Part shown: in pieces, positions 1 through 64,000 of the stretch
Numbering within the stretch: the first letter of the stretch is position 1
Layout: every line of letters begins with the position of its first letter
Origin: Kribbella antiqua
GTDB taxonomy: Bacteria > Actinomycetota > Actinomycetes > Propionibacteriales > Kribbellaceae
Assembly: GCF_004345665.1 (NCBI RefSeq)
Contig: NZ_SLWR01000001.1
Span: 124,001 to 188,000 of the forward strand
Direction: 5' to 3'
Length of the DNA stretch: 64,000 bases
The notes under the pieces: model-generated
Seen by the model: only the letters and a program-made list of their open reading frames with translations
Told to the model about the DNA's origin: nothing
Databases searched by the model: none
Made by a program: the position numbers and the translations under genes

Positions 1-182
1 AGCGAAGCGCCCACGTTCAGTACGTCGTACGCGTCGGAGGAGGCGGACACCTTCGCCAACGTCTCGAGCACCTGCTCGCGGACCGGAGTGAGCTCCGGGA
101 ACGACAGGGACGAGTGGTCAACGGCGCGACCGCGGGACCGTCCGGTCTTGCCTTCCGAGGGTGGCAGGAGGATGAGTGTCAC
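1..182 (-). CDS. yaaA: Peroxide stress protein YaaA (N-terminal part, cut by window edge)
   Basis: Only the first 60 or so codons are present; the rest lies left of the window. Translation from a GTG at 182 begins M-T-L-I-L-L-P-P-S-E-G-K-T, the hallmark start of the YaaA/DUF328 family. In E. coli this family limits hydrogen-peroxide damage by controlling intracellular iron and it can bind DNA. The GTG overlaps the stop of the aldo/keto reductase upstream as GTGA (179-182), so the two genes are probably translationally coupled. It was called from the N-terminal motif alone, since the catalytic half is not visible. Confidence 0.85.
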   Translation of the reverse strand, partial: MTLILLPPSEGKTGRSRGRAVDHSSLSFPELTPVREQVLETLAKVSASSDAYDVLNVGAS

Positions 183-1123
183 GTGAGCTCGTCCAGGGTG
201 GCCAGGTCGGAAGGGCTTGGGTCCCAGAGGCCGGCCGCGACGTTTTGCGCGATCTGCTCGGGCTTCGTCGCGCCGGCGATGACCGACGCGACCGCGGGTT
301 GCGCGGCCAGACCGCCGATGGCGACGTCGATCATGGTCAGGTCCCGCTCGGCCGCGAAGGTCTCGAGCGCCTCGATCTTGTCGAAGTCCGCCCGCGCCAG
401 CCGCTCGGGCTGGGTCGCCAGCCGGGAACCCTCGGGCGCTGCCTCGCCACGCTTGTACTTGCCGGTCAGCAGGCCGGAGGCGAGTGGGAAGAACGGCAGG
501 ATGCCGATGCCGAGGTGCTCACAGGCCGGGACCAGTTCGTCCTCTACGTCGCGCTCGAGCAGGGAGTACTGGTTCTGCGCGCTGATGAAGTGCTCCAGGC
601 CGGCGGTCTTCGCGACCCAGTCGGCGTCGACCACCTGCCAGCCGGCGAACTGGGAGCTGCCGATGTACCGGACCTTGCCCTCAGCAACCAATTCGGAGAG
701 CGCGGCCAGCGTCTCTTCGATCGGGGTGACCGGGTCCGGGAAGTGGAGCTGGTAGAGGTCGATCCAATCGGTGCCGAGCCGCTGCAGGCTCGACTCGACG
801 GCCTTGCGGATGTACCGGCGGGAGCCGCGGACACCCCAGTCCGGCCCGTTCACGCCCTGCATGTCGCCGCCGAACTTGGTCGCGATCACCACCTCGTCGC
901 GACGGCTGCCGAGCGCCTTACCGAGCAATTCCTCGCTGAAACCGTGCTCACCGCGATAGATGTCCGCGGTGTCGAACAGCGTGATCCCGGCGTCAACCGC
1001 GGCGTTCACCACCGCCTCCGTCCGGCCCGCGTCCAGCCGCCGGCCGAAGTTGTTGCAGCCCAGCCCCACCACGCTCACCGTGAGGCCCGAGTCACCCAGC
1101 TGCCGGTACTCCATATCCGTCAT
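179..1123 (-). CDS. Aldo/keto reductase
   Basis: A 314-residue NADPH-dependent aldo/keto reductase of usual length. The catalytic tetrad is visible: Asp51 and Tyr56 in FDTADIY, Lys83 in ATKFG and His127 in YQLHFPDP. The N-terminal LGDSGLTVSVVGLGCNNFG strand is typical of the YajO/Tas-like branch, which reduces aldehydes and ketones in the cytoplasm; the substrate cannot be inferred. It lies first in a two-gene unit with yaaA (GTGA overlap) and diverges from pepN, with only 34 bases between the start codons. Confidence 0.93.
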   Translation of the reverse strand: MTDMEYRQLGDSGLTVSVVGLGCNNFGRRLDAGRTEAVVNAAVDAGITLFDTADIYRGEHGFSEELLGKALGSRRDEVVIATKFGGDMQGVNGPDWGVRGSRRYIRKAVESSLQRLGTDWIDLYQLHFPDPVTPIEETLAALSELVAEGKVRYIGSSQFAGWQVVDADWVAKTAGLEHFISAQNQYSLLERDVEDELVPACEHLGIGILPFFPLASGLLTGKYKRGEAAPEGSRLATQPERLARADFDKIEALETFAAERDLTMIDVAIGGLAAQPAVASVIAGATKPEQIAQNVAAGLWDPSPSDLATLDELT

Positions 1124-1144
1124 GTGCTCAGCCTAATGACGGCA

Positions 1145-1150
1145 TAGAGT
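1145..1150 (+). promoter_or_regulatory. Candidate -10 box for a leaderless pepN transcript
   Basis: TAGAGT matches the actinobacterial TANNNT -10 pattern and sits 7 bases before the pepN ATG. Transcription would then begin at or next to the start codon. No Shine-Dalgarno sequence is visible in the 34-base divergent gap. No convincing -35 box is seen, and the motif carries little information. Confidence 0.45.
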
Positions 1151-1157
1151 TGCCAGC

Positions 1158-3614
1158 ATGCCGAGTCTCACCGTCGATGGCGCCCGTACCCGGGCCGCCG
1201 CGCTCTCCGTCCAGTCCTACGACGTCGACCTCGACCTGACCCAGGGCGAGCGGACGTTCGGATCCACCACCACGATCCGGTTCACCGCGTCCAGTACGAC
1301 GACCTGGCTCGACGTGAAACCGGACGAACTGATCTCCGTGACGCTGAACGGGACGCCCGTCGACGTCGCCGGACTCAACGACGGACGGCTCGAGCTGGCC
1401 GGCCTGCAGTCGGACAACGAACTGGTCGTGGTCGCGACGATGGCTTACTCCCACGACGGTGAGGGCCTGCACCGATCCGTCGACGCCGCCGACGGACTCG
1501 TCTACACCTACGCGATGTCGTTCCTCGACGCCGGGCCGCGGATCTTCGCGTGCTTCGACCAGCCCGACCTCAAGGCGCCGTACCGGATGAAGGTGACCGC
1601 GCCGCCGGAGTGGCTGGTGCTAGGTAATGGTGCCGCGACTCAGGTCGAGCCGGGCCGGTGGGAGCTGGCCGAGACGCCGCCGCTGTCGACGTACTTCGTC
1701 ACCGTCGTGGCCGGGCCGTATCACCAGCTCACCGACGAGCACGACGGGATCGCGCTGAGCGTGGTGTCGCGGCAGTCGCTCAAGGAGGCGCTGGACCGCG
1801 AGGCCGAGGACATCTTCACGGTCAGCAAGCAGTCGTTCGACGAGTACCACCGGATGTTCGGCTATCGGTACCCGTTCGGCGAGTACCACCAGGCGTTCGT
1901 GCCGGAGTTCAACGCCGGCGCGATGGAGAACCCGGGCTGCGTGACCTTCCGCGACCCGCTCGTGTTCCGCTCGGCGGCCACTGACAGCGAACGCAGCACC
2001 CGGGCCAGGACCGTCGTCCACGAGATGGCGCACCAGTGGTTCGGCGACACGGTCACGATGAAGTGGTGGAACGACCTGTGGCTCAACGAGTCGTTCGCGG
2101 AGTACATGGCGCACCGGGTGGCGACAACCGCGACCGACTACACCGACAGCTGGATCGACTTCGCCTACGTCCGGAAGTGGTGGGGCCTGCAGGCCGACCA
2201 GCGGTCGTCGACCCACCCGGTCGCCGCAGACCCGGTGAAGGACGCGCGGGCCTCGCTGGAGGACTTCGACGGCATCTCCTACGCGAAGGGCGCCGCCGTA
2301 CTGAAGCAGCTCGCGGCCTACCTCGGTGACGACGTCTTCCTGGCCGGAGTACGGGCGCACATCGTCTCCAACGAGTTCGGCAACGCCACCTTCGCCGACC
2401 TGGTCGCGAAGTGGACCGAGGCCGGCGCGGTCGACCTGGACTCGTGGGCCTCCAACTGGCTCCGTACGCCGGGCGTGGACACGATCAGCGCGGTCCGCAC
2501 CGACGGCGGCATCAAGCTGCGACGTGTCGCCCCGGCCGAGTACCCGGCTGTCCGGCCCCACAAGCTGACCGTCGGTGGGTACGACGAAGCCGGCCGCGGT
2601 ACGACGGTCGACGTACTACTGGATGCGGACGAGGTCGACGTACCGCTGGATCCGTCGGTCGCCGTGGTGATCCCGGACGCGGGTGACGACACCTGGGCGA
2701 AGATCCGGCTGGATGCCGACAGCCTGGCCAAGCTGCCGTCGGTGCTGCCGAAGATCGAGGACGGCGTGACCCGGGCGGTCGTGTGGAACAGCATCCGCGA
2801 CGCAGTCAACGACGCGGAGCTCGACCCGAAGCTCGGATTCGACGTACTGGTCGGGATGCTGCCGCACGAGACGAGTGACATCGCGGTGCAGACGATGGTC
2901 GGCTGGTCGATCACGCACCTGCTCGGTGTCTTCCTCCCCTACGAGCCGTATCGCGGTCAGCTGGCCTCGGCCTTGAGCGACCGGCTGCGGACCGCGCCGG
3001 GTGGGAGCAGCCTGCAGCTTGCGGTTGCCCGCGGGTACGTGCGGTTCACCGACGAGGCCGACGTACTGCGTGGCTGGCTGAACGGGGACGGCGTGCCGGA
3101 TGGTCTCGCGATGGATGCGGACCTGCGATGGCTGGTCCTGCTGCAGCTGGCCCGGCTCGGTGTCGTCGGCGATGCCGAGATCGACGCGGAGCTCGAGCGC
3201 GACACGTCCTCCGAGGGCCTCGTGCACGCGACCCGCTGCCGGGCCGCGTTGCCGACCGCCGAGGCCAAGGAGCGGGCGTGGACGGTGATCATGACGGATG
3301 CCGACGTGGCGAACTACGAGCTGTACGCCGCCTGCGAGGGCTTCTGGCATCCAGCTCAGGCCGAGGTCACCGCGCCGTACGTCGATCGGTACTTCGCCGA
3401 GATCGCCGGCACCGACAAGCTCCGCTCCGGCTGGGTGGTGTCGACCAACGCGAAGCTGTCCTTCCCCCGGTACGCCGTTTCGCCGCAGACCGTCGGCCGG
3501 GCGTCGGACCTGGTCGCGGACGATTCCGTTGCGGCGCCGATCCGGCGCGCTGTCGGGGACAACCTCGACGACCTGAAGCGTGCTCTTGCGGTGCGTTCGG
3601 CCTTCGGTGGCTGA
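1158..3614 (+). CDS. pepN: Aminopeptidase N, M1 zinc metallopeptidase
   Basis: An 818-residue cytoplasmic M1 aminopeptidase that removes N-terminal residues from peptides. The exopeptidase motif GAMEN lies near residue 254 and the zinc site HEMAHQWFGD near 288, followed by NESFAEY, which supplies the third zinc ligand. The length and the long helical C-terminal half fit the actinobacterial PepN type (ERAP1-like C-terminal domain). It diverges from the aldo/keto reductase, and translation is probably leaderless (TAGAGT, then 7 bases, then ATG). All key residues are intact. Confidence 0.97.
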   Translation: MPSLTVDGARTRAAALSVQSYDVDLDLTQGERTFGSTTTIRFTASSTTTWLDVKPDELISVTLNGTPVDVAGLNDGRLELAGLQSDNELVVVATMAYSHDGEGLHRSVDAADGLVYTYAMSFLDAGPRIFACFDQPDLKAPYRMKVTAPPEWLVLGNGAATQVEPGRWELAETPPLSTYFVTVVAGPYHQLTDEHDGIALSVVSRQSLKEALDREAEDIFTVSKQSFDEYHRMFGYRYPFGEYHQAFVPEFNAGAMENPGCVTFRDPLVFRSAATDSERSTRARTVVHEMAHQWFGDTVTMKWWNDLWLNESFAEYMAHRVATTATDYTDSWIDFAYVRKWWGLQADQRSSTHPVAADPVKDARASLEDFDGISYAKGAAVLKQLAAYLGDDVFLAGVRAHIVSNEFGNATFADLVAKWTEAGAVDLDSWASNWLRTPGVDTISAVRTDGGIKLRRVAPAEYPAVRPHKLTVGGYDEAGRGTTVDVLLDADEVDVPLDPSVAVVIPDAGDDTWAKIRLDADSLAKLPSVLPKIEDGVTRAVVWNSIRDAVNDAELDPKLGFDVLVGMLPHETSDIAVQTMVGWSITHLLGVFLPYEPYRGQLASALSDRLRTAPGGSSLQLAVARGYVRFTDEADVLRGWLNGDGVPDGLAMDADLRWLVLLQLARLGVVGDAEIDAELERDTSSEGLVHATRCRAALPTAEAKERAWTVIMTDADVANYELYAACEGFWHPAQAEVTAPYVDRYFAEIAGTDKLRSGWVVSTNAKLSFPRYAVSPQTVGRASDLVADDSVAAPIRRAVGDNLDDLKRALAVRSAFGG

Positions 3615-3626
3615 GCTGTAGTTCGC

Positions 3627-3667
3627 AGTCACACCGTGTTGTGACTAATGTGACTGGTGTGATCACA
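3627..3667. promoter_or_regulatory. TGTGAC-type inverted and tandem repeats upstream of sepH
   Basis: The gap between pepN and sepH holds AGTCACA (3627-3633) facing TGTGACT (3640-3646). TGTGACT also starts three 9-base direct units at 3640, 3649 and 3658 (the last is TGTGATCAC). The third unit forms the perfect 10-bp palindrome TGTGATCACA (3658-3667). Such a cluster suggests a regulator-binding region; Crp-family sites use TGTGA half-sites but with wider spacing. The regulator is unknown. sepH begins 135 bases downstream. Confidence 0.5.
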
Positions 3668-3801
3668 AGGACCCTGGTGAGCAGGCAAGATGTGATTTCG
3701 TGACGTAACCTCCACAATGACCGCGCGGCACGGCGCGCCGGTCTTGGTCAGGCAGCACGTCCCGGGAGAGACTGTCGAGAACCGCACAGGAGAACAAGGC
3801 A

Positions 3802-5136
3802 ATGCGCGAGGCGAGGCTCGTCGGTCTGAGCCAGGATGGCAAGCAACTCATCCTGGCGCTGGCAGAGACGGGTGAGGAGTTCGCCATCCCGGTCGACGAC
3901 CGGTTGCGTGCGGCCCTCCGCGGCGACCGTGCCCGACTCGGCCAGCTGGAGATTCAAATGGAGAGCGCGCTGCGCCCACGAGACATCCAGGCTCGTATCC
4001 GCGCCGGCGAAAGTCCCGAAGCGGTCGCTGCCGTCGCCCAGATGCCGATGGAACGCGTGATGGCGTTCGCGGGCCCGGTGCTGGCCGAGCGCGACCACAT
4101 TGCCAGCCTCGCCCAGCGCGCGTCCGTCCGCCGCCGGGGTGGCGCCGACGCCCCGGCCCGCAACCTCGGCGCGTGGGTGACCGAGCGACTCCGCACCCGC
4201 CAGGTCGACCCCGCGTCGGCCGACTGGGACGCGTGGCGCCGCGAAGACGGTCGCTGGGCGGTCCGCGTCTCCTACTTCGTCGAGGCCGACGACGAGGCGG
4301 AGCAGAAGGACGAGAAGATCGCCATGTTCGCGTACGACGCTCCTGGTCGCTACGCCGTACCGGACGACGACGAAGCCCGGTGGCTGGTCGGTGAGCAGGC
4401 CCAGGTCATGCCGCCGCCGGTCCAGCCCACGCATGTCCCGGGCGAACGGCGACTGAGCGCGGTCGCCGACATCGACCTGACGATCGCGCCCGACCACGGC
4501 GCCGACAGCTACGAAGCCGGCTTCGAGGACACCATCAGCCTGCCTCGCAGAAACCATCCGGTTTCCCGGGAGACTCCGCAGGAGCCTGAGCGTGGTCCAC
4601 GCCGGGTGCACTCGGTGCCGAACCCGGACGAAGAGCCGACGCTGATCGACGTACCGATCGAGCAACCGCCGACGCTGCGTCCAGCAGTTCGTGCGGTGGA
4701 GCGTCCTGCGCAGCCGCCGGCCGAGGCCGCATCCTTCGCGCCGCCGGAGGAACGCGCCGCCGCCCCCGAGAACCCCTTCACCGAGCGCCGAGTCAGCCCG
4801 GACCGCACGCCTGCCCCAGTGCGGCAGGCGCCCGAGCCTCGCACTCCCGCTGAGCGTCCGGCGGCCGCTGCTCGCCCGACTCCAGTCGACCGCCCGGCTC
4901 CGGCCGACCGCCTCGCTCCCGCCGAGCCAGAGCAGCCGCCGCTGGAGCCGGCCCTTGAACCAGCCCAGCAACCGGCCTCCGAGCCACCCGCCGCCGAGGC
5001 GCCTGCCTCTGCGACGGAGCCGGCTGCCGCGGAAGAAGCGCCCGCCGAGCCCAAGAAGAAGCCGGCCCGCCGCAACGCCAAGCGTGCCTCGGTCCCGTCC
5101 TGGGACGAGATCATGTTCGGCAAGAAAGCGGACTGA
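3802..5136 (+). CDS. sepH: Septation protein SepH
   Basis: A 444-residue protein. The N-terminal about 165 residues match the SepH core (old DUF3071): MREARLVGLSQDGKQLILA, then the RIRAGESPEAVA helix-turn-helix-like segment. SepH binds FtsZ and stimulates its assembly at division septa, as known from Streptomyces. A long Pro/Ala/Glu-rich linker (about residues 230-420) follows, ending in the conserved short tail PSWDEIMFGKKAD. The start is well supported by AGGAGAAC 8 bases upstream. The upstream region holds TGTGAC repeats. The protein is soluble, with no membrane segment. Confidence 0.95.
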   Translation: MREARLVGLSQDGKQLILALAETGEEFAIPVDDRLRAALRGDRARLGQLEIQMESALRPRDIQARIRAGESPEAVAAVAQMPMERVMAFAGPVLAERDHIASLAQRASVRRRGGADAPARNLGAWVTERLRTRQVDPASADWDAWRREDGRWAVRVSYFVEADDEAEQKDEKIAMFAYDAPGRYAVPDDDEARWLVGEQAQVMPPPVQPTHVPGERRLSAVADIDLTIAPDHGADSYEAGFEDTISLPRRNHPVSRETPQEPERGPRRVHSVPNPDEEPTLIDVPIEQPPTLRPAVRAVERPAQPPAEAASFAPPEERAAAPENPFTERRVSPDRTPAPVRQAPEPRTPAERPAAAARPTPVDRPAPADRLAPAEPEQPPLEPALEPAQQPASEPPAAEAPASATEPAAAEEAPAEPKKKPARRNAKRASVPSWDEIMFGKKAD

Positions 5137-5366
5137 ACCCGCGGTCCAGTAGGTTCGCGGCCCATGGATCTCGAGCGGACCGCCCTGGAAGCCACACTGC
5201 TGGCAGTACGACGCGATCCACGCGCCCGTGAGGCGGTCGACGTGTGCTGCCGCCCGCTCCAATCCGGCGTAACGAAGGTGGACAGCGGAGCGCGCTACTG
5301 CTCGGCTGGGCCTGTGGTCGAGGAGGGGACCAGCGGATGGCCTAGATGCTCGCCGCTCGTTGACAC
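5137..5366. other. Intergenic region after sepH with no supported gene
   Basis: This stretch runs from the sepH stop towards the poly-Cys leader region. An open frame from an ATG at 5164 stays open to 5472, where it ends in the poly-Cys peptide. Only its first 35 or so codons look coding, no family is recognised, and an antisense frame is equally open. I do not call a gene. No clear terminator hairpin was seen. Confidence 0.4.
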
Positions 5367-5429
5367 ATCACGGACAGTCGTCCCAGATCGCGGACAGTGT
5401 TTGGCATCGCGGGGCGAAGCTGTCATGAT
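5367..5429 (+). promoter_or_regulatory. Promoter with paired direct repeats before the poly-Cys leader
   Basis: Two 12-base direct repeats, ATC(A/G)CGGACAGT, lie at 5367-5378 and 5387-5398, exactly 20 bases apart. They abut a -35-like TTGGCA (5401-5406; 5 of 6 to TTGACA). A 17-base spacer leads to CATGAT (5424-5429; 4 of 6 to TATAAT), and the leader ATG follows 7 bases later. The arrangement fits an activator-dependent promoter making a leaderless transcript. Regulator identity is unknown. Confidence 0.55.
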
Positions 5430-5436
5430 CTTCCGC

Positions 5437-5472
5437 ATGCAGATCCTGCTGTGTTGTTGCTGTTGTCGCTGA
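5437..5472 (+). CDS. Poly-cysteine leader peptide MQILLCCCCCR
   Basis: An 11-codon ORF with five consecutive Cys codons (TGT TGT TGC TGT TGT) followed by CGC TGA. Short leaderless poly-Cys ORFs are known in mycobacteria as cysteine-responsive attenuators of downstream genes, and this one has the same form. The -10 box placed 7 bases upstream would start the mRNA at the ATG. An in-frame ATG at 5425 would add M-I-F-R. Codons 2-4 (AGATCCTG, 5441-5448) are perfectly complementary to CAGGATCT (5539-5546), which overlaps the ribosome-binding site of the next gene. Low Cys-tRNA would stall a ribosome over this segment and could free that site. Confidence 0.75.
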   Translation: MQILLCCCCCR

Positions 5473-5553
5473 CGCGCGCCGTCTCCGGCGCACGAGGCCC
5501 TGTCCTATCCGAGGCCCGCCCGCCGACACCAGCACTCACAGGATCTTCCGCAC
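5473..5553 (+). promoter_or_regulatory. Attenuator region between the poly-Cys leader and its target gene
   Basis: The spacer begins with a small hairpin (GCGCC 5476-5480, GGCGC 5487-5491) just after the leader stop. Two GAGGCCC copies follow at 5494 and 5511. The spacer ends with CAGGATCT (5539-5546), whose AGGA is the only Shine-Dalgarno-like sequence before the ATG at 5554 and which can pair with leader codons 2-4. No U-run is present, so a translational switch fits better than intrinsic termination. This is inferred from complementarity only. Confidence 0.5.
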
Positions 5554-5967
5554 ATGAATCTCCCGGCCTTCGCTGATCTTCTCGCGTCCCGCGGCCTCCG
5601 GCTGCTGCCCGGCTCGCACGCGGTCCCCGTCGAGCTGCTCGTTCAGTTGCCTGACGCAACGATTGCCCGGTTCACCGCCCGCGGCACCACGCTCCGGCTG
5701 CGCCGCTACTCCCCCGACGCGCTGACCGCGATCACCATCGCCGCCGAGTGCGGCTGCGGCGACCACCACCCGCAGACCGGCCCGACCCGCGTCACCCTGG
5801 GCCGGTACGCCGTACCGTTCGACGAGCGCACCATCGACGGCGAGCTCCTGTTCGGCTGGCAGCACCACGAGGCCGGCCTCCTCCGCCTCCCCGACGCCGC
5901 CACCCACTTCTTCACCCTCCTCGACCAGCTCCACGCCCCCACCCGCGAGCTGGTCCGCGTCGCCTGA
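5554..5967 (+). CDS. Conserved-looking hypothetical protein with CGCGDHH motif
   Basis: A 137-residue protein of unknown family, with no signal peptide or membrane segment. It has a Cys/His cluster, ECGCGDHHPQTGP (about residues 66-78), and a WQHHEAG stretch that could bind metal. Its position under a poly-Cys leader suggests a role in sulfur or cysteine metabolism or in redox or metal handling, but that is context only. Its weak SD (AGGA) may be masked by the leader. A hairpin-repeat array follows downstream, before the convergent HxlR gene. Confidence 0.7.
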   Translation: MNLPAFADLLASRGLRLLPGSHAVPVELLVQLPDATIARFTARGTTLRLRRYSPDALTAITIAAECGCGDHHPQTGPTRVTLGRYAVPFDERTIDGELLFGWQHHEAGLLRLPDAATHFFTLLDQLHAPTRELVRVA

Positions 5968-5976
5968 GCACTCTCC

Positions 5977-6400
5977 ACCTTGAGCACCCACCGACCACTC
6001 GCGGAGGCGATTTCATGGTCGCTCCGACGGCGGACGCCGTGGTCGAGGCGGCACCACCTTGAGCACCCGCCAACCACCCGTGGGGCGATCTCATGGTCGG
6101 TGGATGCCCAAGGTCGCACGACGGCGTACACCGGGGTCGACGCGACAGCACCTTGAGCACCCGCCAACCACCCGTGGGGCGCCTTCGTGGTCGGTGGGTG
6201 CTCAAGGTCGCTCCGACGGGCGGACGCCCGTGTCGAGGCTGCACCACCTTGAGCACGCATCGACCACTCGTGGGGCATTTTCGTGGTTGGTGGATGCCCA
6301 AGGTCGCACCGACGGGCGGACGCCGGGGTCCAGGCGGCACCACCTTGGGCACGCATCGACCACTCGTGGGGCGCTTTCGTGGTCGGTGGATGCTCAAGGT
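5977..6400. repeat. Five tandem 94-96-bp hairpin repeats
   Basis: Units begin at 5977, 6056, 6150, 6246 and 6342, each with ACCTTG(A/G)GCAC. Each complete unit holds a 22-base left arm and a 22-base right arm (GTGGTCGGTGG(A/G)TGC(T/C)CAAGGT type) around a 15-base loop. Arms match at 17-20 of 22 positions. Examples are 6150-6171 with 6187-6208, and 6342-6363 with 6379-6400. The first unit is only 79 bases because it lacks the right arm. The array fills the gap between the convergent ORFs at 5967 and 6448. Both strands are open in some frames, but nothing supports a protein. Confidence 0.85.
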
Positions 6401-6447
6401 CCCTCGACGGCGTACGCCGACGCCGGCGGGCCGCAGCGTGTGAGGGT

Positions 6448-6846
6448 TTAGGGGCGGCGGTGGGCGGGGGCGTGGGTGTCGAAGTGGTGGCGGGCCTCTT
6501 CGACCTTGGCGAGGTTGGGTGACCAGTCGGCGAGTGTGTGGAACAGCGGCGCCAGGCTCCGGCCGAGCTCGCTGATCTCGTACTCGACCCGCGGCGGCAC
6601 CTCCGCGTAGTACGTCCGCATGATCAGTCCGTCGCGCTCCAGCTGCCGCAGCCGCTGCGTCAGCACCTTCGGCGTGATCACCCCGATCCGCCGCTCCAGC
6701 TCCACGAACCGCTGCCGCCCGTACTCGTTCAGCGTCCACAGGATCGGCGTCGTCCACCGGCTGAAGACCAGATCCACCACCGGCGCGATCGGACACGCCT
6801 GCACCGGCTCAATCGCTGTGCTCTCGCTCACAAAGACGCCTCTCAC
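6448..6846 (-). CDS. HxlR-family transcriptional regulator
   Basis: A 132-residue winged-helix protein. It has the HxlR pattern CPIAPVVDLVFSRWTTPILWTL followed by RFVELERRIGVITPKVLTQRLRQLERDGLI. Cys18 is the conserved N-terminal cysteine used as a thiol switch by many HxlR/YodB-type sensors. The GTG at 6846 has GAGGAAAG 7 bases upstream; a second GTG at 6831 also has a possible RBS. It diverges from the NmrA-like oxidoreductase gene and probably represses it and itself through the palindrome at 6861-6870. Confidence 0.9.
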   Translation of the reverse strand: MRGVFVSESTAIEPVQACPIAPVVDLVFSRWTTPILWTLNEYGRQRFVELERRIGVITPKVLTQRLRQLERDGLIMRTYYAEVPPRVEYEISELGRSLAPLFHTLADWSPNLAKVEEARHHFDTHAPAHRRP

Positions 6847-6860
6847 CCAGTACTTTCCTC

Positions 6861-6870
6861 TAGGTACCTA
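6861..6870. promoter_or_regulatory. Palindrome TAGGTACCTA, likely HxlR operator
   Basis: A perfect 10-bp palindrome in the 76-base divergent gap, followed by CTAT, as in the TAGGTACCTACTAT-like sites favoured by HxlR-type repressors. It sits 15 bases before the HxlR GTG, so repressor bound here would block both promoters. The site is called from position and symmetry. Confidence 0.55.
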
Positions 6871-6922
6871 CTATCCCACGACAAGTAGCGTCCTCGTCAG
6901 ATCAACCGAACGAGGAGCAAAC

Positions 6923-7741
6923 ATGATCGTGGTCACCGGAGCAACCGGAAATGTCGGCCGCCCGCTTGTCCAGGCGCTGGCCGCCGCCGGGGAAGACGTG
7001 ACGGCAGTGTCCCGCCGGATCGCCGAGGTCCCGGAGGGTGTACGACGCCTGCAGGCAGACCTCGCCGAACCAGAAACCCTCAAGCCCGCACTGCATGGCG
7101 CCAAGGGCGTCTTTCTGCTCACTTCCCCCGACTTCCTCGCCGCCGGAAACCTCAGCGACGCGCTGCGGGTCATCCGGGCAGCCGGAGTTCCCCGAGTGGT
7201 GCTGCTGTCCTCCCAGGGCGTCGGCACGCAGCGACACCCCTCGAACCTGGAGGACGCCGTCAGGGAGTCCGGCCTCGAGTGGACGATGCTGCGCCCGGGC
7301 AACTTCGCCAGCAACGCCTACCAATGGGCCGAATCGATCCGCACCCGACGAGTGCTGGAAGCACCGTTCGCCGACGTGGCTCTGCCGGCCATCGACCCAC
7401 AGGACATCGCCGAGGTAGCAGCCGCGACGTTGCGCGAATCCAGTCACGCCGGAGTCATCTACACACTGACCGGGCCGGCGCCGATCTCACCCCGGCAGCA
7501 GGCCGAGGTGATCGGACAGGCAGTCGGCGAGCCAGTGCAGTTCAGGGAACTCAGCCGGGACGAAGCACGCAGCCGCATGCTCACCTATATGCCAGAGCCA
7601 GTCGTGGACGCCACTCTCGGCGTACTCGGTGAACCCTCCGCCGACGAACAGCGCGTCAGTCCCGACGTCGAGCAGGTCCTGGGCCGTCCGGCGCGCACGT
7701 TTGCGGACTGGGCTGCCCGGAACGTCGCTGCGTTCAGGTAA
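6923..7741 (+). CDS. NmrA-like NAD(P)-binding oxidoreductase
   Basis: A 272-residue atypical short-chain dehydrogenase with the Rossmann motif GATGNVG (residues 6-12) near its N-terminus. It continues with LLSSQGVGTQRHPSNLEDAVRESGLEWTMLRPGNFASNA, typical of the NmrA/QOR2 group, which reduce quinones or sense the NADP(H) ratio. The ATG at 6923 has GAGGAG 6 bases upstream; a longer frame reaching back to 6620 crosses the regulator gene and is ignored. The 3' end overlaps the convergent TetR gene by 8 bases. With the Cys-type HxlR upstream, a quinone or aldehyde detoxification pair is likely. Confidence 0.88.
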   Translation: MIVVTGATGNVGRPLVQALAAAGEDVTAVSRRIAEVPEGVRRLQADLAEPETLKPALHGAKGVFLLTSPDFLAAGNLSDALRVIRAAGVPRVVLLSSQGVGTQRHPSNLEDAVRESGLEWTMLRPGNFASNAYQWAESIRTRRVLEAPFADVALPAIDPQDIAEVAAATLRESSHAGVIYTLTGPAPISPRQQAEVIGQAVGEPVQFRELSRDEARSRMLTYMPEPVVDATLGVLGEPSADEQRVSPDVEQVLGRPARTFADWAARNVAAFR

Positions 7742-8294
7742 CGAGCGGGAGGAAGACGTCGTCGACCAGCGACGTCAGGGTCTCCTCGGAGAGCGGTCCG
7801 CGGGTGAGCAGCATTTCGTGGCGGAGCAGGTTGGCCGGCGCGGTGAGTACGCGCGCGGGGAGGTCAGCGGTCGGGATCTCTCCTCGCGCGGCCGCTCGCC
7901 GGACGATCGTCGCCATCACTGGGGACATCCGGGTGAACACCTCCGGATCCAGATCCGGCGCCTCCGCCAGCAGTCCATGGATGACATCCGGGCCGATCGA
8001 CTCGAACCGGTCCGCCATCCGCTGCAGTACCGCGAGTACGTCGCTCCGCAGGCTGCCGGTATCCGGGACATCGTCGGTGATCGACCCGGTCCGATGGCGC
8101 ATGGCCGCGAGCACCAACTCGGCGCGGTTCTTCCAGCGCCGATAGAGCACCTGCTTCCCTGTCTTCGCCCGCGCCGCGACCGCCTCCATCGTCAGGGCCG
8201 AGTAACCGGACTCCATCAGCTCGTCCCAGGCGGCGTCGAGCAGGCCGGCCTCGAGCTCGGCACCTCGCCTTCGCTCCATCGATCTCCTTGGCAC
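7734..8294 (-). CDS. TetR/AcrR-family repressor
   Basis: A 186-residue regulator. The N-terminal HTH (about residues 15-60) has ALTMEAVAARAKTGKQVLYRRWKNRAELV, and a TetR C-terminal ligand domain follows. The gene diverges from an MFS drug exporter. The 85-base gap holds two near-identical palindromes, the usual layout for a repressor that releases its exporter when a drug binds. It overlaps the NmrA gene tail to tail. Confidence 0.92.
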   Translation of the reverse strand: MPRRSMERRRGAELEAGLLDAAWDELMESGYSALTMEAVAARAKTGKQVLYRRWKNRAELVLAAMRHRTGSITDDVPDTGSLRSDVLAVLQRMADRFESIGPDVIHGLLAEAPDLDPEVFTRMSPVMATIVRRAAARGEIPTADLPARVLTAPANLLRHEMLLTRGPLSEETLTSLVDDVFLPLVT

Positions 8295-8296
8295 TT

Positions 8297-8362
8297 AAGA
8301 GACCTTGCGTCTCTTCACAGTCTGAGCTTACTCTGGCGACATAAGAGACGCAACGTCTCTTA
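8297..8362. promoter_or_regulatory. Twin TetR operators
   Basis: Site 1 (8297-8315) has arms AAGAGAC and GTCTCTT. Site 2 (8342-8362) is TAAGAGACG-CAA-CGTCTCTTA, with perfect 9-base arms. Read on opposite strands, the two 19-base cores differ by one base. Site 2 ends 17 bases before the MFS start and site 1 lies 3 bases before the TetR start, so one protein could shut both genes. Confidence 0.85.
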
Positions 8363-8379
8363 GAAGCTCAGGGAGCCAT

Positions 8380-9765
8380 ATGACCATCACAAACCGCGAA
8401 ACCAGCCGACTCGACCCCGCCGTGCTCAAGCTCGCCGGCGTTCTCGTCCTCGGCGCGCTCGCCCCGCTGCTCGACAGCACCATCGTCAACGTCGCCGTCC
8501 ACACCCTCGGCGCCGAACTGCATGCCGCCGTGTCCACCGTCCAATGGGTCAGTACGGCGTACTTGCTCGCCCTCACGATCGCGATCCCGCTCACCGGCTG
8601 GTCGGCCAACCGGTTCGGCGCCAAGCGGATGTGGATCATCGCGCTGGCACTGTTTCTCATCGGCTCGATGCTGTGCGGCGTCGCCTGGAACATCGGCTCG
8701 CTGATCGCCTTCCGCGTGCTCCAGGGAATCGGCGGCGGGCTCATGCTCCCGATCCTCCAGACCCTGCTCATGCGCGCGGCCGGCCGGGAGCGGATCGGCC
8801 GGCTGATGGCCGTCGTCACCCTGCCCGCGATGATCGGCCCCATCCTCGGGCCCGTGATCGGTGGACTGCTGGTCGGCCACTTCAGCTGGCACTGGATCTT
8901 CTACGTCAACGTCCCGATCTGCATCCTGGCGATCATCCTCGCCGTACGCGTACTGGATCCTGACCCCGAGCCGACCACGGCCGCCCTCGACGTACCCGGC
9001 CTGGTCCTCGTCTCCCCCGCGCTGGCCGGCATCATCTACGGCCTCACCCAGGTCGGCGAGCGCGGCGGCTTCGGCCACTCAACCGTCCTCGTGCCGATCG
9101 CCGCAGGCCTGCTCCTGCTCATCGCCTTCGCCCTGCGCCGCACCGCCGAGCCGCTCATCGACCTCAGCCTCTTCCGGACTCGCTCCTTCGCCGCGTCGAC
9201 CGCGCTGCTCTTCCTGACCGGCTTCTCCCTGTACGGCGCGATGCTCCTGCTGCCGCTCTTCTACCAGCAGGCCCGCGGCGAGGGCGTCATCGCGGCAGGT
9301 CTGCTCCTCATGCCGCAAGGCCTGGGCAGCTTGCTCGCCCGCGCCGCCGGCGGTCTCACCGACCGACTCGGCCCGAAGCCGGTCGTGATCGCCGGCATCC
9401 TGCTCACCGCGCTTGGGACCATCCCCTTCGCCCTCGCCGGTACGACGTACTGGCTGCTCGGCGCCGCGCTCGTCGTACGGGGAGCAGGGCTGAGCGGGGT
9501 CAATCTGGCTATGATGGTCGGCGCGTTCCGCGACCTTCAGCCGCAGCAGATCCCGCATGGGAGCAGCACGACCCGGATCATGCAGCAGCTCGGCGGATCG
9601 TTTGGCGCGGCGACCCTTGCGGTCATCCTGCAGAGCCAGCTGACCGCGCATCCGGCGGATGTCGCCTACGCGGACACCTTCTGGTGGGCGATCGCCTTTA
9701 CGGTGGTTGCCGTAGTACCGGCGCTTGCTCTCCGCCGAGACGCGCCGTCGCCGCGACGGTCTTGA
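8380..9765 (+). CDS. MFS multidrug exporter (DHA2-like)
   Basis: A 461-residue integral membrane antiporter. The DHA motifs are present: LDSTIVNVAV in the first helix (motif D1), NRFGAKRMW in the first cytoplasmic loop (motif A) and GPILGPVIGGLL in helix 5 (antiporter motif C). It probably expels hydrophobic drugs using the proton gradient. The ATG at 8380 follows GGGAG by 4 bases. Twin TetR operators lie just upstream, so drug-inducible expression is likely. Confidence 0.9.
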   Translation: MTITNRETSRLDPAVLKLAGVLVLGALAPLLDSTIVNVAVHTLGAELHAAVSTVQWVSTAYLLALTIAIPLTGWSANRFGAKRMWIIALALFLIGSMLCGVAWNIGSLIAFRVLQGIGGGLMLPILQTLLMRAAGRERIGRLMAVVTLPAMIGPILGPVIGGLLVGHFSWHWIFYVNVPICILAIILAVRVLDPDPEPTTAALDVPGLVLVSPALAGIIYGLTQVGERGGFGHSTVLVPIAAGLLLLIAFALRRTAEPLIDLSLFRTRSFAASTALLFLTGFSLYGAMLLLPLFYQQARGEGVIAAGLLLMPQGLGSLLARAAGGLTDRLGPKPVVIAGILLTALGTIPFALAGTTYWLLGAALVVRGAGLSGVNLAMMVGAFRDLQPQQIPHGSSTTRIMQQLGGSFGAATLAVILQSQLTAHPADVAYADTFWWAIAFTVVAVVPALALRRDAPSPRRS

Positions 9766-9820
9766 CATCGTCGGATAGCGTTTTCCAGTGACCGGAAATT
9801 CTCTGCCAGGTAGGAGCGAG

Positions 9821-10912
9821 ATGGCTGACTCGACAGACCACCAGGTCGCGATCGTGGGCTGCGGCATCATCGGCCGCACCCACGCCGACACCATCGCGGC
9901 GCGACCCGACGCGACTGTCACCGCACTCGTCGACGGCGATGCCGCCGCCGCGACGGCGCTCGCGGCCCGGCTGAAGGAAGCAGGTCAGCCCGAGCCCAAG
10001 GTGTACGACGACCTCACCTCGGCGCTGAGCGGATCGAACATCTCGCTCGTCGCGATCTGCACCCCGAGCGGCACCCATGCCGCCCTGGCCGAGCAGGCGC
10101 TCAACGAGAAGAAACACGTCGTCATCGAGAAGCCGCTCGACGTCGATCTCACGCGGGCTCGCCGGCTCGGCGCGGCCGCAACCCGCGCCGCGAGCCATGG
10201 CATCGTCTCCTCGGTGATCAGCCAGCACCGGTTCGACCCGGGCAGCGCGCTGGTCAGCCAGGCGATCCGCAGCGGCCGGTTCGGTCAGCTCACGTCCGCT
10301 GTCGCGACGGTTGCCTGGTGGCGCAGCGACGAGTACTACGCCTCGGCAGGCTGGCGTGGGACGTGGGCGCAGGACGGCGGCGGAGCGCTGATGAACCAGG
10401 GCGTGCACACCGTTGACCTACTGCTGTGGTTCATGGGCCGGCCGGTGAACATCCAGGCCCAGGCCATCCGCGCGGCGCATCACGCGATCGAGGTCGAGGA
10501 CACCGTGGTCGCCACGCTGACCTTCGAGTCCGGCGCGGTCGCCACCCTGCACGCGACGACCGCGGCCTTTCCTGGTGGCCGGACGCGGGTGTCGGTGCAC
10601 GGCACGCAGGGCGGCGCCGAGGTCGAGAATGACCGGCTCCGGCGGTTCAACGTCGACGGCGACAAAGAGGACGCCCCGGTCGACGCCGGCGAGCCCGGTG
10701 GCCACAAGGCGCAGTACGACGACATCCTCCGCGCGATCGCGGATGGCGAGCAGCCGGGCATCACTGTCCACGACGCGATCGACGCTCTCGCCACGGTCCG
10801 CGCCGTCTACATCGCCTCCACGCTGCAACGGCCGGTCAAGTTCCTCGACGTCCTCGAGGGCAGGTACGACGATGTCGAGGTCTCCCGCGGCATCGGGCTG
10901 CCACCGAGCTGA
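9821..10912 (+). CDS. Gfo/Idh/MocA-family oxidoreductase
   Basis: A 363-residue NAD(P)-dependent dehydrogenase of the glucose-fructose oxidoreductase/inositol dehydrogenase family. The Rossmann fold starts at VAIVGCGIIGRTHA, the EKPLDVD motif (catalytic Lys) follows, and the C-terminal sheet has GGALMNQGVHTVDLLLW with the catalytic-type His. The ATG at 9821 has AGGAG 4 bases upstream and is preferred over a GTG at 9788 that adds 11 residues. No sugar genes adjoin it, so the substrate is unknown. Confidence 0.9.
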   Translation: MADSTDHQVAIVGCGIIGRTHADTIAARPDATVTALVDGDAAAATALAARLKEAGQPEPKVYDDLTSALSGSNISLVAICTPSGTHAALAEQALNEKKHVVIEKPLDVDLTRARRLGAAATRAASHGIVSSVISQHRFDPGSALVSQAIRSGRFGQLTSAVATVAWWRSDEYYASAGWRGTWAQDGGGALMNQGVHTVDLLLWFMGRPVNIQAQAIRAAHHAIEVEDTVVATLTFESGAVATLHATTAAFPGGRTRVSVHGTQGGAEVENDRLRRFNVDGDKEDAPVDAGEPGGHKAQYDDILRAIADGEQPGITVHDAIDALATVRAVYIASTLQRPVKFLDVLEGRYDDVEVSRGIGLPPS

Positions 10913-10943
10913 GGTTGTGTCACGGCTCGCGGGCTGAACCCCG

Positions 10944-11501
10944 TCAGGCGCCGGGCGCGCGGTCGTTGAGGATGCGCTGGTAGAGGTTGCAGTCCTGCCA
11001 CTCGCCGGCGATGTGCAGGTACGTCGGAGCGAAGCCGATCTGAGCGAAGCCCGTCTTCTGCAGGACGCGCTGCGAGGCGGCGTTGTTCGCCAGGGTGCTC
11101 GCCTCGATGCGGTGCAGGCGGAGCTCGGTGTCCGCGATCTCCAGGACGGTCTCGACGGCACGCGTCGCCAGCCCGCGCCCGATCGCCTCGACGGCCAGCC
11201 AGTAGCCGACGTGGGCGCTGCGGAACGGCCCGGGGACGATGTCGTTCAACGTGATGGCGCCGACTACTCGGTCGCCCTCGACCAGCAAGAACGGAACCGT
11301 CTGGCCGACCTTGTACCGCTCGAGCTGGCCGCTGAGCTTCTCCTCCTGGCCGGCCGGGGTGAACCACTTCTCCGGCCGGTCCGGTTCCCAAGGTCGCAGG
11401 TGGTCCCAGCTGCGGGTGTAGGCGTCGGCGAGTGCCTTGGCGTCGTCGAGGGCCGCGAGACGGAGCTGAACGTCGGGCGTCAGCGGGCGGGGATCGATCA
11501 C
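10944..11501 (-). CDS. GNAT N-acetyltransferase, RimJ/RimL-like
   Basis: A 185-residue GNAT enzyme with the acetyl-CoA loop AIGRGLATRAVETVLEIA and the C-terminal RIEASTLANNAASQRVLQKTGF, typical of the RimJ/RimL branch that acetylates protein N-termini or small amines. It starts at GTG 11501, 9 bases after the epimerase stop, and is probably the second gene of a two-gene unit. A TAAGCT 6 bases before the GTG could also be a -10 box. Confidence 0.9.
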   Translation of the reverse strand: MIDPRPLTPDVQLRLAALDDAKALADAYTRSWDHLRPWEPDRPEKWFTPAGQEEKLSGQLERYKVGQTVPFLLVEGDRVVGAITLNDIVPGPFRSAHVGYWLAVEAIGRGLATRAVETVLEIADTELRLHRIEASTLANNAASQRVLQKTGFAQIGFAPTYLHIAGEWQDCNLYQRILNDRAPGA

Positions 11502-11510
11502 CTGCGTAGC

Positions 11511-12389
11511 TTAGAGCTCGAGCGGTAGCGTCGGCAGATCGAGTTCGTGCCGGGCCTGGAATCCGAGCACGGTCCGCGCCGCGGTCAGGTCGATCGGCAC
11601 CTCACGCCCGACGAACCGCCGCAGCCGCGGCACACCCGGCGCGAAGGCATCCAGCAACGCCTCGGTCTCGTACGGCGTATTTGTGTTGCTCGCGGCAACG
11701 TAGAAGACATGGGCCCCGGACAACGTTGCCGTCAGCCCCAGTTCGATCGCGTACGCCGCATCGCGCGCATCCAGGTAGCTCCACCCCTCCCGCACGCTGG
11801 CCCGCGGGTCCTCACGCGACCACCCGGCGTGCTCCGCCACGATGTCGGCGGTGTTCGTGTGCGGGAAGCGGAACGCCACCACATCGATCCCCCACCGGCG
11901 CCATGCCATCCGCGCGGTGTTCTCGTCACTCTGCTTCGACAGCGAGTACGGATCGGCGATATCGGACGGCAGCTTCTCGTCCAACGGGTAGTAGGCCGGC
12001 AGCGGCTTGTGCAGGTTGAACGGAACCCCGGTCGCATTGATGCTGCTGGCAATCACCGCCCGCTTGATCCCGCGCTCCCCGGCCTGCGCAAGTACGTTGA
12101 ACGTCGACACCACGTTCACGCTGTAGACGTCGTACGGCGTCCCCGCGGACGGGTGCGGCAACGCAGCAAGATGCACGACCAACTCAACATCCCGCAACGC
12201 CTCGGCGACATCGGCCTCGGACCGCGTATCGCCGGTCAGGATGCGGTCTGCCTTCAGGTCAGGGTGCTCGAGATTCGACAGCGTCGTGACCAACGCACCG
12301 GCCTCGGTCAAATACCGCGCCGTGGTCAGCCCGATCCGCCCGGTCGCACCGGTGACCAGCACCCGCCGTCCGTTGAGTGGTGAACTCAC
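11511..12389 (-). CDS. NAD-dependent epimerase/dehydratase (extended SDR)
   Basis: A 292-residue extended SDR. It has the NAD motif GATGRIG near residue 12, catalytic S-YSLSKQ (Tyr and Lys) near residue 157, and HLAALPHPSAGTPYDVYSVNV. The substrate is probably a nucleotide sugar or uronate; uronate dehydrogenases look similar. The GTG at 12389 follows GGGAGGG by about 7 bases. A longer frame back to 12488 would add a hydrophobic N-terminal segment but lacks an RBS and invades the divergent promoter, so I reject it. Confidence 0.87.
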   Translation of the reverse strand: MSSPLNGRRVLVTGATGRIGLTTARYLTEAGALVTTLSNLEHPDLKADRILTGDTRSEADVAEALRDVELVVHLAALPHPSAGTPYDVYSVNVVSTFNVLAQAGERGIKRAVIASSINATGVPFNLHKPLPAYYPLDEKLPSDIADPYSLSKQSDENTARMAWRRWGIDVVAFRFPHTNTADIVAEHAGWSREDPRASVREGWSYLDARDAAYAIELGLTATLSGAHVFYVAASNTNTPYETEALLDAFAPGVPRLRRFVGREVPIDLTAARTVLGFQARHELDLPTLPLEL

Positions 12390-12496
12390 TCGTCGACCCT
12401 CCCGCCTCCGGAACACCAAGAACAGCATCACAAGTATCAGAAACACCAGCAGTTCAGCACTGTTTTTGCGGTGGCCTGAGATGCACATTTGAGCTC

Positions 12497-13045
12497 ATGG
12501 GACACACCGTGCTGTTCATGTCCATGTCGCTGGACGGCTTCATCGCCGGCCTCGACGACGACCGCAGCCAGCCCTTCGGAGCCGGCGGCGAGCGGCTGTT
12601 CGCCTGGGACGCCTCGGACGACTCCGCCCGTGTCCATGCCGAGTACGACGCCACCGGCGCCGTACTGGCGGGACGTCGTACCTATGACCTCGTCGACGGG
12701 TGGGGCGGCGACCACCACGGCGTGCCGGTTGTCATCGTCACCCACGCTGCACCGGCCAAGGTACCCGACGGCCCGTCGTCATTCACCTTCGTCACCGACG
12801 GCATCGCACGGGCCGTGGCCCTGGCGAAGGAAGCAGCCGTCGGCAAGGATGTGCTCGTCCACGGCGCCGACATCGCCCAGCAACTGCTCCGCGCCGGCCT
12901 CCTGGACGAGATCCAGCTCCACCTCATGCCAGTCCTCCTAGGCCAAGGCCGCCCCCTCTTCGGCACCACCCCCGTCGAGCTCACCATCCTCCGCGTCGTC
13001 GACACCCCAGCCGCCACCCACATCCGCTACCGCGTCTCGAGGTAG
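12497..13045 (+). CDS. Dihydrofolate reductase family protein (RibD C-terminal fold)
   Basis: A 182-residue NADPH-dependent reductase-like protein. The motifs VLFMSMSLDGFIAG at the N-terminus, VLAGRRTYDL in the middle, and DVLVHGADIAQQLLRAGLLDEIQLHLMPVLLGQGRPLF near the C-terminus define the RibD_C/YyaP group. The function is not fixed by sequence; members include riboflavin-pathway reductases and proteins with no known substrate. It diverges from the epimerase across about 107 bases that show no obvious palindrome. Confidence 0.88.
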   Translation: MGHTVLFMSMSLDGFIAGLDDDRSQPFGAGGERLFAWDASDDSARVHAEYDATGAVLAGRRTYDLVDGWGGDHHGVPVVIVTHAAPAKVPDGPSSFTFVTDGIARAVALAKEAAVGKDVLVHGADIAQQLLRAGLLDEIQLHLMPVLLGQGRPLFGTTPVELTILRVVDTPAATHIRYRVSR

Positions 13046-13057
13046 ACAGCCGAGGTC

Positions 13058-13225
13058 CTAGACCTCATGGAGGACCAGCACCTGGTGGGACCGGATGTGC
13101 CGGACAACCTCGTAGTCCTGCACCGCACCCACCTGAGGTGGCTCACCAGACCAGTCGACCACCGCGAACTCGTCCTCGCCGATCCGCACTGTGCATTCGC
13201 GGTTCGACAGATAGAGACCTGTCAC
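13058..13225 (-). CDS. Small hypothetical protein (55 aa)
   Basis: A short ORF with GC-rich third positions and protein-like sequence (GLYLSNRECTVRIGEDEF, then VVDWSG). It starts at GTG 13225 and lies in the same frame as the preceding gene, 27 bases after its TAG stop. The frame between TAG and GTG also looks coding, so the stop may split what was one protein of about 167 residues. No RBS is seen before the GTG. No family was recognised. Confidence 0.5.
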   Translation of the reverse strand: MTGLYLSNRECTVRIGEDEFAVVDWSGEPPQVGAVQDYEVVRHIRSHQVLVLHEV

Positions 13226-13252
13226 GACGCCGGAAACAACCGTGCCGACGGG

Positions 13253-13561
13253 CTATCGGTCCGCCCGATTAGCGGGCCGGCGACGATCAGGAGCTCGCAA
13301 TGCGGCGTCCAGTGGCCACAGCCTCACCTGTCCACGGCTGTGCTGGGTCACCTCAAAGGTCGCTTCGGTGCCGGCGGCCGGCCATGCGTTCGGGTCGATC
13401 GGCAGCGTGAGTACGTCGAGATAGCCGAACCGGTGGTCGCCGAGATCGACAACCATGCCCGCCGTTCCCGGGCGGTCCGGCAAGATCCACCGGACGAACC
13501 GGCCGCGCACCTCCGTGCCCAGCGGGTACCGAGCTCTAACCTCGTCGAGTTCGTCCGGCAT
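13253..13561 (-). CDS. Hypothetical protein with possible S1-like beta fold
   Basis: A 102-residue protein starting MPDELDEVRARYPLGTEVRG, rich in beta-strand pattern (GMVVDLGDHRFGYLDVL). This weakly recalls OB/S1 domains, but no family is certain. Its ATG directly follows the rhodanese stop (TGAATG), so translation is likely coupled to that gene. It ends in a TAG with open, coding-like sequence beyond (see the 55-residue ORF at 13058-13225). Confidence 0.65.
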   Translation of the reverse strand: MPDELDEVRARYPLGTEVRGRFVRWILPDRPGTAGMVVDLGDHRFGYLDVLTLPIDPNAWPAAGTEATFEVTQHSRGQVRLWPLDAALRAPDRRRPANRADR

Positions 13562-14374
13562 TCAGTCCTTGCCGGTGGCTACTGGGCGGGTCGGGTCGGT
13601 GATCCATTCGGACCAGGAGCCGACGTAGAGGGTTGCGGGGATGCCGGAGATTTCGAGGGCCAGGGCTTCGTGGGCGGCGGTGACGCCGGAGCCGCAGTAG
13701 ACGCCTACTTGGGTTGACTCGTTGGCGCCGAGCTTTTCGAAGCGTTCGCGGAGTTCGGCGGCGGGGAGGAAGCGGCCGGTCTCGTCGACGTTGGCGGTGG
13801 TGGGGGCGTTGACGGCGCCCGGGATGTGGCCGGCGACCGGGTCCATCGGCTCGACCTCGCCGGCGAAGCGCTCCGGTGCCCGCGCATCCAGGAGTACGCC
13901 GGATGCCGCCACCTCCGCAGCTCCAGAAGCGTCCAGGAGAGGGATGTGACCCGCCGTCGCGATGAAGGAACCGTTGCCGTCGGCAGGTACTTCGGCGGTC
14001 ACCTCTCCCCCGGCCGCCTTCCACGCCGCGAGCCCACCATCGAGAACCCGCACGTCCCGCAGACCGAAGTACCGGAAGATCCACCAGGCCCGCGCGGCCG
14101 CCGTCGAGTTCGCCGCGTCGTACACGACGACCGGGGTGCTCGGACCGACGCCGGCACGCCGCAGCGCGCCGGTCACGGTGGTTGCTGCAGGCAACGGATG
14201 GCGTCCGGGTCCGGGCGGTCCGGCGAGCTCGGTGTCCAGGTCGACGAAGTACGCCCCCGGGATGTGGCCGGCGTCGTACGCCTCCCGCCCCGGCGGACCG
14301 GCCAGGTTCCAGGTGACGTCAATCAGCACAGGCTCCAGAGCCCGCAGCTCGTCGACGGTGATCAAGGGACTCAC
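13562..14374 (-). CDS. Thiosulfate/3-mercaptopyruvate sulfurtransferase (two rhodanese domains)
   Basis: A 270-residue tandem-rhodanese enzyme of SseA type. The N-terminal inactive domain has AWWIFRYFGLRDVRVLDGGL. The C-terminal domain has the catalytic loop CGSGVTA, which carries the persulfide Cys and matches the CG(S/T)GVTA loop of mercaptopyruvate sulfurtransferases. The GTG at 14374 has GGAGGAG 7 bases upstream and overlaps the end of the tdk reading frame as GTGA. A downstream small gene follows with zero spacing. It moves sulfane sulfur in the cytoplasm. Confidence 0.92.
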   Translation of the reverse strand: MSPLITVDELRALEPVLIDVTWNLAGPPGREAYDAGHIPGAYFVDLDTELAGPPGPGRHPLPAATTVTGALRRAGVGPSTPVVVYDAANSTAAARAWWIFRYFGLRDVRVLDGGLAAWKAAGGEVTAEVPADGNGSFIATAGHIPLLDASGAAEVAASGVLLDARAPERFAGEVEPMDPVAGHIPGAVNAPTTANVDETGRFLPAAELRERFEKLGANESTQVGVYCGSGVTAAHEALALEISGIPATLYVGSWSEWITDPTRPVATGKD

Positions 14375-15025
14375 GATGCGGCTCCTCCGAATGGCAGTAC
14401 CTCGGGTGACAGGGTCGCACGGGCCCGTGCCTGGGTGAGCCGGCGCCGGTGATGCCGCCGGCACAGCACCTCATAGGAGACCTCGTGGTCGTGCCTCTCG
14501 ATGTCGCCGACCACTAGCTGCTCGCCCTCTGTCACCATCTCACCGCCGATCGTACGTGCGTTGTGGCGTGGCTCGCTCACCGCACCAGCACAACGCCTCG
14601 ACCTGCAGCAGCTCCATCCGGTCCGCCAGCTCCACCAGCCGGGCCGAACCCGGGAAGAGCGTCGCGCGGAAGTCGGTCAGGATCCCGAAGCAGAAGACGT
14701 CGATCTGCAGCTCGTCCACCAGCCGGGCCAGCTGCTCGACCTGCAGCGGGCTGTAGAACTGCGCCTCGTCGCACACCACGTAGTCGATCCGGCCGCCGTG
14801 CGTCAGCTCACCGACGGCGTACTCCCAGAAGTCGAACTCCGTGCGTACCTCGATCGCCTTCGCGGCCAGTCCGAGCCGGGACGAGAGCACCGAGTCCCCG
14901 GCCCGGTCGTGGCTGGTGAAAATCCGCCCGATCCGTCCGCGCGCCTTGTGGTTGTGGTCCATCTGAAGCGCCAGCGTGGACTTGCCGCAGTCCATGGTCC
15001 CGGTGAAGTAGAGCAGCTCTGCCAC
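14371..15025 (-). pseudogene. tdk: Thymidine kinase, broken by a single-base frameshift
   Basis: Frame A (15025-14540) encodes VAELLYFTGTMDCGKSTL with the P-loop at residues 9-17, the DEAQF motif, and ends CWCGERATPQRTYDRR-stop. The expected ending, NARTIGGEMV through YEVLCRRHH, is present in another frame (14580-14371). Removing one base in the run at about 14563-14568 joins them into a normal protein of about 217 residues. The zinc site would then use CWC from frame A and the Cys/His of LCRRH from frame B. As written, frame A lacks half the zinc site. The GTG start at 15025 has only a weak RBS. The cause could be a real mutation, a programmed shift or a sequencing error. Confidence 0.85.
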
Positions 15026-15134
15026 GGGCGCACATCCTGCCAAGTCAGCGGTCCAGCCGGTACGGCGGGGTGGCCCGCCATAACGATCGCCGAGTCGACT
15101 TGGGTTCTGAGCCTCCGGGCGGTTTGAATGGATC

Positions 15135-16778
15135 GTGCGCAAAGCCCTGCTCCTATTCCTCGCGGCGTGTCTCGTCACCGCGTCCGCCACGCTGCCGACG
15201 GCTGCCGCCGTACCGTCCAAGGCCGAGGCCGGGCTCCGCGCGTACTTCGTCATCACCGAGCCGAAGCAGACCGCGAAGGTCACCAGCGCGGTCGCCGGCA
15301 ACGGCGGAACGGTCTATGCCACCTACGACGCCATCGGCGTGATCGTGGCCCACTCCACCGACACCGAGTTCGCGAACAAGATGCGCGGCGTCGAGGGTGT
15401 CCAGAAGGCCGGAGCCACCCGGACGTCGGACCTGCCCGCGGATGTCGACAGTCCAGCACTGCCGTCGCCGGTCACCGAGGTGCCGAGCACTTCGCCGGAG
15501 ACCGACCGCCCCGACATGGCCCAGATCGGCGCGGACAAGGCCTGGGCGAAGAACCCCGGCTCGAAGTCCGTCACGGTCGGCGTCCTCGACACCGGCATCG
15601 ACGACCAGCACCCGGACCTGAAGGCGAACTTCGACGCCACCAAGTCCGCGTCCTGCGCCTACGGCAAGATCGACACCCGAGCGGGCGCGTGGCGGCCGGT
15701 CGGTGAGCACGGTACGCACGTTGCCGGCACGATCGCGGCCGCCAAGAACGGCACCGGCATGATCGGTGTCGCGCCCGGCGTGAAGGTGTCGTCGATCCGG
15801 GTCGCCGAGGCCGACAGCCAGCTGTTCTTCCCGGAGAACACGGTCTGCGCGTTCATGTTCGCCGCCGACAAGGGTGTCTCGGTCACCAACAACAGCTACT
15901 ACACCGACCCGTGGCTGTACCTCTGCCCGTCGGACCAGGACCAGGACGCGATCTCTGAAGCAGTACGACGCGCGGTCGCGTACACGGACTCCAAGGGCGT
16001 GGTGAACGTCGCCGCGGCCGGCAACGAGGACTACGACCTGGCCAACAAGTCCGAGGACGACACCAGCCCCAACGACTCGACGCCGACCATACGCACGGTC
16101 ACCAACGACTGCCTCAGCCTGCCGACCGAGCTGCCGAACATGGTCGTGGTCGCCTCCGTCGATAGCCTGAACGCCAAGTCCCGGTTCTCCAACTTCGGCG
16201 AGAACAAGATCAACGTCGCGGCCCCAGGTGAGAACGTCTACTCGACCGTTCCCGGCGGCGGCTATCAGCAGATGAGCGGTACGTCGATGGCGTCGCCACA
16301 CGTCGCTGGAGTCGCGGCACTGCTCCGGAGCGCGAATCCCAAACTGACTGCCGCCCAGGTCCGCGGCAAGCTGGCGACTCAGGCCAACGACCTGGCCTGC
16401 CCGGCCGGCTCATCGGCCGAGTGCATCGGCGACGAGGCGAACAACTCCTACTATGGCGAGGGCCTGGTCGACGCCGCCGAGGCGGTCGGCGCAGCGTCCG
16501 CACAACCAGCAGGCGCTCTCGAGATCACCAAGCCGGAGGACCAGATCGGCTTCGGCGGCATCCCTGGGATTCCGCTGCTCCTGAAGGGCTCCGGCGGAAG
16601 CGGCGAGATCAGCTACACCGCGACCGGCCTGCCGCCGGGGCTGGCCATCGACAAGGAGCGCGGCTGGATCACCGGCGTGCTCACTCCGGGCTCCGGGCGC
16701 TACAAGGTGACCGTGACCGCCCGCGACGAGTCGAAGACGGCCCAGGCCACCTTCTACTGGAACGTCTGGAGCTTCTAG
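15135..16778 (+). CDS. Secreted subtilisin-like serine protease (S8)
   Basis: A 547-residue exported protease. Residues 1-26 form a signal peptide (KALLLFLAACLVTASATLP, AAA-V). An inhibitor-like prodomain follows to about 125, then the catalytic domain with Asp152 (VLDTGID), His192 (HGTHVAG), oxyanion Asn297 (AAAGNED) and Ser384 (GTSMASPHVAG). A C-terminal Ig-like/putative-Ig domain (about 455-547) includes GLPPGLAID and ends WNVWSF. It starts with GTG 15135 without a clear SD. Its TAG shares the palindrome CTAG with the stop of the convergent gene. Confidence 0.95.
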   Translation: MRKALLLFLAACLVTASATLPTAAAVPSKAEAGLRAYFVITEPKQTAKVTSAVAGNGGTVYATYDAIGVIVAHSTDTEFANKMRGVEGVQKAGATRTSDLPADVDSPALPSPVTEVPSTSPETDRPDMAQIGADKAWAKNPGSKSVTVGVLDTGIDDQHPDLKANFDATKSASCAYGKIDTRAGAWRPVGEHGTHVAGTIAAAKNGTGMIGVAPGVKVSSIRVAEADSQLFFPENTVCAFMFAADKGVSVTNNSYYTDPWLYLCPSDQDQDAISEAVRRAVAYTDSKGVVNVAAAGNEDYDLANKSEDDTSPNDSTPTIRTVTNDCLSLPTELPNMVVVASVDSLNAKSRFSNFGENKINVAAPGENVYSTVPGGGYQQMSGTSMASPHVAGVAALLRSANPKLTAAQVRGKLATQANDLACPAGSSAECIGDEANNSYYGEGLVDAAEAVGAASAQPAGALEITKPEDQIGFGGIPGIPLLLKGSGGSGEISYTATGLPPGLAIDKERGWITGVLTPGSGRYKVTVTARDESKTAQATFYWNVWSF

Positions 16779-17893
16779 GCGTCGACCAGCAGCGGGATTG
16801 CCATTTCGTCGTACGTGAGCGATCCGTGCAGGCCGATGAGTCCGGCCTCTTGCGGATAGCGCCGGCTCGCGACCAGGGCGACCGGACCGAGCGTTGCGAC
16901 CACGACATCGCCGAGTCGTGGCGCGACGCGATCCTCGACGGCGCCGAACCAACCCCGCCCGACCGCTTCTTCGCGACTCAGCACGAGTGCCTTGTCCCCA
17001 AGGCGTTCCCGGTACGCCGCTTCGACGCTGCGAGCGGCGCCGTCAACGCAGTACAGGTGCCGGAAGCGTGACTCGCCTGCGATGAGTCGCAACCCATCGG
17101 TCAGCTCCGGCTCCGCGTCGAGGTCGATCCGGTTCTCCGGCGCGACGTCGACCATGCCGTGGTCAGCGACGATCACCAGTACGGCGTCTCGCGGCAGCGA
17201 GGCGCGGACTCGCTGAGCCAGCACATCCGCCGCGGCCAGCTCCTTGCGCCACTGCCCGGATTCGCAGCCGTGGTTGTGGCCGGTGTAGTCGAGCTGGGAG
17301 TCATACACATACACCAGTGACGAGCTGCCCTCGCGACTCGCGAACCGGGTCGCGTCCAACCGATCCTCGACGGTGTCCGCGCCGCGATGCTTGCTGCCCC
17401 GGAAGGCGGCCGCCGTAAGACCGGAGGTGTCGAAGCGTGCCTTGCTGACGTTGCGCGTGGCGACGCCGGCTGCGGCGATCCGCTCGAACACAGTCCCGTG
17501 CGGCTGCCACTTGCGCGGGTCCACCGGCGCATCCCACGACAGTGCGTTCAGCAACGCACCGGACTCGGGCACGATCGACGTGTAGCCGACAATCCCGTGC
17601 GCACCGGGCGGCAGCCCAGTGCCGAGGCTGGTGAGGCTCACCGCGGTCGTAGACGGCACCCCGGCGGTCAGACTGCGCCCTGTCGGTAGCAGCGACGCCA
17701 AGTACGGCGCCGCGTCCGCGTGCCGCTGCAGCAGGTTCCACCCGAGCCCATCCAGCAGCAGTACGGCGTACCGCGGTGCTGGCGGTAGTCCGAGGACGTT
17801 CTGCTCGTTTGGCACCGACAGGGCGCCGGCAACCGATGGCAGCACGTCGGCGAGCGACCCACCGCCGTACTGTGGGGCTACCGGCGTCAGCAC
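16775..17893 (-). CDS. Alkaline phosphatase superfamily protein (nucleotide pyrophosphatase-like)
   Basis: A 372-residue member of the phosphodiesterase/nucleotide pyrophosphatase group. VLLLDGLGWNLL supplies the first metal Asp, GVPSTTAVSLTSLGTG the nucleophile Thr region, and VIVADHGMVDV the second metal site. No signal peptide is evident, so it is probably cytoplasmic. GTG 17893 lies 4 bases after the DUF5998 stop, and the two are likely co-transcribed, as in other actinobacteria. The stop overlaps the subtilase stop (16775-16778). Confidence 0.9.
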   Translation of the reverse strand: MLTPVAPQYGGGSLADVLPSVAGALSVPNEQNVLGLPPAPRYAVLLLDGLGWNLLQRHADAAPYLASLLPTGRSLTAGVPSTTAVSLTSLGTGLPPGAHGIVGYTSIVPESGALLNALSWDAPVDPRKWQPHGTVFERIAAAGVATRNVSKARFDTSGLTAAAFRGSKHRGADTVEDRLDATRFASREGSSSLVYVYDSQLDYTGHNHGCESGQWRKELAAADVLAQRVRASLPRDAVLVIVADHGMVDVAPENRIDLDAEPELTDGLRLIAGESRFRHLYCVDGAARSVEAAYRERLGDKALVLSREEAVGRGWFGAVEDRVAPRLGDVVVATLGPVALVASRRYPQEAGLIGLHGSLTYDEMAIPLLVDA

Positions 17894-17897
17894 GGCA

Positions 17898-18509
17898 CTA
17901 CCTGCTGGTGGCGAACGACAGCGCCTGCGCGAAGTCGAGCACCTGCTGGATCCCGGCCGGTCCATCGGCGGCGGCACTGATCCGCAACGAGATGTCGTCG
18001 GCCGCGACCGAACCGGTGTAGCCGTGGTCGGCTTCGCAGTTCGGGTCGGCGCAGACGGCCGGCTCGAGGTCGATCCGGTTCACCATGCCCCAGCCGATGG
18101 TCAGCACGACCTCACCACCGCCGGCGACCGCCGGGTCGGACTTGCCGGAGGCGTAGCCCGCCGGGTTCGGCACGACCCGGTTGACCACGACCGCGTTGAC
18201 CCGCTGTAGCGGGATCGCCTCGGTCGAGGTCGACGCGTACGGCGCTTGGATCAGGTCGTCGGCGGCGTGCTCGTCGGTGTGCCCGACGATCAGCCGGCTC
18301 GGGGTCAGCGCCAGGATGGTGATGTGCCGCCGGACCTCGTCGCGATCGAACGTCGGCTCGTGCTGGAGCACGAACGCGCGAATCGGTTCGCCCGCGATCG
18401 CCACCGCAAGCGAGTCCGTCACGACATCTGGGTAGTAGCCGCACCGGTCGATCGCCTCACGCAGCGCTGCCGAGGCGTCTGCGAGCTCCGGTGCATTCAG
18501 ATCACGCAT
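17898..18509 (-). CDS. DUF5998 family protein
   Basis: A 203-residue protein of the actinobacterial DUF5998 family, function unknown. Features include FVLQHEPTFDRDEVRRHITILALTPSRLIVGHTDEH, a PH-like beta pattern, and CADPNCEADHGYTG, a Cys/His motif that may bind metal. The ATG at 18509 has GGATGAGG 4 bases upstream; a longer frame to 18560 adds 17 residues with weaker support. It precedes the phosphodiesterase with 4 bases between. Confidence 0.88.
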   Translation of the reverse strand: MRDLNAPELADASAALREAIDRCGYYPDVVTDSLAVAIAGEPIRAFVLQHEPTFDRDEVRRHITILALTPSRLIVGHTDEHAADDLIQAPYASTSTEAIPLQRVNAVVVNRVVPNPAGYASGKSDPAVAGGGEVVLTIGWGMVNRIDLEPAVCADPNCEADHGYTGSVAADDISLRISAAADGPAGIQQVLDFAQALSFATSR

Positions 18510-18566
18510 GCCCTCATCCTTGCACGAACCCGGCCCGGGGCAATTTGGCGTTGTGGACAACCGCGA

Positions 18567-20189
18567 TCAGTTCGCACTTGCCTTCCGTAGTACCGGTGCA
18601 CCGGCTGCACCCGCGACCGCGACCAGCACAAGTCCGGCCACCACTTGCCCGATCAGGAGGAGGACGCCGGAATTCCCCTGCGTGACGATCTTTCCTCCGC
18701 TCAGGGCCAGCCCACACAGGGCACCGAACCCGACCACTGGCAGACCGACGCCGATCACCGGTACGACGGCCGCGACTCGCGCCGAGCGTTCGATCACCTG
18801 CAACGGCACACCCGACCGCCTCAGCGCCCGCGCCGGAGCTGCCTGGTCCAGCGCCGTACCAACCGCACCGGCGGCCGTCGAAGCGGCAACAGTCAGGAAG
18901 ACAAGGCTCAGCAGCAGCGCAACACCGATCCGCAGGTCGTGGAAGGTGGCCTCGTCCTGGCCCTGTCCGTTCGGCATGAAGACCGAGATGAAGCCGGTGA
19001 CAAAGCCACTCAGCACCAGCGCAGCCACCGGGCGGAACGCGCCCTTGGGGTCGTCAGCCAACCGCCGTCCAGCAAGCAACGCCACCGGGCCGTTCGCCAG
19101 GCCTGCCATCGTCTTGCCGATCAGTTGCACCGCCCACGGCCCGACCACCCGTACGGCGAGCGCGGCCATGCCTACGCCAATCATCAACGGGATGACCGCA
19201 GCCTTCATGCCGTAGATCCCCAGCACCACCGGACCGATCACCAGCAACCCCAGCCGCAGTGCACTCGTCGCCTTACGAGTCTGACCGCGTACGACGCCCA
19301 GCGGCGTGATGCTGACACGTCCAAGCCCAATCAGAGCGCTGATGACAGACAGGATCGGCACTGCGACCAGTACGACAAGTACGAGCCACCAGCTGACGGT
19401 GATGTCGTGCACGTACCAGCGACCGCCGCCGAGCGGGATACGCGCGATGAGCGGGCTCAAGACCGTGTAGCCGACCAGTCCGACGACTGCACCGGCCAGT
19501 CCGACCACTGCCTGCTCTACTGCGCTCAGCCAAAGCACCTGGGTCCTGGTAGCTCCAGCCAGGCGGAGTGCGGCCAGGCGGTGCTCACGACGCTTGGCGG
19601 CGACACCCGCTGCTTGACCGACAAGACTGAGGATCGGGAAGAGCACCAGGGTGATGCCGAACGCCACAGCGATGAGCAGGCCCACCATGCGACTGTCCAT
19701 GACCGAGTCACGCCAACTGCTGACGTACTGCGGGTCGTCGACGCGTGCGACTCCGCGGATGACGACCAGCTCCTCCGGCGAGGACAGGCCCTTGTCGCTG
19801 ATCACTCCGGTCGGCTTGGGGCCGGGCCAGTGCTTGGCCAGCTCAGGCGAGACGAAGACTTCGCCAGGCTTGGGTGTGTGGTCGAGGCCGGGCGGTGGTG
19901 GTAGCTGGTTCGGCCGCATGGTTGCGAGGTCAATACGCAGTACTTGACGGCCGTCGACTGTCTCCTCGGTCTGGCCGATCGCACCGATCGCGGACGCCGG
20001 GTCGGCTTTGTCGGCGCCGCGCCAGCCGATCCGGTCGGAGCGGTGGACGAGGCCGAGTGATCCAGCGACTAGGAAGGTGAGGAGCAGCGCGACGACTGCG
20101 GTGGCGCCGAGGGCCGCGAGGTTGGCTGCCCGGCCGCCGGGGCCTGGTCGCCGTACGAAACGGAGACCGAGATCTGTCATCGGGCTCAT
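18567..20189 (-). CDS. ABC transporter permease, FtsX/MacB-like
   Basis: A 540-residue membrane protein with two FtsX-type domains and about ten predicted helices. After helix 1 (about residues 25-45) comes a large extracellular loop. The region RREHRLAALRLAGATRTQVLWLSAVEQ is the cytoplasmic coupling segment of this family. Its ATG overlaps the ATPase stop (ATGA, 20186-20189), so the two genes make one exporter. The substrate is unknown; peptides, lipids or antibiotics are typical. Confidence 0.9.
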   Translation of the reverse strand: MSPMTDLGLRFVRRPGPGGRAANLAALGATAVVALLLTFLVAGSLGLVHRSDRIGWRGADKADPASAIGAIGQTEETVDGRQVLRIDLATMRPNQLPPPPGLDHTPKPGEVFVSPELAKHWPGPKPTGVISDKGLSSPEELVVIRGVARVDDPQYVSSWRDSVMDSRMVGLLIAVAFGITLVLFPILSLVGQAAGVAAKRREHRLAALRLAGATRTQVLWLSAVEQAVVGLAGAVVGLVGYTVLSPLIARIPLGGGRWYVHDITVSWWLVLVVLVAVPILSVISALIGLGRVSITPLGVVRGQTRKATSALRLGLLVIGPVVLGIYGMKAAVIPLMIGVGMAALAVRVVGPWAVQLIGKTMAGLANGPVALLAGRRLADDPKGAFRPVAALVLSGFVTGFISVFMPNGQGQDEATFHDLRIGVALLLSLVFLTVAASTAAGAVGTALDQAAPARALRRSGVPLQVIERSARVAAVVPVIGVGLPVVGFGALCGLALSGGKIVTQGNSGVLLLIGQVVAGLVLVAVAGAAGAPVLRKASAN

Positions 20190-20893
20190 CGGCTGCTCAC
20201 CCGCCCGTCGACGATCTGCAGCACGCGGTTGCAACGGGCCGCGACGGCGTTGTCGTGGGTGACGACGACTACTGCCGCGCCGCGGTGGGTGGCGGCACCG
20301 ACGAGCAGGTCGATCACCTGGGCACCGGTGGCCGCATCGAGCGCGCCGGTGGGCTCGTCGGCGAAGACGGCCTGCGGCTCGCCGACCAGCGCCCGGGCGA
20401 TGGCGACACGCTGGGCCTGACCGCCGGACAGTTCACCCGGACGACGAGCTGCCTCCGCAGCCAGCCCGACCTGCGCGAGCATCATCCGCGCCCGGCCGAT
20501 CGCATCCCGTCTACTCACGCCGTCGACCATCAGCGGCAGCGCGACGTTCTCATCGGCCGGCAACTCAGCCAGGAGCTGGTTGTCCTGGAACACGAACCCG
20601 AGCCGGCGACGTCGCAGTACCGTCCGCGCCGCGTCGTTCAGCTGGTCCACCCGCTCACCGGCCAGCCAGACCTCACCTTGGTCAGGCGTGAGGATGCCGG
20701 CCAGCACATGCAGCAGCGTGGTCTTGCCGTTGCCGCTCGGGCCCATCACCGCCAGCGCTTCTCCCGACCGTACGGCGACATCGACACCGGCCAGGCCGAC
20801 GACAGGACCGTAGTACTTGACCAGACCGTGGCCGCTGAGGACAGCTTGCTGCTGCATGGGAGGCTGGACTACCTGGGGACTTTGAAAGCTCAT
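20186..20893 (-). CDS. ABC transporter ATP-binding protein (LolD/MacB type)
   Basis: A 235-residue ATPase partner of the permease at 18567-20189. Walker A is GPSGNGKTTL (the usual second Ser is Asn here), the signature is ELSGGQAQR, Walker B is VFADEPT, and the H-loop His follows in VVVTHD. ATG 20893 has AGGAAGG 9 bases upstream; a longer frame reaching 21070 would begin inside the intergenic region and overlap the P1 peptidase gene, so it is rejected. Confidence 0.93.
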   Translation of the reverse strand: MSFQSPQVVQPPMQQQAVLSGHGLVKYYGPVVGLAGVDVAVRSGEALAVMGPSGNGKTTLLHVLAGILTPDQGEVWLAGERVDQLNDAARTVLRRRRLGFVFQDNQLLAELPADENVALPLMVDGVSRRDAIGRARMMLAQVGLAAEAARRPGELSGGQAQRVAIARALVGEPQAVFADEPTGALDAATGAQVIDLLVGAATHRGAAVVVVTHDNAVAARCNRVLQIVDGRVSSR

Positions 20894-21002
20894 GGTGATG
20901 AGCCTTCCTGGGATCGCCTGCCGGATCGTCGGCCCGCGGACCGGTCTTGCGACCGCCTTCGGGAGCGCTTTCGTCGGGCGCGCGTACGACTGCGGTCGTA
21001 CG

Positions 21003-22046
21003 TCAGTCGACCCGGAAGGCTGAGGGGTAGGCGTCGCGGTAGCTGAGCAACCGGCCTTGCGCGGTCTCAACGGTCTCGGCGTTGAGCATCGCGTGCACGA
21101 CCGCCCGCGTGAGCGTGCGCGCCGCCGCCGCGTAGACGGTCTCGAGCGGCATGACTGCGGCCGGGTCGGAGACGCTCAGCCTGGGCCGATCGTCGCCGGC
21201 GATCCGGGTCGAGAGCGCGAAGATGCTGTCGCCGTCGACCAGCGTGTGGATCGGATCGATGGCGCGGGCCAGCCCGTCGTGGGCGATCATCGCCATCCGC
21301 TTGGTCGCCGCTTTGTCCAGCGGTACGTCGGTCGCCACCACTGCGATCACCGTGTTCATCCCGGGCCGGGAAGAGTCCGGAGCCGGCGGTGGTGGCTCCG
21401 TCGGCGTCCGCAGGTGGGTGAACTCCTCGCCGAGTCCGTAGCGAGCGCCGTAGAAGTTGCCTTCCGCATCGACCGTCGAACCCGCCGCGTTCACGATCAC
21501 CAGCGCGCCGACCGTCGTACCGTCATCCATCCGGACACTGGCCGACCCCACGCCGCCCTTGAGACTGCCCGCCCGCGCGCCCGCACCGGCGCCATGGTTG
21601 CCAAGGGCAACAGAATCGCCGGTCGCCGTGGCGATCGCATCGGCGCCCCAGGCCGGCTCCGGCCGAGCCTGGAAACCGCCACCACGACCGAGGTCGAAGA
21701 TCACCGCGGTCGGCACGATCGGCACCACGTCCTTCTCCCCCGGCCCGACCCGCACGCCTTCACCGCGCTCCTCGAGCCACCGCATCACACTGCCGGCGGT
21801 GTCGAGCCCGTACGCACTTCCGCCGGTCAGCACAACCGCGTTGGCGCCCTGGTTCGAATTCACCGGCTCGAGCAGATCGGTCTCCCGCGTCCCCGGTGCA
21901 CCACCGCGCACATCCACGCCGGCGACCGCCGTCCCGGGCACGTGCACAACCGTCGTACCAGTCAGGTACGGCGCATCGACCCGCTCCACCTGACCGACCA
22001 GAACCCCAGGCACATCCGTGATCGCGTTCTGCGGACCAGGCTTCAT
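21003..22046 (-). CDS. P1-family peptidase (DmpA-type aminopeptidase)
   Basis: A 347-residue L-aminopeptidase/D-esterase-like protein. The N-terminus NAITDVPGVLVGQ and the segment GAGARAGSLKGGVGSASV are family marks. These enzymes cut themselves before a Ser that becomes the N-terminal nucleophile. Other visible family motifs are VNSNQGANAVVLTGGSAYGLD and VVATDVPLDKA. Substrates are N-terminal residues of peptides or beta-peptides. It diverges from the DUF2087 gene with a 53-base gap. Confidence 0.9.
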   Translation of the reverse strand: MKPGPQNAITDVPGVLVGQVERVDAPYLTGTTVVHVPGTAVAGVDVRGGAPGTRETDLLEPVNSNQGANAVVLTGGSAYGLDTAGSVMRWLEERGEGVRVGPGEKDVVPIVPTAVIFDLGRGGGFQARPEPAWGADAIATATGDSVALGNHGAGAGARAGSLKGGVGSASVRMDDGTTVGALVIVNAAGSTVDAEGNFYGARYGLGEEFTHLRTPTEPPPPAPDSSRPGMNTVIAVVATDVPLDKAATKRMAMIAHDGLARAIDPIHTLVDGDSIFALSTRIAGDDRPRLSVSDPAAVMPLETVYAAAARTLTRAVVHAMLNAETVETAQGRLLSYRDAYPSAFRVD

Positions 22047-22099
22047 GCATCCTGTCTAACACACGAAATCCAGTTGCCACCCGCATTAGCGTGAAGCGT

Positions 22100-22615
22100 A
22101 TGAACGCCGATCTGCTCTGTGGACTGCTGGCCGAACCGTCGAGGCTGCGGACGTACTCCGCCGTCGTCCTCGGCGCCACCACCCCCGACCAGATCTCGTC
22201 AGCAACCGGACTCCCCGCCGCCACGGTCGTCAAAGCCCTTCAGCGCTTGACGAAAGGCGGCCTGATCACCGCCGACCTCCAGGCAAACGAGTCAGCGTTC
22301 AAAGACGCCGTCCGCTCCGCCCGCCCCGAGCGCGAACCACTCGACCCGGACCCAGACCGCGACGCCGTACTCAAATCCTTCATCCGCGACGGCCGCCTGA
22401 CCCACTTCCCGACCGTCCCGGCAAAGTTCCAGATCATCCTCGAGTACGTCGTCACCAGCTTCGCCCCCGGCCACCCCTACCCCGAACCCGAAGTCAACAC
22501 CATCCTCAACCACTACCACCCCGACCACGCCACCCTCCGCCGCCAGCTGGTAGACGCCGGCCTCCTGACCCGCACCAACAGCACCTACACCCGGCCAACT
22601 GGACCTGCCACCTGA
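22100..22615 (+). CDS. DUF2087 protein with N-terminal helix-turn-helix
   Basis: A 171-residue protein. The N-terminal part resembles an ArsR-like winged helix (ATTPDQISSATGLPAATVVKALQRL), and the C-terminal about 70 residues are DUF2087 (RLTHFPTVPAKFQIILEYV, ending LLTR). It is probably a transcription factor with unknown signal. The ATG at 22100 lies 7 bases after TAGCGT, which fits a leaderless transcript; a GTG at 22091 would add three residues. No SD is visible. Confidence 0.82.
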   Translation: MNADLLCGLLAEPSRLRTYSAVVLGATTPDQISSATGLPAATVVKALQRLTKGGLITADLQANESAFKDAVRSARPEREPLDPDPDRDAVLKSFIRDGRLTHFPTVPAKFQIILEYVVTSFAPGHPYPEPEVNTILNHYHPDHATLRRQLVDAGLLTRTNSTYTRPTGPAT

Positions 22616-22657
22616 AAGAATCCACCCTCTGACTCCATGTGATCGCCGGAGGGTGCC

Positions 22658-24676
22658 TTGAAGCCGTTGGGAACGGCAGTCCCAAGTCAGGTCGGGCAGT
22701 ACCGTGTGCTCGCCGAGCTGGGGCGGGGCGGCATGGGCCGCGTGTTGCTGGGCGGCGGACCTGATGGCCGCCTGGTCGCGCTGAAGCTGGTGCATGAGCA
22801 ATTCGCCGGGGACGCTGGATTCCGGGCCCGATTCAGCCGTGAGGTCGATGCGTCCCGGGCCGTGTCCGGTGCCTACACCGCCGCTGTGGTCGACGCCGAC
22901 CCGGACGCGCCGACACCGTGGCTCGCGTCCGTCTTCGTTCCCGGCCCCTCGCTGGCCGAGGCGATCCAGACCCTTGGTCCGCTGACGGAGCAGTCGGCAC
23001 TGCGGCTGGCCGCCGGACTGACGACCGCGTTGATCCAGATCCACCGCGCAGGACTGGTTCATCGCGACCTGAAGCCGTCCAATGTGTTGCTCGCGGAGGA
23101 CGGTCCCCGGGTGATCGACTTCGGCATCGTGCGCGCCGTCGATGACGACCGGGCGGACATCACCCGGACGGGATGGCTCGTCGGTTCGCCCGCGTTCATG
23201 TCTCCCGAGCAGGCGAAGGGGCAGCAGATCACCCCGGCCAGCGACGTGTTCTCGCTCGGCTCCGTGGTGGTTGCCGCGTGCACCGGTACGAGCCCGTTCA
23301 CCGGCGCCACCGCGCTGGAGACACTCAACAACGTAACGCGAGCTGACCCCGACCTGTCCGGGGTCCCCGCCACCATCCGCCGCCTCGTCCAACCCTGCCT
23401 GGCGAAGGATCCGGCTGAACGGCCCACGCCGGCCGACTTGCTGACGTCGATTGGCCACATCGCTCCATCCACTCAGCCATGGCCTGCCGCCGTCCACGGC
23501 CTCATCGCTCAACGCCGGTCCGACCTCGCCGTCCTCCTCACCAAAGCCCCAGGGGAACCCACGGTGGTCGACGGGGCCAATGCTCCGACCGTCGCTCAAA
23601 CCCGACTGGATTCGCCCGCCGGCGCGAGCGCACCAGTTCACGTGCCGTCGGTCCGGCGGATCCGGCGGCGGGTATACCTGAGTGCCGCCGTCGGTGCGTT
23701 GGTGCTGGCCGTCGTACTGGCCTGGAACTTGTGGCCGTCGGGTCTCACCGAGGTCGGCAAGGTGAGCGGCTTCGCGGAGGTCGACCAGGTGGTCTTCAGC
23801 CAGGATGGCAGCGTCCTGGCCAGCGTGTATGACGACAACACCATCGAAGTGTCGAACACCGAAACTCACCGGCGCACCGGTCAAATCATCGGCCCACTCG
23901 GAGGTGACAATGACCCTGAGGTGAACGATGCGGCCTTCAGTCCCGATGGCAAGGTCCTGGTCACTGTCAGCAGGCAAGCGTCCGGCGTCAGCGTGCAGCA
24001 ATGGAACGTGGAGACCGGGGCGCAGATCGGGCAACCACTCATCGTCAGGGGCGGGGTTTCGGCCCTCAGCCAGGATGGCCGGAAGCTGGCGATCCTTGTC
24101 GCGGCAGCCCGCATGCAGGTCTGGGACGTGGCCGGCCGCCGGCAGATCGCGCAGGTCACTGGTACGCAGCCCGAAACCAAAAGTACGGCCTCGGTGTTCA
24201 GTCCCGATGGTCAGAGCATCATCGGTAGGCCGTGGGAAGTCTCAGGCGATCAGGCCGGCCTGAACAACCTGGTACTGAGCGATGTAGGCAGCCAGAGGCC
24301 CGAGGGCCGCACCATCCGTGCTCCTTCGGGGACCAAGTTCGACGTATACGCGTTCAGCCCGGACGGCCGCTTGCTGGTCACCGCGGGCACGGATGAGACC
24401 GTACGGTTCTGGGACGTGGCCACGCGGACTCAGACACTCCAGCCCGTCAAGGTTCCTGGCATGCTCTTCCAGGCAGCCCTCAGCCCGGACGGTCGTGCCC
24501 TCGCAACCGTCGAATTCTCCGACAAGCGCCGGCTACGGCTCTGGAACGTTGCTGATGGCAAACAAATCGGCCCCTCCATCGAGGGCGTCGTGATGATGGC
24601 CTTCAGCCCCGACAGCCACACCTTCGCCACCGCCGGCAAGGACCACACCACCCGCCTGTGGAGCGTCCCTGGTTAG
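22658..24676 (+). CDS. Membrane Ser/Thr protein kinase with extracellular WD40 propeller
   Basis: A 672-residue PASTA-less PknB-type kinase. It has the glycine loop GRGGMGRV (22-29), Lys43, HRDLKPSN (135-142), DFG (154-156) and SPE at 182-184. A single membrane helix lies at about 341-358. The outer part has about seven WD40-like repeats with FSPDG turns and ends such as VRFWDV and TRLWSV, probably forming one propeller that senses a ligand or partner outside. The TTG start at 22658 is supported by GGAGGG 5-6 bases upstream. All catalytic residues are intact. Confidence 0.92.
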   Translation: MKPLGTAVPSQVGQYRVLAELGRGGMGRVLLGGGPDGRLVALKLVHEQFAGDAGFRARFSREVDASRAVSGAYTAAVVDADPDAPTPWLASVFVPGPSLAEAIQTLGPLTEQSALRLAAGLTTALIQIHRAGLVHRDLKPSNVLLAEDGPRVIDFGIVRAVDDDRADITRTGWLVGSPAFMSPEQAKGQQITPASDVFSLGSVVVAACTGTSPFTGATALETLNNVTRADPDLSGVPATIRRLVQPCLAKDPAERPTPADLLTSIGHIAPSTQPWPAAVHGLIAQRRSDLAVLLTKAPGEPTVVDGANAPTVAQTRLDSPAGASAPVHVPSVRRIRRRVYLSAAVGALVLAVVLAWNLWPSGLTEVGKVSGFAEVDQVVFSQDGSVLASVYDDNTIEVSNTETHRRTGQIIGPLGGDNDPEVNDAAFSPDGKVLVTVSRQASGVSVQQWNVETGAQIGQPLIVRGGVSALSQDGRKLAILVAAARMQVWDVAGRRQIAQVTGTQPETKSTASVFSPDGQSIIGRPWEVSGDQAGLNNLVLSDVGSQRPEGRTIRAPSGTKFDVYAFSPDGRLLVTAGTDETVRFWDVATRTQTLQPVKVPGMLFQAALSPDGRALATVEFSDKRRLRLWNVADGKQIGPSIEGVVMMAFSPDSHTFATAGKDHTTRLWSVPG

Positions 24677-24757
24677 GCCAACGACATCCGCAACCAGTGG
24701 AACCCCCAACCACAGCATCTACACTCGCGCTCCACCACGAGCCCTCCTGGCCGGGCC

Positions 24758-24822
24758 CGATAACGGGATATATGACGGATAGCCCTCTATTTACGCGCTA
24801 TCGGTAAAACAATCCGCTATCG
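24758..24822. repeat. 65-bp AT-richer palindromic element, copy A
   Basis: This element lies in the gap between the convergent kinase and Pat-like genes. Its outer arms CGATAACGG and CCGCTATCG pair at 8 of 9 positions. Inner arms GATAGC (24778-24783) and GCTATC pair too, with a TATTTA centre unusual for this GC-rich sequence. It aligns without gaps to 43932-43996: 50 of 65 bases are identical, including GATAGCCC, TATTTA, CGGT, AAACAA and CCGCTATCG. Confidence 0.75.
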
Positions 24823-24839
24823 AGCCGCCGAACAGCACA

Positions 24840-27563
24840 TCAGGTGAGTCGGCGGGCTGGAGTGTCCTGGCGTGGCTTTTCGTTTGGGGCGATGCGGATG
24901 GCGGTGTCCAAGACCGTAGCGCCGTGAGCTGATACCAAGACCGAGCGGAGGTCGAGTTTGACGACCTCCTCCAGGTCGAGGGTCAGGCGGGAGACGCGGT
25001 GCAGCAGGTCCTCGATCGCGGAGATGTCGACCGGGTCCGTGCCTCGGTAGCCGTAAAGCAGCGGCGCTGCCCGGACCTCGCGCACCATCTCCGCCGCGTC
25101 CCGGGTCGTCAACGGCGGCATCCGATAAGACCGGTCCCCCAGCAGATCAGTAGCAACGCCGGACAACCCAAACGTCACCACAGGCCCGAACGACACATCC
25201 TCCAACGCCGAAATCACCACCGGCACCCCAGGCGGTGCCATCTTCTGTACGACGAACTGCGCCCGCCCCGGGTCCGCGGCGACCCCGAAGGTCCGCGTCA
25301 TCTCGTCCCAAGCCCCACGCATGTCGTCCTCGTCGTGGATATGGCGCCAGATGTCCGCGAGATCCGGCCGCATCCGCCACTGCTCAGCGGTCGCCTTCAG
25401 AATCACCTCGAAGCCGAGCTCAGAAGCCCGTGCCACCGCCTCGTCCTCGCTCTGCACCGGGAACGCCGGCAGCACCTTGATCCCGTAGAAGCTCAGCAAC
25501 CGCTGCTTGTCCTCGTCGGACAGATCGTCGCCGGCCGGATGCCGCTGGAGGAACTCCGCGACGAAGTCCTCCGCAGCACGGGTGTCAACATCCGGCAAGT
25601 CAGGGATCCGCGAATCCGCCCGCCGCCGCCACTCGGCGTACTGCGTCGCCTTGGCCAGCGCCCCCACGGCGTACTGCGGGTTCAGGAACGACGGGATCGA
25701 CCCACGCGCCGCACCACCTTCGCCGTCCGGCACGCGCAGCGCCTCGGGAACACTCCGCGACGCGAGGAACGTCGAAACGACCGGCTTGTCCGAACCAGCA
25801 GCGGCCGCGGCAACGACCCGCGCAACCTCGACGCCGTTCGACTGCACCGGCGGCGTGTAGATCACCACAACGGAATGTACCCGCTCGTCGGCGAACACTT
25901 CCCCCAACGCCGCGCCGAAGTCCTCGGCCGTCGCGTCCGCACTCAGGTTGCGTGGCTCCCCCGCCACATCCAGCCCACAACCCGCCATCGTGTCGAGCGC
26001 GAGCAGCGTCAAAGCGTCCGAGTTGCTGACGATCGCGACCCGGCGGCCCTTCGGCAGTGGCTGGTGCGCGAGCAGTTGAGCCACGTCGAACAGCTCACCG
26101 GTCGTGTCGACCCCGATCAGCCCGCTCTGCCGGAACATCGAGTCGATCGTTGCCGGCGGCAATTGACTGCGCCGTACCATCTGACCGAGCGGCACACCTT
26201 GCGTGGCGCGGCCCGACTTCAGCGCGATCACCGGCTTCCGCCCGGCCAGCCGGCGCGCGACCCGGCTGAACTTGCGCGGGTTGCCCAGCGACTCCAGATA
26301 CAGCAGCACGACCTCGGTCGCCTCGTCGCCGTACCAGTACTGCATCAGGTCGTTGCCCGACACATCGGCCCGGTTCCCGGCCGAGACGAAGCTCGACAGC
26401 CCGAGACCACGCCCGACCATGTCGGCCAGGATCGGTACGCCGAGCGCGCCCGACTGGCAGAAGAACGCCACCCGCCCGCGGCTCGGCATCAACGGCGACA
26501 GCGTCGCGTTCAGCGTCACGCCGGGCGCGGTATTGATCACCCCGAGCGCGTTCGGCCCGATCACCCGCATCCCATACGACCGAGCCAGCCCGACCAGGTA
26601 CCGCTGCCGCTTCCGCCCCTCGTCCCCGATCTCCGCGAACCCGCTCGACACCACGACCAGCCCACGCACCCCCTTGGCCGCACAGTCCAGTACGACGTCC
26701 GCCACCGTCTCAGCCCGTACGGCGACCACCGCCAGGTCGATCGTGTCGTCGACATCGCGGATCGTCGGAAACGCCGGCACACCCTCGATCTCGGCGGCGT
26801 CGGTGTCGGTGTTGACGGCGTACAGGCGACCGGGGAAACCGCCGTCACGCAGGTTGCGCAGCAGGGCGTTCCCGATGGTCCCCTCGCGCCGGCTGGCGCC
26901 GATGACGGCGACCGACGCCGGCGAGATCAGTCGCGCGATCGACATCGCCTCGGACCGCTGCTCTCGCGCCTGCATCACCCCGAACGACGTGTCGGTCGGC
27001 GCGATGTCGAACTCGACCACGATCACGCCGTCCTCGAACTCCCGGGCGACCTTGTACCCGGCCTCGGTGAAGACGGTGATCATCTTCCGGTTGTCCGGCA
27101 GCACCTCGGCGATGAACCGGGCGATCCCGTTCTCCCGGGCCGCCTGGGCGAGATGCTCGAGAAAGAGCTGCCCGAGGCCGCGGCCCTGGTGCGCGTCCTC
27201 GATCAGGAACGCGACTTCCGCCGTACGGCGACCGGTCCGCTCGTAGCGACCGACGCCGATCATCTCGTTGCCGACGGTCACGATCAGCGCCAGCCGGTCG
27301 TGGTAGTCGACCTGGGTGAATCGCGCCACATCGCGGTCCGAGAGCTGGGGATACGGGGCAAAGAAGCGGTAGTACTTCGACTGCTCGGACACCCGCGCGT
27401 AGAAAGCGACCAGCAGGTCGGCGTCGTCCGGGGTGATCGGCCGCAGGTGTGCGGTGGCGCCGTCGCGCAGGACGACGTCCGCCTCGTACTCCCTTGGATA
27501 GTCGGGCGGGAGCTCCGGGCCATACTGGCCCGGTTGCTGCGTCTGCTGCTCCGGCGGTGTCAC
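24840..27563 (-). CDS. GNAT-acyl-CoA synthetase fusion (Pat-like protein acetyltransferase)
   Basis: About 907 residues. An N-terminal GNAT domain contains HLRPITPDDADLL, EVAFLIEDAHQGRGLGQLFL (acetyl-CoA loop) and GIARFIAEVLPDN. An ADP-forming acetyl-CoA synthetase-like region follows, with the CoA-binding motif VAVIGASRREGTIGN, succinyl-CoA ligase-like domains and a C-terminal ATP-grasp part (VVISALEDVSFGPVVTFGL). This order is that of Pat/AcuA-type lysine acetyltransferases, which switch off acyl-CoA synthetases. I chose GTG 27563; TACGCT lies 6 bases upstream, suggesting leaderless translation. A GTG at 27590 would add nine residues. Confidence 0.88.
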   Translation of the reverse strand: MTPPEQQTQQPGQYGPELPPDYPREYEADVVLRDGATAHLRPITPDDADLLVAFYARVSEQSKYYRFFAPYPQLSDRDVARFTQVDYHDRLALIVTVGNEMIGVGRYERTGRRTAEVAFLIEDAHQGRGLGQLFLEHLAQAARENGIARFIAEVLPDNRKMITVFTEAGYKVAREFEDGVIVVEFDIAPTDTSFGVMQAREQRSEAMSIARLISPASVAVIGASRREGTIGNALLRNLRDGGFPGRLYAVNTDTDAAEIEGVPAFPTIRDVDDTIDLAVVAVRAETVADVVLDCAAKGVRGLVVVSSGFAEIGDEGRKRQRYLVGLARSYGMRVIGPNALGVINTAPGVTLNATLSPLMPSRGRVAFFCQSGALGVPILADMVGRGLGLSSFVSAGNRADVSGNDLMQYWYGDEATEVVLLYLESLGNPRKFSRVARRLAGRKPVIALKSGRATQGVPLGQMVRRSQLPPATIDSMFRQSGLIGVDTTGELFDVAQLLAHQPLPKGRRVAIVSNSDALTLLALDTMAGCGLDVAGEPRNLSADATAEDFGAALGEVFADERVHSVVVIYTPPVQSNGVEVARVVAAAAAGSDKPVVSTFLASRSVPEALRVPDGEGGAARGSIPSFLNPQYAVGALAKATQYAEWRRRADSRIPDLPDVDTRAAEDFVAEFLQRHPAGDDLSDEDKQRLLSFYGIKVLPAFPVQSEDEAVARASELGFEVILKATAEQWRMRPDLADIWRHIHDEDDMRGAWDEMTRTFGVAADPGRAQFVVQKMAPPGVPVVISALEDVSFGPVVTFGLSGVATDLLGDRSYRMPPLTTRDAAEMVREVRAAPLLYGYRGTDPVDISAIEDLLHRVSRLTLDLEEVVKLDLRSVLVSAHGATVLDTAIRIAPNEKPRQDTPARRLT

Positions 27564-27618
27564 GCGGCCAGCGTACTCAAAGAGATCCACCGGAGGTTGT
27601 GAATTCCATGAGCCCTAC

Positions 27619-28737
27619 ATGTGGTGGCTGAGCGCACTCGGTGGGCTCGCCGCGGTGGTTTCCGGGCTACTGGGGCTGTCCGACGCCCGTGATGTCCTCG
27701 AGCGGATCGCGCCCGTACTCGTCTTTCTGGTCGCCGTGACGGTGATCGCGGGCCTGGCGGACGCGGCGAAGGTGTTCGAGGTGGCTGCTCGGGAGGCCGC
27801 TCACCTGGCTCGCGGGCGGGTCTGGCGGCTCTGGCTGCTCGTTGTCGCGCTTGCCACGGCGCTGACGATCGTCCTGTCGCTCGACACTTCCGCTGTGCTG
27901 CTCACCCCGGTCGTGCTCGCGATGGCTCGGCAGCTCGGCCTCCCGCCGAAGCTGTTCGCCTTCACGACCGTCTGGCTGGCCGGTACCGCCTCACTGTTGC
28001 TGCCAGTGTCGAACCTCACCAACCTGCTGGCTCTGCATCACTTCGACGAGCTGCAGGACTACCTCGCACTGAGCTGGCGACCCGCGCTCGCCGCGATCCT
28101 GATCACGGTGGCCGTGCTGGCCGTGCTGTTCCACCGCGACCTCCGGCGGTCGTACGACGTACCGCCGACGCCGCGCGCGGACGACAAGGTGCTGTTCTGG
28201 GGTTCCGCCGGCGTGTGCGTGCTGCTGGGCCCCGCCTTCGTGTCGGGCGTGAACGTCGCTTGGCCGGCTTCCATCGGCGCGGTCGTGCTGGCGGTGTTGT
28301 TCGCCGTACGACGCCGCGAGGCGCTGAGGTGGTCGCTGATCCCCGCCAAGCTGGTGGTCACGGTGGTCGGGTTGTTCCTGGTCGTCGGCGCTCTCACCGC
28401 ACACGGGCTCGAAGGGATCCTCAGCCGCGTCGCCGGCTCCGACTCCGAGCTGCGGCTGAGCATCACCGCCGCGCTGGGCGCGAACATTGTCGACAATCTT
28501 CCTGCCTACCTTGCGATGGAACCGGTTGCCTCGGCCGACGGTCACCGCATGATGGCGCTGCTCATCGGCGTGAACTGCGGCTGCCTGCTCACCCTCTGGG
28601 GATCGCTCGCGACCCTTCTGTGGCGCGACCGCTGCGACGCCGCCCGCGTCGACATCTCCTGGTGGTCCTTCCTCTGGCGAGGGCTGATCCTGACGCCACT
28701 CGTTGTGACAGGAGCCGTCGTCGCGCTCGGTGGGTAA
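27619..28737 (+). CDS. SLC13/ArsB-type permease
   Basis: A 372-residue membrane protein with about ten helices. Family marks are LSLDTSAVLLTPVVLAMARQLGLP and GANIVDNLPAYLAME, where the NLPA segment resembles the substrate loop of ArsB and citrate/sulfate carriers. The substrate may be an oxyanion or dicarboxylate. GGAGG lies 22 bases before this ATG. A mini-ORF (ATG 27608, MSPTCGG, stop 27631) sits nearer to that SD and overlaps the start, so re-initiation is possible. Confidence 0.82.
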   Translation: MWWLSALGGLAAVVSGLLGLSDARDVLERIAPVLVFLVAVTVIAGLADAAKVFEVAAREAAHLARGRVWRLWLLVVALATALTIVLSLDTSAVLLTPVVLAMARQLGLPPKLFAFTTVWLAGTASLLLPVSNLTNLLALHHFDELQDYLALSWRPALAAILITVAVLAVLFHRDLRRSYDVPPTPRADDKVLFWGSAGVCVLLGPAFVSGVNVAWPASIGAVVLAVLFAVRRREALRWSLIPAKLVVTVVGLFLVVGALTAHGLEGILSRVAGSDSELRLSITAALGANIVDNLPAYLAMEPVASADGHRMMALLIGVNCGCLLTLWGSLATLLWRDRCDAARVDISWWSFLWRGLILTPLVVTGAVVALGG

Positions 28738-28747
28738 TGTGCGGGAC

Positions 28748-30457
<1,710 letters not shown>

Positions 30458-30526
30458 TACCGGGGGGCCGTGCTTCGAGGCGGGGCGATGCTCGGGCGGC
30501 GGTGAGGTGCGTGCTGGAATGGGCGG

Positions 30527-31294
30527 ATGTCTTTCGACACCGGGCTGGGGCTTGCGGCCGTCGTTGTCCTCCCGCTGCTGATCGCGATCGGCGTCGGCGC
30601 TTCCCGGTACGCCGGTCTGCGGCATGACAAGGGCATCCTCACCGCGGCTTTGCGAGCCGTCGTGCAGCTCGCCGCGGTCGGCGCCGTCGTCGGAGTCGCG
30701 CTGCAGCACACGCTCGGCGCTCTAGGCTTCGTTCTTTTGATGTTCGTGGTCGCAACCTTCACGAGCACGAGGCGCCTCCGCTCCAGCGCGGTCGTCCCCC
30801 GGCAGTGGATGTACTGCGCCTGCGCGATCGGCGGCGGCGCACTCGTCGTACTGCTGCTGCTCATCCTGCCCGGCGTCGTCCCGCGCAACCCGGCGACGAT
30901 CCTCCCGATGGGCGGCATCATCGTCGGCGGCGCGATGACCGCCACCACCCTGGCCGGCCGCCGTGTCCTCGCCGAGTACAGGACGAGGTACGGCGAGTTC
31001 GAGGCCGGACTGTCGATCGGCCTGCTCCAGCCGGACGCGTTCAAACTCGTCGCCGGCCCGGTCGCCGGCGACGCACTCCTCCCGGCACTCGACCAGACCC
31101 GCACCGTCGGCCTGGTCACCCTGCCCGGCGCCTTCGTCGGAATGGTCCTCGGCGGCGCCTCCCCGACCGCGGCCGCGGCCCTGCAACTCGTCGTACTGAT
31201 CGGATTGGTCGCCGCCGAGTCGATCGCCATCCTCATCATCACCGAGTTGCTCTCCCGCTCGGCCCTCCCGGACGGGCGTACGGTGTCCTCATGA
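30527..31294 (+). CDS. fetB: FetB/YbbM-family (UPF0014) permease
   Basis: A 255-residue seven-helix membrane protein. Family marks are LRAVVQLAAVGAVVG, GGIIVGGAMTATTLAGRR, and GALTL-type LVTLPGAFVGMVLGGASP. In E. coli FetB pairs with the ATPase FetA in iron export under oxidative stress. No FetA-type ATPase adjoins it here. It overlaps the DUF2630 gene as ATGA (31291-31294). Confidence 0.88.
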   Translation: MSFDTGLGLAAVVVLPLLIAIGVGASRYAGLRHDKGILTAALRAVVQLAAVGAVVGVALQHTLGALGFVLLMFVVATFTSTRRLRSSAVVPRQWMYCACAIGGGALVVLLLLILPGVVPRNPATILPMGGIIVGGAMTATTLAGRRVLAEYRTRYGEFEAGLSIGLLQPDAFKLVAGPVAGDALLPALDQTRTVGLVTLPGAFVGMVLGGASPTAAAALQLVVLIGLVAAESIAILIITELLSRSALPDGRTVSS

Positions 31295-31539
31295 GCGACG
31301 ACAAGAGCATCTTCGGCCGGATCGACGAGCTCGTGGCCGAGGAGCACGAGCTGCGGACCAAGCACGCCGCGGGAAACATGACCGACGCCGATGAGCACTC
31401 CCGGCTGCAGGCGCTGGAGGTCGAGCTGGACCAGTGCTGGGACCTGCTTCGGCAGCGCCGCGCCAAGCGTGAGTTCGGCGAGAACCCGGACGACGCCCAG
31501 GCGCGTGACGCCGGCACCGTCGAGGGTTATCTCGGCTAG
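31291..31539 (+). CDS. DUF2630 family protein
   Basis: An 82-residue, highly charged, helical protein (SIFGRIDELVAEEHELR and LDQCWDLLRQRRA). It matches the actinobacterial DUF2630 family, whose function is unknown; a coiled-coil pair is likely. It is translationally coupled to fetB by a 4-base overlap. Its TAG shares CTAG with the convergent stop of the F420 enzyme gene. Confidence 0.9.
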   Translation: MSDDKSIFGRIDELVAEEHELRTKHAAGNMTDADEHSRLQALEVELDQCWDLLRQRRAKREFGENPDDAQARDAGTVEGYLG

Positions 31540-31958
31540 AAACCGCGCAGTTTCTGCGGAGTGATCCGGACCAGGACCGAGTACGACGCATGGAACTGGT
31601 CCGGCGTCATCCCGAGGCCGGCGATCGCGTCGGCGTACTTCGCGTTGTACGCCGCCCGCGCCTCTCCACCGATCGGATCCGGCTCGATCACCGCCGTACC
31701 GGAAATGACCCCGACGTCACCGCCGCTGTGGGTCGCGTTGAAGTTCAGCGCCACCTGGGGATGCGCGGCCACATGACGCAGCTTCGCGGTGCCGGGCTGG
31801 CTGCTGACCAGGATCTGCCCGTCGTGCCAGAGGAACCAGACCGGCTTGGGTGCCGGCGTCCCGGACGTGCCGACCGTGGTCAGCCACAGCACTACCTCGT
31901 CGTCCAGCTGCCGGGTGATGCGCTTGCCGAAGTTGGTGGACGTGTCGATCGTGAACAT
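31536..31958 (-). CDS. F420-dependent PPOX-class oxidoreductase (TIGR03667-like)
   Basis: A 140-residue split-beta-barrel flavin/F420 protein. The region WLTTVGTSGTPAPKPVWFLWHDGQ is typical of F420-binding members, and the tail has SVLVRITPQKLRGF. These enzymes reduce various substrates using F420H2; the partner substrate is unknown. The ATG at 31958 follows AGAAGGG by 6 bases. A longer frame upstream is not supported. Confidence 0.87.
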   Translation of the reverse strand: MFTIDTSTNFGKRITRQLDDEVVLWLTTVGTSGTPAPKPVWFLWHDGQILVSSQPGTAKLRHVAAHPQVALNFNATHSGGDVGVISGTAVIEPDPIGGEARAAYNAKYADAIAGLGMTPDQFHASYSVLVRITPQKLRGF

Positions 31959-32008
31959 CGGAGCCCTTCTCGTTTGATCATCCCCGCCCCACCGCCCCGG
32001 TCGGGGAT

Positions 32009-32410
32009 TCAGGTCGGACCCAGCCGGCCCCACTCGATCGCCGGGCAGCGGTTCATCACCATCGTCAAGCCTGCCGCGGTCGTGCGTGTGTAGGCGTCCG
32101 GATCCACTACATCGAGCTGGAACCACACCGCCTTCGCGTTGATTCCCACCGCCTGGTCCGCGATGTCACCGGCCAGCTCCGACCGGACGAACACGTCCAC
32201 ACAATCCACCGGAAACGGGATCTCCGCGAGCGTCGCGTACCCCTGCTCGCCGTGCACGGTCTCGGCGTTCGGATGCACCGGCACGATCCGCTTCCCGTGC
32301 CCCTGCAGGAACCGCGCCACGCCGTACGCTGCCCGGCTCGTGTTGTTCGACAGGCCCACGACCGCCCACGTCTGGCAGTCGGCCAAGATCTTCCGGATGT
32401 CGGAATCCAT
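32009..32410 (-). CDS. CoA-binding protein (YccU-like)
   Basis: A 133-residue single-domain CoA-binding protein with TWAVVGLSNNTSRAAYGVARFLQGHGKRIVPVHPN, a Rossmann-like start that matches the CoA-binding domain of succinyl-CoA synthetase alpha. Single-domain members are common and their role is unclear. It lies between the F420 enzyme and the two-component system. Confidence 0.9.
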   Translation of the reverse strand: MDSDIRKILADCQTWAVVGLSNNTSRAAYGVARFLQGHGKRIVPVHPNAETVHGEQGYATLAEIPFPVDCVDVFVRSELAGDIADQAVGINAKAVWFQLDVVDPDAYTRTTAAGLTMVMNRCPAIEWGRLGPT

Positions 32411-32437
32411 ACCTCGATCCTCTCTCAGCCGCGCAAA

Positions 32438-33091
32438 TCAGCCCCGCAAGTACGTGAGCACCGCGGACACCCGGCGGTCCAGCCCGTCGTCCAGTTGCAG
32501 CTTCGCAAAGATGTTCCCGACGTGCTTCCGTACGGCGGCCTCGCTGACGACCAGCTGCTCAGCGATCGACGCGTTGACCCGGCCTTCGGCCATCAGCGCG
32601 AGCACCTCCAGCTCGCGCGGGGTGAGCGCCGACAACGGCCCGTCGTTCCGTCGCCGCGCGAGCAGCTGCCGGACCACCTCGGGGTCGACCACGGTCCCGC
32701 CGTCCGCGACCCGGTCGAGCGACTCGAGGAACTCGGTGACATGCCCGACCCGGTCCTTCAGCAGGTACCCGATCCCGCCGGTCGTTGTCTCGAGCAACGA
32801 CGAGAGATAGGCGTCGGCGACGTACTGCGACAGCACCAGGATCCCGATCGTGGGCAGCTCGGCCCGGATCGCCGCGGCCGCCCGCAGCCCTTCGTCGCTG
32901 TGCCCGGGCGGCATCCGTACGTCGGTGATGACGACATCCGGCGGTTCCTTCCGTACGACGGCCAGCAGCGTGTCCGCATCGCCGACGGTGTCGCGTACCT
33001 CGTGACCGGCGTGGTCCAGGATGCTGGCAAGGCCCTCGCGCAGCAGCAGCGAGTCCTCCGCCAGCACGATGCTCAGTCGCCGAGTCGGCAC
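32438..33091 (-). CDS. NarL/LuxR-type response regulator
   Basis: A 217-residue regulator. Its receiver domain has LAEDSLLLREG and phospho-acceptor VVITDVRMPP; its C-terminal LuxR-type HTH has LTPRELEVLALMAEGRVNASIAEQLVVSEAAVRKHVGNIFAKL. It starts at GTG 33091, overlapping the kinase gene by 19 bases, so the two are coupled. It probably acts on an unknown target, perhaps the ABC exporter transcribed divergently from the kinase. Confidence 0.93.
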   Translation of the reverse strand: MPTRRLSIVLAEDSLLLREGLASILDHAGHEVRDTVGDADTLLAVVRKEPPDVVITDVRMPPGHSDEGLRAAAAIRAELPTIGILVLSQYVADAYLSSLLETTTGGIGYLLKDRVGHVTEFLESLDRVADGGTVVDPEVVRQLLARRRNDGPLSALTPRELEVLALMAEGRVNASIAEQLVVSEAAVRKHVGNIFAKLQLDDGLDRRVSAVLTYLRG

Positions 33092-34347
33092 GGGCACTCC
33101 ATCCGCAAACGTGTCGGCCCACCAGCTGGGCTGTCGATGTCGAGTCTGCCTCCCAACGCGTCCAACCGGGTCACCAGCCCGGTGAGTCCCGTCCCGGCGC
33201 CAGCCTTGGCACCGCCGATGCCGTCGTCGACGATCGAGATGATCAGCCGCTCTCCCTCGATCCGGCCGCTGACCTCGCACGTCGTCGCCTGCGCATGTTT
33301 GGCGACGTTCGCCAGCGCCTCGCTCACGACGAAGTACGCCGCCGCTTCGATCGGCGGCGGCAAGCGCGTCGGCAGCTCCATCTGAACCATGACCGGCAGC
33401 GGACTCCGATCCGCCACCTCCCGTACGGCGGCCTCCAACCCATGGTCGACGAGGACGCGCGGATGAATCCCCCGGACCGCCTCGCGCAGATCCGCCAGCG
33501 CGGCCTCCGCCTCGGCATGCGCCTTCACCACCAACCGACGGCCCTCACCCTCCGGCAGATCCAGCTCCGCGAGCCCGAGTGTCATCGTCAGCCCGACCAG
33601 CCGCTGCTGTACGCCGTCATGGAGGTGCCGCTCGATCCGCACCCGCTCCGTCTCGAACGCGTCGACCAAATCGAGCCGCGACCGCCGCAACTCGGCCAGA
33701 CTCCGCCGCAACTCCTCCTGCCGCGGCCCAAGCATCGCCCTGGCCAGCGCGGCCTCGGCTCCGGCCAGGACGCCGACCAGGTATGAGCTGACGACGTAGA
33801 AGATCGGGCCGAAGGCGAGCAGGAAGATGAACCCCTCCTGCGCGCTGTCCAGGATCCACGGGCCCATGCCCATCTCGTCGCCGTCGGCGATCACCGGCGC
33901 CGCCAGCGTGATGCCCATGACGGTCGCGCTGATGCCGGCGACCAGGGCGCTGACCGGGCAGACCAGGACACCAAGCCAGAAACCGTACCCAAGCTCCCGC
34001 AGCGACGCCCCCTCGCGCCGGCGGAACTTCAGCTTCTCCCACCGCCGCAGCGACCTCGGCATCTCGGCATGCGGGCTGTCGATGCCGTCGAGCAGCATGA
34101 GCCCCGCCCGCCACCGTTCCACCCAGCCGATCACCACGCCGAGCAGCGGCAACATCGTCACGGCCAGGATGCCGATCAAGACCGGGCTCAGCAGCGCGCT
34201 CACCGCCGCCGCACCACCGATGACGGTGATCGTCAACGCACCCACCGGCACTGACGTGAACAGATAGGCATAGCTACGCCAAGGCCAGGACGACACGAGA
34301 TAGCGCGGCGACGCCATCGCTGCCCATACGGTCGTAGGTCTGTTCAC
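33073..34347 (-). CDS. NarL/DesK-type sensor histidine kinase
   Basis: A 424-residue membrane kinase. About four membrane helices occupy the first 210 residues, then the HisKA_3 dimerisation helix RIERHLHDGVQQRLVGL (phospho-His), then an HATPase domain with SEALANVAKHAQAT and IVDDGIGG. It pairs with the overlapping response regulator. It diverges from an ABC exporter operon. Systems of this layout often sense cell-envelope antibiotics; here that is inference. Confidence 0.92.
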   Translation of the reverse strand: MNRPTTVWAAMASPRYLVSSWPWRSYAYLFTSVPVGALTITVIGGAAAVSALLSPVLIGILAVTMLPLLGVVIGWVERWRAGLMLLDGIDSPHAEMPRSLRRWEKLKFRRREGASLRELGYGFWLGVLVCPVSALVAGISATVMGITLAAPVIADGDEMGMGPWILDSAQEGFIFLLAFGPIFYVVSSYLVGVLAGAEAALARAMLGPRQEELRRSLAELRRSRLDLVDAFETERVRIERHLHDGVQQRLVGLTMTLGLAELDLPEGEGRRLVVKAHAEAEAALADLREAVRGIHPRVLVDHGLEAAVREVADRSPLPVMVQMELPTRLPPPIEAAAYFVVSEALANVAKHAQATTCEVSGRIEGERLIISIVDDGIGGAKAGAGTGLTGLVTRLDALGGRLDIDSPAGGPTRLRMECPCRLGD

Positions 34348-34506
34348 GCTGCCAACCCTAGATCTGCGCCAGGCCGGTGGGCGGTAGCGTGCGCGCTACT
34401 TCACGTCTCGCCTGTAGGCCAGGGTGCGGGTCGGCGATCGGCTGTTGGCTGGTGCCATGACCGTATTGATGCCACGCCTCCGGCGCGGCGGGTCACGGGG
34501 CTTTGA

Positions 34507-34570
34507 CTCCCGGCCTTCCCTCGTCACTCCGGTCGCTTCGCTCCCTCCGCTCCTCAGTCCAGGCCGGGAG
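34507..34570 (+). promoter_or_regulatory. Hairpin covering the ABC operon ribosome-binding site
   Basis: CTCCCGGCCT (34507-34516) and AGGCCGGGAG (34561-34570) form a perfect 10-bp stem around a 44-base pyrimidine-rich loop. The 3' arm supplies GGGAG of the Shine-Dalgarno (GGGAGG) for the ATG at 34576. Folding would hide it, so the leader may be a translational switch. There is no U-tract. Confidence 0.55.
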
Positions 34571-34575
34571 GCCCC

Positions 34576-35343
34576 ATGACCAGTACCGCGCCGACGTACC
34601 CAACCGTCGTACCGACTCAGCCGCCGGCTCTGCTGCTGGACGGCATCACCAAGACCTACCGGTCCAAGGCCGGGTCGGTCGACGCGCTGCGAGGCGTGAC
34701 CTACCACTTCGCTCAGGGTTCGTTCACGGCCGTGATGGGGCCGTCCGGGTCCGGCAAGTCCACGCTGCTGCAATGCGCCGCCGGCCTCGACCAGCCCACC
34801 ACGGGGACGGTCGTGCTCGGCGGGACCACCCTGTCCGGGCTGAACGAGGTCGCCCTGACGAAGCTCCGCCGCAACGAGATGGGCTTCGTCTTCCAGGCCT
34901 ACAACCTGCTGCCGTCGCTGACCGTCTACGACAACGTGGCGCTGCCCCTGCGGCTGACCGGCCGGCGCCCGAGCCGTGGCGACGTACACCGGGTCCTCGA
35001 TCAGGTCGGGCTGCAAGATAAGGCCAAGCGGCGGCCGGCCGAGCTGTCCGGTGGTCAGCAGCAGCGCGTGGCGATCGCACGGGCGCTGATCACCCGACCG
35101 TCGGTGTTCTTCGCCGACGAACCGACCGGCGCGCTGGACAGCGGCACCAGCCGGCAGATCCTGTCTTTGTTGCGCGAGGCAACCGAGAGGGCCGGGCAGA
35201 CCGTGGTGATGGTCACCCACGACCCGGTCGCCGCCGCCTACGCCGAGCGGGTGCTGTTCCTGTCCGACGGTTTGATCGCGGGTCACCTCGACCGCGGAAC
35301 TCCGGCCCAGATCGCCGCGGCGATGAGCTCGCTGGAGCGATGA
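34576..35343 (+). CDS. ABC transporter ATP-binding protein (LolD-like)
   Basis: A 255-residue ATPase with Walker A GPSGSGKSTLL, signature ELSGGQQQR, Walker B VFFADEPTGALDS and H-loop VMVTHD. It is the partner of the permease beginning at 35340, overlapping it by 4 bases (ATGA). The layout with a divergent NarL-type two-component system is common for antimicrobial-peptide resistance exporters. It is fully intact. Confidence 0.93.
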   Translation: MTSTAPTYPTVVPTQPPALLLDGITKTYRSKAGSVDALRGVTYHFAQGSFTAVMGPSGSGKSTLLQCAAGLDQPTTGTVVLGGTTLSGLNEVALTKLRRNEMGFVFQAYNLLPSLTVYDNVALPLRLTGRRPSRGDVHRVLDQVGLQDKAKRRPAELSGGQQQRVAIARALITRPSVFFADEPTGALDSGTSRQILSLLREATERAGQTVVMVTHDPVAAAYAERVLFLSDGLIAGHLDRGTPAQIAAAMSSLER

Positions 35344-37283
35344 TGTTCTACCTCAGCCGCCAGACGGTCAGCCGTCATCGTTCCCTGTACGCCGGTTCGT
35401 TCATCGCACTGGCTGTCGGAGTCTTCCTACTCGGCCTCGCGGCGACCGCGACCGCAGCGACGATCGCCTACAGCGGACCGGTTGCGAGAAGCATCACCGT
35501 CACCACGCTGGGCGGACGGGATCTGGAGCCGCGCCAGGTCAGGGTGCCGCTGTCCGACGCCGATGTGTCCGGCCTGCAGACCGTACTGAGCCTGGTCGGC
35601 ACGATCAGCGGGTTCATCACGATCTTCGTCATCGCCAGCACGTTCGCGTTCGCAGTCGCCTCGCGGCGCCGGGAGATCGGACTCCTGCGGCTGATCGGCG
35701 CGACACCTTCCCAGGTACGGCGAATGGTGCTCGGCGAGGTGCTGGTCGTCGCGCTCGCAGCCTCACTGACCGGGGCTGTCCTTGCTCAGCTCGCGACTCC
35801 CCTGCTGCTGAGCAAGGCGTCGTACACCGAGTTGGCGCCGGTGAAACTCGAGCCGGCCTCGCCGTGGGTCCCGCTCGCGATCGCGGTCGGCATCGGGCTG
35901 GTCGTTGCGATGCTCGGTGCCCGGTCAGCGGCGCGGCGTGCGGGACGGGTGGGGCCGGTCGACGCGTTGCGGGAAGCCGCGCTGGAGCCGCCACGCATCG
36001 GACCGGTGCGGATCACCTTCGGAGTGCTCTTCCTCGCCGGGTTCATCACGTTGCTGGCGCTGATCCGGCCGTCGACCGGCGAAGGAGTGACGCCGCTGGC
36101 GATGTTCACACCGATGCTGCTGGTGATCGCGCTGACGCTGCTCGCGCCGGTCGTGGTCCCGTGGGTCGGCCGGCTGTGGGCACTGCCGCTGATCGCGTGG
36201 ACCCGGGTGTCGGGTCGGCTGGCCCAGAGCAACGTGGTCGCCGCACCACGCCGGAGCGCGTCGCTTGCTGCACCGATCCTGGCCATCTCCGCGATCGCCG
36301 GCTCGATGGTGTTGAGCCTCAGCTTCGCTGCCGACAGCGCCGAGGCGACCATCCGCGACACCCTCCGAGCGCCCATCGTGGTCGAAGGTTTCGCTGACCT
36401 TGGCGAGGTGCCGGGCGTGACGGCGGTGGACGCCGGAATCCCGCTCCAGCTCATCCGGATCAGCAGCGACGACGCCGAACTCGAAGATGCCGAAGGGATC
36501 GACCCAGCCGTCGCCAGCCGTACGCGCGACCTGACCGCGATCTCCGGCGATATAAGCCGGCTCACCGGCAACACAGTTGCCGTCAGCAAGGAAATGGCCG
36601 GCTTCGACAGCTACCAGGTGGGTGACGAGATCCCGGTGACCTTCACCGACCGAAGCGCCACGAAGCTCCGCGTCGTCGCCGTCGTCAAGGACGCCCAAGG
36701 CGTCAACCCCTCGATCCTCATCCCACTCGACCTCGTCCGCCGGCACGCCCCGACCGCCCAGCCGGAGCGCATCTTCGTCGACGGGGTCGACCTCACCACG
36801 CTCAACGAGCACCTCAGCGGTACGACGGCTCACGCCGTACCAGCCGCTGAGTGGGAGGCGGAGCAGGCCGAGGGAGTCCGCGAGGGCAACCGGCTCGGGC
36901 TGATCCTGCTGCTCGGACCAGCCGCGCTCTACAGCGCCATCGCGATCGCCAACACCCTGCTGATGGGCAGCCTGCAGCGGCGCCACGAGTTCATCACCTC
37001 TCGGCTGCTCGGGGCGACGCCTGCGCAGATCCGCCGGATGGTGCTGTGGGAGTCCGGGCTGGTCGGCGCGGTCGCGCTGAGTCTCGGTACGGCGATCACG
37101 CTGACGGTCGGGATCCTGATCCGGCATGCGATGAATTCCGGGCTGACCGACGTACCGATGACTGTGCCCTGGGCGGTGCTGACGGGTATCGCGGGAATCT
37201 GTCTGACCCTGGCGGTAGGGTCCGCTCTGGCCCCGACGACGTACATCCTGCGCCGGTCGCAGCCCTCCGCCGCGGTGGACTAG
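35340..37283 (+). CDS. ABC transporter permease, FtsX-type, two domains
   Basis: A 647-residue permease with about ten membrane helices: one at the N-terminus (about residues 20-42), a group around 85-215, then a second FtsX repeat. RREIGLLRLIGATPSQVRRMVLGE and RRHEFITSRLLGATPAQIRRMVLWES are the two coupling loops. A large extracellular segment (about 330-515) may bind substrate. ATG 35340 overlaps the ATPase stop. Confidence 0.92.
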   Translation: MMFYLSRQTVSRHRSLYAGSFIALAVGVFLLGLAATATAATIAYSGPVARSITVTTLGGRDLEPRQVRVPLSDADVSGLQTVLSLVGTISGFITIFVIASTFAFAVASRRREIGLLRLIGATPSQVRRMVLGEVLVVALAASLTGAVLAQLATPLLLSKASYTELAPVKLEPASPWVPLAIAVGIGLVVAMLGARSAARRAGRVGPVDALREAALEPPRIGPVRITFGVLFLAGFITLLALIRPSTGEGVTPLAMFTPMLLVIALTLLAPVVVPWVGRLWALPLIAWTRVSGRLAQSNVVAAPRRSASLAAPILAISAIAGSMVLSLSFAADSAEATIRDTLRAPIVVEGFADLGEVPGVTAVDAGIPLQLIRISSDDAELEDAEGIDPAVASRTRDLTAISGDISRLTGNTVAVSKEMAGFDSYQVGDEIPVTFTDRSATKLRVVAVVKDAQGVNPSILIPLDLVRRHAPTAQPERIFVDGVDLTTLNEHLSGTTAHAVPAAEWEAEQAEGVREGNRLGLILLLGPAALYSAIAIANTLLMGSLQRRHEFITSRLLGATPAQIRRMVLWESGLVGAVALSLGTAITLTVGILIRHAMNSGLTDVPMTVPWAVLTGIAGICLTLAVGSALAPTTYILRRSQPSAAVD

Positions 37284-37416
37284 ACCGCACAGGCAGGGCT
37301 GAACCGCCGGGATGGCGGGTCGTGGCCGGGCAAAGGTGAGTTCACCAGGGACAATGGGCACGGCGCCGGACCGTCGCGGCGCTGTACCGGTTTGATCGAG
37401 GAGTTCGTAGATCCGC

Positions 37417-39867
37417 ATGGCACGCCGTACCAGCACCACCGCCGAGCCCGAGGACTTCGAGGAGCGCATCCTCGACGTCGACGTCTCCGACGAGATGCGC
37501 ACCAGCTACCTGGAGTACGCCTACTCGGTGATCTACTCCCGGGCGCTGCCGGACGCGCGGGACGGACTGAAACCGGTCCAGCGGCGGATCCTGTTCTCGA
37601 TGGCGGAGAACAACATCCGCCCCGACCGCGGTCACGTGAAGTCGGCCCGCGTCGTCGGTGAAGTGATGGGTAAGTACCACCCGCACGGCGACGGCGCGAT
37701 CTACGACGCCCTGGTCCGGACCGCTCAGCCCTGGTCGATGCGAGTCCCGCTGATCGACGGCCACGGGAACTTCGGCTCCCTCGACGACGGCCCGGCCGCG
37801 ATGCGGTACACCGAGTGCCGGATGGCGCCGCCCGCGCTGGCGATGACGAACGGCCTGGACGAGAACGTCGTCGACTTCCGGCCGAACTACGACGGCCAGG
37901 AGGAAGAGCCCGCGGTGCTGCCTGCCGCCTTCCCGAACCTGCTGGTCAACGGCGCCGCCGGCATCGCGGTCGGCATGGCCACCAACATGGCCCCGCACAA
38001 CCTGGTCGAGGTGATCCAGGCGCTGCGGCACCTGATCAAGACCCCGGGCGCGGACCTGGACGACCTGATGCGGTTCATCCCCGGCCCGGACCTGCCGACC
38101 GGCGGCAAGATCGTCGGCCTGGAAGGCATCAAGGACGCCTACGCCACCGGCCGGGGCAGCTTCAAGATGCGCGCCACCGCCCGGATCGAGAACGTCACCC
38201 CGCGCCGCAAAGGCATCGTGGTCACCGAGCTGCCGTACGCCGTCGGCCCGGAGAAGGTGATCGAGAAGATCAAGACCCTGGTCCAGGCGAAGAAGCTGCA
38301 GGGCATCGCCGACGTCAAGGACCTGACCGACCGCACCCACGGCACCCAGCTGGTGATCGAGGTCAAGAACGGCTTCGTCCCCGAGGCGCTGCTGGAGCAG
38401 CTCTACAAGCTGACCCCGCTCGAGGACGCGTTCCACGTCAACAACGTCTGCCTGGTCGACGGTCAGCCCCGCACCCTCGGCCTGAAGGAACTCCTCGAGG
38501 TCTACCTCGGCCACCGGTACGACGTCACCCGCCGGCGCAGCGAGTTCCGCCGGAAGAAGGCGCAGGACCGGCTGCACATCGTCGACGGCCTGCTGATCGC
38601 GATCCTGGACATCGACGAGGTCATCCAGATCATCCGGTCCAGCGACGACGCGGCCGCCGCGCGGGCCCGGCTGATGGAGATCTACGACCTCACCGAAGTA
38701 CAGACGAACTACATCTTGGACATGCCGCTGCGCCGGCTGACCAAGTTCTCCAAGCTCGAGCTCGAGACCGAGAAGGGCGAGCTGGAGCGCGAGATCGAGC
38801 GGCTGACCGCGATCCTCGAGGACGAGAACCTGCTCCGCAAGACGGTGTCGGAGGAGCTGGCCGAGGTCGCCAAGACCTACGGCACGCCGCGGCGGACCGT
38901 GCTGCTGGAATCGTCCGGTGCGACCAAGACCGCCGCCGTGCCGCTCGAGGTCACCGACGACCCGTGCTGGGTGCTGATGAGCTCGACCGGTCTGCTCGCG
39001 CGGACGAACGGTGTCGAGCCGTTCGGCACCGGCGATACCCGGGCCAAGCACGACGCGATCGTCTCCGCGGTGAAGAGCACCGCCCGCGGTCAGTACGGGC
39101 TGATCACCAGCGCCGGCCGGCTGATCCGGCTCGAGTCGCTCGACCTGCCCGCCGTACCGACGACCGCGAACGCGCCGAACCTGCAGGGCGGTGCTCCGAT
39201 CGCGGAGTTCGTGTCGCTGGAGCCGGGAGAGAAGGCGCTGGCGCTGACGACGATGGATCCCGAGTCCGTCGGTGTCGCTTTGGGTACGACGGGCGGAGTC
39301 GTGAAGCGCGTCGTACCGGATCACCTGAGCAACCGCGACTCGTGGGAGATCATCCGGCTGAACGACGGCGACGAGGTGATCGGCGCGGTCGAGCTGGCCA
39401 GCGGCGACGAGGAGCTGTGCTTCATCACGTCCGACGCGCAACTGCTGCACTTCCCGGCGTCGGCGGTGCGCCCGCAGGGCCGTACGGCAGGCGGCATGGC
39501 CGGCGTACGGTTGGGCGCGGGCGCGAAGGTCGTCTTCTTCGGCGCGGTCGACACCGAACGCGAGGCCCAGGTCGTCACGATCGCCGGCTCGTCGTCCGCA
39601 TTGCCTGGGACCGAGGTCGGCGCGGTCAAGGTGACGCCCTTCAGTGAGTACCCGGGCAAGGGTCGCGGGACCGGTGGTGTCAGGTGCCAGCGGCTGCTCA
39701 AGGGCGAGGACGGGCTGCTGCTCGGCTTCATCGGCGCGGCCCCGGTCCGGGCGAGCGCGAGCAGCGGCGCTCCGGTCGAGTTGCCCCCGATCGACCCGCG
39801 GCGCGACGGTTCCGGCGTGCCGGTGGCGCAGCCCATCGCTGCGTGCGCCGCGGACCTGGCAAGCTGA
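37417..39867 (+). CDS. parC: DNA topoisomerase IV subunit A
   Basis: An 816-residue type IIA topoisomerase subunit with catalytic Tyr131 in AMRYTECRM. The quinolone-determining region [10 protein letters not shown] has Gly93 where E. coli GyrA has Ser83. The C-terminal beta-propeller lacks an obvious GyrA box, so ParC rather than GyrA is indicated. It works with ParE (encoded at 47411-49495) to unlink daughter chromosomes. The actinobacterial gyrA/gyrB pair lies elsewhere, near the origin. Confidence 0.93.
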
Positions 39868-39871
39868 CGCC

Positions 39872-40579
39872 ATGAAGAGACTCGTCGCGCTCGGCGCGGT
39901 GCTCGTGTTGGCGCTGGCGGGCTGCAGCGACAAGAAGGATTCCGATGGCGGCGACGGCCGGACCGAGGAGGACCCGGTCGCGCTGCTGACGGCCGCCAAG
40001 AAGACCATCGACGAGGCGGCCAGCGTGCACATCGTGCTGACCGGGCGGGACCTGCCGGAAACCGCGCAGACACTGGCTAGCGGTGACGGCGTGGCCACGC
40101 ACGCCCCGGCATTCAAGGGCAAGCTGACCGTCCGTGTGGGCGGCTCGCCGATCGACGCCGAAGTCGTTGCTGTCGGCAGCAAGGTCTACGCGAAGCTGCC
40201 GTACACGACGAAGTTCATCGAGCTCCCGCCGTCCCAGCTGGCCGGTCTGGGTGCACCCGATCCGGCGATCCTGCTGAATCCGCAGAAGGGCCTGACCGCC
40301 GTACTGCCGACGCTGAAGGACCCGAAGATCAAGGGCGAGAGCCGCGACGGTGCGAAGGTGCTGACCGAGATCACCGGTTCGGTCCAGGGCAAGTCGCTGC
40401 AGGGTATCTTCCCGAAGGCGCCCGCAGACCAGGACTTCCCCAGCACCTTCAAGATCGACAAGGACTCCAAGCAGTTGGTCTCGGCAACCATCACCGGCCC
40501 CTTCTACGCCGGCGCCACCAGCAGCTACGACATCACCCTCGACCGCTACGGCGAACAGGTGGAAATCACCAAGCCGTGA
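39872..40579 (+). CDS. LppX/LprG-family lipoprotein
   Basis: A 235-residue lipoprotein. The signal KRLVALGAVLVLALAGC has a LAGC lipobox, so Cys18 is lipidated. The mature part has the beta-rich pattern of LppX_LprAFG (GKLTVRVGGSPIDAEVVAVGSKVYAKLP and DKDSKQLVSATITGPFYAG). In mycobacteria LprG carries lipids across the cell envelope with the MFS protein P55. Here an MFS gene follows 31 bases downstream, giving an LprG/P55-like pair. ATG 39872 begins 4 bases after the parC stop. Confidence 0.88.
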   Translation: MKRLVALGAVLVLALAGCSDKKDSDGGDGRTEEDPVALLTAAKKTIDEAASVHIVLTGRDLPETAQTLASGDGVATHAPAFKGKLTVRVGGSPIDAEVVAVGSKVYAKLPYTTKFIELPPSQLAGLGAPDPAILLNPQKGLTAVLPTLKDPKIKGESRDGAKVLTEITGSVQGKSLQGIFPKAPADQDFPSTFKIDKDSKQLVSATITGPFYAGATSSYDITLDRYGEQVEITKP

Positions 40580-40610
40580 GCGCCATCGCCTACCAGGCCG
40601 CTGGCCTGTC

Positions 40611-42281
40611 GTGATCAGTACGGCGGCTCGGCCGCGGACACAGTTGACGCTTGCCTCGATCGCGGTCGCCTTCGCCGCGGCCGACACGTATGTCGTCGTA
40701 CTGGCATTGCCGGACATGATGGCTGGGGTCGGGTTGTCGGCCGATCAGCTGCAGCGGGCGGCGCCGATCATCTCCGGGTTCCTGCTCGGCTACATCGCCG
40801 TACTGCCGCTGATCGGGCGGATCGCCGACGTGGTCGGTCGTACGCCCGTACTCGTCGGCGCGCTGGTGCTCTTCGCCGTCGGGTCGCTGATCACAGCCAG
40901 TGCGTACGACCTGTCGTTGATAGTCATCGGCCGGTTCCTGCAGGGCGTCGGGGGCGGTGGACTCGTGCCGGCAACGTTGGCGCTGGTGGCCGACCTCTGG
41001 CCGGCTGAGCGACGAGGGCTGCCGCTCGGCGTGGTTGGAGCAGTGCAGGAGCTCGGTTCGGTGCTCGGGCCGTTGCTTGGCGCCCTGGTCCTTGCTGTGG
41101 CGGACTGGCGGTACATCTTCTGGCTCAACCTGGCGGTAGCCGTCGTACTGGCTGTGCTGCTGCGTGGGTTCAAGCCGCCGCCGCTGTCCGCCGCGGTCGG
41201 CTTCATCGCGTGTGCCGCGATCGGCCTCACCCTCACCGCGCCCGAACGGCTGGCCACCGGCGTCACGCTTGGCATCCCGTTTGTACCGTTCGTCGGCGAC
41301 TCACGTCTCCTGACACCGATCGGCGTCGCCAGCCTCGTGCTGGTGCTGCTCTGGGTCGCCCTACTGCTGCGCAAGACCAGGCTCCACGCGGTGGCTGGTC
41401 AGATCGACCTGGTCGGTGCACTACTGCTGGCTCTCGCACTCGCCGGGGTAGTGCTCGCCTTCGCGACCGCCGACCCTGAGCGTGAGCTGATGGCACCGGC
41501 CGGGCCATGGCTGCTGCTCGCTGCTGCGGTCTTCGGCGTCGGCTTCGCGTTCTGGCAGCGTCGTACGACGCGAGCGATCGTGCCGCGCGGGCTCCTAGGT
41601 CCAGCACCAGCGTGGGGTTCGCTGGTGGTCAGCTTCCTCGTCGGAGCCGCCCTCATTGCCGCACTGGTCGACGTACCGGTGTTCGCTCGCACCACTCAGG
41701 GTGGCGGACAGTTGGCTGCCGCGCTGGTCTTGCTGCGGTTCCTGATCGCGCTGCCCGTCGGTGCGGTGGTCGGTGGGTGGTTGACGCGGCGCTACGGGCT
41801 CGGGCTGATCACAGGCGTCGGGCTCGCGTTGGCGGGCGCGATGTTCGTCCTGATGGCGTTCTGGGACCGTGACGCGCTCGATCACGCGCCAGCTTCCGTC
41901 GTACTCGCGCTCTGCGGCTTCGGGTTCGGCCTCGCCCTGTCGCCGGTCAACACCGCCATGCTCGGCGCCACCCCCGCGGACAGCCACGGACTGGTCAGTG
42001 CCCTGGTCGTGGTCGCGCGGATGGTCGGCATGCTCGTCGGCGTCTCCGCACTCACCGCGATCGGGCTGCGGCGGTACTTCGCGATCGTCGAGGACATCCC
42101 GTCCCCGAACGAGCTGTGCCCGTCCACGCCTGGTTCGTGCCGGCCGTTCGTCGACGCGCTCCGGGACGCGGCCGTTTCACAAGTTCACGCGATCTTCGCC
42201 GGGGCCGCCGTCTGCGCGTTTCTGGCAGCCGTACTGGCCGTCCTGCTGCTCGGCCGACGTGGCGTTGTGCACACATCCTGA
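40611..42281 (+). CDS. MFS transporter of P55/DHA2 type
   Basis: A 556-residue membrane protein with about 14 helices. IADVVGRTPVL (motif A) and GSVLGPLLGALVLAVADWRYIFW (motif C region) mark an antiporter of the DHA2/P55 type. Its placement directly after an LprG-like lipoprotein matches the mycobacterial lprG-Rv1410c (P55) operon, which exports triacylglycerol-like lipids or glycolipids. A 6-bp stem hairpin (40594-40608) lies between the genes. The GTG at 40611 lacks an SD. Confidence 0.85.
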   Translation: MISTAARPRTQLTLASIAVAFAAADTYVVVLALPDMMAGVGLSADQLQRAAPIISGFLLGYIAVLPLIGRIADVVGRTPVLVGALVLFAVGSLITASAYDLSLIVIGRFLQGVGGGGLVPATLALVADLWPAERRGLPLGVVGAVQELGSVLGPLLGALVLAVADWRYIFWLNLAVAVVLAVLLRGFKPPPLSAAVGFIACAAIGLTLTAPERLATGVTLGIPFVPFVGDSRLLTPIGVASLVLVLLWVALLLRKTRLHAVAGQIDLVGALLLALALAGVVLAFATADPERELMAPAGPWLLLAAAVFGVGFAFWQRRTTRAIVPRGLLGPAPAWGSLVVSFLVGAALIAALVDVPVFARTTQGGGQLAAALVLLRFLIALPVGAVVGGWLTRRYGLGLITGVGLALAGAMFVLMAFWDRDALDHAPASVVLALCGFGFGLALSPVNTAMLGATPADSHGLVSALVVVARMVGMLVGVSALTAIGLRRYFAIVEDIPSPNELCPSTPGSCRPFVDALRDAAVSQVHAIFAGAAVCAFLAAVLAVLLLGRRGVVHTS

Positions 42282-42324
42282 TCATCATGAGGGACAGGCG
42301 TCTCACCTGCCGTACGGTGTTGCC

Positions 42325-43266
42325 GTGACCGCACGAACCGACGCGACCGGGCTGCCCGGCCTGTGCTCGACCTTCTGCCGGGAGCTGCGCGAGCCGCTCG
42401 CCGGTACGGCGGTCGTGGCCAACGGCTGGTTGCTGGTCGAACAACCGGGTCCGTGGGGTGCGAAGGCGCCGACGCAGAGCCACCTCGATCCCGCGCTCGG
42501 CGGTGCGATCGACGAGGCCTGCAAGAAGGCCGATGTCAGGTTCGGGTTGATCCGCTCCCCCGGCCGCCACCCGGATGCGGTCGAGCGGTCACACCAGGTG
42601 TACGTCGCCTCGACCTTTCCCGGGCGGACTTGGCTGCTCGGTGGTTGTGTCGACGACCCGGCCGCGCTGGAGCAACTCGACCTCGAGGCGATTGGCCGTG
42701 GGGACCGGGATGCCGTGATGACCTCGCTGCCGGCCCTGTCCGTCGTACCCGAGCCGGTGATGCTCGTCTGCACGAACGGGAAGCGTGACGAGTGTTGCGC
42801 AATCCTGGGCCGCCCACTGGTTGCAGGCCTGGCGGCTGTTGCGCCCGGACGCGTCTGGGAGGCGAATCACCTCGGCGGGCACCGGTTCGCGCCGACCGCG
42901 ACCCTGTTGCCGGCCGGGACGATGCACGGTCATCTCTCGGTCGAAACGGCCGTAGCCGTGCTGGAAGCCGCCGACCGCGGTGAGACTGTGCTGACCGGTC
43001 TGCGTGGCCGGTCGACGTGGACCAAACGCGGTCAGGCCGCGGAGATCGCCGTACGTCAGCTCATCGGCGAGCTGGCGCTGGACTCCCTCGGCATCGTCGC
43101 CGAGGATCTGGAGTCCGTCACTGTCCGGCACCGCGACGGCCGGACGTGGACCGTGTCCGTGACGAGTGCGCCTGCTGATCCACCTCGTCCCGAGTCCTGC
43201 GGAAAGGAACCGTTCGCCATGTCGATCCTGCATGCCGGAACCCCTGTGGCTGGTGGAGTCCGATGA
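42325..43266 (+). CDS. Sucrase/ferredoxin-like family protein
   Basis: A 313-residue protein of the Apd1/sucrase-ferredoxin-like family. A thioredoxin-like [2Fe-2S] fold is suggested by MLVCTNGKRDECCAILGRPL and WEANHLGGHRFAPT, with Cys and His pairs of the Apd1 type. The role is uncertain, probably redox. It begins at GTG 42325, 6 bases after TACGGT (TANNNT), so it may be leaderless. It overlaps the carbonic anhydrase gene as ATGA. Confidence 0.85.
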   Translation: MTARTDATGLPGLCSTFCRELREPLAGTAVVANGWLLVEQPGPWGAKAPTQSHLDPALGGAIDEACKKADVRFGLIRSPGRHPDAVERSHQVYVASTFPGRTWLLGGCVDDPAALEQLDLEAIGRGDRDAVMTSLPALSVVPEPVMLVCTNGKRDECCAILGRPLVAGLAAVAPGRVWEANHLGGHRFAPTATLLPAGTMHGHLSVETAVAVLEAADRGETVLTGLRGRSTWTKRGQAAEIAVRQLIGELALDSLGIVAEDLESVTVRHRDGRTWTVSVTSAPADPPRPESCGKEPFAMSILHAGTPVAGGVR

Positions 43267-43760
43267 GTACCGGATTCGAAGACCTGCTTGCTGCCAACGC
43301 CGAGTACGCCGCCGACTTCCACTACGGCGGTTTCGACGGGATCGCCCACGCGGGCATCGGCGTCGTCACCTGTATGGACTCGCGCATCCCGCCGCTGGAG
43401 ATGCTCGGGCTGAAGCCGGGGGACGCCAAGGTCCTGCGCAGCGCCGGCGGCCGCGTCACCGAGGTCACCATGACCGGGCTCGTGCTCGGTGTCCAGCTGC
43501 TCGGCGTCCGCCGGATCATGATCATCCCGCACACGCGCTGCGCGATGGCCGCGATGTCCGAGGACGACCTGCGCGCCAAGGTCGAAGCCGCGGCCGGCAA
43601 ACCGGCCGGCTACCTGCCGATCAACGTCATCCCCGATCAGGAGGAGGCGCTCCGCCGCGACGTCGCCGCCGTCCGCGAACACCCGCTGATCGGCGACGAC
43701 ATCCTGGTCGGCGGCTTCATGTACGACGTCGACACCGGCCGCCTCACCCAGATCGACTGA
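43263..43760 (+). CDS. Beta-class carbonic anhydrase
   Basis: A 165-residue cytoplasmic zinc enzyme interconverting CO2 and bicarbonate. The zinc ligands are Cys37 (CMDSR, with Asp39-Arg41), His90 and Cys93 (HTRC). The short length fits the Rv1284-like actinobacterial type. It overlaps the preceding gene by 4 bases, with GGTGGAG upstream. Its 3' end overlaps a remnant on the other strand. Confidence 0.92.
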   Translation: MSTGFEDLLAANAEYAADFHYGGFDGIAHAGIGVVTCMDSRIPPLEMLGLKPGDAKVLRSAGGRVTEVTMTGLVLGVQLLGVRRIMIIPHTRCAMAAMSEDDLRAKVEAAAGKPAGYLPINVIPDQEEALRRDVAAVREHPLIGDDILVGGFMYDVDTGRLTQID

Positions 43761-43902
43761 AGTGGTGCAGTAACTCGGCCGCGTTCTTGCGGACTGCCTC
43801 GTCCGGGTCGTTCGCCCCCTGGTCCGCGACCAGGGCGAGCGACTCCGGGCTGGCGAGGTAGACCGTCGACCACGCCGCGGCGACCCCACCAACCGTCCGC
43901 TT
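43744..43902 (-). pseudogene. 3' remnant of an unknown gene, HEAT-like tail
   Basis: An open frame of about 52 residues runs to a TGA at 43744. Its sequence (AAAWSTVYLASPESLALVADQG, then AVRKNAAELLHHF) looks like a protein C-terminus with HEAT-like helices. Upstream it meets an in-frame stop at 43903-43905, just before the 65-bp element (43932-43996). No start lies in range, so it appears to have lost its 5' part. Confidence 0.55.
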
Positions 43903-43931
43903 TCAGGACCGAACCACCCTCAGCCGACCCT

Positions 43932-43996
43932 CGCTAGCGGCGTATGTCACCGATAGCCCCTTATTTAACCGCCAGCGGTCAAACAACCCGCTATCG
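43932..43996. repeat. 65-bp AT-richer palindromic element, copy B
   Basis: This copy is 50 of 65 bases identical to 24758-24822 with no gaps. CCGATAGC (43950-43957) pairs with GCTATCGG (43990-43997) at its right end. Longer arms CGATAGC, TTATTTAACCGC and GCGGTCAAACAA give a partial 22-bp inverted repeat. It lies directly between the truncated tail gene and a broken sugar-transport gene whose present stop codon is inside the element. Confidence 0.75.
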
Positions 43997-44420
43997 GACC
44001 CAGCCGGAAACCGGCGCCGGCGAGGTCGAGGAGCAGCGCCTCGACAACTGCGTAGCCGGCGAGCCGTGCGGCAGGAACAAGGTCGCCGACACCGGCCCCA
44101 GACAGAACCCTCGGCCAGGGAAGCGTGTACGGGCAAGTACGTACCCCGCGCTGGAGGTGACTACTAAAGTGATCACTACCGTGCCTACGGTGATCAGTAT
44201 TGTGTTCATGAAGGACCGGCCGAACGACGCCTCGCGCCACGCGTCCAGGTAGTTCGCCCAGAGGAAATGCGACGGCAGCGGGTTGAGCCCGCGCCCGAAG
44301 AACTCGTCGTCGCTCTTCAGCGAGCTGCCCAGCGCCCAGAACAGCGGGTACAGCCACGCCAAACCCGCTGACGAGTAAGGCAACATGCGTCATCACCGTC
44401 ACCGCACGCCCGCGCCTCAT
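43997..44420 (-). pseudogene. Broken sugar ABC permease (MalG-type), N-terminal part
   Basis: ATG 44420 begins RGRAVTVMTHVALL, then shifts frame at the TTT run (44361-44363). The next frame reads GLAWLYPLFWALGSSLKSDDEFF, NYLDAWREASFGRSFMNTILIT and SAGYVLARTRFPGRG, a clear MalG-type N-terminal half. Similarity stops near 44065; what follows (LAGYAVVEALLLDLAGAGF in yet another frame) belongs to something else. The C-terminal half with the EAA loop is missing. It overlapped its upstream partner as ATGA. Confidence 0.8.
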
Positions 44421-44549
44421 GCCCCACCTGCCCGCCGCTTAGCGAGGGATCGCAGTACGACCACCTGCACCACCGAGAACATGAGCAGCAGCACGCCGTA
44501 GAGGAACGACGCCGCGACAGACCCGGCGCCCGGCCTCAGGCCGCCGTAC
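44417..44549 (-). pseudogene. Truncated sugar ABC permease (MalF-type), C-terminal tail
   Basis: About 43 residues remain. The helix SFLYGVLLLMFSVVQVVVL followed by RSLAKRR and a stop that overlaps the MalG start as ATGA is a typical MalF-type end. Everything upstream is gone; the frame meets a stop near 44550, where a fragment of a glycosidase on the opposite strand begins. This supports a rearrangement. Confidence 0.7.
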
Positions 44550-44805
44550 CAACGTCATCGCCGGGCTCACCGGCCCCGAAGCCATCCTCACCGGCCTAGC
44601 CGGCATCCATCCCCACCCCAACGGCTCGCTCACCGTGAAACCCGTTGCCACCGGCAACCTCCAACTCCACGGCCTCCACTACCGCGGACGAACCATCGAC
44701 CTGGACGTCGCGCAAGACGCCTGCGAGGTCCGCGTCGACGGCCGGCTGGTCTCCCCCGCTCCCGACGGCACCATCCTCGCCGTACCACCGCGAACTAGAC
44801 CGTGA
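44545..44805 (+). pseudogene. C-terminal fragment of a glycoside hydrolase-like gene
   Basis: An open frame ends at TGA 44803-44805. The sequence GLAGIHPHPNGSLTVKPVATG, then YRGRTIDLDV and VDGRLVSP, resembles the C-terminal beta domain of six-hairpin glycosidases. No start codon in frame is convincing and the catalytic part is missing. It meets the broken transporter genes head-on, so the locus looks like the remains of a sugar-use cluster. Confidence 0.6.
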
Positions 44806-45094
44806 CCTCGCGGGTGTAGTCGGAGCCGGTCATGTGGTCGCAGAGGGACTGGCAGGCGGTGAAGTGGGTGGCGAAGTTCGGGGACTGTTTCCAGGTGGTG
44901 CGGGATTGGGCGTCGGCCCACTCGGCGATGGATACGTAGTGTCCCGGGGTGTTCTCGTCCCGGAGCAGGGTCGCGGTGAGCATCGCTGGGTGATCTTTGC
45001 GGGTCCACTGGAGGAACTCGGTCCAGCGTTCGACGAACTCTTGCTCTTGTCCTGGCTTGACGTGCCAGTTGCCTGATGCGTAGTGCTCGGCCAT
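44795..45094 (-). CDS. Antibiotic biosynthesis monooxygenase (ABM)-like protein
   Basis: A 99-residue dimeric ferredoxin-fold protein. SGNWHVKPGQEQEFVERWTEF and HYVSIAEWADAQSRTTW fit the ABM family, which includes quinone and heme monooxygenases as well as proteins of unknown role. ATG 45094 has GAAGGGAAA upstream. The gene overlaps the glycosidase fragment by 11 bases at its end. Confidence 0.82.
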   Translation of the reverse strand: MAEHYASGNWHVKPGQEQEFVERWTEFLQWTRKDHPAMLTATLLRDENTPGHYVSIAEWADAQSRTTWKQSPNFATHFTACQSLCDHMTGSDYTREVTV

Positions 45095-45180
45095 CGTGCT
45101 TTCCCTTCTCGTGGCTCGATGCATCAGACGGTAGGCATGGGGTGTTCCCCGAGCGTTCCTCCTCGTCCTACCGTGACGGT

Positions 45181-46878
45181 GTGGCGGTGTGCGAGATCTC
45201 GCTGCTCGGGGGATTTGCGGTGCGGGTCGACGGCCAGGCGATTCCGGAAGGCGCCTGGCGGCACACCCGCGCGGCCCAGCTGGTGAAAGTACTGGCGCTC
45301 GCAGACGGGCACCGGCTACTCAGAGAACAGGCCATGGAACTGCTCTGGCCCGACCTCGACCCGGCCGCCGCGTCGGCCAACCTTCGCAAAGCACTTCACT
45401 ACGCGCGACAGGCACTCGGCTCCCCGGCGTCGATCGCGGACCACGGCAACCAGCTGGAACTCTTCCCGGCGAGCGTCGTCGTCGACGCCGAGGTGTTCGA
45501 GCGGAACGCACGCCAAGCGTTGGCCGCCCACAGCGGCTACCAAGCTGTGCGCTACCCAGGTGACCTACTGCCGGAGGACCGGTACGCCGCCTGGGCCGAG
45601 GACCACCGTGATCGTCTCCGCGGACTCCACCTGGACCTCCTTCGAGCAGCCGGGCTATCGCACGACGTACTCGCCATCGACCCCGCCGATGAGGAAGCAC
45701 ATCGCGGTCTCATGCAACAGGCGCTCGACGCCGGAGACCGGAGTGCTGTCGTTCGACAGTTCGAGCAGTTGCGGCACCGGTTGCGAGCTGACCTCGGGGT
45801 CGGTCCGGACCGCGCCTCCATCACGCTGTACGAGAAGGCCCTCGCCCTCAGCCCAGGTCCCCCGCCGACCCCCGGGGAGATCACGCAAAGCCTGCTCGCG
45901 CGATCCCTCGTCCAGCTCAACTCCGGTCAGCTCGAGGACTCCGCGCGTACGGCGGGACGAGCCCGCGCGCTGGCGATCGCTGCTCAGCTGGGCCGCGAAG
46001 CGGGCGAGGCCAGCGCGATCCTCGGGATCCTGGCGAACCTGCGGGGCGAGTGGCGCGAAGCGTTCCGGGTCGACTTCGAGGACTCGGTCAGGCGCGAACC
46101 CCGGCTCGCGTCCTTCGTGTTCGACGCGCACACCTGCCTGGCGGAGTTCTCACTGTGCGGCCCGAATGGCCATGAGCAGTTCGCCGGCCTCGCCGCCGAG
46201 TTGGCCTCATCTGCCCAGCACCACCGATCCATCCAGGGCGAAGCGATCGGCGAGCTGCTCGCCGGCGAGATCGCGCTGTTCTCCGGCCGGCTCGACGACG
46301 CCCATCGACGGCTGACTCTGGCGTTGCAGTTGTACGAGCACGCCGGCGCCACGTCGGGGAAGGTGCTGACGATACAGCGGCTGGCCGAGCTCGCCGTACT
46401 GGACGGGGAACGCGGTCAGGCCACCCGACTGCTGTACGACGCCCTGCCGATGGCGCACGCGGCCTGGCTCGGACCCCACCTCGTCGTACGCACTCACGCC
46501 CTGCTGGTCGAGGCCAACGACTCGGTGCAGCTGATTGAGGCCGCGGATGGTGAACTGCAGGGCGCCAACGTCTGCCCGCCGTGCTCGCTGGGATACCTCG
46601 TCGCCACATCCAAGGCCTTCGCCCGTGGCGGCGACCTCACACAGTCGCAACGCAGGCTCGACGACGCCGAGCGATTGGCCGGTCTCTGGCCCGGCGGCGC
46701 CGCTCACGCGACCGTCTGGGAGGCACGCGCGGTCCTGCGGCAAGCCCACGGCGATTTCGACCGTGCCCGAGCGTTCTGGCAAGAGGCCGCCGACCGCTTC
46801 GCCGAAGTCGGCCGCCCCCGCGACCGCGACCGCTGCCTCTCAGCTGGCAAGGATGACCGCGAAGGCATCCACCACTGA
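45181..46878 (+). CDS. BTAD-family transcriptional regulator with TPR tail
   Basis: About 565 residues. The N-terminal OmpR/PhoB-like winged helix starts ISLLGGFAVRVDGQAIP; the BTAD domain has RYAAWAEDHRDRLRGLHLDLL and DEEAHRGLMQQALDAGDRSAVVRQFEQL, as in SARP activators. The rest looks like TPR helices. There is no NB-ARC ATPase. It probably controls an adjacent function, with target unknown. GTG 45181 lies 6 bases after TACCGT (TANNNT), possibly leaderless. Confidence 0.87.
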   Translation: MAVCEISLLGGFAVRVDGQAIPEGAWRHTRAAQLVKVLALADGHRLLREQAMELLWPDLDPAAASANLRKALHYARQALGSPASIADHGNQLELFPASVVVDAEVFERNARQALAAHSGYQAVRYPGDLLPEDRYAAWAEDHRDRLRGLHLDLLRAAGLSHDVLAIDPADEEAHRGLMQQALDAGDRSAVVRQFEQLRHRLRADLGVGPDRASITLYEKALALSPGPPPTPGEITQSLLARSLVQLNSGQLEDSARTAGRARALAIAAQLGREAGEASAILGILANLRGEWREAFRVDFEDSVRREPRLASFVFDAHTCLAEFSLCGPNGHEQFAGLAAELASSAQHHRSIQGEAIGELLAGEIALFSGRLDDAHRRLTLALQLYEHAGATSGKVLTIQRLAELAVLDGERGQATRLLYDALPMAHAAWLGPHLVVRTHALLVEANDSVQLIEAADGELQGANVCPPCSLGYLVATSKAFARGGDLTQSQRRLDDAERLAGLWPGGAAHATVWEARAVLRQAHGDFDRARAFWQEAADRFAEVGRPRDRDRCLSAGKDDREGIHH

Positions 46879-47338
46879 CCCAAAGTGATGATCCGCAACC
46901 GGCGTGTCGATCGGGTGCTTGTGGCCGATCCGAATGGCCTGCGAGATACAGCAGTAGTCCACCGCGTCGGCGATCTTGGTGTGCTCAAGCTTCCGGCGCT
47001 GCTGTACGACGTTCCCGTTCGTCACCACTGCCACGCGCCATCCCGCCGTACGCAAATCCGCAAGCTCATCAAGCACGGCCTGCTCCACCCAGGTGAACGA
47101 CGGGTGCTCGCGGTCGTAGGCATGCACCAGCTCATCCACAGACGCCCGGTGACCGACCTCTTCCTTCAACGCTGCGAAGAGCTCAGAGCGCGGCGTGAAC
47201 CCACCGTTGTCATGGGCAACCAACCACTCGACGGCGTCAAGGCCTTCGCGGTCGGACCACCACTGAGCCCACGCCAGGAACGCCGTCCCGATCGATCAGC
47301 GTGTTGTCGAGATCAAAGCAGGCCAGGCGTGGACTCAT
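46840..47338 (-). pseudogene. HAD-family hydrolase, frameshifted near its start
   Basis: ATG 47338 begins PRLACFDLDNTLIDRD, the HAD nucleophile motif, then reaches a stop in frame after about 33 residues. The continuation FLAWAQWWSDREGLDAVEWLVAHDNGGF is in another frame and reads on to 46840 (VAVVTNGNVVQQRRKLEH, then GHKHPIDT). One base too many in the GGCG at 47281-47284 explains it. The whole would be about 165 residues. A true mutation or a sequencing error is equally possible. It overlaps the BTAD gene tail to tail. Confidence 0.8.
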
Positions 47339-47410
47339 ACGTCGATGCGGATCTCGTCCAGTTCGGACGGCGCCCCACTCTCATTCCCGCCGCCGAAGGC
47401 GGCGCAGCCG

Positions 47411-49495
47411 TCAGACGTCGATTCGGGTTTCGTCGAGTTCGTAGGCTCCCTGGACCAGGAATTCTTTGCGGGGGGCTACGTCGTTGCCCATCAGGAGATC
47501 GAAGACCTGGGCGGCGGCTTCGCCGTCGTCGACGGTGATGCGGCGCAGGGTGCGGTGCCGCGGGTCCATGGTGGTTTCGGCCAGCTGGTCGGCGTCCATC
47601 TCACCGAGACCCTTGTAGCGCTGCGGCGGCTCCTTCCAGCGGACGCCCTTCTTCATCAGCTCGGCCGTCTTCCGCTGGTACTCCGCGTCGCTGTAGGTGT
47701 ACAGGTACTTGTCCTGACCCTTCTTCGGGTTCGTCAGCTCGAACCGGTGCAGCGGCGGTACGGCGGTGTAGACCCGGCCGGCATCGACCAGCGGCCGCAT
47801 GTACCGGAAGAACAGCGTCGCCAGCAGGCACCTGATGTGGGCGCCGTCGGAGTCGGCGTCCGCCATGAAGATGATCTTCCCGTACCGGACCTGCTCGATG
47901 TCGAAGCTGCGGCCGGACCCGGCGCCGACCACCTGGATGATCGAGGCGCATTCGGCGTTCTTCAGCATGTCGCCGACCGACGCCTTCTGCACGTTCAGGA
48001 TCTTGCCCCGGATCGGCAGCAGCGCCTGGAACTCGGAGCTGCGCGCCAGCTTCGCCGTACCAAGCGCCGAATCACCCTCGACGATGAACAGCTCGGACCG
48101 GTCGACATCGTTGCTGCGGCAGTCCGCCAGCTTCGCCGGCAGCGCCGAGGACTCAAGCGCGGTCTTCCGCCGCTGCAGCTCACGATGCTGACGCGCGGCG
48201 ACGCGTGTCCGGGAAGCGGCGACGACCTTCTCCAGCACGGCGCGTGCCTGTGCCTTGTGCTCACGCTTGTTCGAGGTGAGGAACGCCTCCAGCTCGCTCT
48301 GCACGACCTTCGCGACGATCCGCGAGGCGGCCGGCGTGCCGAGCACCTCCTTGGTCTGGCCGTCGAACTGCGGCTCGGCGAGCCGAACCGTCACCACCGA
48401 GGTCAGGCCTTCGAGGACGTCGTCCTTGATGATCTCCTCGCCGCTCTTCAGCAGCCGGGTGCCGTCGAGAACACTGGTGAACGTCTTGGCCAGGGCGCGC
48501 TCGAACCCTGCCACGTGGGTGCCGCCCTTCGGCGTGGCCACGATGTTCACGAACGAGCGGAGCTCGGTCTCGTACCCATCGCCCCAGCGGACCGCGATGT
48601 CGACCTCCAGGTCGCGCTCGACGTCGGTCGGCGTCATGTGGCCGGCGTCGTCGAGCATCGGCACGGTCTCGGTGAAGTGCCCGGTACCGGTCAGCCGGAT
48701 GACGTCGCTGACCTTCTGGTCGGTGGCCAGGAACTCGCAGAACTCGCTGATCCCGCCGTCGTGCTTGAAATGCTCCTCGGTGACCTCGTCGCCGCGCTCG
48801 TCCCGGATCACCAGCTCGAGGCCCGGCACCAGGAACGAGGTCTGACGCGCCCGGGTGACCAGCTCGTCGTAGTTGAAGGCCGCGTCGCGGGTGAAGATCT
48901 GCCGGTCCGCCCAGTACCGGATCCGCGTCCCGGTGACACCCTTCTTCGCCCGGCCGGCCTTGCGCAGACCCTTCGCCGGGGTGAAGCCGGCGTTCGCGCC
49001 CTCGCCGTCGAACTCACCGGCCACACCGCGCCGGAACGAGGTGGTCCAGACCACACCGCCGCGGTCGACCTCGACGTCGAGCCGCGCGGACAGCGCGTTC
49101 ACCACCGACGCACCGACACCGTGCAGACCACCGGAGGCGTTGTACGAACCGCCGCCGAACTTGCCGCCGGCGTGCAGCTTGGTGAACACGACCTCGACGC
49201 CGCTGAGCTTGGTCTTCGGCTCGATGTCGACCGGGATGCCGCGGGCACGGTCCTTCACCTCGACCGAGCCGTCCTTGTAGAGCACGACGTCGATCCGCTC
49301 GCCGTGCCCGGCCAGGGACTCGTCGACGGCGTTGTCGATGATCTCCCACAGGCAGTGCATCAGGCCGCGGCTGTCGGTGGACCCGATGTACATGCCGGGC
49401 CGCTTCCGGACTGCCTCGAGTCCTTCGAGGACGAGCAGATGGCGGGCGTTGTACGTCGGGTCGAGCTCGGTACTGCGAGGCGTCGGGGCGGCCAC
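47411..49495 (-). CDS. parE: DNA topoisomerase IV subunit B
   Basis: A 694-residue GHKL ATPase subunit. It has EIIDNAVDESLAGHG, ASGGLHGVGASVVNALS, and a TOPRIM domain with FIVEGDSALGTAK and MADADSDGAHI; the C-terminal end has QRYKGLGEMDADQL. GTG 49495 is preceded by AAGGAG. A LexA-type box lies about 58 bases upstream. It partners ParC. Both lie in this window 7.5 kb apart. Confidence 0.94.
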   Translation of the reverse strand: MAAPTPRSTELDPTYNARHLLVLEGLEAVRKRPGMYIGSTDSRGLMHCLWEIIDNAVDESLAGHGERIDVVLYKDGSVEVKDRARGIPVDIEPKTKLSGVEVVFTKLHAGGKFGGGSYNASGGLHGVGASVVNALSARLDVEVDRGGVVWTTSFRRGVAGEFDGEGANAGFTPAKGLRKAGRAKKGVTGTRIRYWADRQIFTRDAAFNYDELVTRARQTSFLVPGLELVIRDERGDEVTEEHFKHDGGISEFCEFLATDQKVSDVIRLTGTGHFTETVPMLDDAGHMTPTDVERDLEVDIAVRWGDGYETELRSFVNIVATPKGGTHVAGFERALAKTFTSVLDGTRLLKSGEEIIKDDVLEGLTSVVTVRLAEPQFDGQTKEVLGTPAASRIVAKVVQSELEAFLTSNKREHKAQARAVLEKVVAASRTRVAARQHRELQRRKTALESSALPAKLADCRSNDVDRSELFIVEGDSALGTAKLARSSEFQALLPIRGKILNVQKASVGDMLKNAECASIIQVVGAGSGRSFDIEQVRYGKIIFMADADSDGAHIRCLLATLFFRYMRPLVDAGRVYTAVPPLHRFELTNPKKGQDKYLYTYSDAEYQRKTAELMKKGVRWKEPPQRYKGLGEMDADQLAETTMDPRHRTLRRITVDDGEAAAQVFDLLMGNDVAPRKEFLVQGAYELDETRIDV

Positions 49496-49534
49496 TGGGC
49501 TCCTTCACTGGTTCACAAGCTAACTGCGCACATC

Positions 49535-49564
49535 CGGACCGACCGCCGGTCCGAACACCTGTTC
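49535..49564 (-). promoter_or_regulatory. Candidate LexA/SOS box and hairpin upstream of parE
   Basis: GAAC-ACCT-GTTC at 49553-49564 (preceded by C) matches the core of the actinobacterial LexA site TCGAACNNNNGTTCGA. A 7-bp inverted repeat CGGACCG/CGGTCCG (49535-49541, 49547-49553) adjoins it. Both are 40-70 bases upstream of the parE GTG. A DNA-damage-linked control of topoisomerase IV is inferred from this. Confidence 0.5.
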
Positions 49565-49978
49565 ACAGCCTATGCGTCCGTACCCCCAAAACCTTGCAAG
49601 CGGGGCCAGCCGCGTCGGCTGACCGGTACCGGCCAAAGCAGGTTGCAGGGGCTGCCGCCGGGGTACAGCGGAAGCACCAGAAAGCAGGTGGGGTAGGTGT
49701 TTTCGCAGGTATCGGTTCGGACTCAATCGGCATGTGGCGTACGACACTCCGATCATCAGCGCGGTGTGACGAAGTCATGGCGCACAGTGAAAGAGGACAC
49801 GCCCGACACCCGCCGGAAACAAGAAATCACCCGCATCCGAAACGATTCCCCTTCAAGATGCGTCATAAGGGAACAGGTGGTTCGTCTCACATACGGACAC
49901 GCTGCCCTACCGGGAAGCGATCCGTCTGTCAGGATGTTGCTATCTGGTGAGTACGGAACTAGATGAGATGAGGCCTCA
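49565..49978. other. Long intergenic region between parE and the DUF7455 gene
   Basis: About 414 bases without a supported gene separate two divergent genes. The two sides hold promoter-like stretches, including TTGCTA at 49937-49942 before the DUF7455 gene. No repeat, RNA gene or hairpin stood out beyond the box next to parE. Short frames present here have no RBS or family match. Confidence 0.5.
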
Positions 49979-50209
49979 ATGACTACAGCACTCGCCCCGA
50001 GCTCGACTCTGTCGGCCGCGGATCGTTGTGACCGCTGCGGCGCGCAGGCCTACGTCCGTGTCACCCTGACCTCCGGTGGGGAGCTGCTCTTCTGCGCCCA
50101 CCACAGCCGGGAACACGCGGAGAAGCTGCGCAACATCGCGATCACCATCCACGACGAGACGGGCAAGCTCGAAGACACCCCGGCCGTCGCGGCGGAAGAC
50201 GATCGGTAA
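49979..50209 (+). CDS. DUF7455 small zinc-ribbon-like protein
   Basis: A 76-residue protein with CDRCGAQAYVRVTLTSGG and LLFCAHHSREH, so two CxxC/CxxH pairs likely bind zinc. It matches the actinobacterial DUF7455 family, function unknown. ATG 49979 follows GATGAGG by 5 bases. It is divergent from parE. Confidence 0.88.
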   Translation: MTTALAPSSTLSAADRCDRCGAQAYVRVTLTSGGELLFCAHHSREHAEKLRNIAITIHDETGKLEDTPAVAAEDDR

Positions 50210-50260
50210 GCCCAAGCTTCATAAACGCGCCAACGACGGCGCCAAAGTCATAGAGGCTCC

Positions 50261-50290
50261 GATGGCGGTCACCGACAGGTGACCGCCATC
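50261..50290. terminator. Bidirectional hairpin terminator
   Basis: GATGGCGGTCACC (50261-50273), a GACA loop and GGTGACCGCCATC (50278-50290) make a perfect 13-bp stem. It lies between the convergent DUF7455 and MocR genes, 52 bases after one and 8 before the other. It lacks a U-run, as is common in high-GC actinobacteria. Confidence 0.85.
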
Positions 50291-50297
50291 CGTCATG

Positions 50298-51770
50298 TCA
50301 GACCAGAGGTACGGCGGGCGGCGGACCGTGGCGGCGCAACTCCTGCCAGGCCCGAGCCAGCCGATCGACCGCATCGTCGAGCACCGGCTCCGAGTACGCG
50401 AACGGCACCCGCAGGTAGTCGTCGTGCTCCCCCGTCGGATCCATCGCCCGGCCTGCCACGACCTCCACCCCATGCCGCAACGCCACCTGGGCGAACACCC
50501 GGGCATCGGTATCCGGCAGCCGGATCCACAACGCCGACCCGCCCTTGGGCGACGACCATTCCCATTCAGGCAGTCGCTCGGTCAGCAGCTGCCCCATCAG
50601 CTTCTTCCGCGCCGTCGCCACCCGCGCCCGCGCCGACGTCAGCTCCGTCAGTCGCGGCAGCAACCGCGCCGTCAACGCCTGATCGATCACCGGACTCCCG
50701 AGATCCGCCAGCGCTTTGTGCCGTGCCAACCTCTCCGCCAGCGGCCGCGACGCCCGGATCCACCCGATCCGTAACCCGCCCCACACCGCCTTCGACACCG
50801 ACCCGATGGTCAGCACCTCACTCCCATCCGGCGCGTACGCCGCCAGCGGTGGCGGAATCGACGGCCCAGCCGGATCCCACGCCGAATACGCGTTGTCCTC
50901 CACGACCACAACGCCGTACTTCGCGGCAAGTTCTGCCACCTGCCGTCGACGGTTCGCGGACATCAGCCGTCCGGTCGGATTGTGGAACGTCGGCATCACG
51001 AACAACATCGCCGGCTCATGTGAAGCGAAGGCCGCGGTCAGCAGATCCGGCCTGATCCCGGCATCATCCAGCGGTACGCCGACCACCCGACCACCGGCGG
51101 CACCGAACAGATCGAAGCACCCCGGCCAACTGGGCTGCTCGATGACGACCGTGGCGCCACTGCGCAGATACATCTGCGTCACCAGCGCGATCGCCTGATG
51201 CGCACCGGTCGTCACGACGATCTCGTCCGGCGACGTCGGCAGACCGGACTCGGTGAAGTGCTCCGCTATCCGCTCGCGCAGCACTTGAAGACCGCGTGGG
51301 TGGTAGCCGACATGATCGAGCAACAAGGGCAGGTCACTGCTCGCGAGCTCGATCAGCTCATCGGCCAACTCCGGCAGGCCAGGATCGACGGCGTACGTCA
51401 GCGAGATCACCTCGCCGGCACCGACCGCGATCCGGTGGAACAGCGACTCGCCGTACCCCAGCGGCATCCGCTTGTCCGCTCGTGAACGACCACGTCCGGC
51501 GGCGCGGGCGACCGTCGTACCGCTCCCCCGACGGCTCTCGACGAGTCCGCGGGCGCGGAGTTCGTCGTACGCCGCGACGACGGTGGCGCGGCTGATCGCC
51601 AACGCGTCCGCGAGTCGGCGTTCGGCAGGCAGGCGTGCGCCGACCGGGAGTTCGGACGAGCCGATCTGCGCGGCAATGGCGTCGGCCAGACGGCGGTACA
51701 GACCTCCGCGGCCGGTCAGTCGGCTGCCGATCAGTTCGGCCAGTGCGGCGGCGTCTCCAGAACGGTCCAC
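50298..51770 (-). CDS. MocR/PdxR-family regulator with aminotransferase domain
   Basis: A 490-residue fusion. The GntR-type winged helix is at about residues 25-95 (AERRLADALAISRATVVAAYDELRARGLVE), followed by a class I aminotransferase fold. This includes FVMPTFHNPTGRLM and SVSKAVWGGLRIGW, with Lys for PLP. These regulators usually sense PLP or amino compounds and control a neighbouring transporter. It diverges from a LysE exporter with a paired palindrome between them. GTG 51770 start. Confidence 0.92.
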   Translation of the reverse strand: MDRSGDAAALAELIGSRLTGRGGLYRRLADAIAAQIGSSELPVGARLPAERRLADALAISRATVVAAYDELRARGLVESRRGSGTTVARAAGRGRSRADKRMPLGYGESLFHRIAVGAGEVISLTYAVDPGLPELADELIELASSDLPLLLDHVGYHPRGLQVLRERIAEHFTESGLPTSPDEIVVTTGAHQAIALVTQMYLRSGATVVIEQPSWPGCFDLFGAAGGRVVGVPLDDAGIRPDLLTAAFASHEPAMLFVMPTFHNPTGRLMSANRRRQVAELAAKYGVVVVEDNAYSAWDPAGPSIPPPLAAYAPDGSEVLTIGSVSKAVWGGLRIGWIRASRPLAERLARHKALADLGSPVIDQALTARLLPRLTELTSARARVATARKKLMGQLLTERLPEWEWSSPKGGSALWIRLPDTDARVFAQVALRHGVEVVAGRAMDPTGEHDDYLRVPFAYSEPVLDDAVDRLARAWQELRRHGPPPAVPLV

Positions 51771-51791
51771 TTCTCCCTCGATTGGCTCGGG

Positions 51792-51836
51792 TGGACTGCT
51801 TCTTGCTTCGTCAGGCTAGTGCCTGGAAGCAGTCCA
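51792..51836. promoter_or_regulatory. Inverted repeat TGGACTGCTTC, likely MocR operator
   Basis: TGGACTGCTTC (51792-51802) and GAAGCAGTCCA (51826-51836) form a perfect 11-bp inverted repeat with 23 bases between. It is central to the 85-base gap between mocR-type and lysE-type genes. MocR proteins bind split repeats of this kind. It could control both genes. Confidence 0.7.
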
Positions 51837-51855
51837 ATTCGAGAGGGAGAGAGCA

Positions 51856-52482
51856 ATGGGGATCGCGCAGCTGCTGGGATTCGCCGGCACGACGGTGGTG
51901 CTGGTCGGGATGCCGGGGCCGAACAACCTCTACATCTCGCTGCGTAGTCTCACCCAGGGGCGTCGTGCCGGCGTGGTCTCCGCCCTCGCCATCGAGACGG
52001 GCACGCTTGTCTACATCGTCGTCGCCGCGATGGGCCTGGCGACGCTGGTCAAGGCGTCTCCGGCGTTGTTCACCGCGATCACCGTGGCCGGCGCGCTCTA
52101 CCTGGCGTTCCTCGGCGTGAAGGTACTCACGGCGCCGACCACCGAGCACGCCGGCCGCGTCCCGGCTGCTCCCCTCGGCAAGGTGTTCCGAGACGGCGTC
52201 GTGGTCAACCTCTTGAACCCGAAGGCCGCGCTGTTCTTCCTCGCCTTCCTCCCGCAATTCACCAGCCGCGGCGCCGGACCGGACCAGCTCCGCAACGAGA
52301 TGCTGCTCCTCGGCGTCGGCGCGCTGTTGATCGGCCTGGCTCTCGACCTCAGCTACGCCGTCGGGGCCGACGCGATCGGCCGCCGCTTCCGCTCCGCCCG
52401 TACGACGACCCGCTGGCGCAACCGCTTCGTCGCAGCCGTCTACCTCGGGCTGTCGGCGGTCGCCCTCATCAGCGCGTTCTGA
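51856..52482 (+). CDS. LysE-family amino acid exporter
   Basis: A 208-residue six-helix membrane protein of the LysE/RhtB family: MPGPNNLYISLRSLTQGRRAGVVSALAIETGTL at the N-terminus and FRDGVVVNLLNPKAALFFLAFLPQF in the middle. It exports amino acids or similar solutes. GAGAGGGAGAGAGCA precedes the ATG. Its divergent MocR neighbour is the likely controller. The 3' end overlaps the debranching-like gene by 43 bases. Confidence 0.9.
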   Translation: MGIAQLLGFAGTTVVLVGMPGPNNLYISLRSLTQGRRAGVVSALAIETGTLVYIVVAAMGLATLVKASPALFTAITVAGALYLAFLGVKVLTAPTTEHAGRVPAAPLGKVFRDGVVVNLLNPKAALFFLAFLPQFTSRGAGPDQLRNEMLLLGVGALLIGLALDLSYAVGADAIGRRFRSARTTTRWRNRFVAAVYLGLSAVALISAF

Positions 52483-54455
52483 GGCGCCTCGAGTACGGCG
52501 AGCACACCCTCGTCCAGCCGCACCGACAGCACCTCGTCGCCGAGCCGAAGGCCACGGAGCTCGAGTCGCTTCCAGGGCAGGACTTCCGCCGGCGTGATCG
52601 TGATGGTCTCGCCAGGAACATCCGGCTCGATGCCGAGCGCCGCGACGATCACCGCGATCGCCGACGCCACCGCCCAGGCCTGCGGGCGACACGACAGCGG
52701 GTACGGCGTCGGTGTACTCTCCTCGCCCGTACCGCGGCCGCCGTACAACTCAGGCAGCCGGTAGTCGAAAGCCTCCGCCGCCTTGATTAGTCCACGTACG
52801 TACGACGTGGCGACGGCCGCATGGCCGGTCGCGAACAGGCCTTGGATCGTCATCGCGGTGTCGTGCGGCCAGACGCTGCCGGTGTGGTAGCCGAGCGGGT
52901 TGAACCGGGTCATTGCCGTCGACAACGTTCTCAGCCCGAACCCGCTGTCGAGATCGCTACCTGCCAGGATGTCGGCAACGGTCTGTTCTTCGTCGGCATC
53001 GAGCAGGCCGGTGCCGAGCAGATGACCCATGTTCGACGCGCGGCCGGCGACCGGGTCCTTCGCGCCGTCCAGGGCGATCGCCGGGTAGCCCTCGACCCAG
53101 AAGGCGCTGCGGAACCGTTCCTGCAGGGCTGCCGCCCATTCACGCCACTCGTCACCAGATTCGCCGTGGAACTCGAGCAGCTCGGCGCCCTTGACCGCGG
53201 CCGCGTAGGCATAGCCCTGCACCTCGCACAATGCGATCGGTGCGGTAGCCAGCGTGCCGTCCGGCCATTGCACAGCGTCGACCGAGTCCTTCCAGCCCTG
53301 GTTGGCCAGTCCGTGACCCGACTCGTCGACGTATTCGAGGAAGCCGTCATCGTCGGGATCGGCGTACTCCTTCATCCACTGCAGCGCGCGGCGGAGGTTC
53401 GGCAGTAGGTCGCTGACCTCCTCAGCCGGCATGCCCCAACGCCAGGCCTTATGCAGGGTCATGATCCAGAGCTGGGTCGCGTCGTGCGTGCCGTAATACG
53501 CGGCGGGCAGGACCAGGCCACCACCATGGTCGGCGACGTCGGCTCGCAGCTCGTGCGGGATCTTGCCAGGCTGCTCGGCCGACTCGGGATCGACCTTCGT
53601 TCCTTGCCAGGCGGCCAGCGCCCGCAATGTCCCAGCGGCCAGCGACGGGTCCACCGGGATCAGCATCCCCGACGAGATCAGCGAGTCACGACCGAACAGC
53701 GTGAGATACCAAGGCGGTCCGGCGCCAAGATAGCGATCGCTGCCCGCCGCAAGTTGCAGCGCTCGAGCATCGTCCAGCGACCGATTCACCCAACGCTCGA
53801 CCCGCGTGTCGTCGCAGTCCACCTTCAACTCGTACGGCGCGCTGTCCGGCGCCGGCTCGATGCTGAAGCCGGTCGTGCCCTTCGGGAACTCGGCGGTGAT
53901 CCGTGCGGTCAGGACAAACTCCTCCCCCGGCTCGAGCCGCGGGTTCGCGGTGACACCGGGGTCGAGGCGGGCGCTGACCCGGGTGCCGGAGTTGTCCCAG
54001 TGCAGCCGGGACGGACCGTCGTACGCCGGACTGAGCTCAGGCAGGTCAGCCGCCGCGCCGCTGCGGACGGCCGCCGTCCAGGCAAGATCGGTGCCCAGGG
54101 CAACATCAACCCGGCATTCGATGGTCGCGCGGGAGCTGTTGACCAGGCGGATGCGCTCGGTCAGGCCGTCGGTGTCGAGGTCGCGGCTGCGGTACACCAT
54201 CACGGTCGGATCGTGCAGGTCGGAATCGCCCAGTCCCTCGACCATCGCGACGTACTCGTGTGAGTTCGCGGCGCGCTCGTCGGCATGCAGTGGGGTTGGC
54301 TCGCGGCCGTCGATCATCAGGCTCAGCCGGGACAGGACCCGCCGATCCCGGGCATAGACGCCCTCCGCGCCGGTGCCGGTCAACTGACCGGACGCGGGCG
54401 AGAGGACCACCCAGGGAGCAGCGAGTGCGGTGACCAAATCGTGCAGCTGAGGCAT
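52440..54455 (-). CDS. Glycogen-debranching-like enzyme (amylo-alpha-1,6-glucosidase family)
   Basis: A 671-residue protein. The N-terminal glycogen-debranching domain has GAEGVYARDRRVLSRLSL. A six-hairpin (alpha/alpha)6 catalytic domain follows, with WYLTLFGRDSLISSGML, LPNLRRALQWMKEYAD, and GYHTGSVWPHDTAMTIQGL. It probably acts on alpha-glucan or another oligosaccharide. There is no signal peptide, so it is cytoplasmic. It is intact. Confidence 0.9.
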   Translation of the reverse strand: MPQLHDLVTALAAPWVVLSPASGQLTGTGAEGVYARDRRVLSRLSLMIDGREPTPLHADERAANSHEYVAMVEGLGDSDLHDPTVMVYRSRDLDTDGLTERIRLVNSSRATIECRVDVALGTDLAWTAAVRSGAAADLPELSPAYDGPSRLHWDNSGTRVSARLDPGVTANPRLEPGEEFVLTARITAEFPKGTTGFSIEPAPDSAPYELKVDCDDTRVERWVNRSLDDARALQLAAGSDRYLGAGPPWYLTLFGRDSLISSGMLIPVDPSLAAGTLRALAAWQGTKVDPESAEQPGKIPHELRADVADHGGGLVLPAAYYGTHDATQLWIMTLHKAWRWGMPAEEVSDLLPNLRRALQWMKEYADPDDDGFLEYVDESGHGLANQGWKDSVDAVQWPDGTLATAPIALCEVQGYAYAAAVKGAELLEFHGESGDEWREWAAALQERFRSAFWVEGYPAIALDGAKDPVAGRASNMGHLLGTGLLDADEEQTVADILAGSDLDSGFGLRTLSTAMTRFNPLGYHTGSVWPHDTAMTIQGLFATGHAAVATSYVRGLIKAAEAFDYRLPELYGGRGTGEESTPTPYPLSCRPQAWAVASAIAVIVAALGIEPDVPGETITITPAEVLPWKRLELRGLRLGDEVLSVRLDEGVLAVLEAPQNALMRATADSPR

Positions 54456-54496
54456 GTGTCCACCCTAAAGCCACTCCTTTGGGGCACAGTGTCGGT

Positions 54497-54982
54497 GTGA
54501 ACTCTGTGGCGACGTTCCTGGTCGGGGTGGCGATCTTTGTCGGCATTCTGGGCATCGTCATTCCCGTCCTGCCCGGTGCGCTGCTGAGCCTGGCGGCGAT
54601 CCTGATTTGGGCGCTGGAGGTGCAGAGCGCGACCGGCTGGATTGTGCTGTCCGCGGCGGTCGTCCTGATCGGTGCCAGCCAGGTGGTCAAGTACGTCGTA
54701 CCGGAGCGCCGGCTGCGGGAGTCCGGGGTGCCCCGGCGGTCGATGTTCATCGGGGTCCTGCTCGGCATCGCCGGGTTCTTCCTGATCCCGGTGGTCGGCA
54801 TGTTCGTCGGCTTTCCGGTCGGGGTCTATCTGTCCGAGCGGCAGCGGCTGGGCACGCATCAGGACGCGTGGACGTCGACGAAGCACGCGCTCCGGGCGAC
54901 CGGGTTGTCGATCCTGATCGAGTTCATCGGTACGTCGCTCGCGGCGGCTGTCTGGCTGGTCGCCGTACTGTTCCTGGTCTAG
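54497..54982 (+). CDS. DUF456 membrane protein
   Basis: A 161-residue protein of the DUF456 family, with about four helices and glycine-rich pattern (GILGIVIPVLPGALLSLAAILIW and IGVLLGIAGFFLIPVVGMFVGFPVG). Its function is unknown. GTG 54497 is the chosen start; the frame remains open to 54479. It diverges from the debranching-like gene with 41 bases between. Confidence 0.82.
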   Translation: MNSVATFLVGVAIFVGILGIVIPVLPGALLSLAAILIWALEVQSATGWIVLSAAVVLIGASQVVKYVVPERRLRESGVPRRSMFIGVLLGIAGFFLIPVVGMFVGFPVGVYLSERQRLGTHQDAWTSTKHALRATGLSILIEFIGTSLAAAVWLVAVLFLV

Positions 54983-55000
54983 TCACACTCCGCAGCCAAG

Positions 55001-55011
55001 TGATTGCCAGG
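55001..55011. promoter_or_regulatory. TGATTGCCAGG motif, upstream of secreted-protein gene
   Basis: The same 11 bases occur at 55681-55691 before the response regulator gene. They are likely a shared regulator site, placed 104 bases before the ATG at 55116. Confidence 0.5.
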
Positions 55012-55115
55012 GTTTTCTTATCCGCACCGAAGCCTGGTCCAAGGTTTAGGAGGCAAGCTGGATAAGAGCAGTGCCAGGTGTTCGGCCTGGCCCGCAGTAC
55101 GGAAGGCAGTTCAGC

Positions 55116-55661
55116 ATGGCGTCGTACCAGAAGCTCAAGGACAAGCGCTGGCAGTTGGCCGGCACAGCCGCCGCCGTGATCGCCACCACCGTGGCAGGCG
55201 GAGTCGCGTGGGCGACGACCAACGCGGACCCGACACCCTCACCCTCGGCGTCACCATCCACCTCACCGTCCACTCCGGCGCAATCCGGCGGTCCCGGCCA
55301 CCACGGCGGTAAGGGCTTCCGCGGCGAGTTCGGCCTCGGCGGCGCGTTGCACGGTGAGTTCGTGGTGCAGAAGGAGGGCGGCGGCTACCAGACCGTCGCG
55401 ACCCAGCGCGGCGAGGTGACCGCAGTCAGCAAGAACTCCATCACGGTGAAGAGCGAGGACGGGTACTCCCGGACCTACACCCTCACCGAGGACACCCTGG
55501 TGAACGCGGCCCGGGACGGCATCGACGACGTGAAGACCGGCAACCAGGTCACCGTCTTCGCGGTGGTCGCCGATGGCAAGGCGACGGCCAGTTCGGTGAA
55601 CGACCAGACCGTGCGCCAGGCGGCCGGCAACAAGTGGGGCTTCAAGCACGGACCCAGGTGA
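55116..55661 (+). CDS. Secreted/anchored protein with DUF5666-like domain
   Basis: A 181-residue protein with an N-terminal hydrophobic segment (WQLAGTAAAVIATTVAGGVAWA), a Pro/Ser/Thr-rich linker (about residues 35-57), then a beta domain (GEVTAVSKNSITVKSEDGYSR) resembling DUF5666. It is exported and probably stays in the cell wall. ATG 55116 follows GGAAGG. It precedes the two-component system that shares its upstream 11-base motif, so it may be a target of that system. Confidence 0.78.
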   Translation: MASYQKLKDKRWQLAGTAAAVIATTVAGGVAWATTNADPTPSPSASPSTSPSTPAQSGGPGHHGGKGFRGEFGLGGALHGEFVVQKEGGGYQTVATQRGEVTAVSKNSITVKSEDGYSRTYTLTEDTLVNAARDGIDDVKTGNQVTVFAVVADGKATASSVNDQTVRQAAGNKWGFKHGPR

Positions 55662-55680
55662 CTCGACCCAGACTCACAGC

Positions 55681-55691
55681 TGATTGCCAGG
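55681..55691. promoter_or_regulatory. TGATTGCCAGG motif upstream of the response regulator
   Basis: An exact copy of 55001-55011. It starts 131 bases before the response regulator ATG, and the following AAGCTTCCAGCG could be a second half-site. It suggests autoregulation together with control of the secreted protein. Confidence 0.5.
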
Positions 55692-55735
55692 AAGCTTCCA
55701 GCGTTCACACGGGTGCAAGCGGCAGACTGAGGGCA

Positions 55736-55816
55736 TGAGCGAGCGAGGCGAGTTCATCAAGCACAGCGCCCTTTGTGCCTCATCCGCGCCCGGAGCGAAG
55801 CGAGGACGCGGATGAG
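55736..55816 (+). promoter_or_regulatory. Mini-ORF and hairpin over the response regulator start
   Basis: CTCATCCGC (55779-55787) pairs perfectly with GCGGATGAG (55808-55816), and the right arm holds the ATG of the response regulator. A small ORF from ATG 55736 (26 codons) ends in a TGA overlapping that ATG, so translating ribosomes would open the hairpin. This suggests coupling control; similar repeats with GAGCGAAGCGAGG occur in many actinobacteria. Confidence 0.5.
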
Positions 55817-56513
55817 CCCGCATCTGCTGGTGGTCGACGACGAGCCGAACATTGTCGAGTTGCTGTCCGCGAGTCTGCGCTTCGCCGGGTACGAGGTGAC
55901 CACGGCGACCCACGGGGCCGAGGCGCTGCGTAAGGCCCGCGAGGTGGACCCCGACCTGGTCGTGCTGGACGTGATGATGCCCGGCCTGGACGGCTTCGAG
56001 GTGGTCCGCCGCCTGCGCGGTGAGGACCGGCACGTGCCCGTGCTGTTCCTCACCGCGCGGGACGCGGTCGAGGACAAGGTGCTCGGCCTGCACACCGGTG
56101 GCGACGACTACGTCACCAAGCCCTTCAGCCTGGACGAGCTGGTCGCCCGCGTCCGGGCCTTGCTCCGGCGCTCCGGTCACCGCGAGCAGACGTCGACGGA
56201 GGCCGCCGTACTGCGTTATGCGGATCTCGAGCTGAACGAGGACAGCTACGAGGTGTTCAAGGCCGGGCAAGCGGTCCAGCTCTCGCTCACCGAGTTCAAG
56301 CTGTTGCGGTGCCTGCTGGAGAACGCCGAGCGGGTGATGTCGAAGGGCCAGATCCTGTCCGCGGTCTGGAACTACGACTTCGCCGGCGACGCGGGCGTGG
56401 TGGAGTCGTACATGTCGTACCTGCGCCGGAAGGTGGATACCGGCGACCAGAAGCTCCTGCACACCGTCCGCGGAGTCGGCTATGTCCTCCGCACCCCCAG
56501 GGTCCCCAACTGA
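55812..56513 (+). CDS. OmpR/PhoB-type response regulator
   Basis: A 233-residue regulator: receiver domain with VVDDEPN and phospho-site VVLDVMMPGLDG, plus KPFSLDEL; C-terminal winged helix with SLTEFKLLRCLLENAERVMSKGQILSAVW. ATG 55812 starts inside a hairpin. Its stop overlaps the kinase start as TGATG. It works with the kinase immediately downstream. Confidence 0.94.
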   Translation: MSPHLLVVDDEPNIVELLSASLRFAGYEVTTATHGAEALRKAREVDPDLVVLDVMMPGLDGFEVVRRLRGEDRHVPVLFLTARDAVEDKVLGLHTGGDDYVTKPFSLDELVARVRALLRRSGHREQTSTEAAVLRYADLELNEDSYEVFKAGQAVQLSLTEFKLLRCLLENAERVMSKGQILSAVWNYDFAGDAGVVESYMSYLRRKVDTGDQKLLHTVRGVGYVLRTPRVPN

Positions 56514-58033
56514 TGCAACTGACCCACCGGCGTTTCACCGACCGGTACCCGCTGCGCGTCACCATCGTCGTCGTACTCCTGACGTTGGTGGCGCTGGCGC
56601 TTGTGGCGTCGGGTGTGGTCGCGACCACCATCATGCGCGGCTATCTGATCGACCGGATCGACGAGGGACTGCGGCAGACCGCGATGCCGTTGCAGCACAT
56701 CCAGCCCGACAACCGGCCGCGGCCGCCGGGCGCCAATGGCAGACGTCCGCTGCCGAGCCAGTTCGTGCTGCAGTTCAACGACTCCGAGGGCAACACCGAC
56801 AACGGCCCGGTCGGCGCGCAGCTGGCCGAATCCGAACCGCTGCCTGTACTTCCGGTGCTCAACCTCAACCAGGTCCGAGCGCTCGAAGGTAAGTCGTTCA
56901 ACGTCAAGGCGGAGACGGGTGGGACGACCTGGCGAGTCCTCGCGGTTCCGCTGGACGACGGCACCGGCTCGGTCATGGTCGCACAGAGCCTGAAGGACAT
57001 GGACCACACGCTTCAGCGGCTGGTCGGCGTCCAGGCCGCGGCGGGGATCATCCTGCTCGTGTTGCTGGCCGGTGTTGGGACGTTCGTCGTACGGCGAAGT
57101 CTGCGCGGGCTGGAGGATGTCGAGCACACGGCGGTCGCGATCGCGGGCGGCGACCTGAGCCAGCGGGTGCCACAGCGTGATCCAAAGACCGAGGTCGGGC
57201 GGCTGTCGCTGGCGCTGAACCAGATGCTCGGTCAGATCGAGACGGCGTTCGCGCAGCGGACGGCATCGGAGCTGGCTGCCCGGCGGTCCGAGGACGCGGC
57301 GCGCCGGTCGGAAGAGGTCGCGCTCCGCTCCGAGGAGGCGGCGCGGCAGTCGGAGGACCGGATGCGGCGGTTCGTCGCGGACGCCTCACACGAGCTGCGT
57401 ACGCCGTTGACGTCGATCCGCGGGTTCGCCGAACTGGTCCGGCAACGCGGTGACGGCGGCGACCGCGAGACGATGCGACGGATCGAGGACGAGGCCAAGC
57501 GGATGGGCTTGCTGGTCGACGACCTGCTGTTGCTGGCGCGGCTGGATCAGCAGCGTCCGCTCAAGATGGAGCCGGTCGACCTGCTGCCGATCGCGGCCGA
57601 TGCGCTGCACAACGCTCAGGCGGTGCAGCCGGGGCGGGAGCTGTCGCTGCAGATCTTGCCGAACTCGGAGGCCCCGGTGGTGTCCGGTGACGAGTCGCGT
57701 CTTCGCCAAGTGCTGGGGAACCTGGTCAGCAATGCGCTGCACTACACGCCGCTCGAAGCCCCGATCATCCTCTCGGTCGGCACCCGCGACGGCGAAGCCA
57801 TCCTGGAGGTCACCGACAACGGGCCCGGCCTCGACGACGAGCAGAAGGCGCGCGTCTTCGAACGCTTCTACCGAGCCGACTCAGCCCGAACCCGCTCCAC
57901 CGGCGGCTCCGGCCTCGGCCTCTCGATCGTCGCCGCCCTGATCACCGCCCACCAAGGCCGAGTCACCGTCACCGACAACAAGCCCACCGGCGCCATCTTC
58001 ACCGTCCACTTGCCCTTGGCAACCGACTCCTGA
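56513..58033 (+). CDS. Sensor histidine kinase (HAMP, HisKA)
   Basis: A 506-residue kinase. A first membrane helix (about 17-40), an extracellular domain, then a second helix at about 167-188, HAMP (RSLRGLEDVEHTAVAIAGGDL), HisKA with FVADASHELRTPLTSI (His), and HATPase with GNLVSNALHYTP and DNGPGL. Between HAMP and HisKA are four 7-residue repeats of the (A/V)AxRSE(D/E) type. Paired regulator overlaps its start by one base. Confidence 0.93.
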   Translation: MQLTHRRFTDRYPLRVTIVVVLLTLVALALVASGVVATTIMRGYLIDRIDEGLRQTAMPLQHIQPDNRPRPPGANGRRPLPSQFVLQFNDSEGNTDNGPVGAQLAESEPLPVLPVLNLNQVRALEGKSFNVKAETGGTTWRVLAVPLDDGTGSVMVAQSLKDMDHTLQRLVGVQAAAGIILLVLLAGVGTFVVRRSLRGLEDVEHTAVAIAGGDLSQRVPQRDPKTEVGRLSLALNQMLGQIETAFAQRTASELAARRSEDAARRSEEVALRSEEAARQSEDRMRRFVADASHELRTPLTSIRGFAELVRQRGDGGDRETMRRIEDEAKRMGLLVDDLLLLARLDQQRPLKMEPVDLLPIAADALHNAQAVQPGRELSLQILPNSEAPVVSGDESRLRQVLGNLVSNALHYTPLEAPIILSVGTRDGEAILEVTDNGPGLDDEQKARVFERFYRADSARTRSTGGSGLGLSIVAALITAHQGRVTVTDNKPTGAIFTVHLPLATDS

Positions 58034-58065
58034 CCACTCCGCCGCTTGAGCTTGCACGCTGAGCT

Positions 58066-58139
58066 GGAGGGTTGCCCACTGAAAGTCTCGGTGGGCAACC
58101 CTCCATCTGAGGGGTTGACCACGGAGTTGGAGGGTTGCC
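58066..58139. terminator. Hairpin terminator with a third repeated arm
   Basis: GGAGGGTTGCCCAC (58066-58079) and GTGGGCAACCCTCC (58091-58104) give a perfect 14-bp stem with an 11-base loop. GGAGGGTTGCC recurs at 58129-58139, so alternative pairing with the middle arm is possible. It separates convergent kinase and PPK2 genes. Confidence 0.85.
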
Positions 58140-58164
58140 TGCGCACGGAGGGACAGGGCGGCCG

Positions 58165-59073
58165 TCAGAGGACGGGGAACTCGCGGTTGGCGGATTCGCC
58201 GTGTTCCAGGACCTCGGCTGCCGGGCCCAGGATCTTGGGGTCGGGGTTCCCGACCAGGTCGTGGTCCTTGTCCGAGTAGTCATAGAGGCTGAGGACGTGG
58301 CGCATCGCCTCGAGCCGCGCCCGCTTCTTGTCGTTGCTTTTGACAACGGTCCACGGTGCGTGCGGGGTGTCGGTGTAGTGGAACATGGCCTCTTTGGCCT
58401 CGGTGTAGTCGGCCCACTTGTCCAGTGACGCCAGATCCGTCGGCGACAGCTTCCACTGGCGGACCGGGTCGATCTGACGGATCGTGAAGCGGGTTTGCTG
58501 TTCGGCTTGCGACACCGAGAACCACAACTTCACCAGCAGGATCCCCGACCGCACCAGCATACGCTCGAACTCCGGTGCCTGCCGCATGAACTCGTCGTAC
58601 TCGTCCTGCGTGCAGAACCCCATCACCCGCTCGACGCAGGCGCGGTTGTACCAGGACCGATCGAAGAGCACCATCTCCCCCGCGGCCGGCAGGTGTTCGA
58701 CGTACCGCTGGAAGTACCACTGCGTCTTCTCGCGCTCGGTCGGCTTCTCGAGTGCCACGATGCGAGCGCCACGCGGGTTCAGGTGCTCCATGAAGCGCTT
58801 GATCGTTCCACCCTTGCCGGCCGCGTCGCGTCCCTCGAACACGATCACGAGCTTCTGCTGCGACCGCTTCACCCAGTACTGCAGCTTGAGCAGCTCGATC
58901 TGGAGCAGCCGCTTGTCCCGGTCGTACACCTCGCGTGCGAGGCGTTCGCCGTACGGATAACCCTCCCGCCAGGTGTCGACCGGCGTACCGTCGGCACGCA
59001 GCAGCACCGGGTCGTCGTCCTCCTCGTCGAGGACTCGGAAGCCAAGCTCTTGAACCAGATCAAAGGTGCTCAT
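58165..59073 (-). CDS. ppk2: Polyphosphate kinase 2 family protein
   Basis: A 302-residue PPK2 enzyme that moves phosphate between polyphosphate and nucleotides. Walker A GRDAAGKGGT is at residues 81-90, Walker B MVLFDRSWYNR near 137. The lid motif ends with KLSPTDLASLDKW. ATG 59073 is preferred over a TTG at 59082; no strong SD is present at either. Whether it makes ATP or GTP is unclear. Confidence 0.93.
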   Translation of the reverse strand: MSTFDLVQELGFRVLDEEDDDPVLLRADGTPVDTWREGYPYGERLAREVYDRDKRLLQIELLKLQYWVKRSQQKLVIVFEGRDAAGKGGTIKRFMEHLNPRGARIVALEKPTEREKTQWYFQRYVEHLPAAGEMVLFDRSWYNRACVERVMGFCTQDEYDEFMRQAPEFERMLVRSGILLVKLWFSVSQAEQQTRFTIRQIDPVRQWKLSPTDLASLDKWADYTEAKEAMFHYTDTPHAPWTVVKSNDKKRARLEAMRHVLSLYDYSDKDHDLVGNPDPKILGPAAEVLEHGESANREFPVL

Positions 59074-59199
59074 GAGGCCCAAGGTTCAACTTCTTCGGTG
59101 ACCACCGGTCGACGCCTGGGTGAACATCTCAGCGGCGAGCCCTAGGATCAGGTACCGCGTGCGGGTGGTTCCGGGCGTCACACACTGGAATGAGAGAGC

Positions 59200-59997
59200 G
59201 TGAAAGAGATTCCGCTGACCGGCGGCGATGTGACCGAAGGTCTCGTTCGAGTCGGCGATACGGTACGGCGACCGCCCGGCGAGCGCGATGAACTCGTCCG
59301 GGCTGTGTTGCTGCACCTGGAGTCGGTCAGGTTCGACGGCGCGCCGCGGTTCCTCGGCGTCGACTCCGCCGGCCGTCAGACCCTGAGTTACGTCGAGGGT
59401 GAGGTCGCCGGCCGGCCGCGTCCAGGCTGGATCGCCGACGAGGACCGGATGATCTCGGTCGCTCAACTGGTCCGCGCGTACGACGACGCGGTCGAAGGCT
59501 TCGGCATCCCGGCCGGCTTGCCGGCGCCGATCGAGCCGCCGGGCCTGCCCGATCTCGCCGATCCACCGGAGCTCGTCGGGCATCAGGACATCACGCCCGA
59601 GAACGTGGTGTTCCGCGACGGCCGCGCGTACGCCTTGATCGACTTCGACCTGGCCCGTCCGGTCAGCCGGGCCCGAGAAATGGTCAACCTGATGCTGTGG
59701 TGGGCACCGCTCGGCGACGACGCCGATCTCGATCCCGGTTTCCGCGGGCTGGATCGTCCTCGCCGCTGCCGGCTGATCGCGGATGCCTACGACTTGTCAC
59801 TCCCCGACCGGCAACGACTGATGGAGCTTGCGATCGGGCTGAACGAGCGAGCCTGGCACACGATGAAGTACCGGACCGAAACCCTCGGCGGCGGCTGGCA
59901 ACGCATGTGGAGCGAGGGCGTCGGCGAGAAGATCACCCGTCGTCAGGACTGGCTCGAGTCCCACGCCGACGCCATCACCACCGCGCTCATCGCGTGA
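59200..59997 (+). CDS. Phosphotransferase (APH-like kinase)
   Basis: A 265-residue aminoglycoside phosphotransferase-like kinase. The catalytic loop is HQDITPENVVF and the metal site LIDFDLARP. It lacks a clear Gly-rich loop. The substrate is unknown; most such genes are not resistance factors. It starts at GTG 59200 with GAGAG upstream and overlaps the Gfo gene tail to tail. Confidence 0.85.
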   Translation: MKEIPLTGGDVTEGLVRVGDTVRRPPGERDELVRAVLLHLESVRFDGAPRFLGVDSAGRQTLSYVEGEVAGRPRPGWIADEDRMISVAQLVRAYDDAVEGFGIPAGLPAPIEPPGLPDLADPPELVGHQDITPENVVFRDGRAYALIDFDLARPVSRAREMVNLMLWWAPLGDDADLDPGFRGLDRPRRCRLIADAYDLSLPDRQRLMELAIGLNERAWHTMKYRTETLGGGWQRMWSEGVGEKITRRQDWLESHADAITTALIA

Positions 59998-61042
59998 TGG
60001 CCACCTCGGATCCGGTTTTGGCGGACTCGTAGATCGCGGTCAGGATGCGGGCCATCTCGAGGCCTTGTTCCGCTGTGGCGTCGGCCGGGATCTCGCGGCG
60101 GCAGATCTTCAGGAAGTGGTCGATCTGGTTGGCGAAGCCGACGGTGAAGTCGAAACCGAGGGAATCGATCTGTGGCTGGATGTGCAGCAGTGTGTCGTGC
60201 CGCTCGGTCACCATCAGCAACTCGGGCTCGATCTCCGCGCCGCCCTTGTCGCCGTGGATCTTCACGCTCGTCGCGTTCCGCGCGTGCAGCGAGTACGACG
60301 TGTCCACGTCGAGAACGGCCCCGTTCTCGAACCGGATCTGCGCGGTCGTGTAGTCCTCGACGTTGTTCACCCGCGTCTCGGACAGGGCCCGGTAGCGGGT
60401 CAGGTGCTGGATGTTGTCCCGGGCACCGAGCCGCGAGAACGTCGCCCCCGACACCGAGACCGCGGTCGGCATACCCATCAAGTACCAGCAGAGGTCGATG
60501 ATATGGACACCCAGGTCGATCAAGGGGCCGCCACCCGAGATGTCGACGTCGCCGAACCATCCACCGGGGTTGCCGACGGCACGGATGATCGTGGCCCGGG
60601 CGGCATAGATGTCGCCGAACTCGCCCTCGTCCAGGAAACGCTTGGTCACCAAGGCGTTCGGGGCGAAGCGCCGTACGTAGCCGATCTGCAGGGCCTGCCC
60701 GGTCTCCTGCGTCGCCCGGACCAGCGACTCTGCCTCAGCGACTGTCACGGACATCGGCTTCTCGACCAGCACGTCCTTGCCGGCCAGCAGCGCCGCCTCC
60801 GCGATCTTGGCGTGCAGGAAGTTCGGCACGCAGATGCTCACGGCGTCGACGCCGGGATCGGCCAGGATCTCGTCGACGACGTCCGTCGCCTTGGGAACGC
60901 CGAACTTGTCGGCTTGCGCCTTGGCGCGCGTGCGGTCGATGTCGCACACGGCGACCAGTTCGGCCTGGGGGTTCTGCTGGTACGAGATCAGGTGCTGGGT
61001 GGCGATGGCGCCCACCCCGATGACAGCTATACGGGTCGTCAT
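59987..61042 (-). CDS. Gfo/Idh/MocA-family oxidoreductase
   Basis: A 351-residue NAD(P)-dependent dehydrogenase with the Rossmann start IAVIGVGAIATQHL, EKPMSVTVAEA, and the active-site segment GGPLIDLGVHIIDLCWYLMG. Likely oxidises an inositol or sugar. It is the last gene of the operon downstream of a ROK regulator and an isomerase, with 1 base between. Confidence 0.92.
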   Translation of the reverse strand: MTTRIAVIGVGAIATQHLISYQQNPQAELVAVCDIDRTRAKAQADKFGVPKATDVVDEILADPGVDAVSICVPNFLHAKIAEAALLAGKDVLVEKPMSVTVAEAESLVRATQETGQALQIGYVRRFAPNALVTKRFLDEGEFGDIYAARATIIRAVGNPGGWFGDVDISGGGPLIDLGVHIIDLCWYLMGMPTAVSVSGATFSRLGARDNIQHLTRYRALSETRVNNVEDYTTAQIRFENGAVLDVDTSYSLHARNATSVKIHGDKGGAEIEPELLMVTERHDTLLHIQPQIDSLGFDFTVGFANQIDHFLKICRREIPADATAEQGLEMARILTAIYESAKTGSEVAITR

Positions 61043-61043
61043 G

Positions 61044-61886
61044 TCAGGCGGCTCCTGCCAGTCTGAGGATGTTGTTGAGCGAGCGCTCGATGGCGTCCAG
61101 GGGCGACTCCAGGCCCTCGAACTCGAGGCTCACCGGTACGTCGGGCTTGGTGCTGACCAGAGCCAGCAGGCCCGCCAGGTCCAGATCTCCGTGCCCCGAG
61201 ATCGTGCCGAGCAGGTAGTCCCCGGCCAGCGTCTTGAGCCAGCCGTCCCCTGCCGATCGGCGGATGTGGAAGTCCTTCACGCCCACAGACGCCGCGATGT
61301 CGATCAGTCCGGCGGCGGTCCGGCCAGGCACCTCGCCGACACAGAGTCCGTTGCCGAGGTCGAGCGTGACCCGGAAGTTCGGGCGGTCCACGGCGTGGAC
61401 GAGCCGGGCCAGCCGGTCGCTCCCGTTCATGTAGAAGCCGTGGTTCTCGATCGTCGACACGATGCCTAGCTCCGCAGCGTGGTCGGCGACGGCCCGGCAG
61501 CCCTCCACGACCTTCTCGAACGTCGACTCGAACTCCCCCGGGTCCTGTTCACGCCACGCCCACGGCGCGACGTCGTGGCGGAAGATCCGAGCTCCGAACT
61601 GGTGCGCGACATCCAACTGCCGGCGGAGACGGTCGATCTCCTTGTCCTCCGCCGTCCGGAGGTCGCCGCTGACCAGGTAGTTCACAATCGGTACGCCGAT
61701 GTCGCCGGCGTGCGTAGCCGTATCGCGGACGACGCCGGGGTTCTCCAGGTAGTACTCCCCGTCCATGCCGGCGATCTCGAGATGCTCGGCGGGTGATGCG
61801 GCAACCCAATCCAGGACAGCGATCAGGTCCATCTCGCCGCTGGCCATGAGCTGGCGAAAGCAGTACGAGCTGACTCCTAGCTTCAC
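61044..61886 (-). CDS. Sugar phosphate isomerase/epimerase (xylose isomerase-like TIM barrel)
   Basis: A 280-residue AP-endonuclease-2-like TIM barrel: MKLGVSSYCFRQL start, GIVSTIENHGFYMNG metal Glu, VTLDLGNGLCVGE, DFHIRR, and a C-terminal PVSLEFEGLESP with metal Glu. It is typical of inositol or sugar catabolism. GTG 61886 overlaps the ROK gene stop as GTGA. Confidence 0.92.
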   Translation of the reverse strand: MKLGVSSYCFRQLMASGEMDLIAVLDWVAASPAEHLEIAGMDGEYYLENPGVVRDTATHAGDIGVPIVNYLVSGDLRTAEDKEIDRLRRQLDVAHQFGARIFRHDVAPWAWREQDPGEFESTFEKVVEGCRAVADHAAELGIVSTIENHGFYMNGSDRLARLVHAVDRPNFRVTLDLGNGLCVGEVPGRTAAGLIDIAASVGVKDFHIRRSAGDGWLKTLAGDYLLGTISGHGDLDLAGLLALVSTKPDVPVSLEFEGLESPLDAIERSLNNILRLAGAA

Positions 61887-63022
61887 TTACTGGTCCTCTC
61901 TACGTCATGGGTGAGCTGGGTCCACGGACTCGGGTAGTCGTGAACCCCGTAGATGCCGGCACTGAACTGGTCGAACGCGTTTCCGACCGCCCCGAGCACC
62001 ACGGCCTCCCGGCCCAGAGCCGAGGCGACGAACGGTGGGCGCTCGGGGAAGACCAACTCCTTCTCGACCGCGGCCGTCAGCGGACGAAGGAGCACCTCGC
62101 TGTCCTGCGCGAGCCCGCCCCGTACGACCACGACTTCGGGGTCGACGACCAGCAACACGGTGGCGATGCGGCCGGCGATCTGCGCGCAGAAATCCTCGAT
62201 CTCGGTACGGGCGTCCGGGTCGCCGGCCGCTGCCGCCTCCAGCACGGCCTCGCCGGTCGGGTGCGACGTCCAGATCAACTGCCCTCGTTGCGCGTTCCGC
62301 GTCCAGCGCATGCCTCGCTGCGCGCCGAGTTCGCCGGCGAGCCGGTGGTGTCCCTGCCGGATGACGCCGTTCAGGACGATCGACACCGACAAGCGGCGAC
62401 CGATCTGGAGGTAGACGACATCCGAGTAACCGCGCCCCGCACCGACGCGCTGCTCAGCGAGCGCTGCCAGCTTGATGTCGTTGTCGACGACCACCGGGCA
62501 ATCCAGGTCCTGTGACACCGTGTCCGCGATCGGGAGGCCGACCAGCTCGGGCAGCGCGAGACTCGCCCGCAGGTGACCATTCGTCTCGATCACGCCAGGC
62601 AGAGCCACACCCACCGCACGAAGCTGCTTGACGTCGATCGAGCTCTCGTCCGCGACGGCCTGGATTGCGCGCTGGATCAGAGCAACGCCGGCGCGCCGGT
62701 CCCGCTTCAGTTCGGTGTACCCGAGCCGGCGGCCGGACAGGTCGCAGATGACGGCCCGTGCCCCGCGCGGCCCGAGGTCCACGCCGCCAACGAGCCCGGC
62801 CTCCCGGGCGAACCGAAAGGCACGCGCAGGCCGCCCCGGCCCGGCGGTCGACGGTTCGGTGGACACGACCAGACCGGCATCGAGGAGATCGTCGAGTACG
62901 GCGTGCACCGTGGGTCGCGACAGTCCAGTCTCCGCGCTGATGACGCCGACCGTTTGCGCTCCTCCGGTGCCGGCCAGGAAGCGCAAGCAGGCGACCTGGT
63001 TCTCCGACCGCTCAGCGTGCAT
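61883..63022 (-). CDS. ROK-family transcriptional regulator
   Basis: A 379-residue regulator: N-terminal winged helix (VGVISAETGLSRPTVHAVLDDLLDAG), then the ROK sugar-kinase-like domain (VGGVDLGPRGARAVICDLSG; ALPGVIETNG; VVDNDIKLAALAE). Controls the sugar operon it heads. ATG 63022 with GGGG upstream is preferred; TTG 63043 also possible. An AT-rich palindrome lies just upstream. Confidence 0.9.
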   Translation of the reverse strand: MHAERSENQVACLRFLAGTGGAQTVGVISAETGLSRPTVHAVLDDLLDAGLVVSTEPSTAGPGRPARAFRFAREAGLVGGVDLGPRGARAVICDLSGRRLGYTELKRDRRAGVALIQRAIQAVADESSIDVKQLRAVGVALPGVIETNGHLRASLALPELVGLPIADTVSQDLDCPVVVDNDIKLAALAEQRVGAGRGYSDVVYLQIGRRLSVSIVLNGVIRQGHHRLAGELGAQRGMRWTRNAQRGQLIWTSHPTGEAVLEAAAAGDPDARTEIEDFCAQIAGRIATVLLVVDPEVVVVRGGLAQDSEVLLRPLTAAVEKELVFPERPPFVASALGREAVVLGAVGNAFDQFSAGIYGVHDYPSPWTQLTHDVERTSK

Positions 63023-63047
63023 TGATCCCCACTCGTTATGCAACCGC

Positions 63048-63058
63048 CTTTAATAAAG
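63048..63058. promoter_or_regulatory. CTTTAATAAAG palindrome, likely ROK operator
   Basis: An 11-base perfect palindrome (CTTTA-A-TAAAG), unusually AT-rich for this sequence, 26 bases before the ROK start. ROK/NagC sites are AT-rich palindromes, so autoregulation is likely. Confidence 0.6.
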
Positions 63059-63096
63059 ACGGTATCAGAACGCTCGCCGGAGCAGCAACGAATAAC

Positions 63097-63774
63097 TCAG
63101 CGCTGGAGAATGGTGCGTTCGAGCACGGTCCACGTGGTTGTCGTGACGAGGTACAGGCCGGCCGCGAGCGGCACGAAGGCTGCCGTCGCCAGCGTGCCGA
63201 ACGGGAGGACCATGGCGATCCGTCTGGTCAGCGGGGTTGCTGTCTCGTCGAGTTGGCGGAGTTGCAGGCGGGCCAAGAAGAACGCGACGACCGCCAGCAG
63301 GACGGCGAGCGCGAGAAAGGCCGGCGTTGCGGTGAAGACCGGCCAGTGCAGACCGAGTGGGGCACCGAGGAGGCTGCCACTGATCAGCTGGTTCGACTCC
63401 CCCGCGACGACCGCGCGGGAGAAGAGCGTGTACATCAACCAGAAGAACGGCAACTGCGCGAGCGTCGGCAGGAAGCCGGCGAACATCGAGGTGCCTGACT
63501 CGGCCTGCAGCTTGGCAATCTCGCGCTGCAGACGCTCAGGGTCGTTGCGGTGCCGTTCAGTGATCGCTTTCAGTTGCGGCATGAGCGCAGTACGTGCACG
63601 CAAGCCGCGGTATGCGCGAACGCTGAGTGGAAGGAGCAGGAGGCGTACGGCGAGAGTGCAGAGGACGATCGCGATGACGGCGGCGTAGGTGCCGGTGAGA
63701 GGTTCGATGGCGCTGACGAGGGACGTGACGAGGTGATAGGCACCGGTGACCGGTGCCTCCAGGAACGAAGGCAT
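63097..63774 (-). CDS. YidC/Oxa1-family membrane insertase (short form)
   Basis: A 225-residue insertase with about five helices: AVRLLLLPLSVRAYRGLRART, AITERHRNDPERLQREIAKLQAESGTSMFAGFLPTLAQLPFFW, LPFGTLATAAFVPLAAGLYLV. It lacks the large periplasmic domain of E. coli YidC and is likely a second paralogue. ATG 63774 has GTGGAG upstream. It lies downstream of the DUF6412 gene. Confidence 0.92.
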   Translation of the reverse strand: MPSFLEAPVTGAYHLVTSLVSAIEPLTGTYAAVIAIVLCTLAVRLLLLPLSVRAYRGLRARTALMPQLKAITERHRNDPERLQREIAKLQAESGTSMFAGFLPTLAQLPFFWLMYTLFSRAVVAGESNQLISGSLLGAPLGLHWPVFTATPAFLALAVLLAVVAFFLARLQLRQLDETATPLTRRIAMVLPFGTLATAAFVPLAAGLYLVTTTTWTVLERTILQR

Positions 63775-63816
63775 GACAGAACTCCACGAGTGAGAAGGAA
63801 CAGGTAGCGGGGCGGG

Positions 63817-64000
63817 CTACTGTCCTGGTGCTCGTGGGCGTGGGCGTCCAGCGGCGTCAGGGTCGCAGAGGCGAAGGAAAGCAGTCTGTTCCGCACGGTC
63901 GCGGACCGAGGTGGCGATCGCCAGCAGTGGAGCGGTCGCGGGTGCGGAGGATCGGGCGACCAGCAGGAGTGCGAACAGCAAGGCCGCCGCCGTGAGTACG
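63817..64000 (-). CDS. DUF6412 domain protein (C-terminal part, cut by window edge)
   Basis: The open frame runs from the edge to TAG 63817-63819. It reads ALLFALLLVARSSAPATAPLLAIATSVRD and ends DPDAAGRPRPRAPGQ, the usual tail of DUF6412 proteins found before YidC in actinobacteria. One membrane helix. The gap to yidC is 42 bases. The 5' end is beyond the window. Confidence 0.82.
   Translation of the reverse strand, partial: VLTAAALLFALLLVARSSAPATAPLLAIATSVRDRAEQTAFLRLCDPDAAGRPRPRAPGQ

Follow-up and report, generated by a model that had tools for sequence, protein, structure and literature searches.

In Mycobacterium, leaderless short open reading frames (ORFs) that carry poly-Cys runs are cysteine-responsive attenuators, according to the passages of PMC9031893, PMC9094748, and PMC13236596 that relay the work of Canestrari et al. 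(2020), and the initial annotation of the present locus had likewise named poly-Cys leaders as known attenuators in mycobacteria. Masking of the Shine-Dalgarno (SD) sequence through pairing with the upstream ORF (uORF) has been reported as a feature of such translation attenuation (PMC13236596). Candidate Cys leaders, all terminator-free, have also been proposed for the cys operons of Mycobacterium, Propionibacterium acnes, and Bifidobacterium (Seliverstov et al. 2005, PMC1262725). Here we describe a Kribbella locus at which, with a probability of roughly 80%, a cysteine-responsive translational attenuator controls a gene for a 137-amino-acid protein.

The window, a 64,000-nucleotide stretch of Kribbella antiqua DNA, holds this target gene at positions 5554-5967 (+), where it stands alone between sepH (3802-5136) and a gene for an HxlR-type regulator. 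The leader ORF upstream of it (5437-5472, +), predicted to be leaderless, encodes MQILLCCCCCR with the codons ATG CAG ATC CTG CTG TGT TGT TGC TGT TGT CGC TGA; its five contiguous Cys codons, in the order TGT TGT TGC TGT TGT, lie directly upstream of the target gene. Direct reading bore out the five-Cys leader proposed by the initial annotation, all of whose coordinates were correct. Directly 3' of the target gene is a tandem array of a 96-nt unit (window positions 6013-6418; 4.3 copies, 83% matches).

The target gene was found in 38 of 38 Kribbella genomes sampled, as well as in 8 genomes of a second family (f4) and 4 of a third (f3), and a Cys-codon leader lies about 90-140 nt upstream of it in all 50 of these 50 gene-carrying genomes of the order Propionibacteriales. 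The Kribbella leaders include MQMLCCCCCR, MRISLCCRCCCR, and MRITLCCCCCCCR, and those of f4 include MRSGVLHRCCCCC and MRFDVLCRCCCR; the f3 leaders read MHHLCCRCR, MSHLCCRCR, MLHLCCRCR, and MTFLCCRCR, so that their Cys stretch is CCRC. A covariance model built from the Kribbella leaders had one match per Kribbella genome, always at the target gene, and independently matched the site at the f3 gene (E = 1.4e-5). One Kribbella genome carries a frameshifted partial second copy of the gene (L236; G019:C1:4109382-4109676) ~9 kb from the intact one.

A promoter with an extended -10 element, TTGGCA-17-CATGAT, is predicted at 5401-5429 (+) and is the sole promoter-like site in 5150-6020 (mean of 0.0 in shuffled sequences). 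Its end lies 7 nt before the leader ATG, which places it for transcription to start at the ATG itself, in line with the leaderless mRNA that had been proposed. By eye, most relatives have a -10-like hexamer 6-7 nt before the leader start codon, a spacing also kept by two f4 leaders whose start codon is GTG, while the hexamer of one f3 leader (L069) looks nearer to 9 nt from the start codon. Judging from the sequence, we infer that the leader mRNA would begin without a 5' untranslated region.

Just upstream of the -35 hexamer, at 5367-5398 (+), are the twin 12-nt repeats that the initial annotation had pointed out and that can be read directly, ATCACGGACAGT (5367-5378) and ATCGCGGACAGT (5387-5398), with a period of 20 nt. 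They are the only matches in the window at ≤1 mismatch, and a search of the window genome found no further copy of the element at ≤3 mismatches; two copies of the repeat word arose in 17 of 100 shuffles when the 20-nt spacing was not required. By eye, the upstream regions of most Kribbella and of several f4 members have a related element, GGACA..TGTCC plus another GGAC 20 nt farther along, which adjoins the -35 hexamer (window 5367-5398; L063 and relatives). The twin repeats and the GGACA..TGTCC element may be an operator for some regulator.

The minimum-energy fold of the leader plus the intergenic region is one long stem in which the leader ORF pairs with the SD and the pre-SD region, enclosing two hairpins. 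At the base of this stem, the 5' codons of the leader (AGATCCTG, 5441-5448, +), a region that covaries, are the exact reverse complement of CAGGATCT (5539-5546, +), which includes the SD AGGA (5540-5543); the perfect complementarity between leader codons 2-4 and the SD region that the initial annotation had claimed is thus read directly from the DNA, and the predicted fold masks the SD with these codons at a pairing probability of 0.99. The Cys run pairs as well, with GCTG (5459-5462) and TGTCG (5464-5468) within 5459-5468 (+) matching CAGC and CGACA in the pre-SD segment CGACA-C-CAGC (5524-5533, +), which is near-invariant in Kribbella and changes together with the leader in L058. Of the enclosed hairpins, P1 (5473-5494, +) follows directly after the leader stop codon and is kept in all three families, albeit with different letters in each (CGCGCC:GGCGCG, GACC:GGTC, and CACCAGCC:GGCTGGTG), and P2 (5496-5516, +; GGCC:GGCC) is weaker, a second hairpin being present in f4 also. 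The same architecture was predicted for L030, L054, L058, L060, L062, L066, and L067 despite quite different letters, and fold z scores in divergent members ranged from -1.6 to -6.6. When the leader was removed, the SD was still predicted to be paired at 0.68 on average. Rfam covariance models gave only sub-threshold chance matches to the leader region.

Covariation between leader and SD in related genomes, on which the initial annotation had staked its proposal, is present. When the duplex energy of each leader with its own SD region was compared with its energy with the SD regions of other species, matched pairs bound better than swapped ones (P = 2e-5, 29 representatives, the species in these comparisons not being independent). 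The same held for the 5' codons alone (first 15 nt; P = 0.003) and for the Cys-run part alone (P = 0.0003), each with the 29 representatives. The swap test was not significant over all 38 Kribbella sequences (P = 0.44), because the core hardly varies among them, whereas Kribbella representatives gave P = 0.024; the four f3 sequences alone gave no signal (P = 0.50). RNAalifold covariation was likewise low in Kribbella alone because the letters hardly vary there. In divergent species, the pre-SD and SD pair with the 5' codons and Cys run of the species' own leader, and the letters on the two sides have changed together: GTATC:GATAC in L054, AGTTC:GAACT in L030, GCGAAT:ATTCGC in L058, GACGTCCT:AGGACGTC in L060, and GGCGTCCT:AGGACGCC in L067. 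The exact AGATCCTG:CAGGATCT register was rejected as a conserved feature, since apart from the window species only a few close relatives keep it. A synonymous-codon control was also dropped: actual leaders outdid synonymous ones in pairing when the latter were drawn with uniform codons (P = 4e-6) but not when they were drawn at genome codon usage (P = 0.31).

Could a GC-rich intergenic stretch have acquired a short ORF and a complementary segment by accident? An 8-bp perfect run was reached by 140 of 5000 shuffled leaders (2.8%), which makes the 8-bp match alone weak evidence, and poly-Cys-like DNA is common genome-wide. In the window genome such DNA is no commoner than in a reversed control, so we rejected the genome-wide count as evidence; the other leaders with ≥4 Cys codons were also set aside, as the rest look like chance ORFs within longer frames. 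Given the conservation in 50 of 50 genomes, the single site per genome, and the covariation, the arrangement stands above chance, and we regard accident as refuted to the point of being exceedingly improbable.

We modeled a ribosome on the leader in 47 sequences, using a footprint of assumed size that spanned 18 nt on the 5' side and 12 nt on the 3' side of the first base of the A-site codon. Without a ribosome, opening the region from the SD to the start codon cost 9.7 kcal/mol on average; this mean fell to 5.5 kcal/mol when the A site held the first Cys codon and to 5.6 kcal/mol when it held the second or third, and it was 6.7 kcal/mol with the ribosome at the last Cys codon and 7.1 kcal/mol with the ribosome at the stop codon. 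In 41 of the 47 sequences, opening was costlier with the ribosome at the stop codon than with it at the first Cys codon. The modeled ribosome hides codons 1-5 when on the first Cys codons and leaves them free for the SD when at the stop codon. In six members, mostly those with longer CCCCCxCC leaders, a ribosome on the first Cys codon gave no gain over the ribosome-free leader.

With the leader, the placement of its promoter, the conservation, the covariation, the fold, and the energy differences established by comparison or calculation, a model can be drawn for how the switch may work. Transcription would start at the leader ATG and yield a leaderless mRNA. While no ribosome occupies the leader, codons 2-5 would fold onto the SD and the Cys run onto the pre-SD segment, around P1 and P2, and the folded leader would allow only poor translation of the 137-amino-acid protein. 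When Cys-tRNA is ample, the ribosome would reach the stop codon, where the first codons are free to hold the SD, and the fold would re-form upon its release. When Cys-tRNA is scarce, the ribosome would wait on the early Cys codons and cover the anti-SD codons, so that the SD would be freed and cysteine shortage would switch the gene on. The locus thus has a predicted mRNA structure that masks the ribosome-binding site and that a ribosome stalled on Cys codons is modeled to break. The initial annotation had proposed that such a stall frees the SD: the pairing principle, the covariation, and the footprint energies agree with it, whereas the exact letters of its 8-bp helix are not kept across species.

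Stalling on the Cys codons, and with it a response to cysteine, is what the codon content of the leader would predict, although the Cys run could sense another signal, such as oxidized or modified tRNA-Cys, an inhibitor, or pausing at TGT as a rare codon, and work the same RNA switch. Codon usage lends itself to this idea, as the TGT:TGC ratio is 203:46 in the leaders versus 13:75 in window genes; TGT is, however, also demanded by pairing with the ACA-rich pre-SD segment. The Cys codons stay while the run length, the spacing, and the other residues vary, and homologues with unrelated leaders retain Cys codons near the leader end. Taken together, these observations make a signal other than cysteine supply quite improbable, and cysteine-responsive attenuation of translation is the reading that we carry forward.

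The target protein belongs to a family that the initial annotation described as new, and none of 18 members had a convincing Pfam or NCBIfam family match. Cys66 and Cys68 are invariant in these 18 aligned members, and a His follows in nearly all of them. The CGCGDHH motif noted in the initial annotation is present in Kribbella, but in relatives it generalizes to CxC followed by His, with CDCGCGxH in most of f4 and CDCxxH in f3. The structure model of the target protein has a pLDDT of 87, and no confident fold match for it was found in the PDB (best Foldseek E value, 0.93; best VIA Z score, 5.9). In both f3 and f4, a nearby ORF on the opposite strand resembles the one at 13562-14464 in the window; we call it sulfurtransferase-like from reading its sequence and from this similarity rather than from a family search. 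A SepH-like ORF is close to the target gene in f4.

More distant homologues are found in a family of another order (f21), of which 28 were examined (L070-L097). These proteins are without the CxC motif, and 27 of the 28 genes are preceded by CATAAT, 6-7 nt, and a GTG that opens a conserved leader of 30-39 amino acids, predicted to be leaderless. This leader peptide, VTLRLQHG...CPCCPSPRAH and variants, lies 160-490 nt upstream of the gene and ends in a Cys-containing stretch (e.g., CPCCPSPRAH). Each of the 5 genomes tested has a single occurrence of the promoter-and-start pattern, and the one group that was aligned has no conserved ORF between leader and gene. By eye, the f21 leader segment CCCTCGCGC can pair with the downstream GCGCGAGGG rather than with the SD. 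From its sequence features, the f21 leader seems to be a cysteine attenuator of a second design that serves the same gene family.

The f21 arrangement, in which the leader lies far from the gene and its possible partner segment well 5' of the SD, is more suggestive of transcriptional control, and the Kribbella leader might likewise act on transcription, the position of the ribosome setting Rho-dependent or structure-dependent termination and SD masking being secondary. Rho has been suggested for cys operons behind poly-Cys leaders (Seliverstov et al. 2005, PMC1262725). Within the order, however, the conserved, covarying pairing ends on the SD itself, and no intrinsic terminator was found between leader and gene in 5150-6020. 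We consider control of transcription unlikely at the Kribbella locus, albeit less so than a signal other than cysteine, and retain translational attenuation as the preferred reading.

Since the f21 leaders are Cys-rich though built differently, the tie between the protein family and cysteine leaders is deeper than the SD-masking design. We give about even odds to the idea that the 137-amino-acid protein and its homologues are a dedicated, uncharacterized component of how actinomycetes respond to cysteine shortage, kept under leaders built in two ways; if so, the two designs would point either to an old association or to recruitment on more than one occasion. The arrangement would tie the protein family to cysteine supply, and it offers a clue to what this conserved family, which Pfam and NCBIfam lack, may do, since its members should be made under cysteine shortage. 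It is also a compact design in that the sensor codons are themselves the anti-SD strand.

Several described systems resemble this leader in part. The uORFC-8-2 motif upstream of cysS in Rhodobacterales also has tandem Cys codons in a uORF within a structured RNA, but it ends in an intrinsic terminator and attenuates transcription of cysS (PMC8632094). In the LEU element of leuA in Actinobacteria, it is likewise the regulatory codon run that, at a stem base, pairs with the next gene's SD; that element, however, has leucine codons, a pseudoknot, and leuA as its gene (PMC1262725). The Cys leaders of Seliverstov et al. (2005) share with ours a Cys codon run near the leader stop and the lack of a terminator, whereas conserved hairpins were not found in them (PMC1262725) and the structure at the Kribbella locus is conserved and covaries. 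Elsewhere in the same genome, the short ORF MDMLAARSTHLVGRIHVDLGRMRSAICCPSMF (L191; G000:C1:417709-417950) precedes a probable sulfite reductase-cysH-cysDN region, named from position and PF01507 hits; like the target leader, it is short and ends in Cys codons, and it stands before sulfur genes (a sulfate-assimilation operon), but its peptide is unrelated and has two Cys codons.

The closest relatives remain the mycobacterial poly-Cys attenuators, as portrayed in the passages cited above: there, too, a leaderless short ORF (here predicted to be so) carries contiguous Cys codons, and the speed of the ribosome controls the downstream gene. The Kribbella system differs in its taxa, in a target without a known family, those of mycobacteria being described as cysteine genes, and in that its leader ORF is itself the anti-SD strand. 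The mechanism has already been described for mycobacteria; the novelty lies in the taxa, in the evidence for covariation, and in the target, and cysteine attenuation by leaderless poly-Cys ORFs would thereby reach outside mycobacteria, with covariation to back the pairing.
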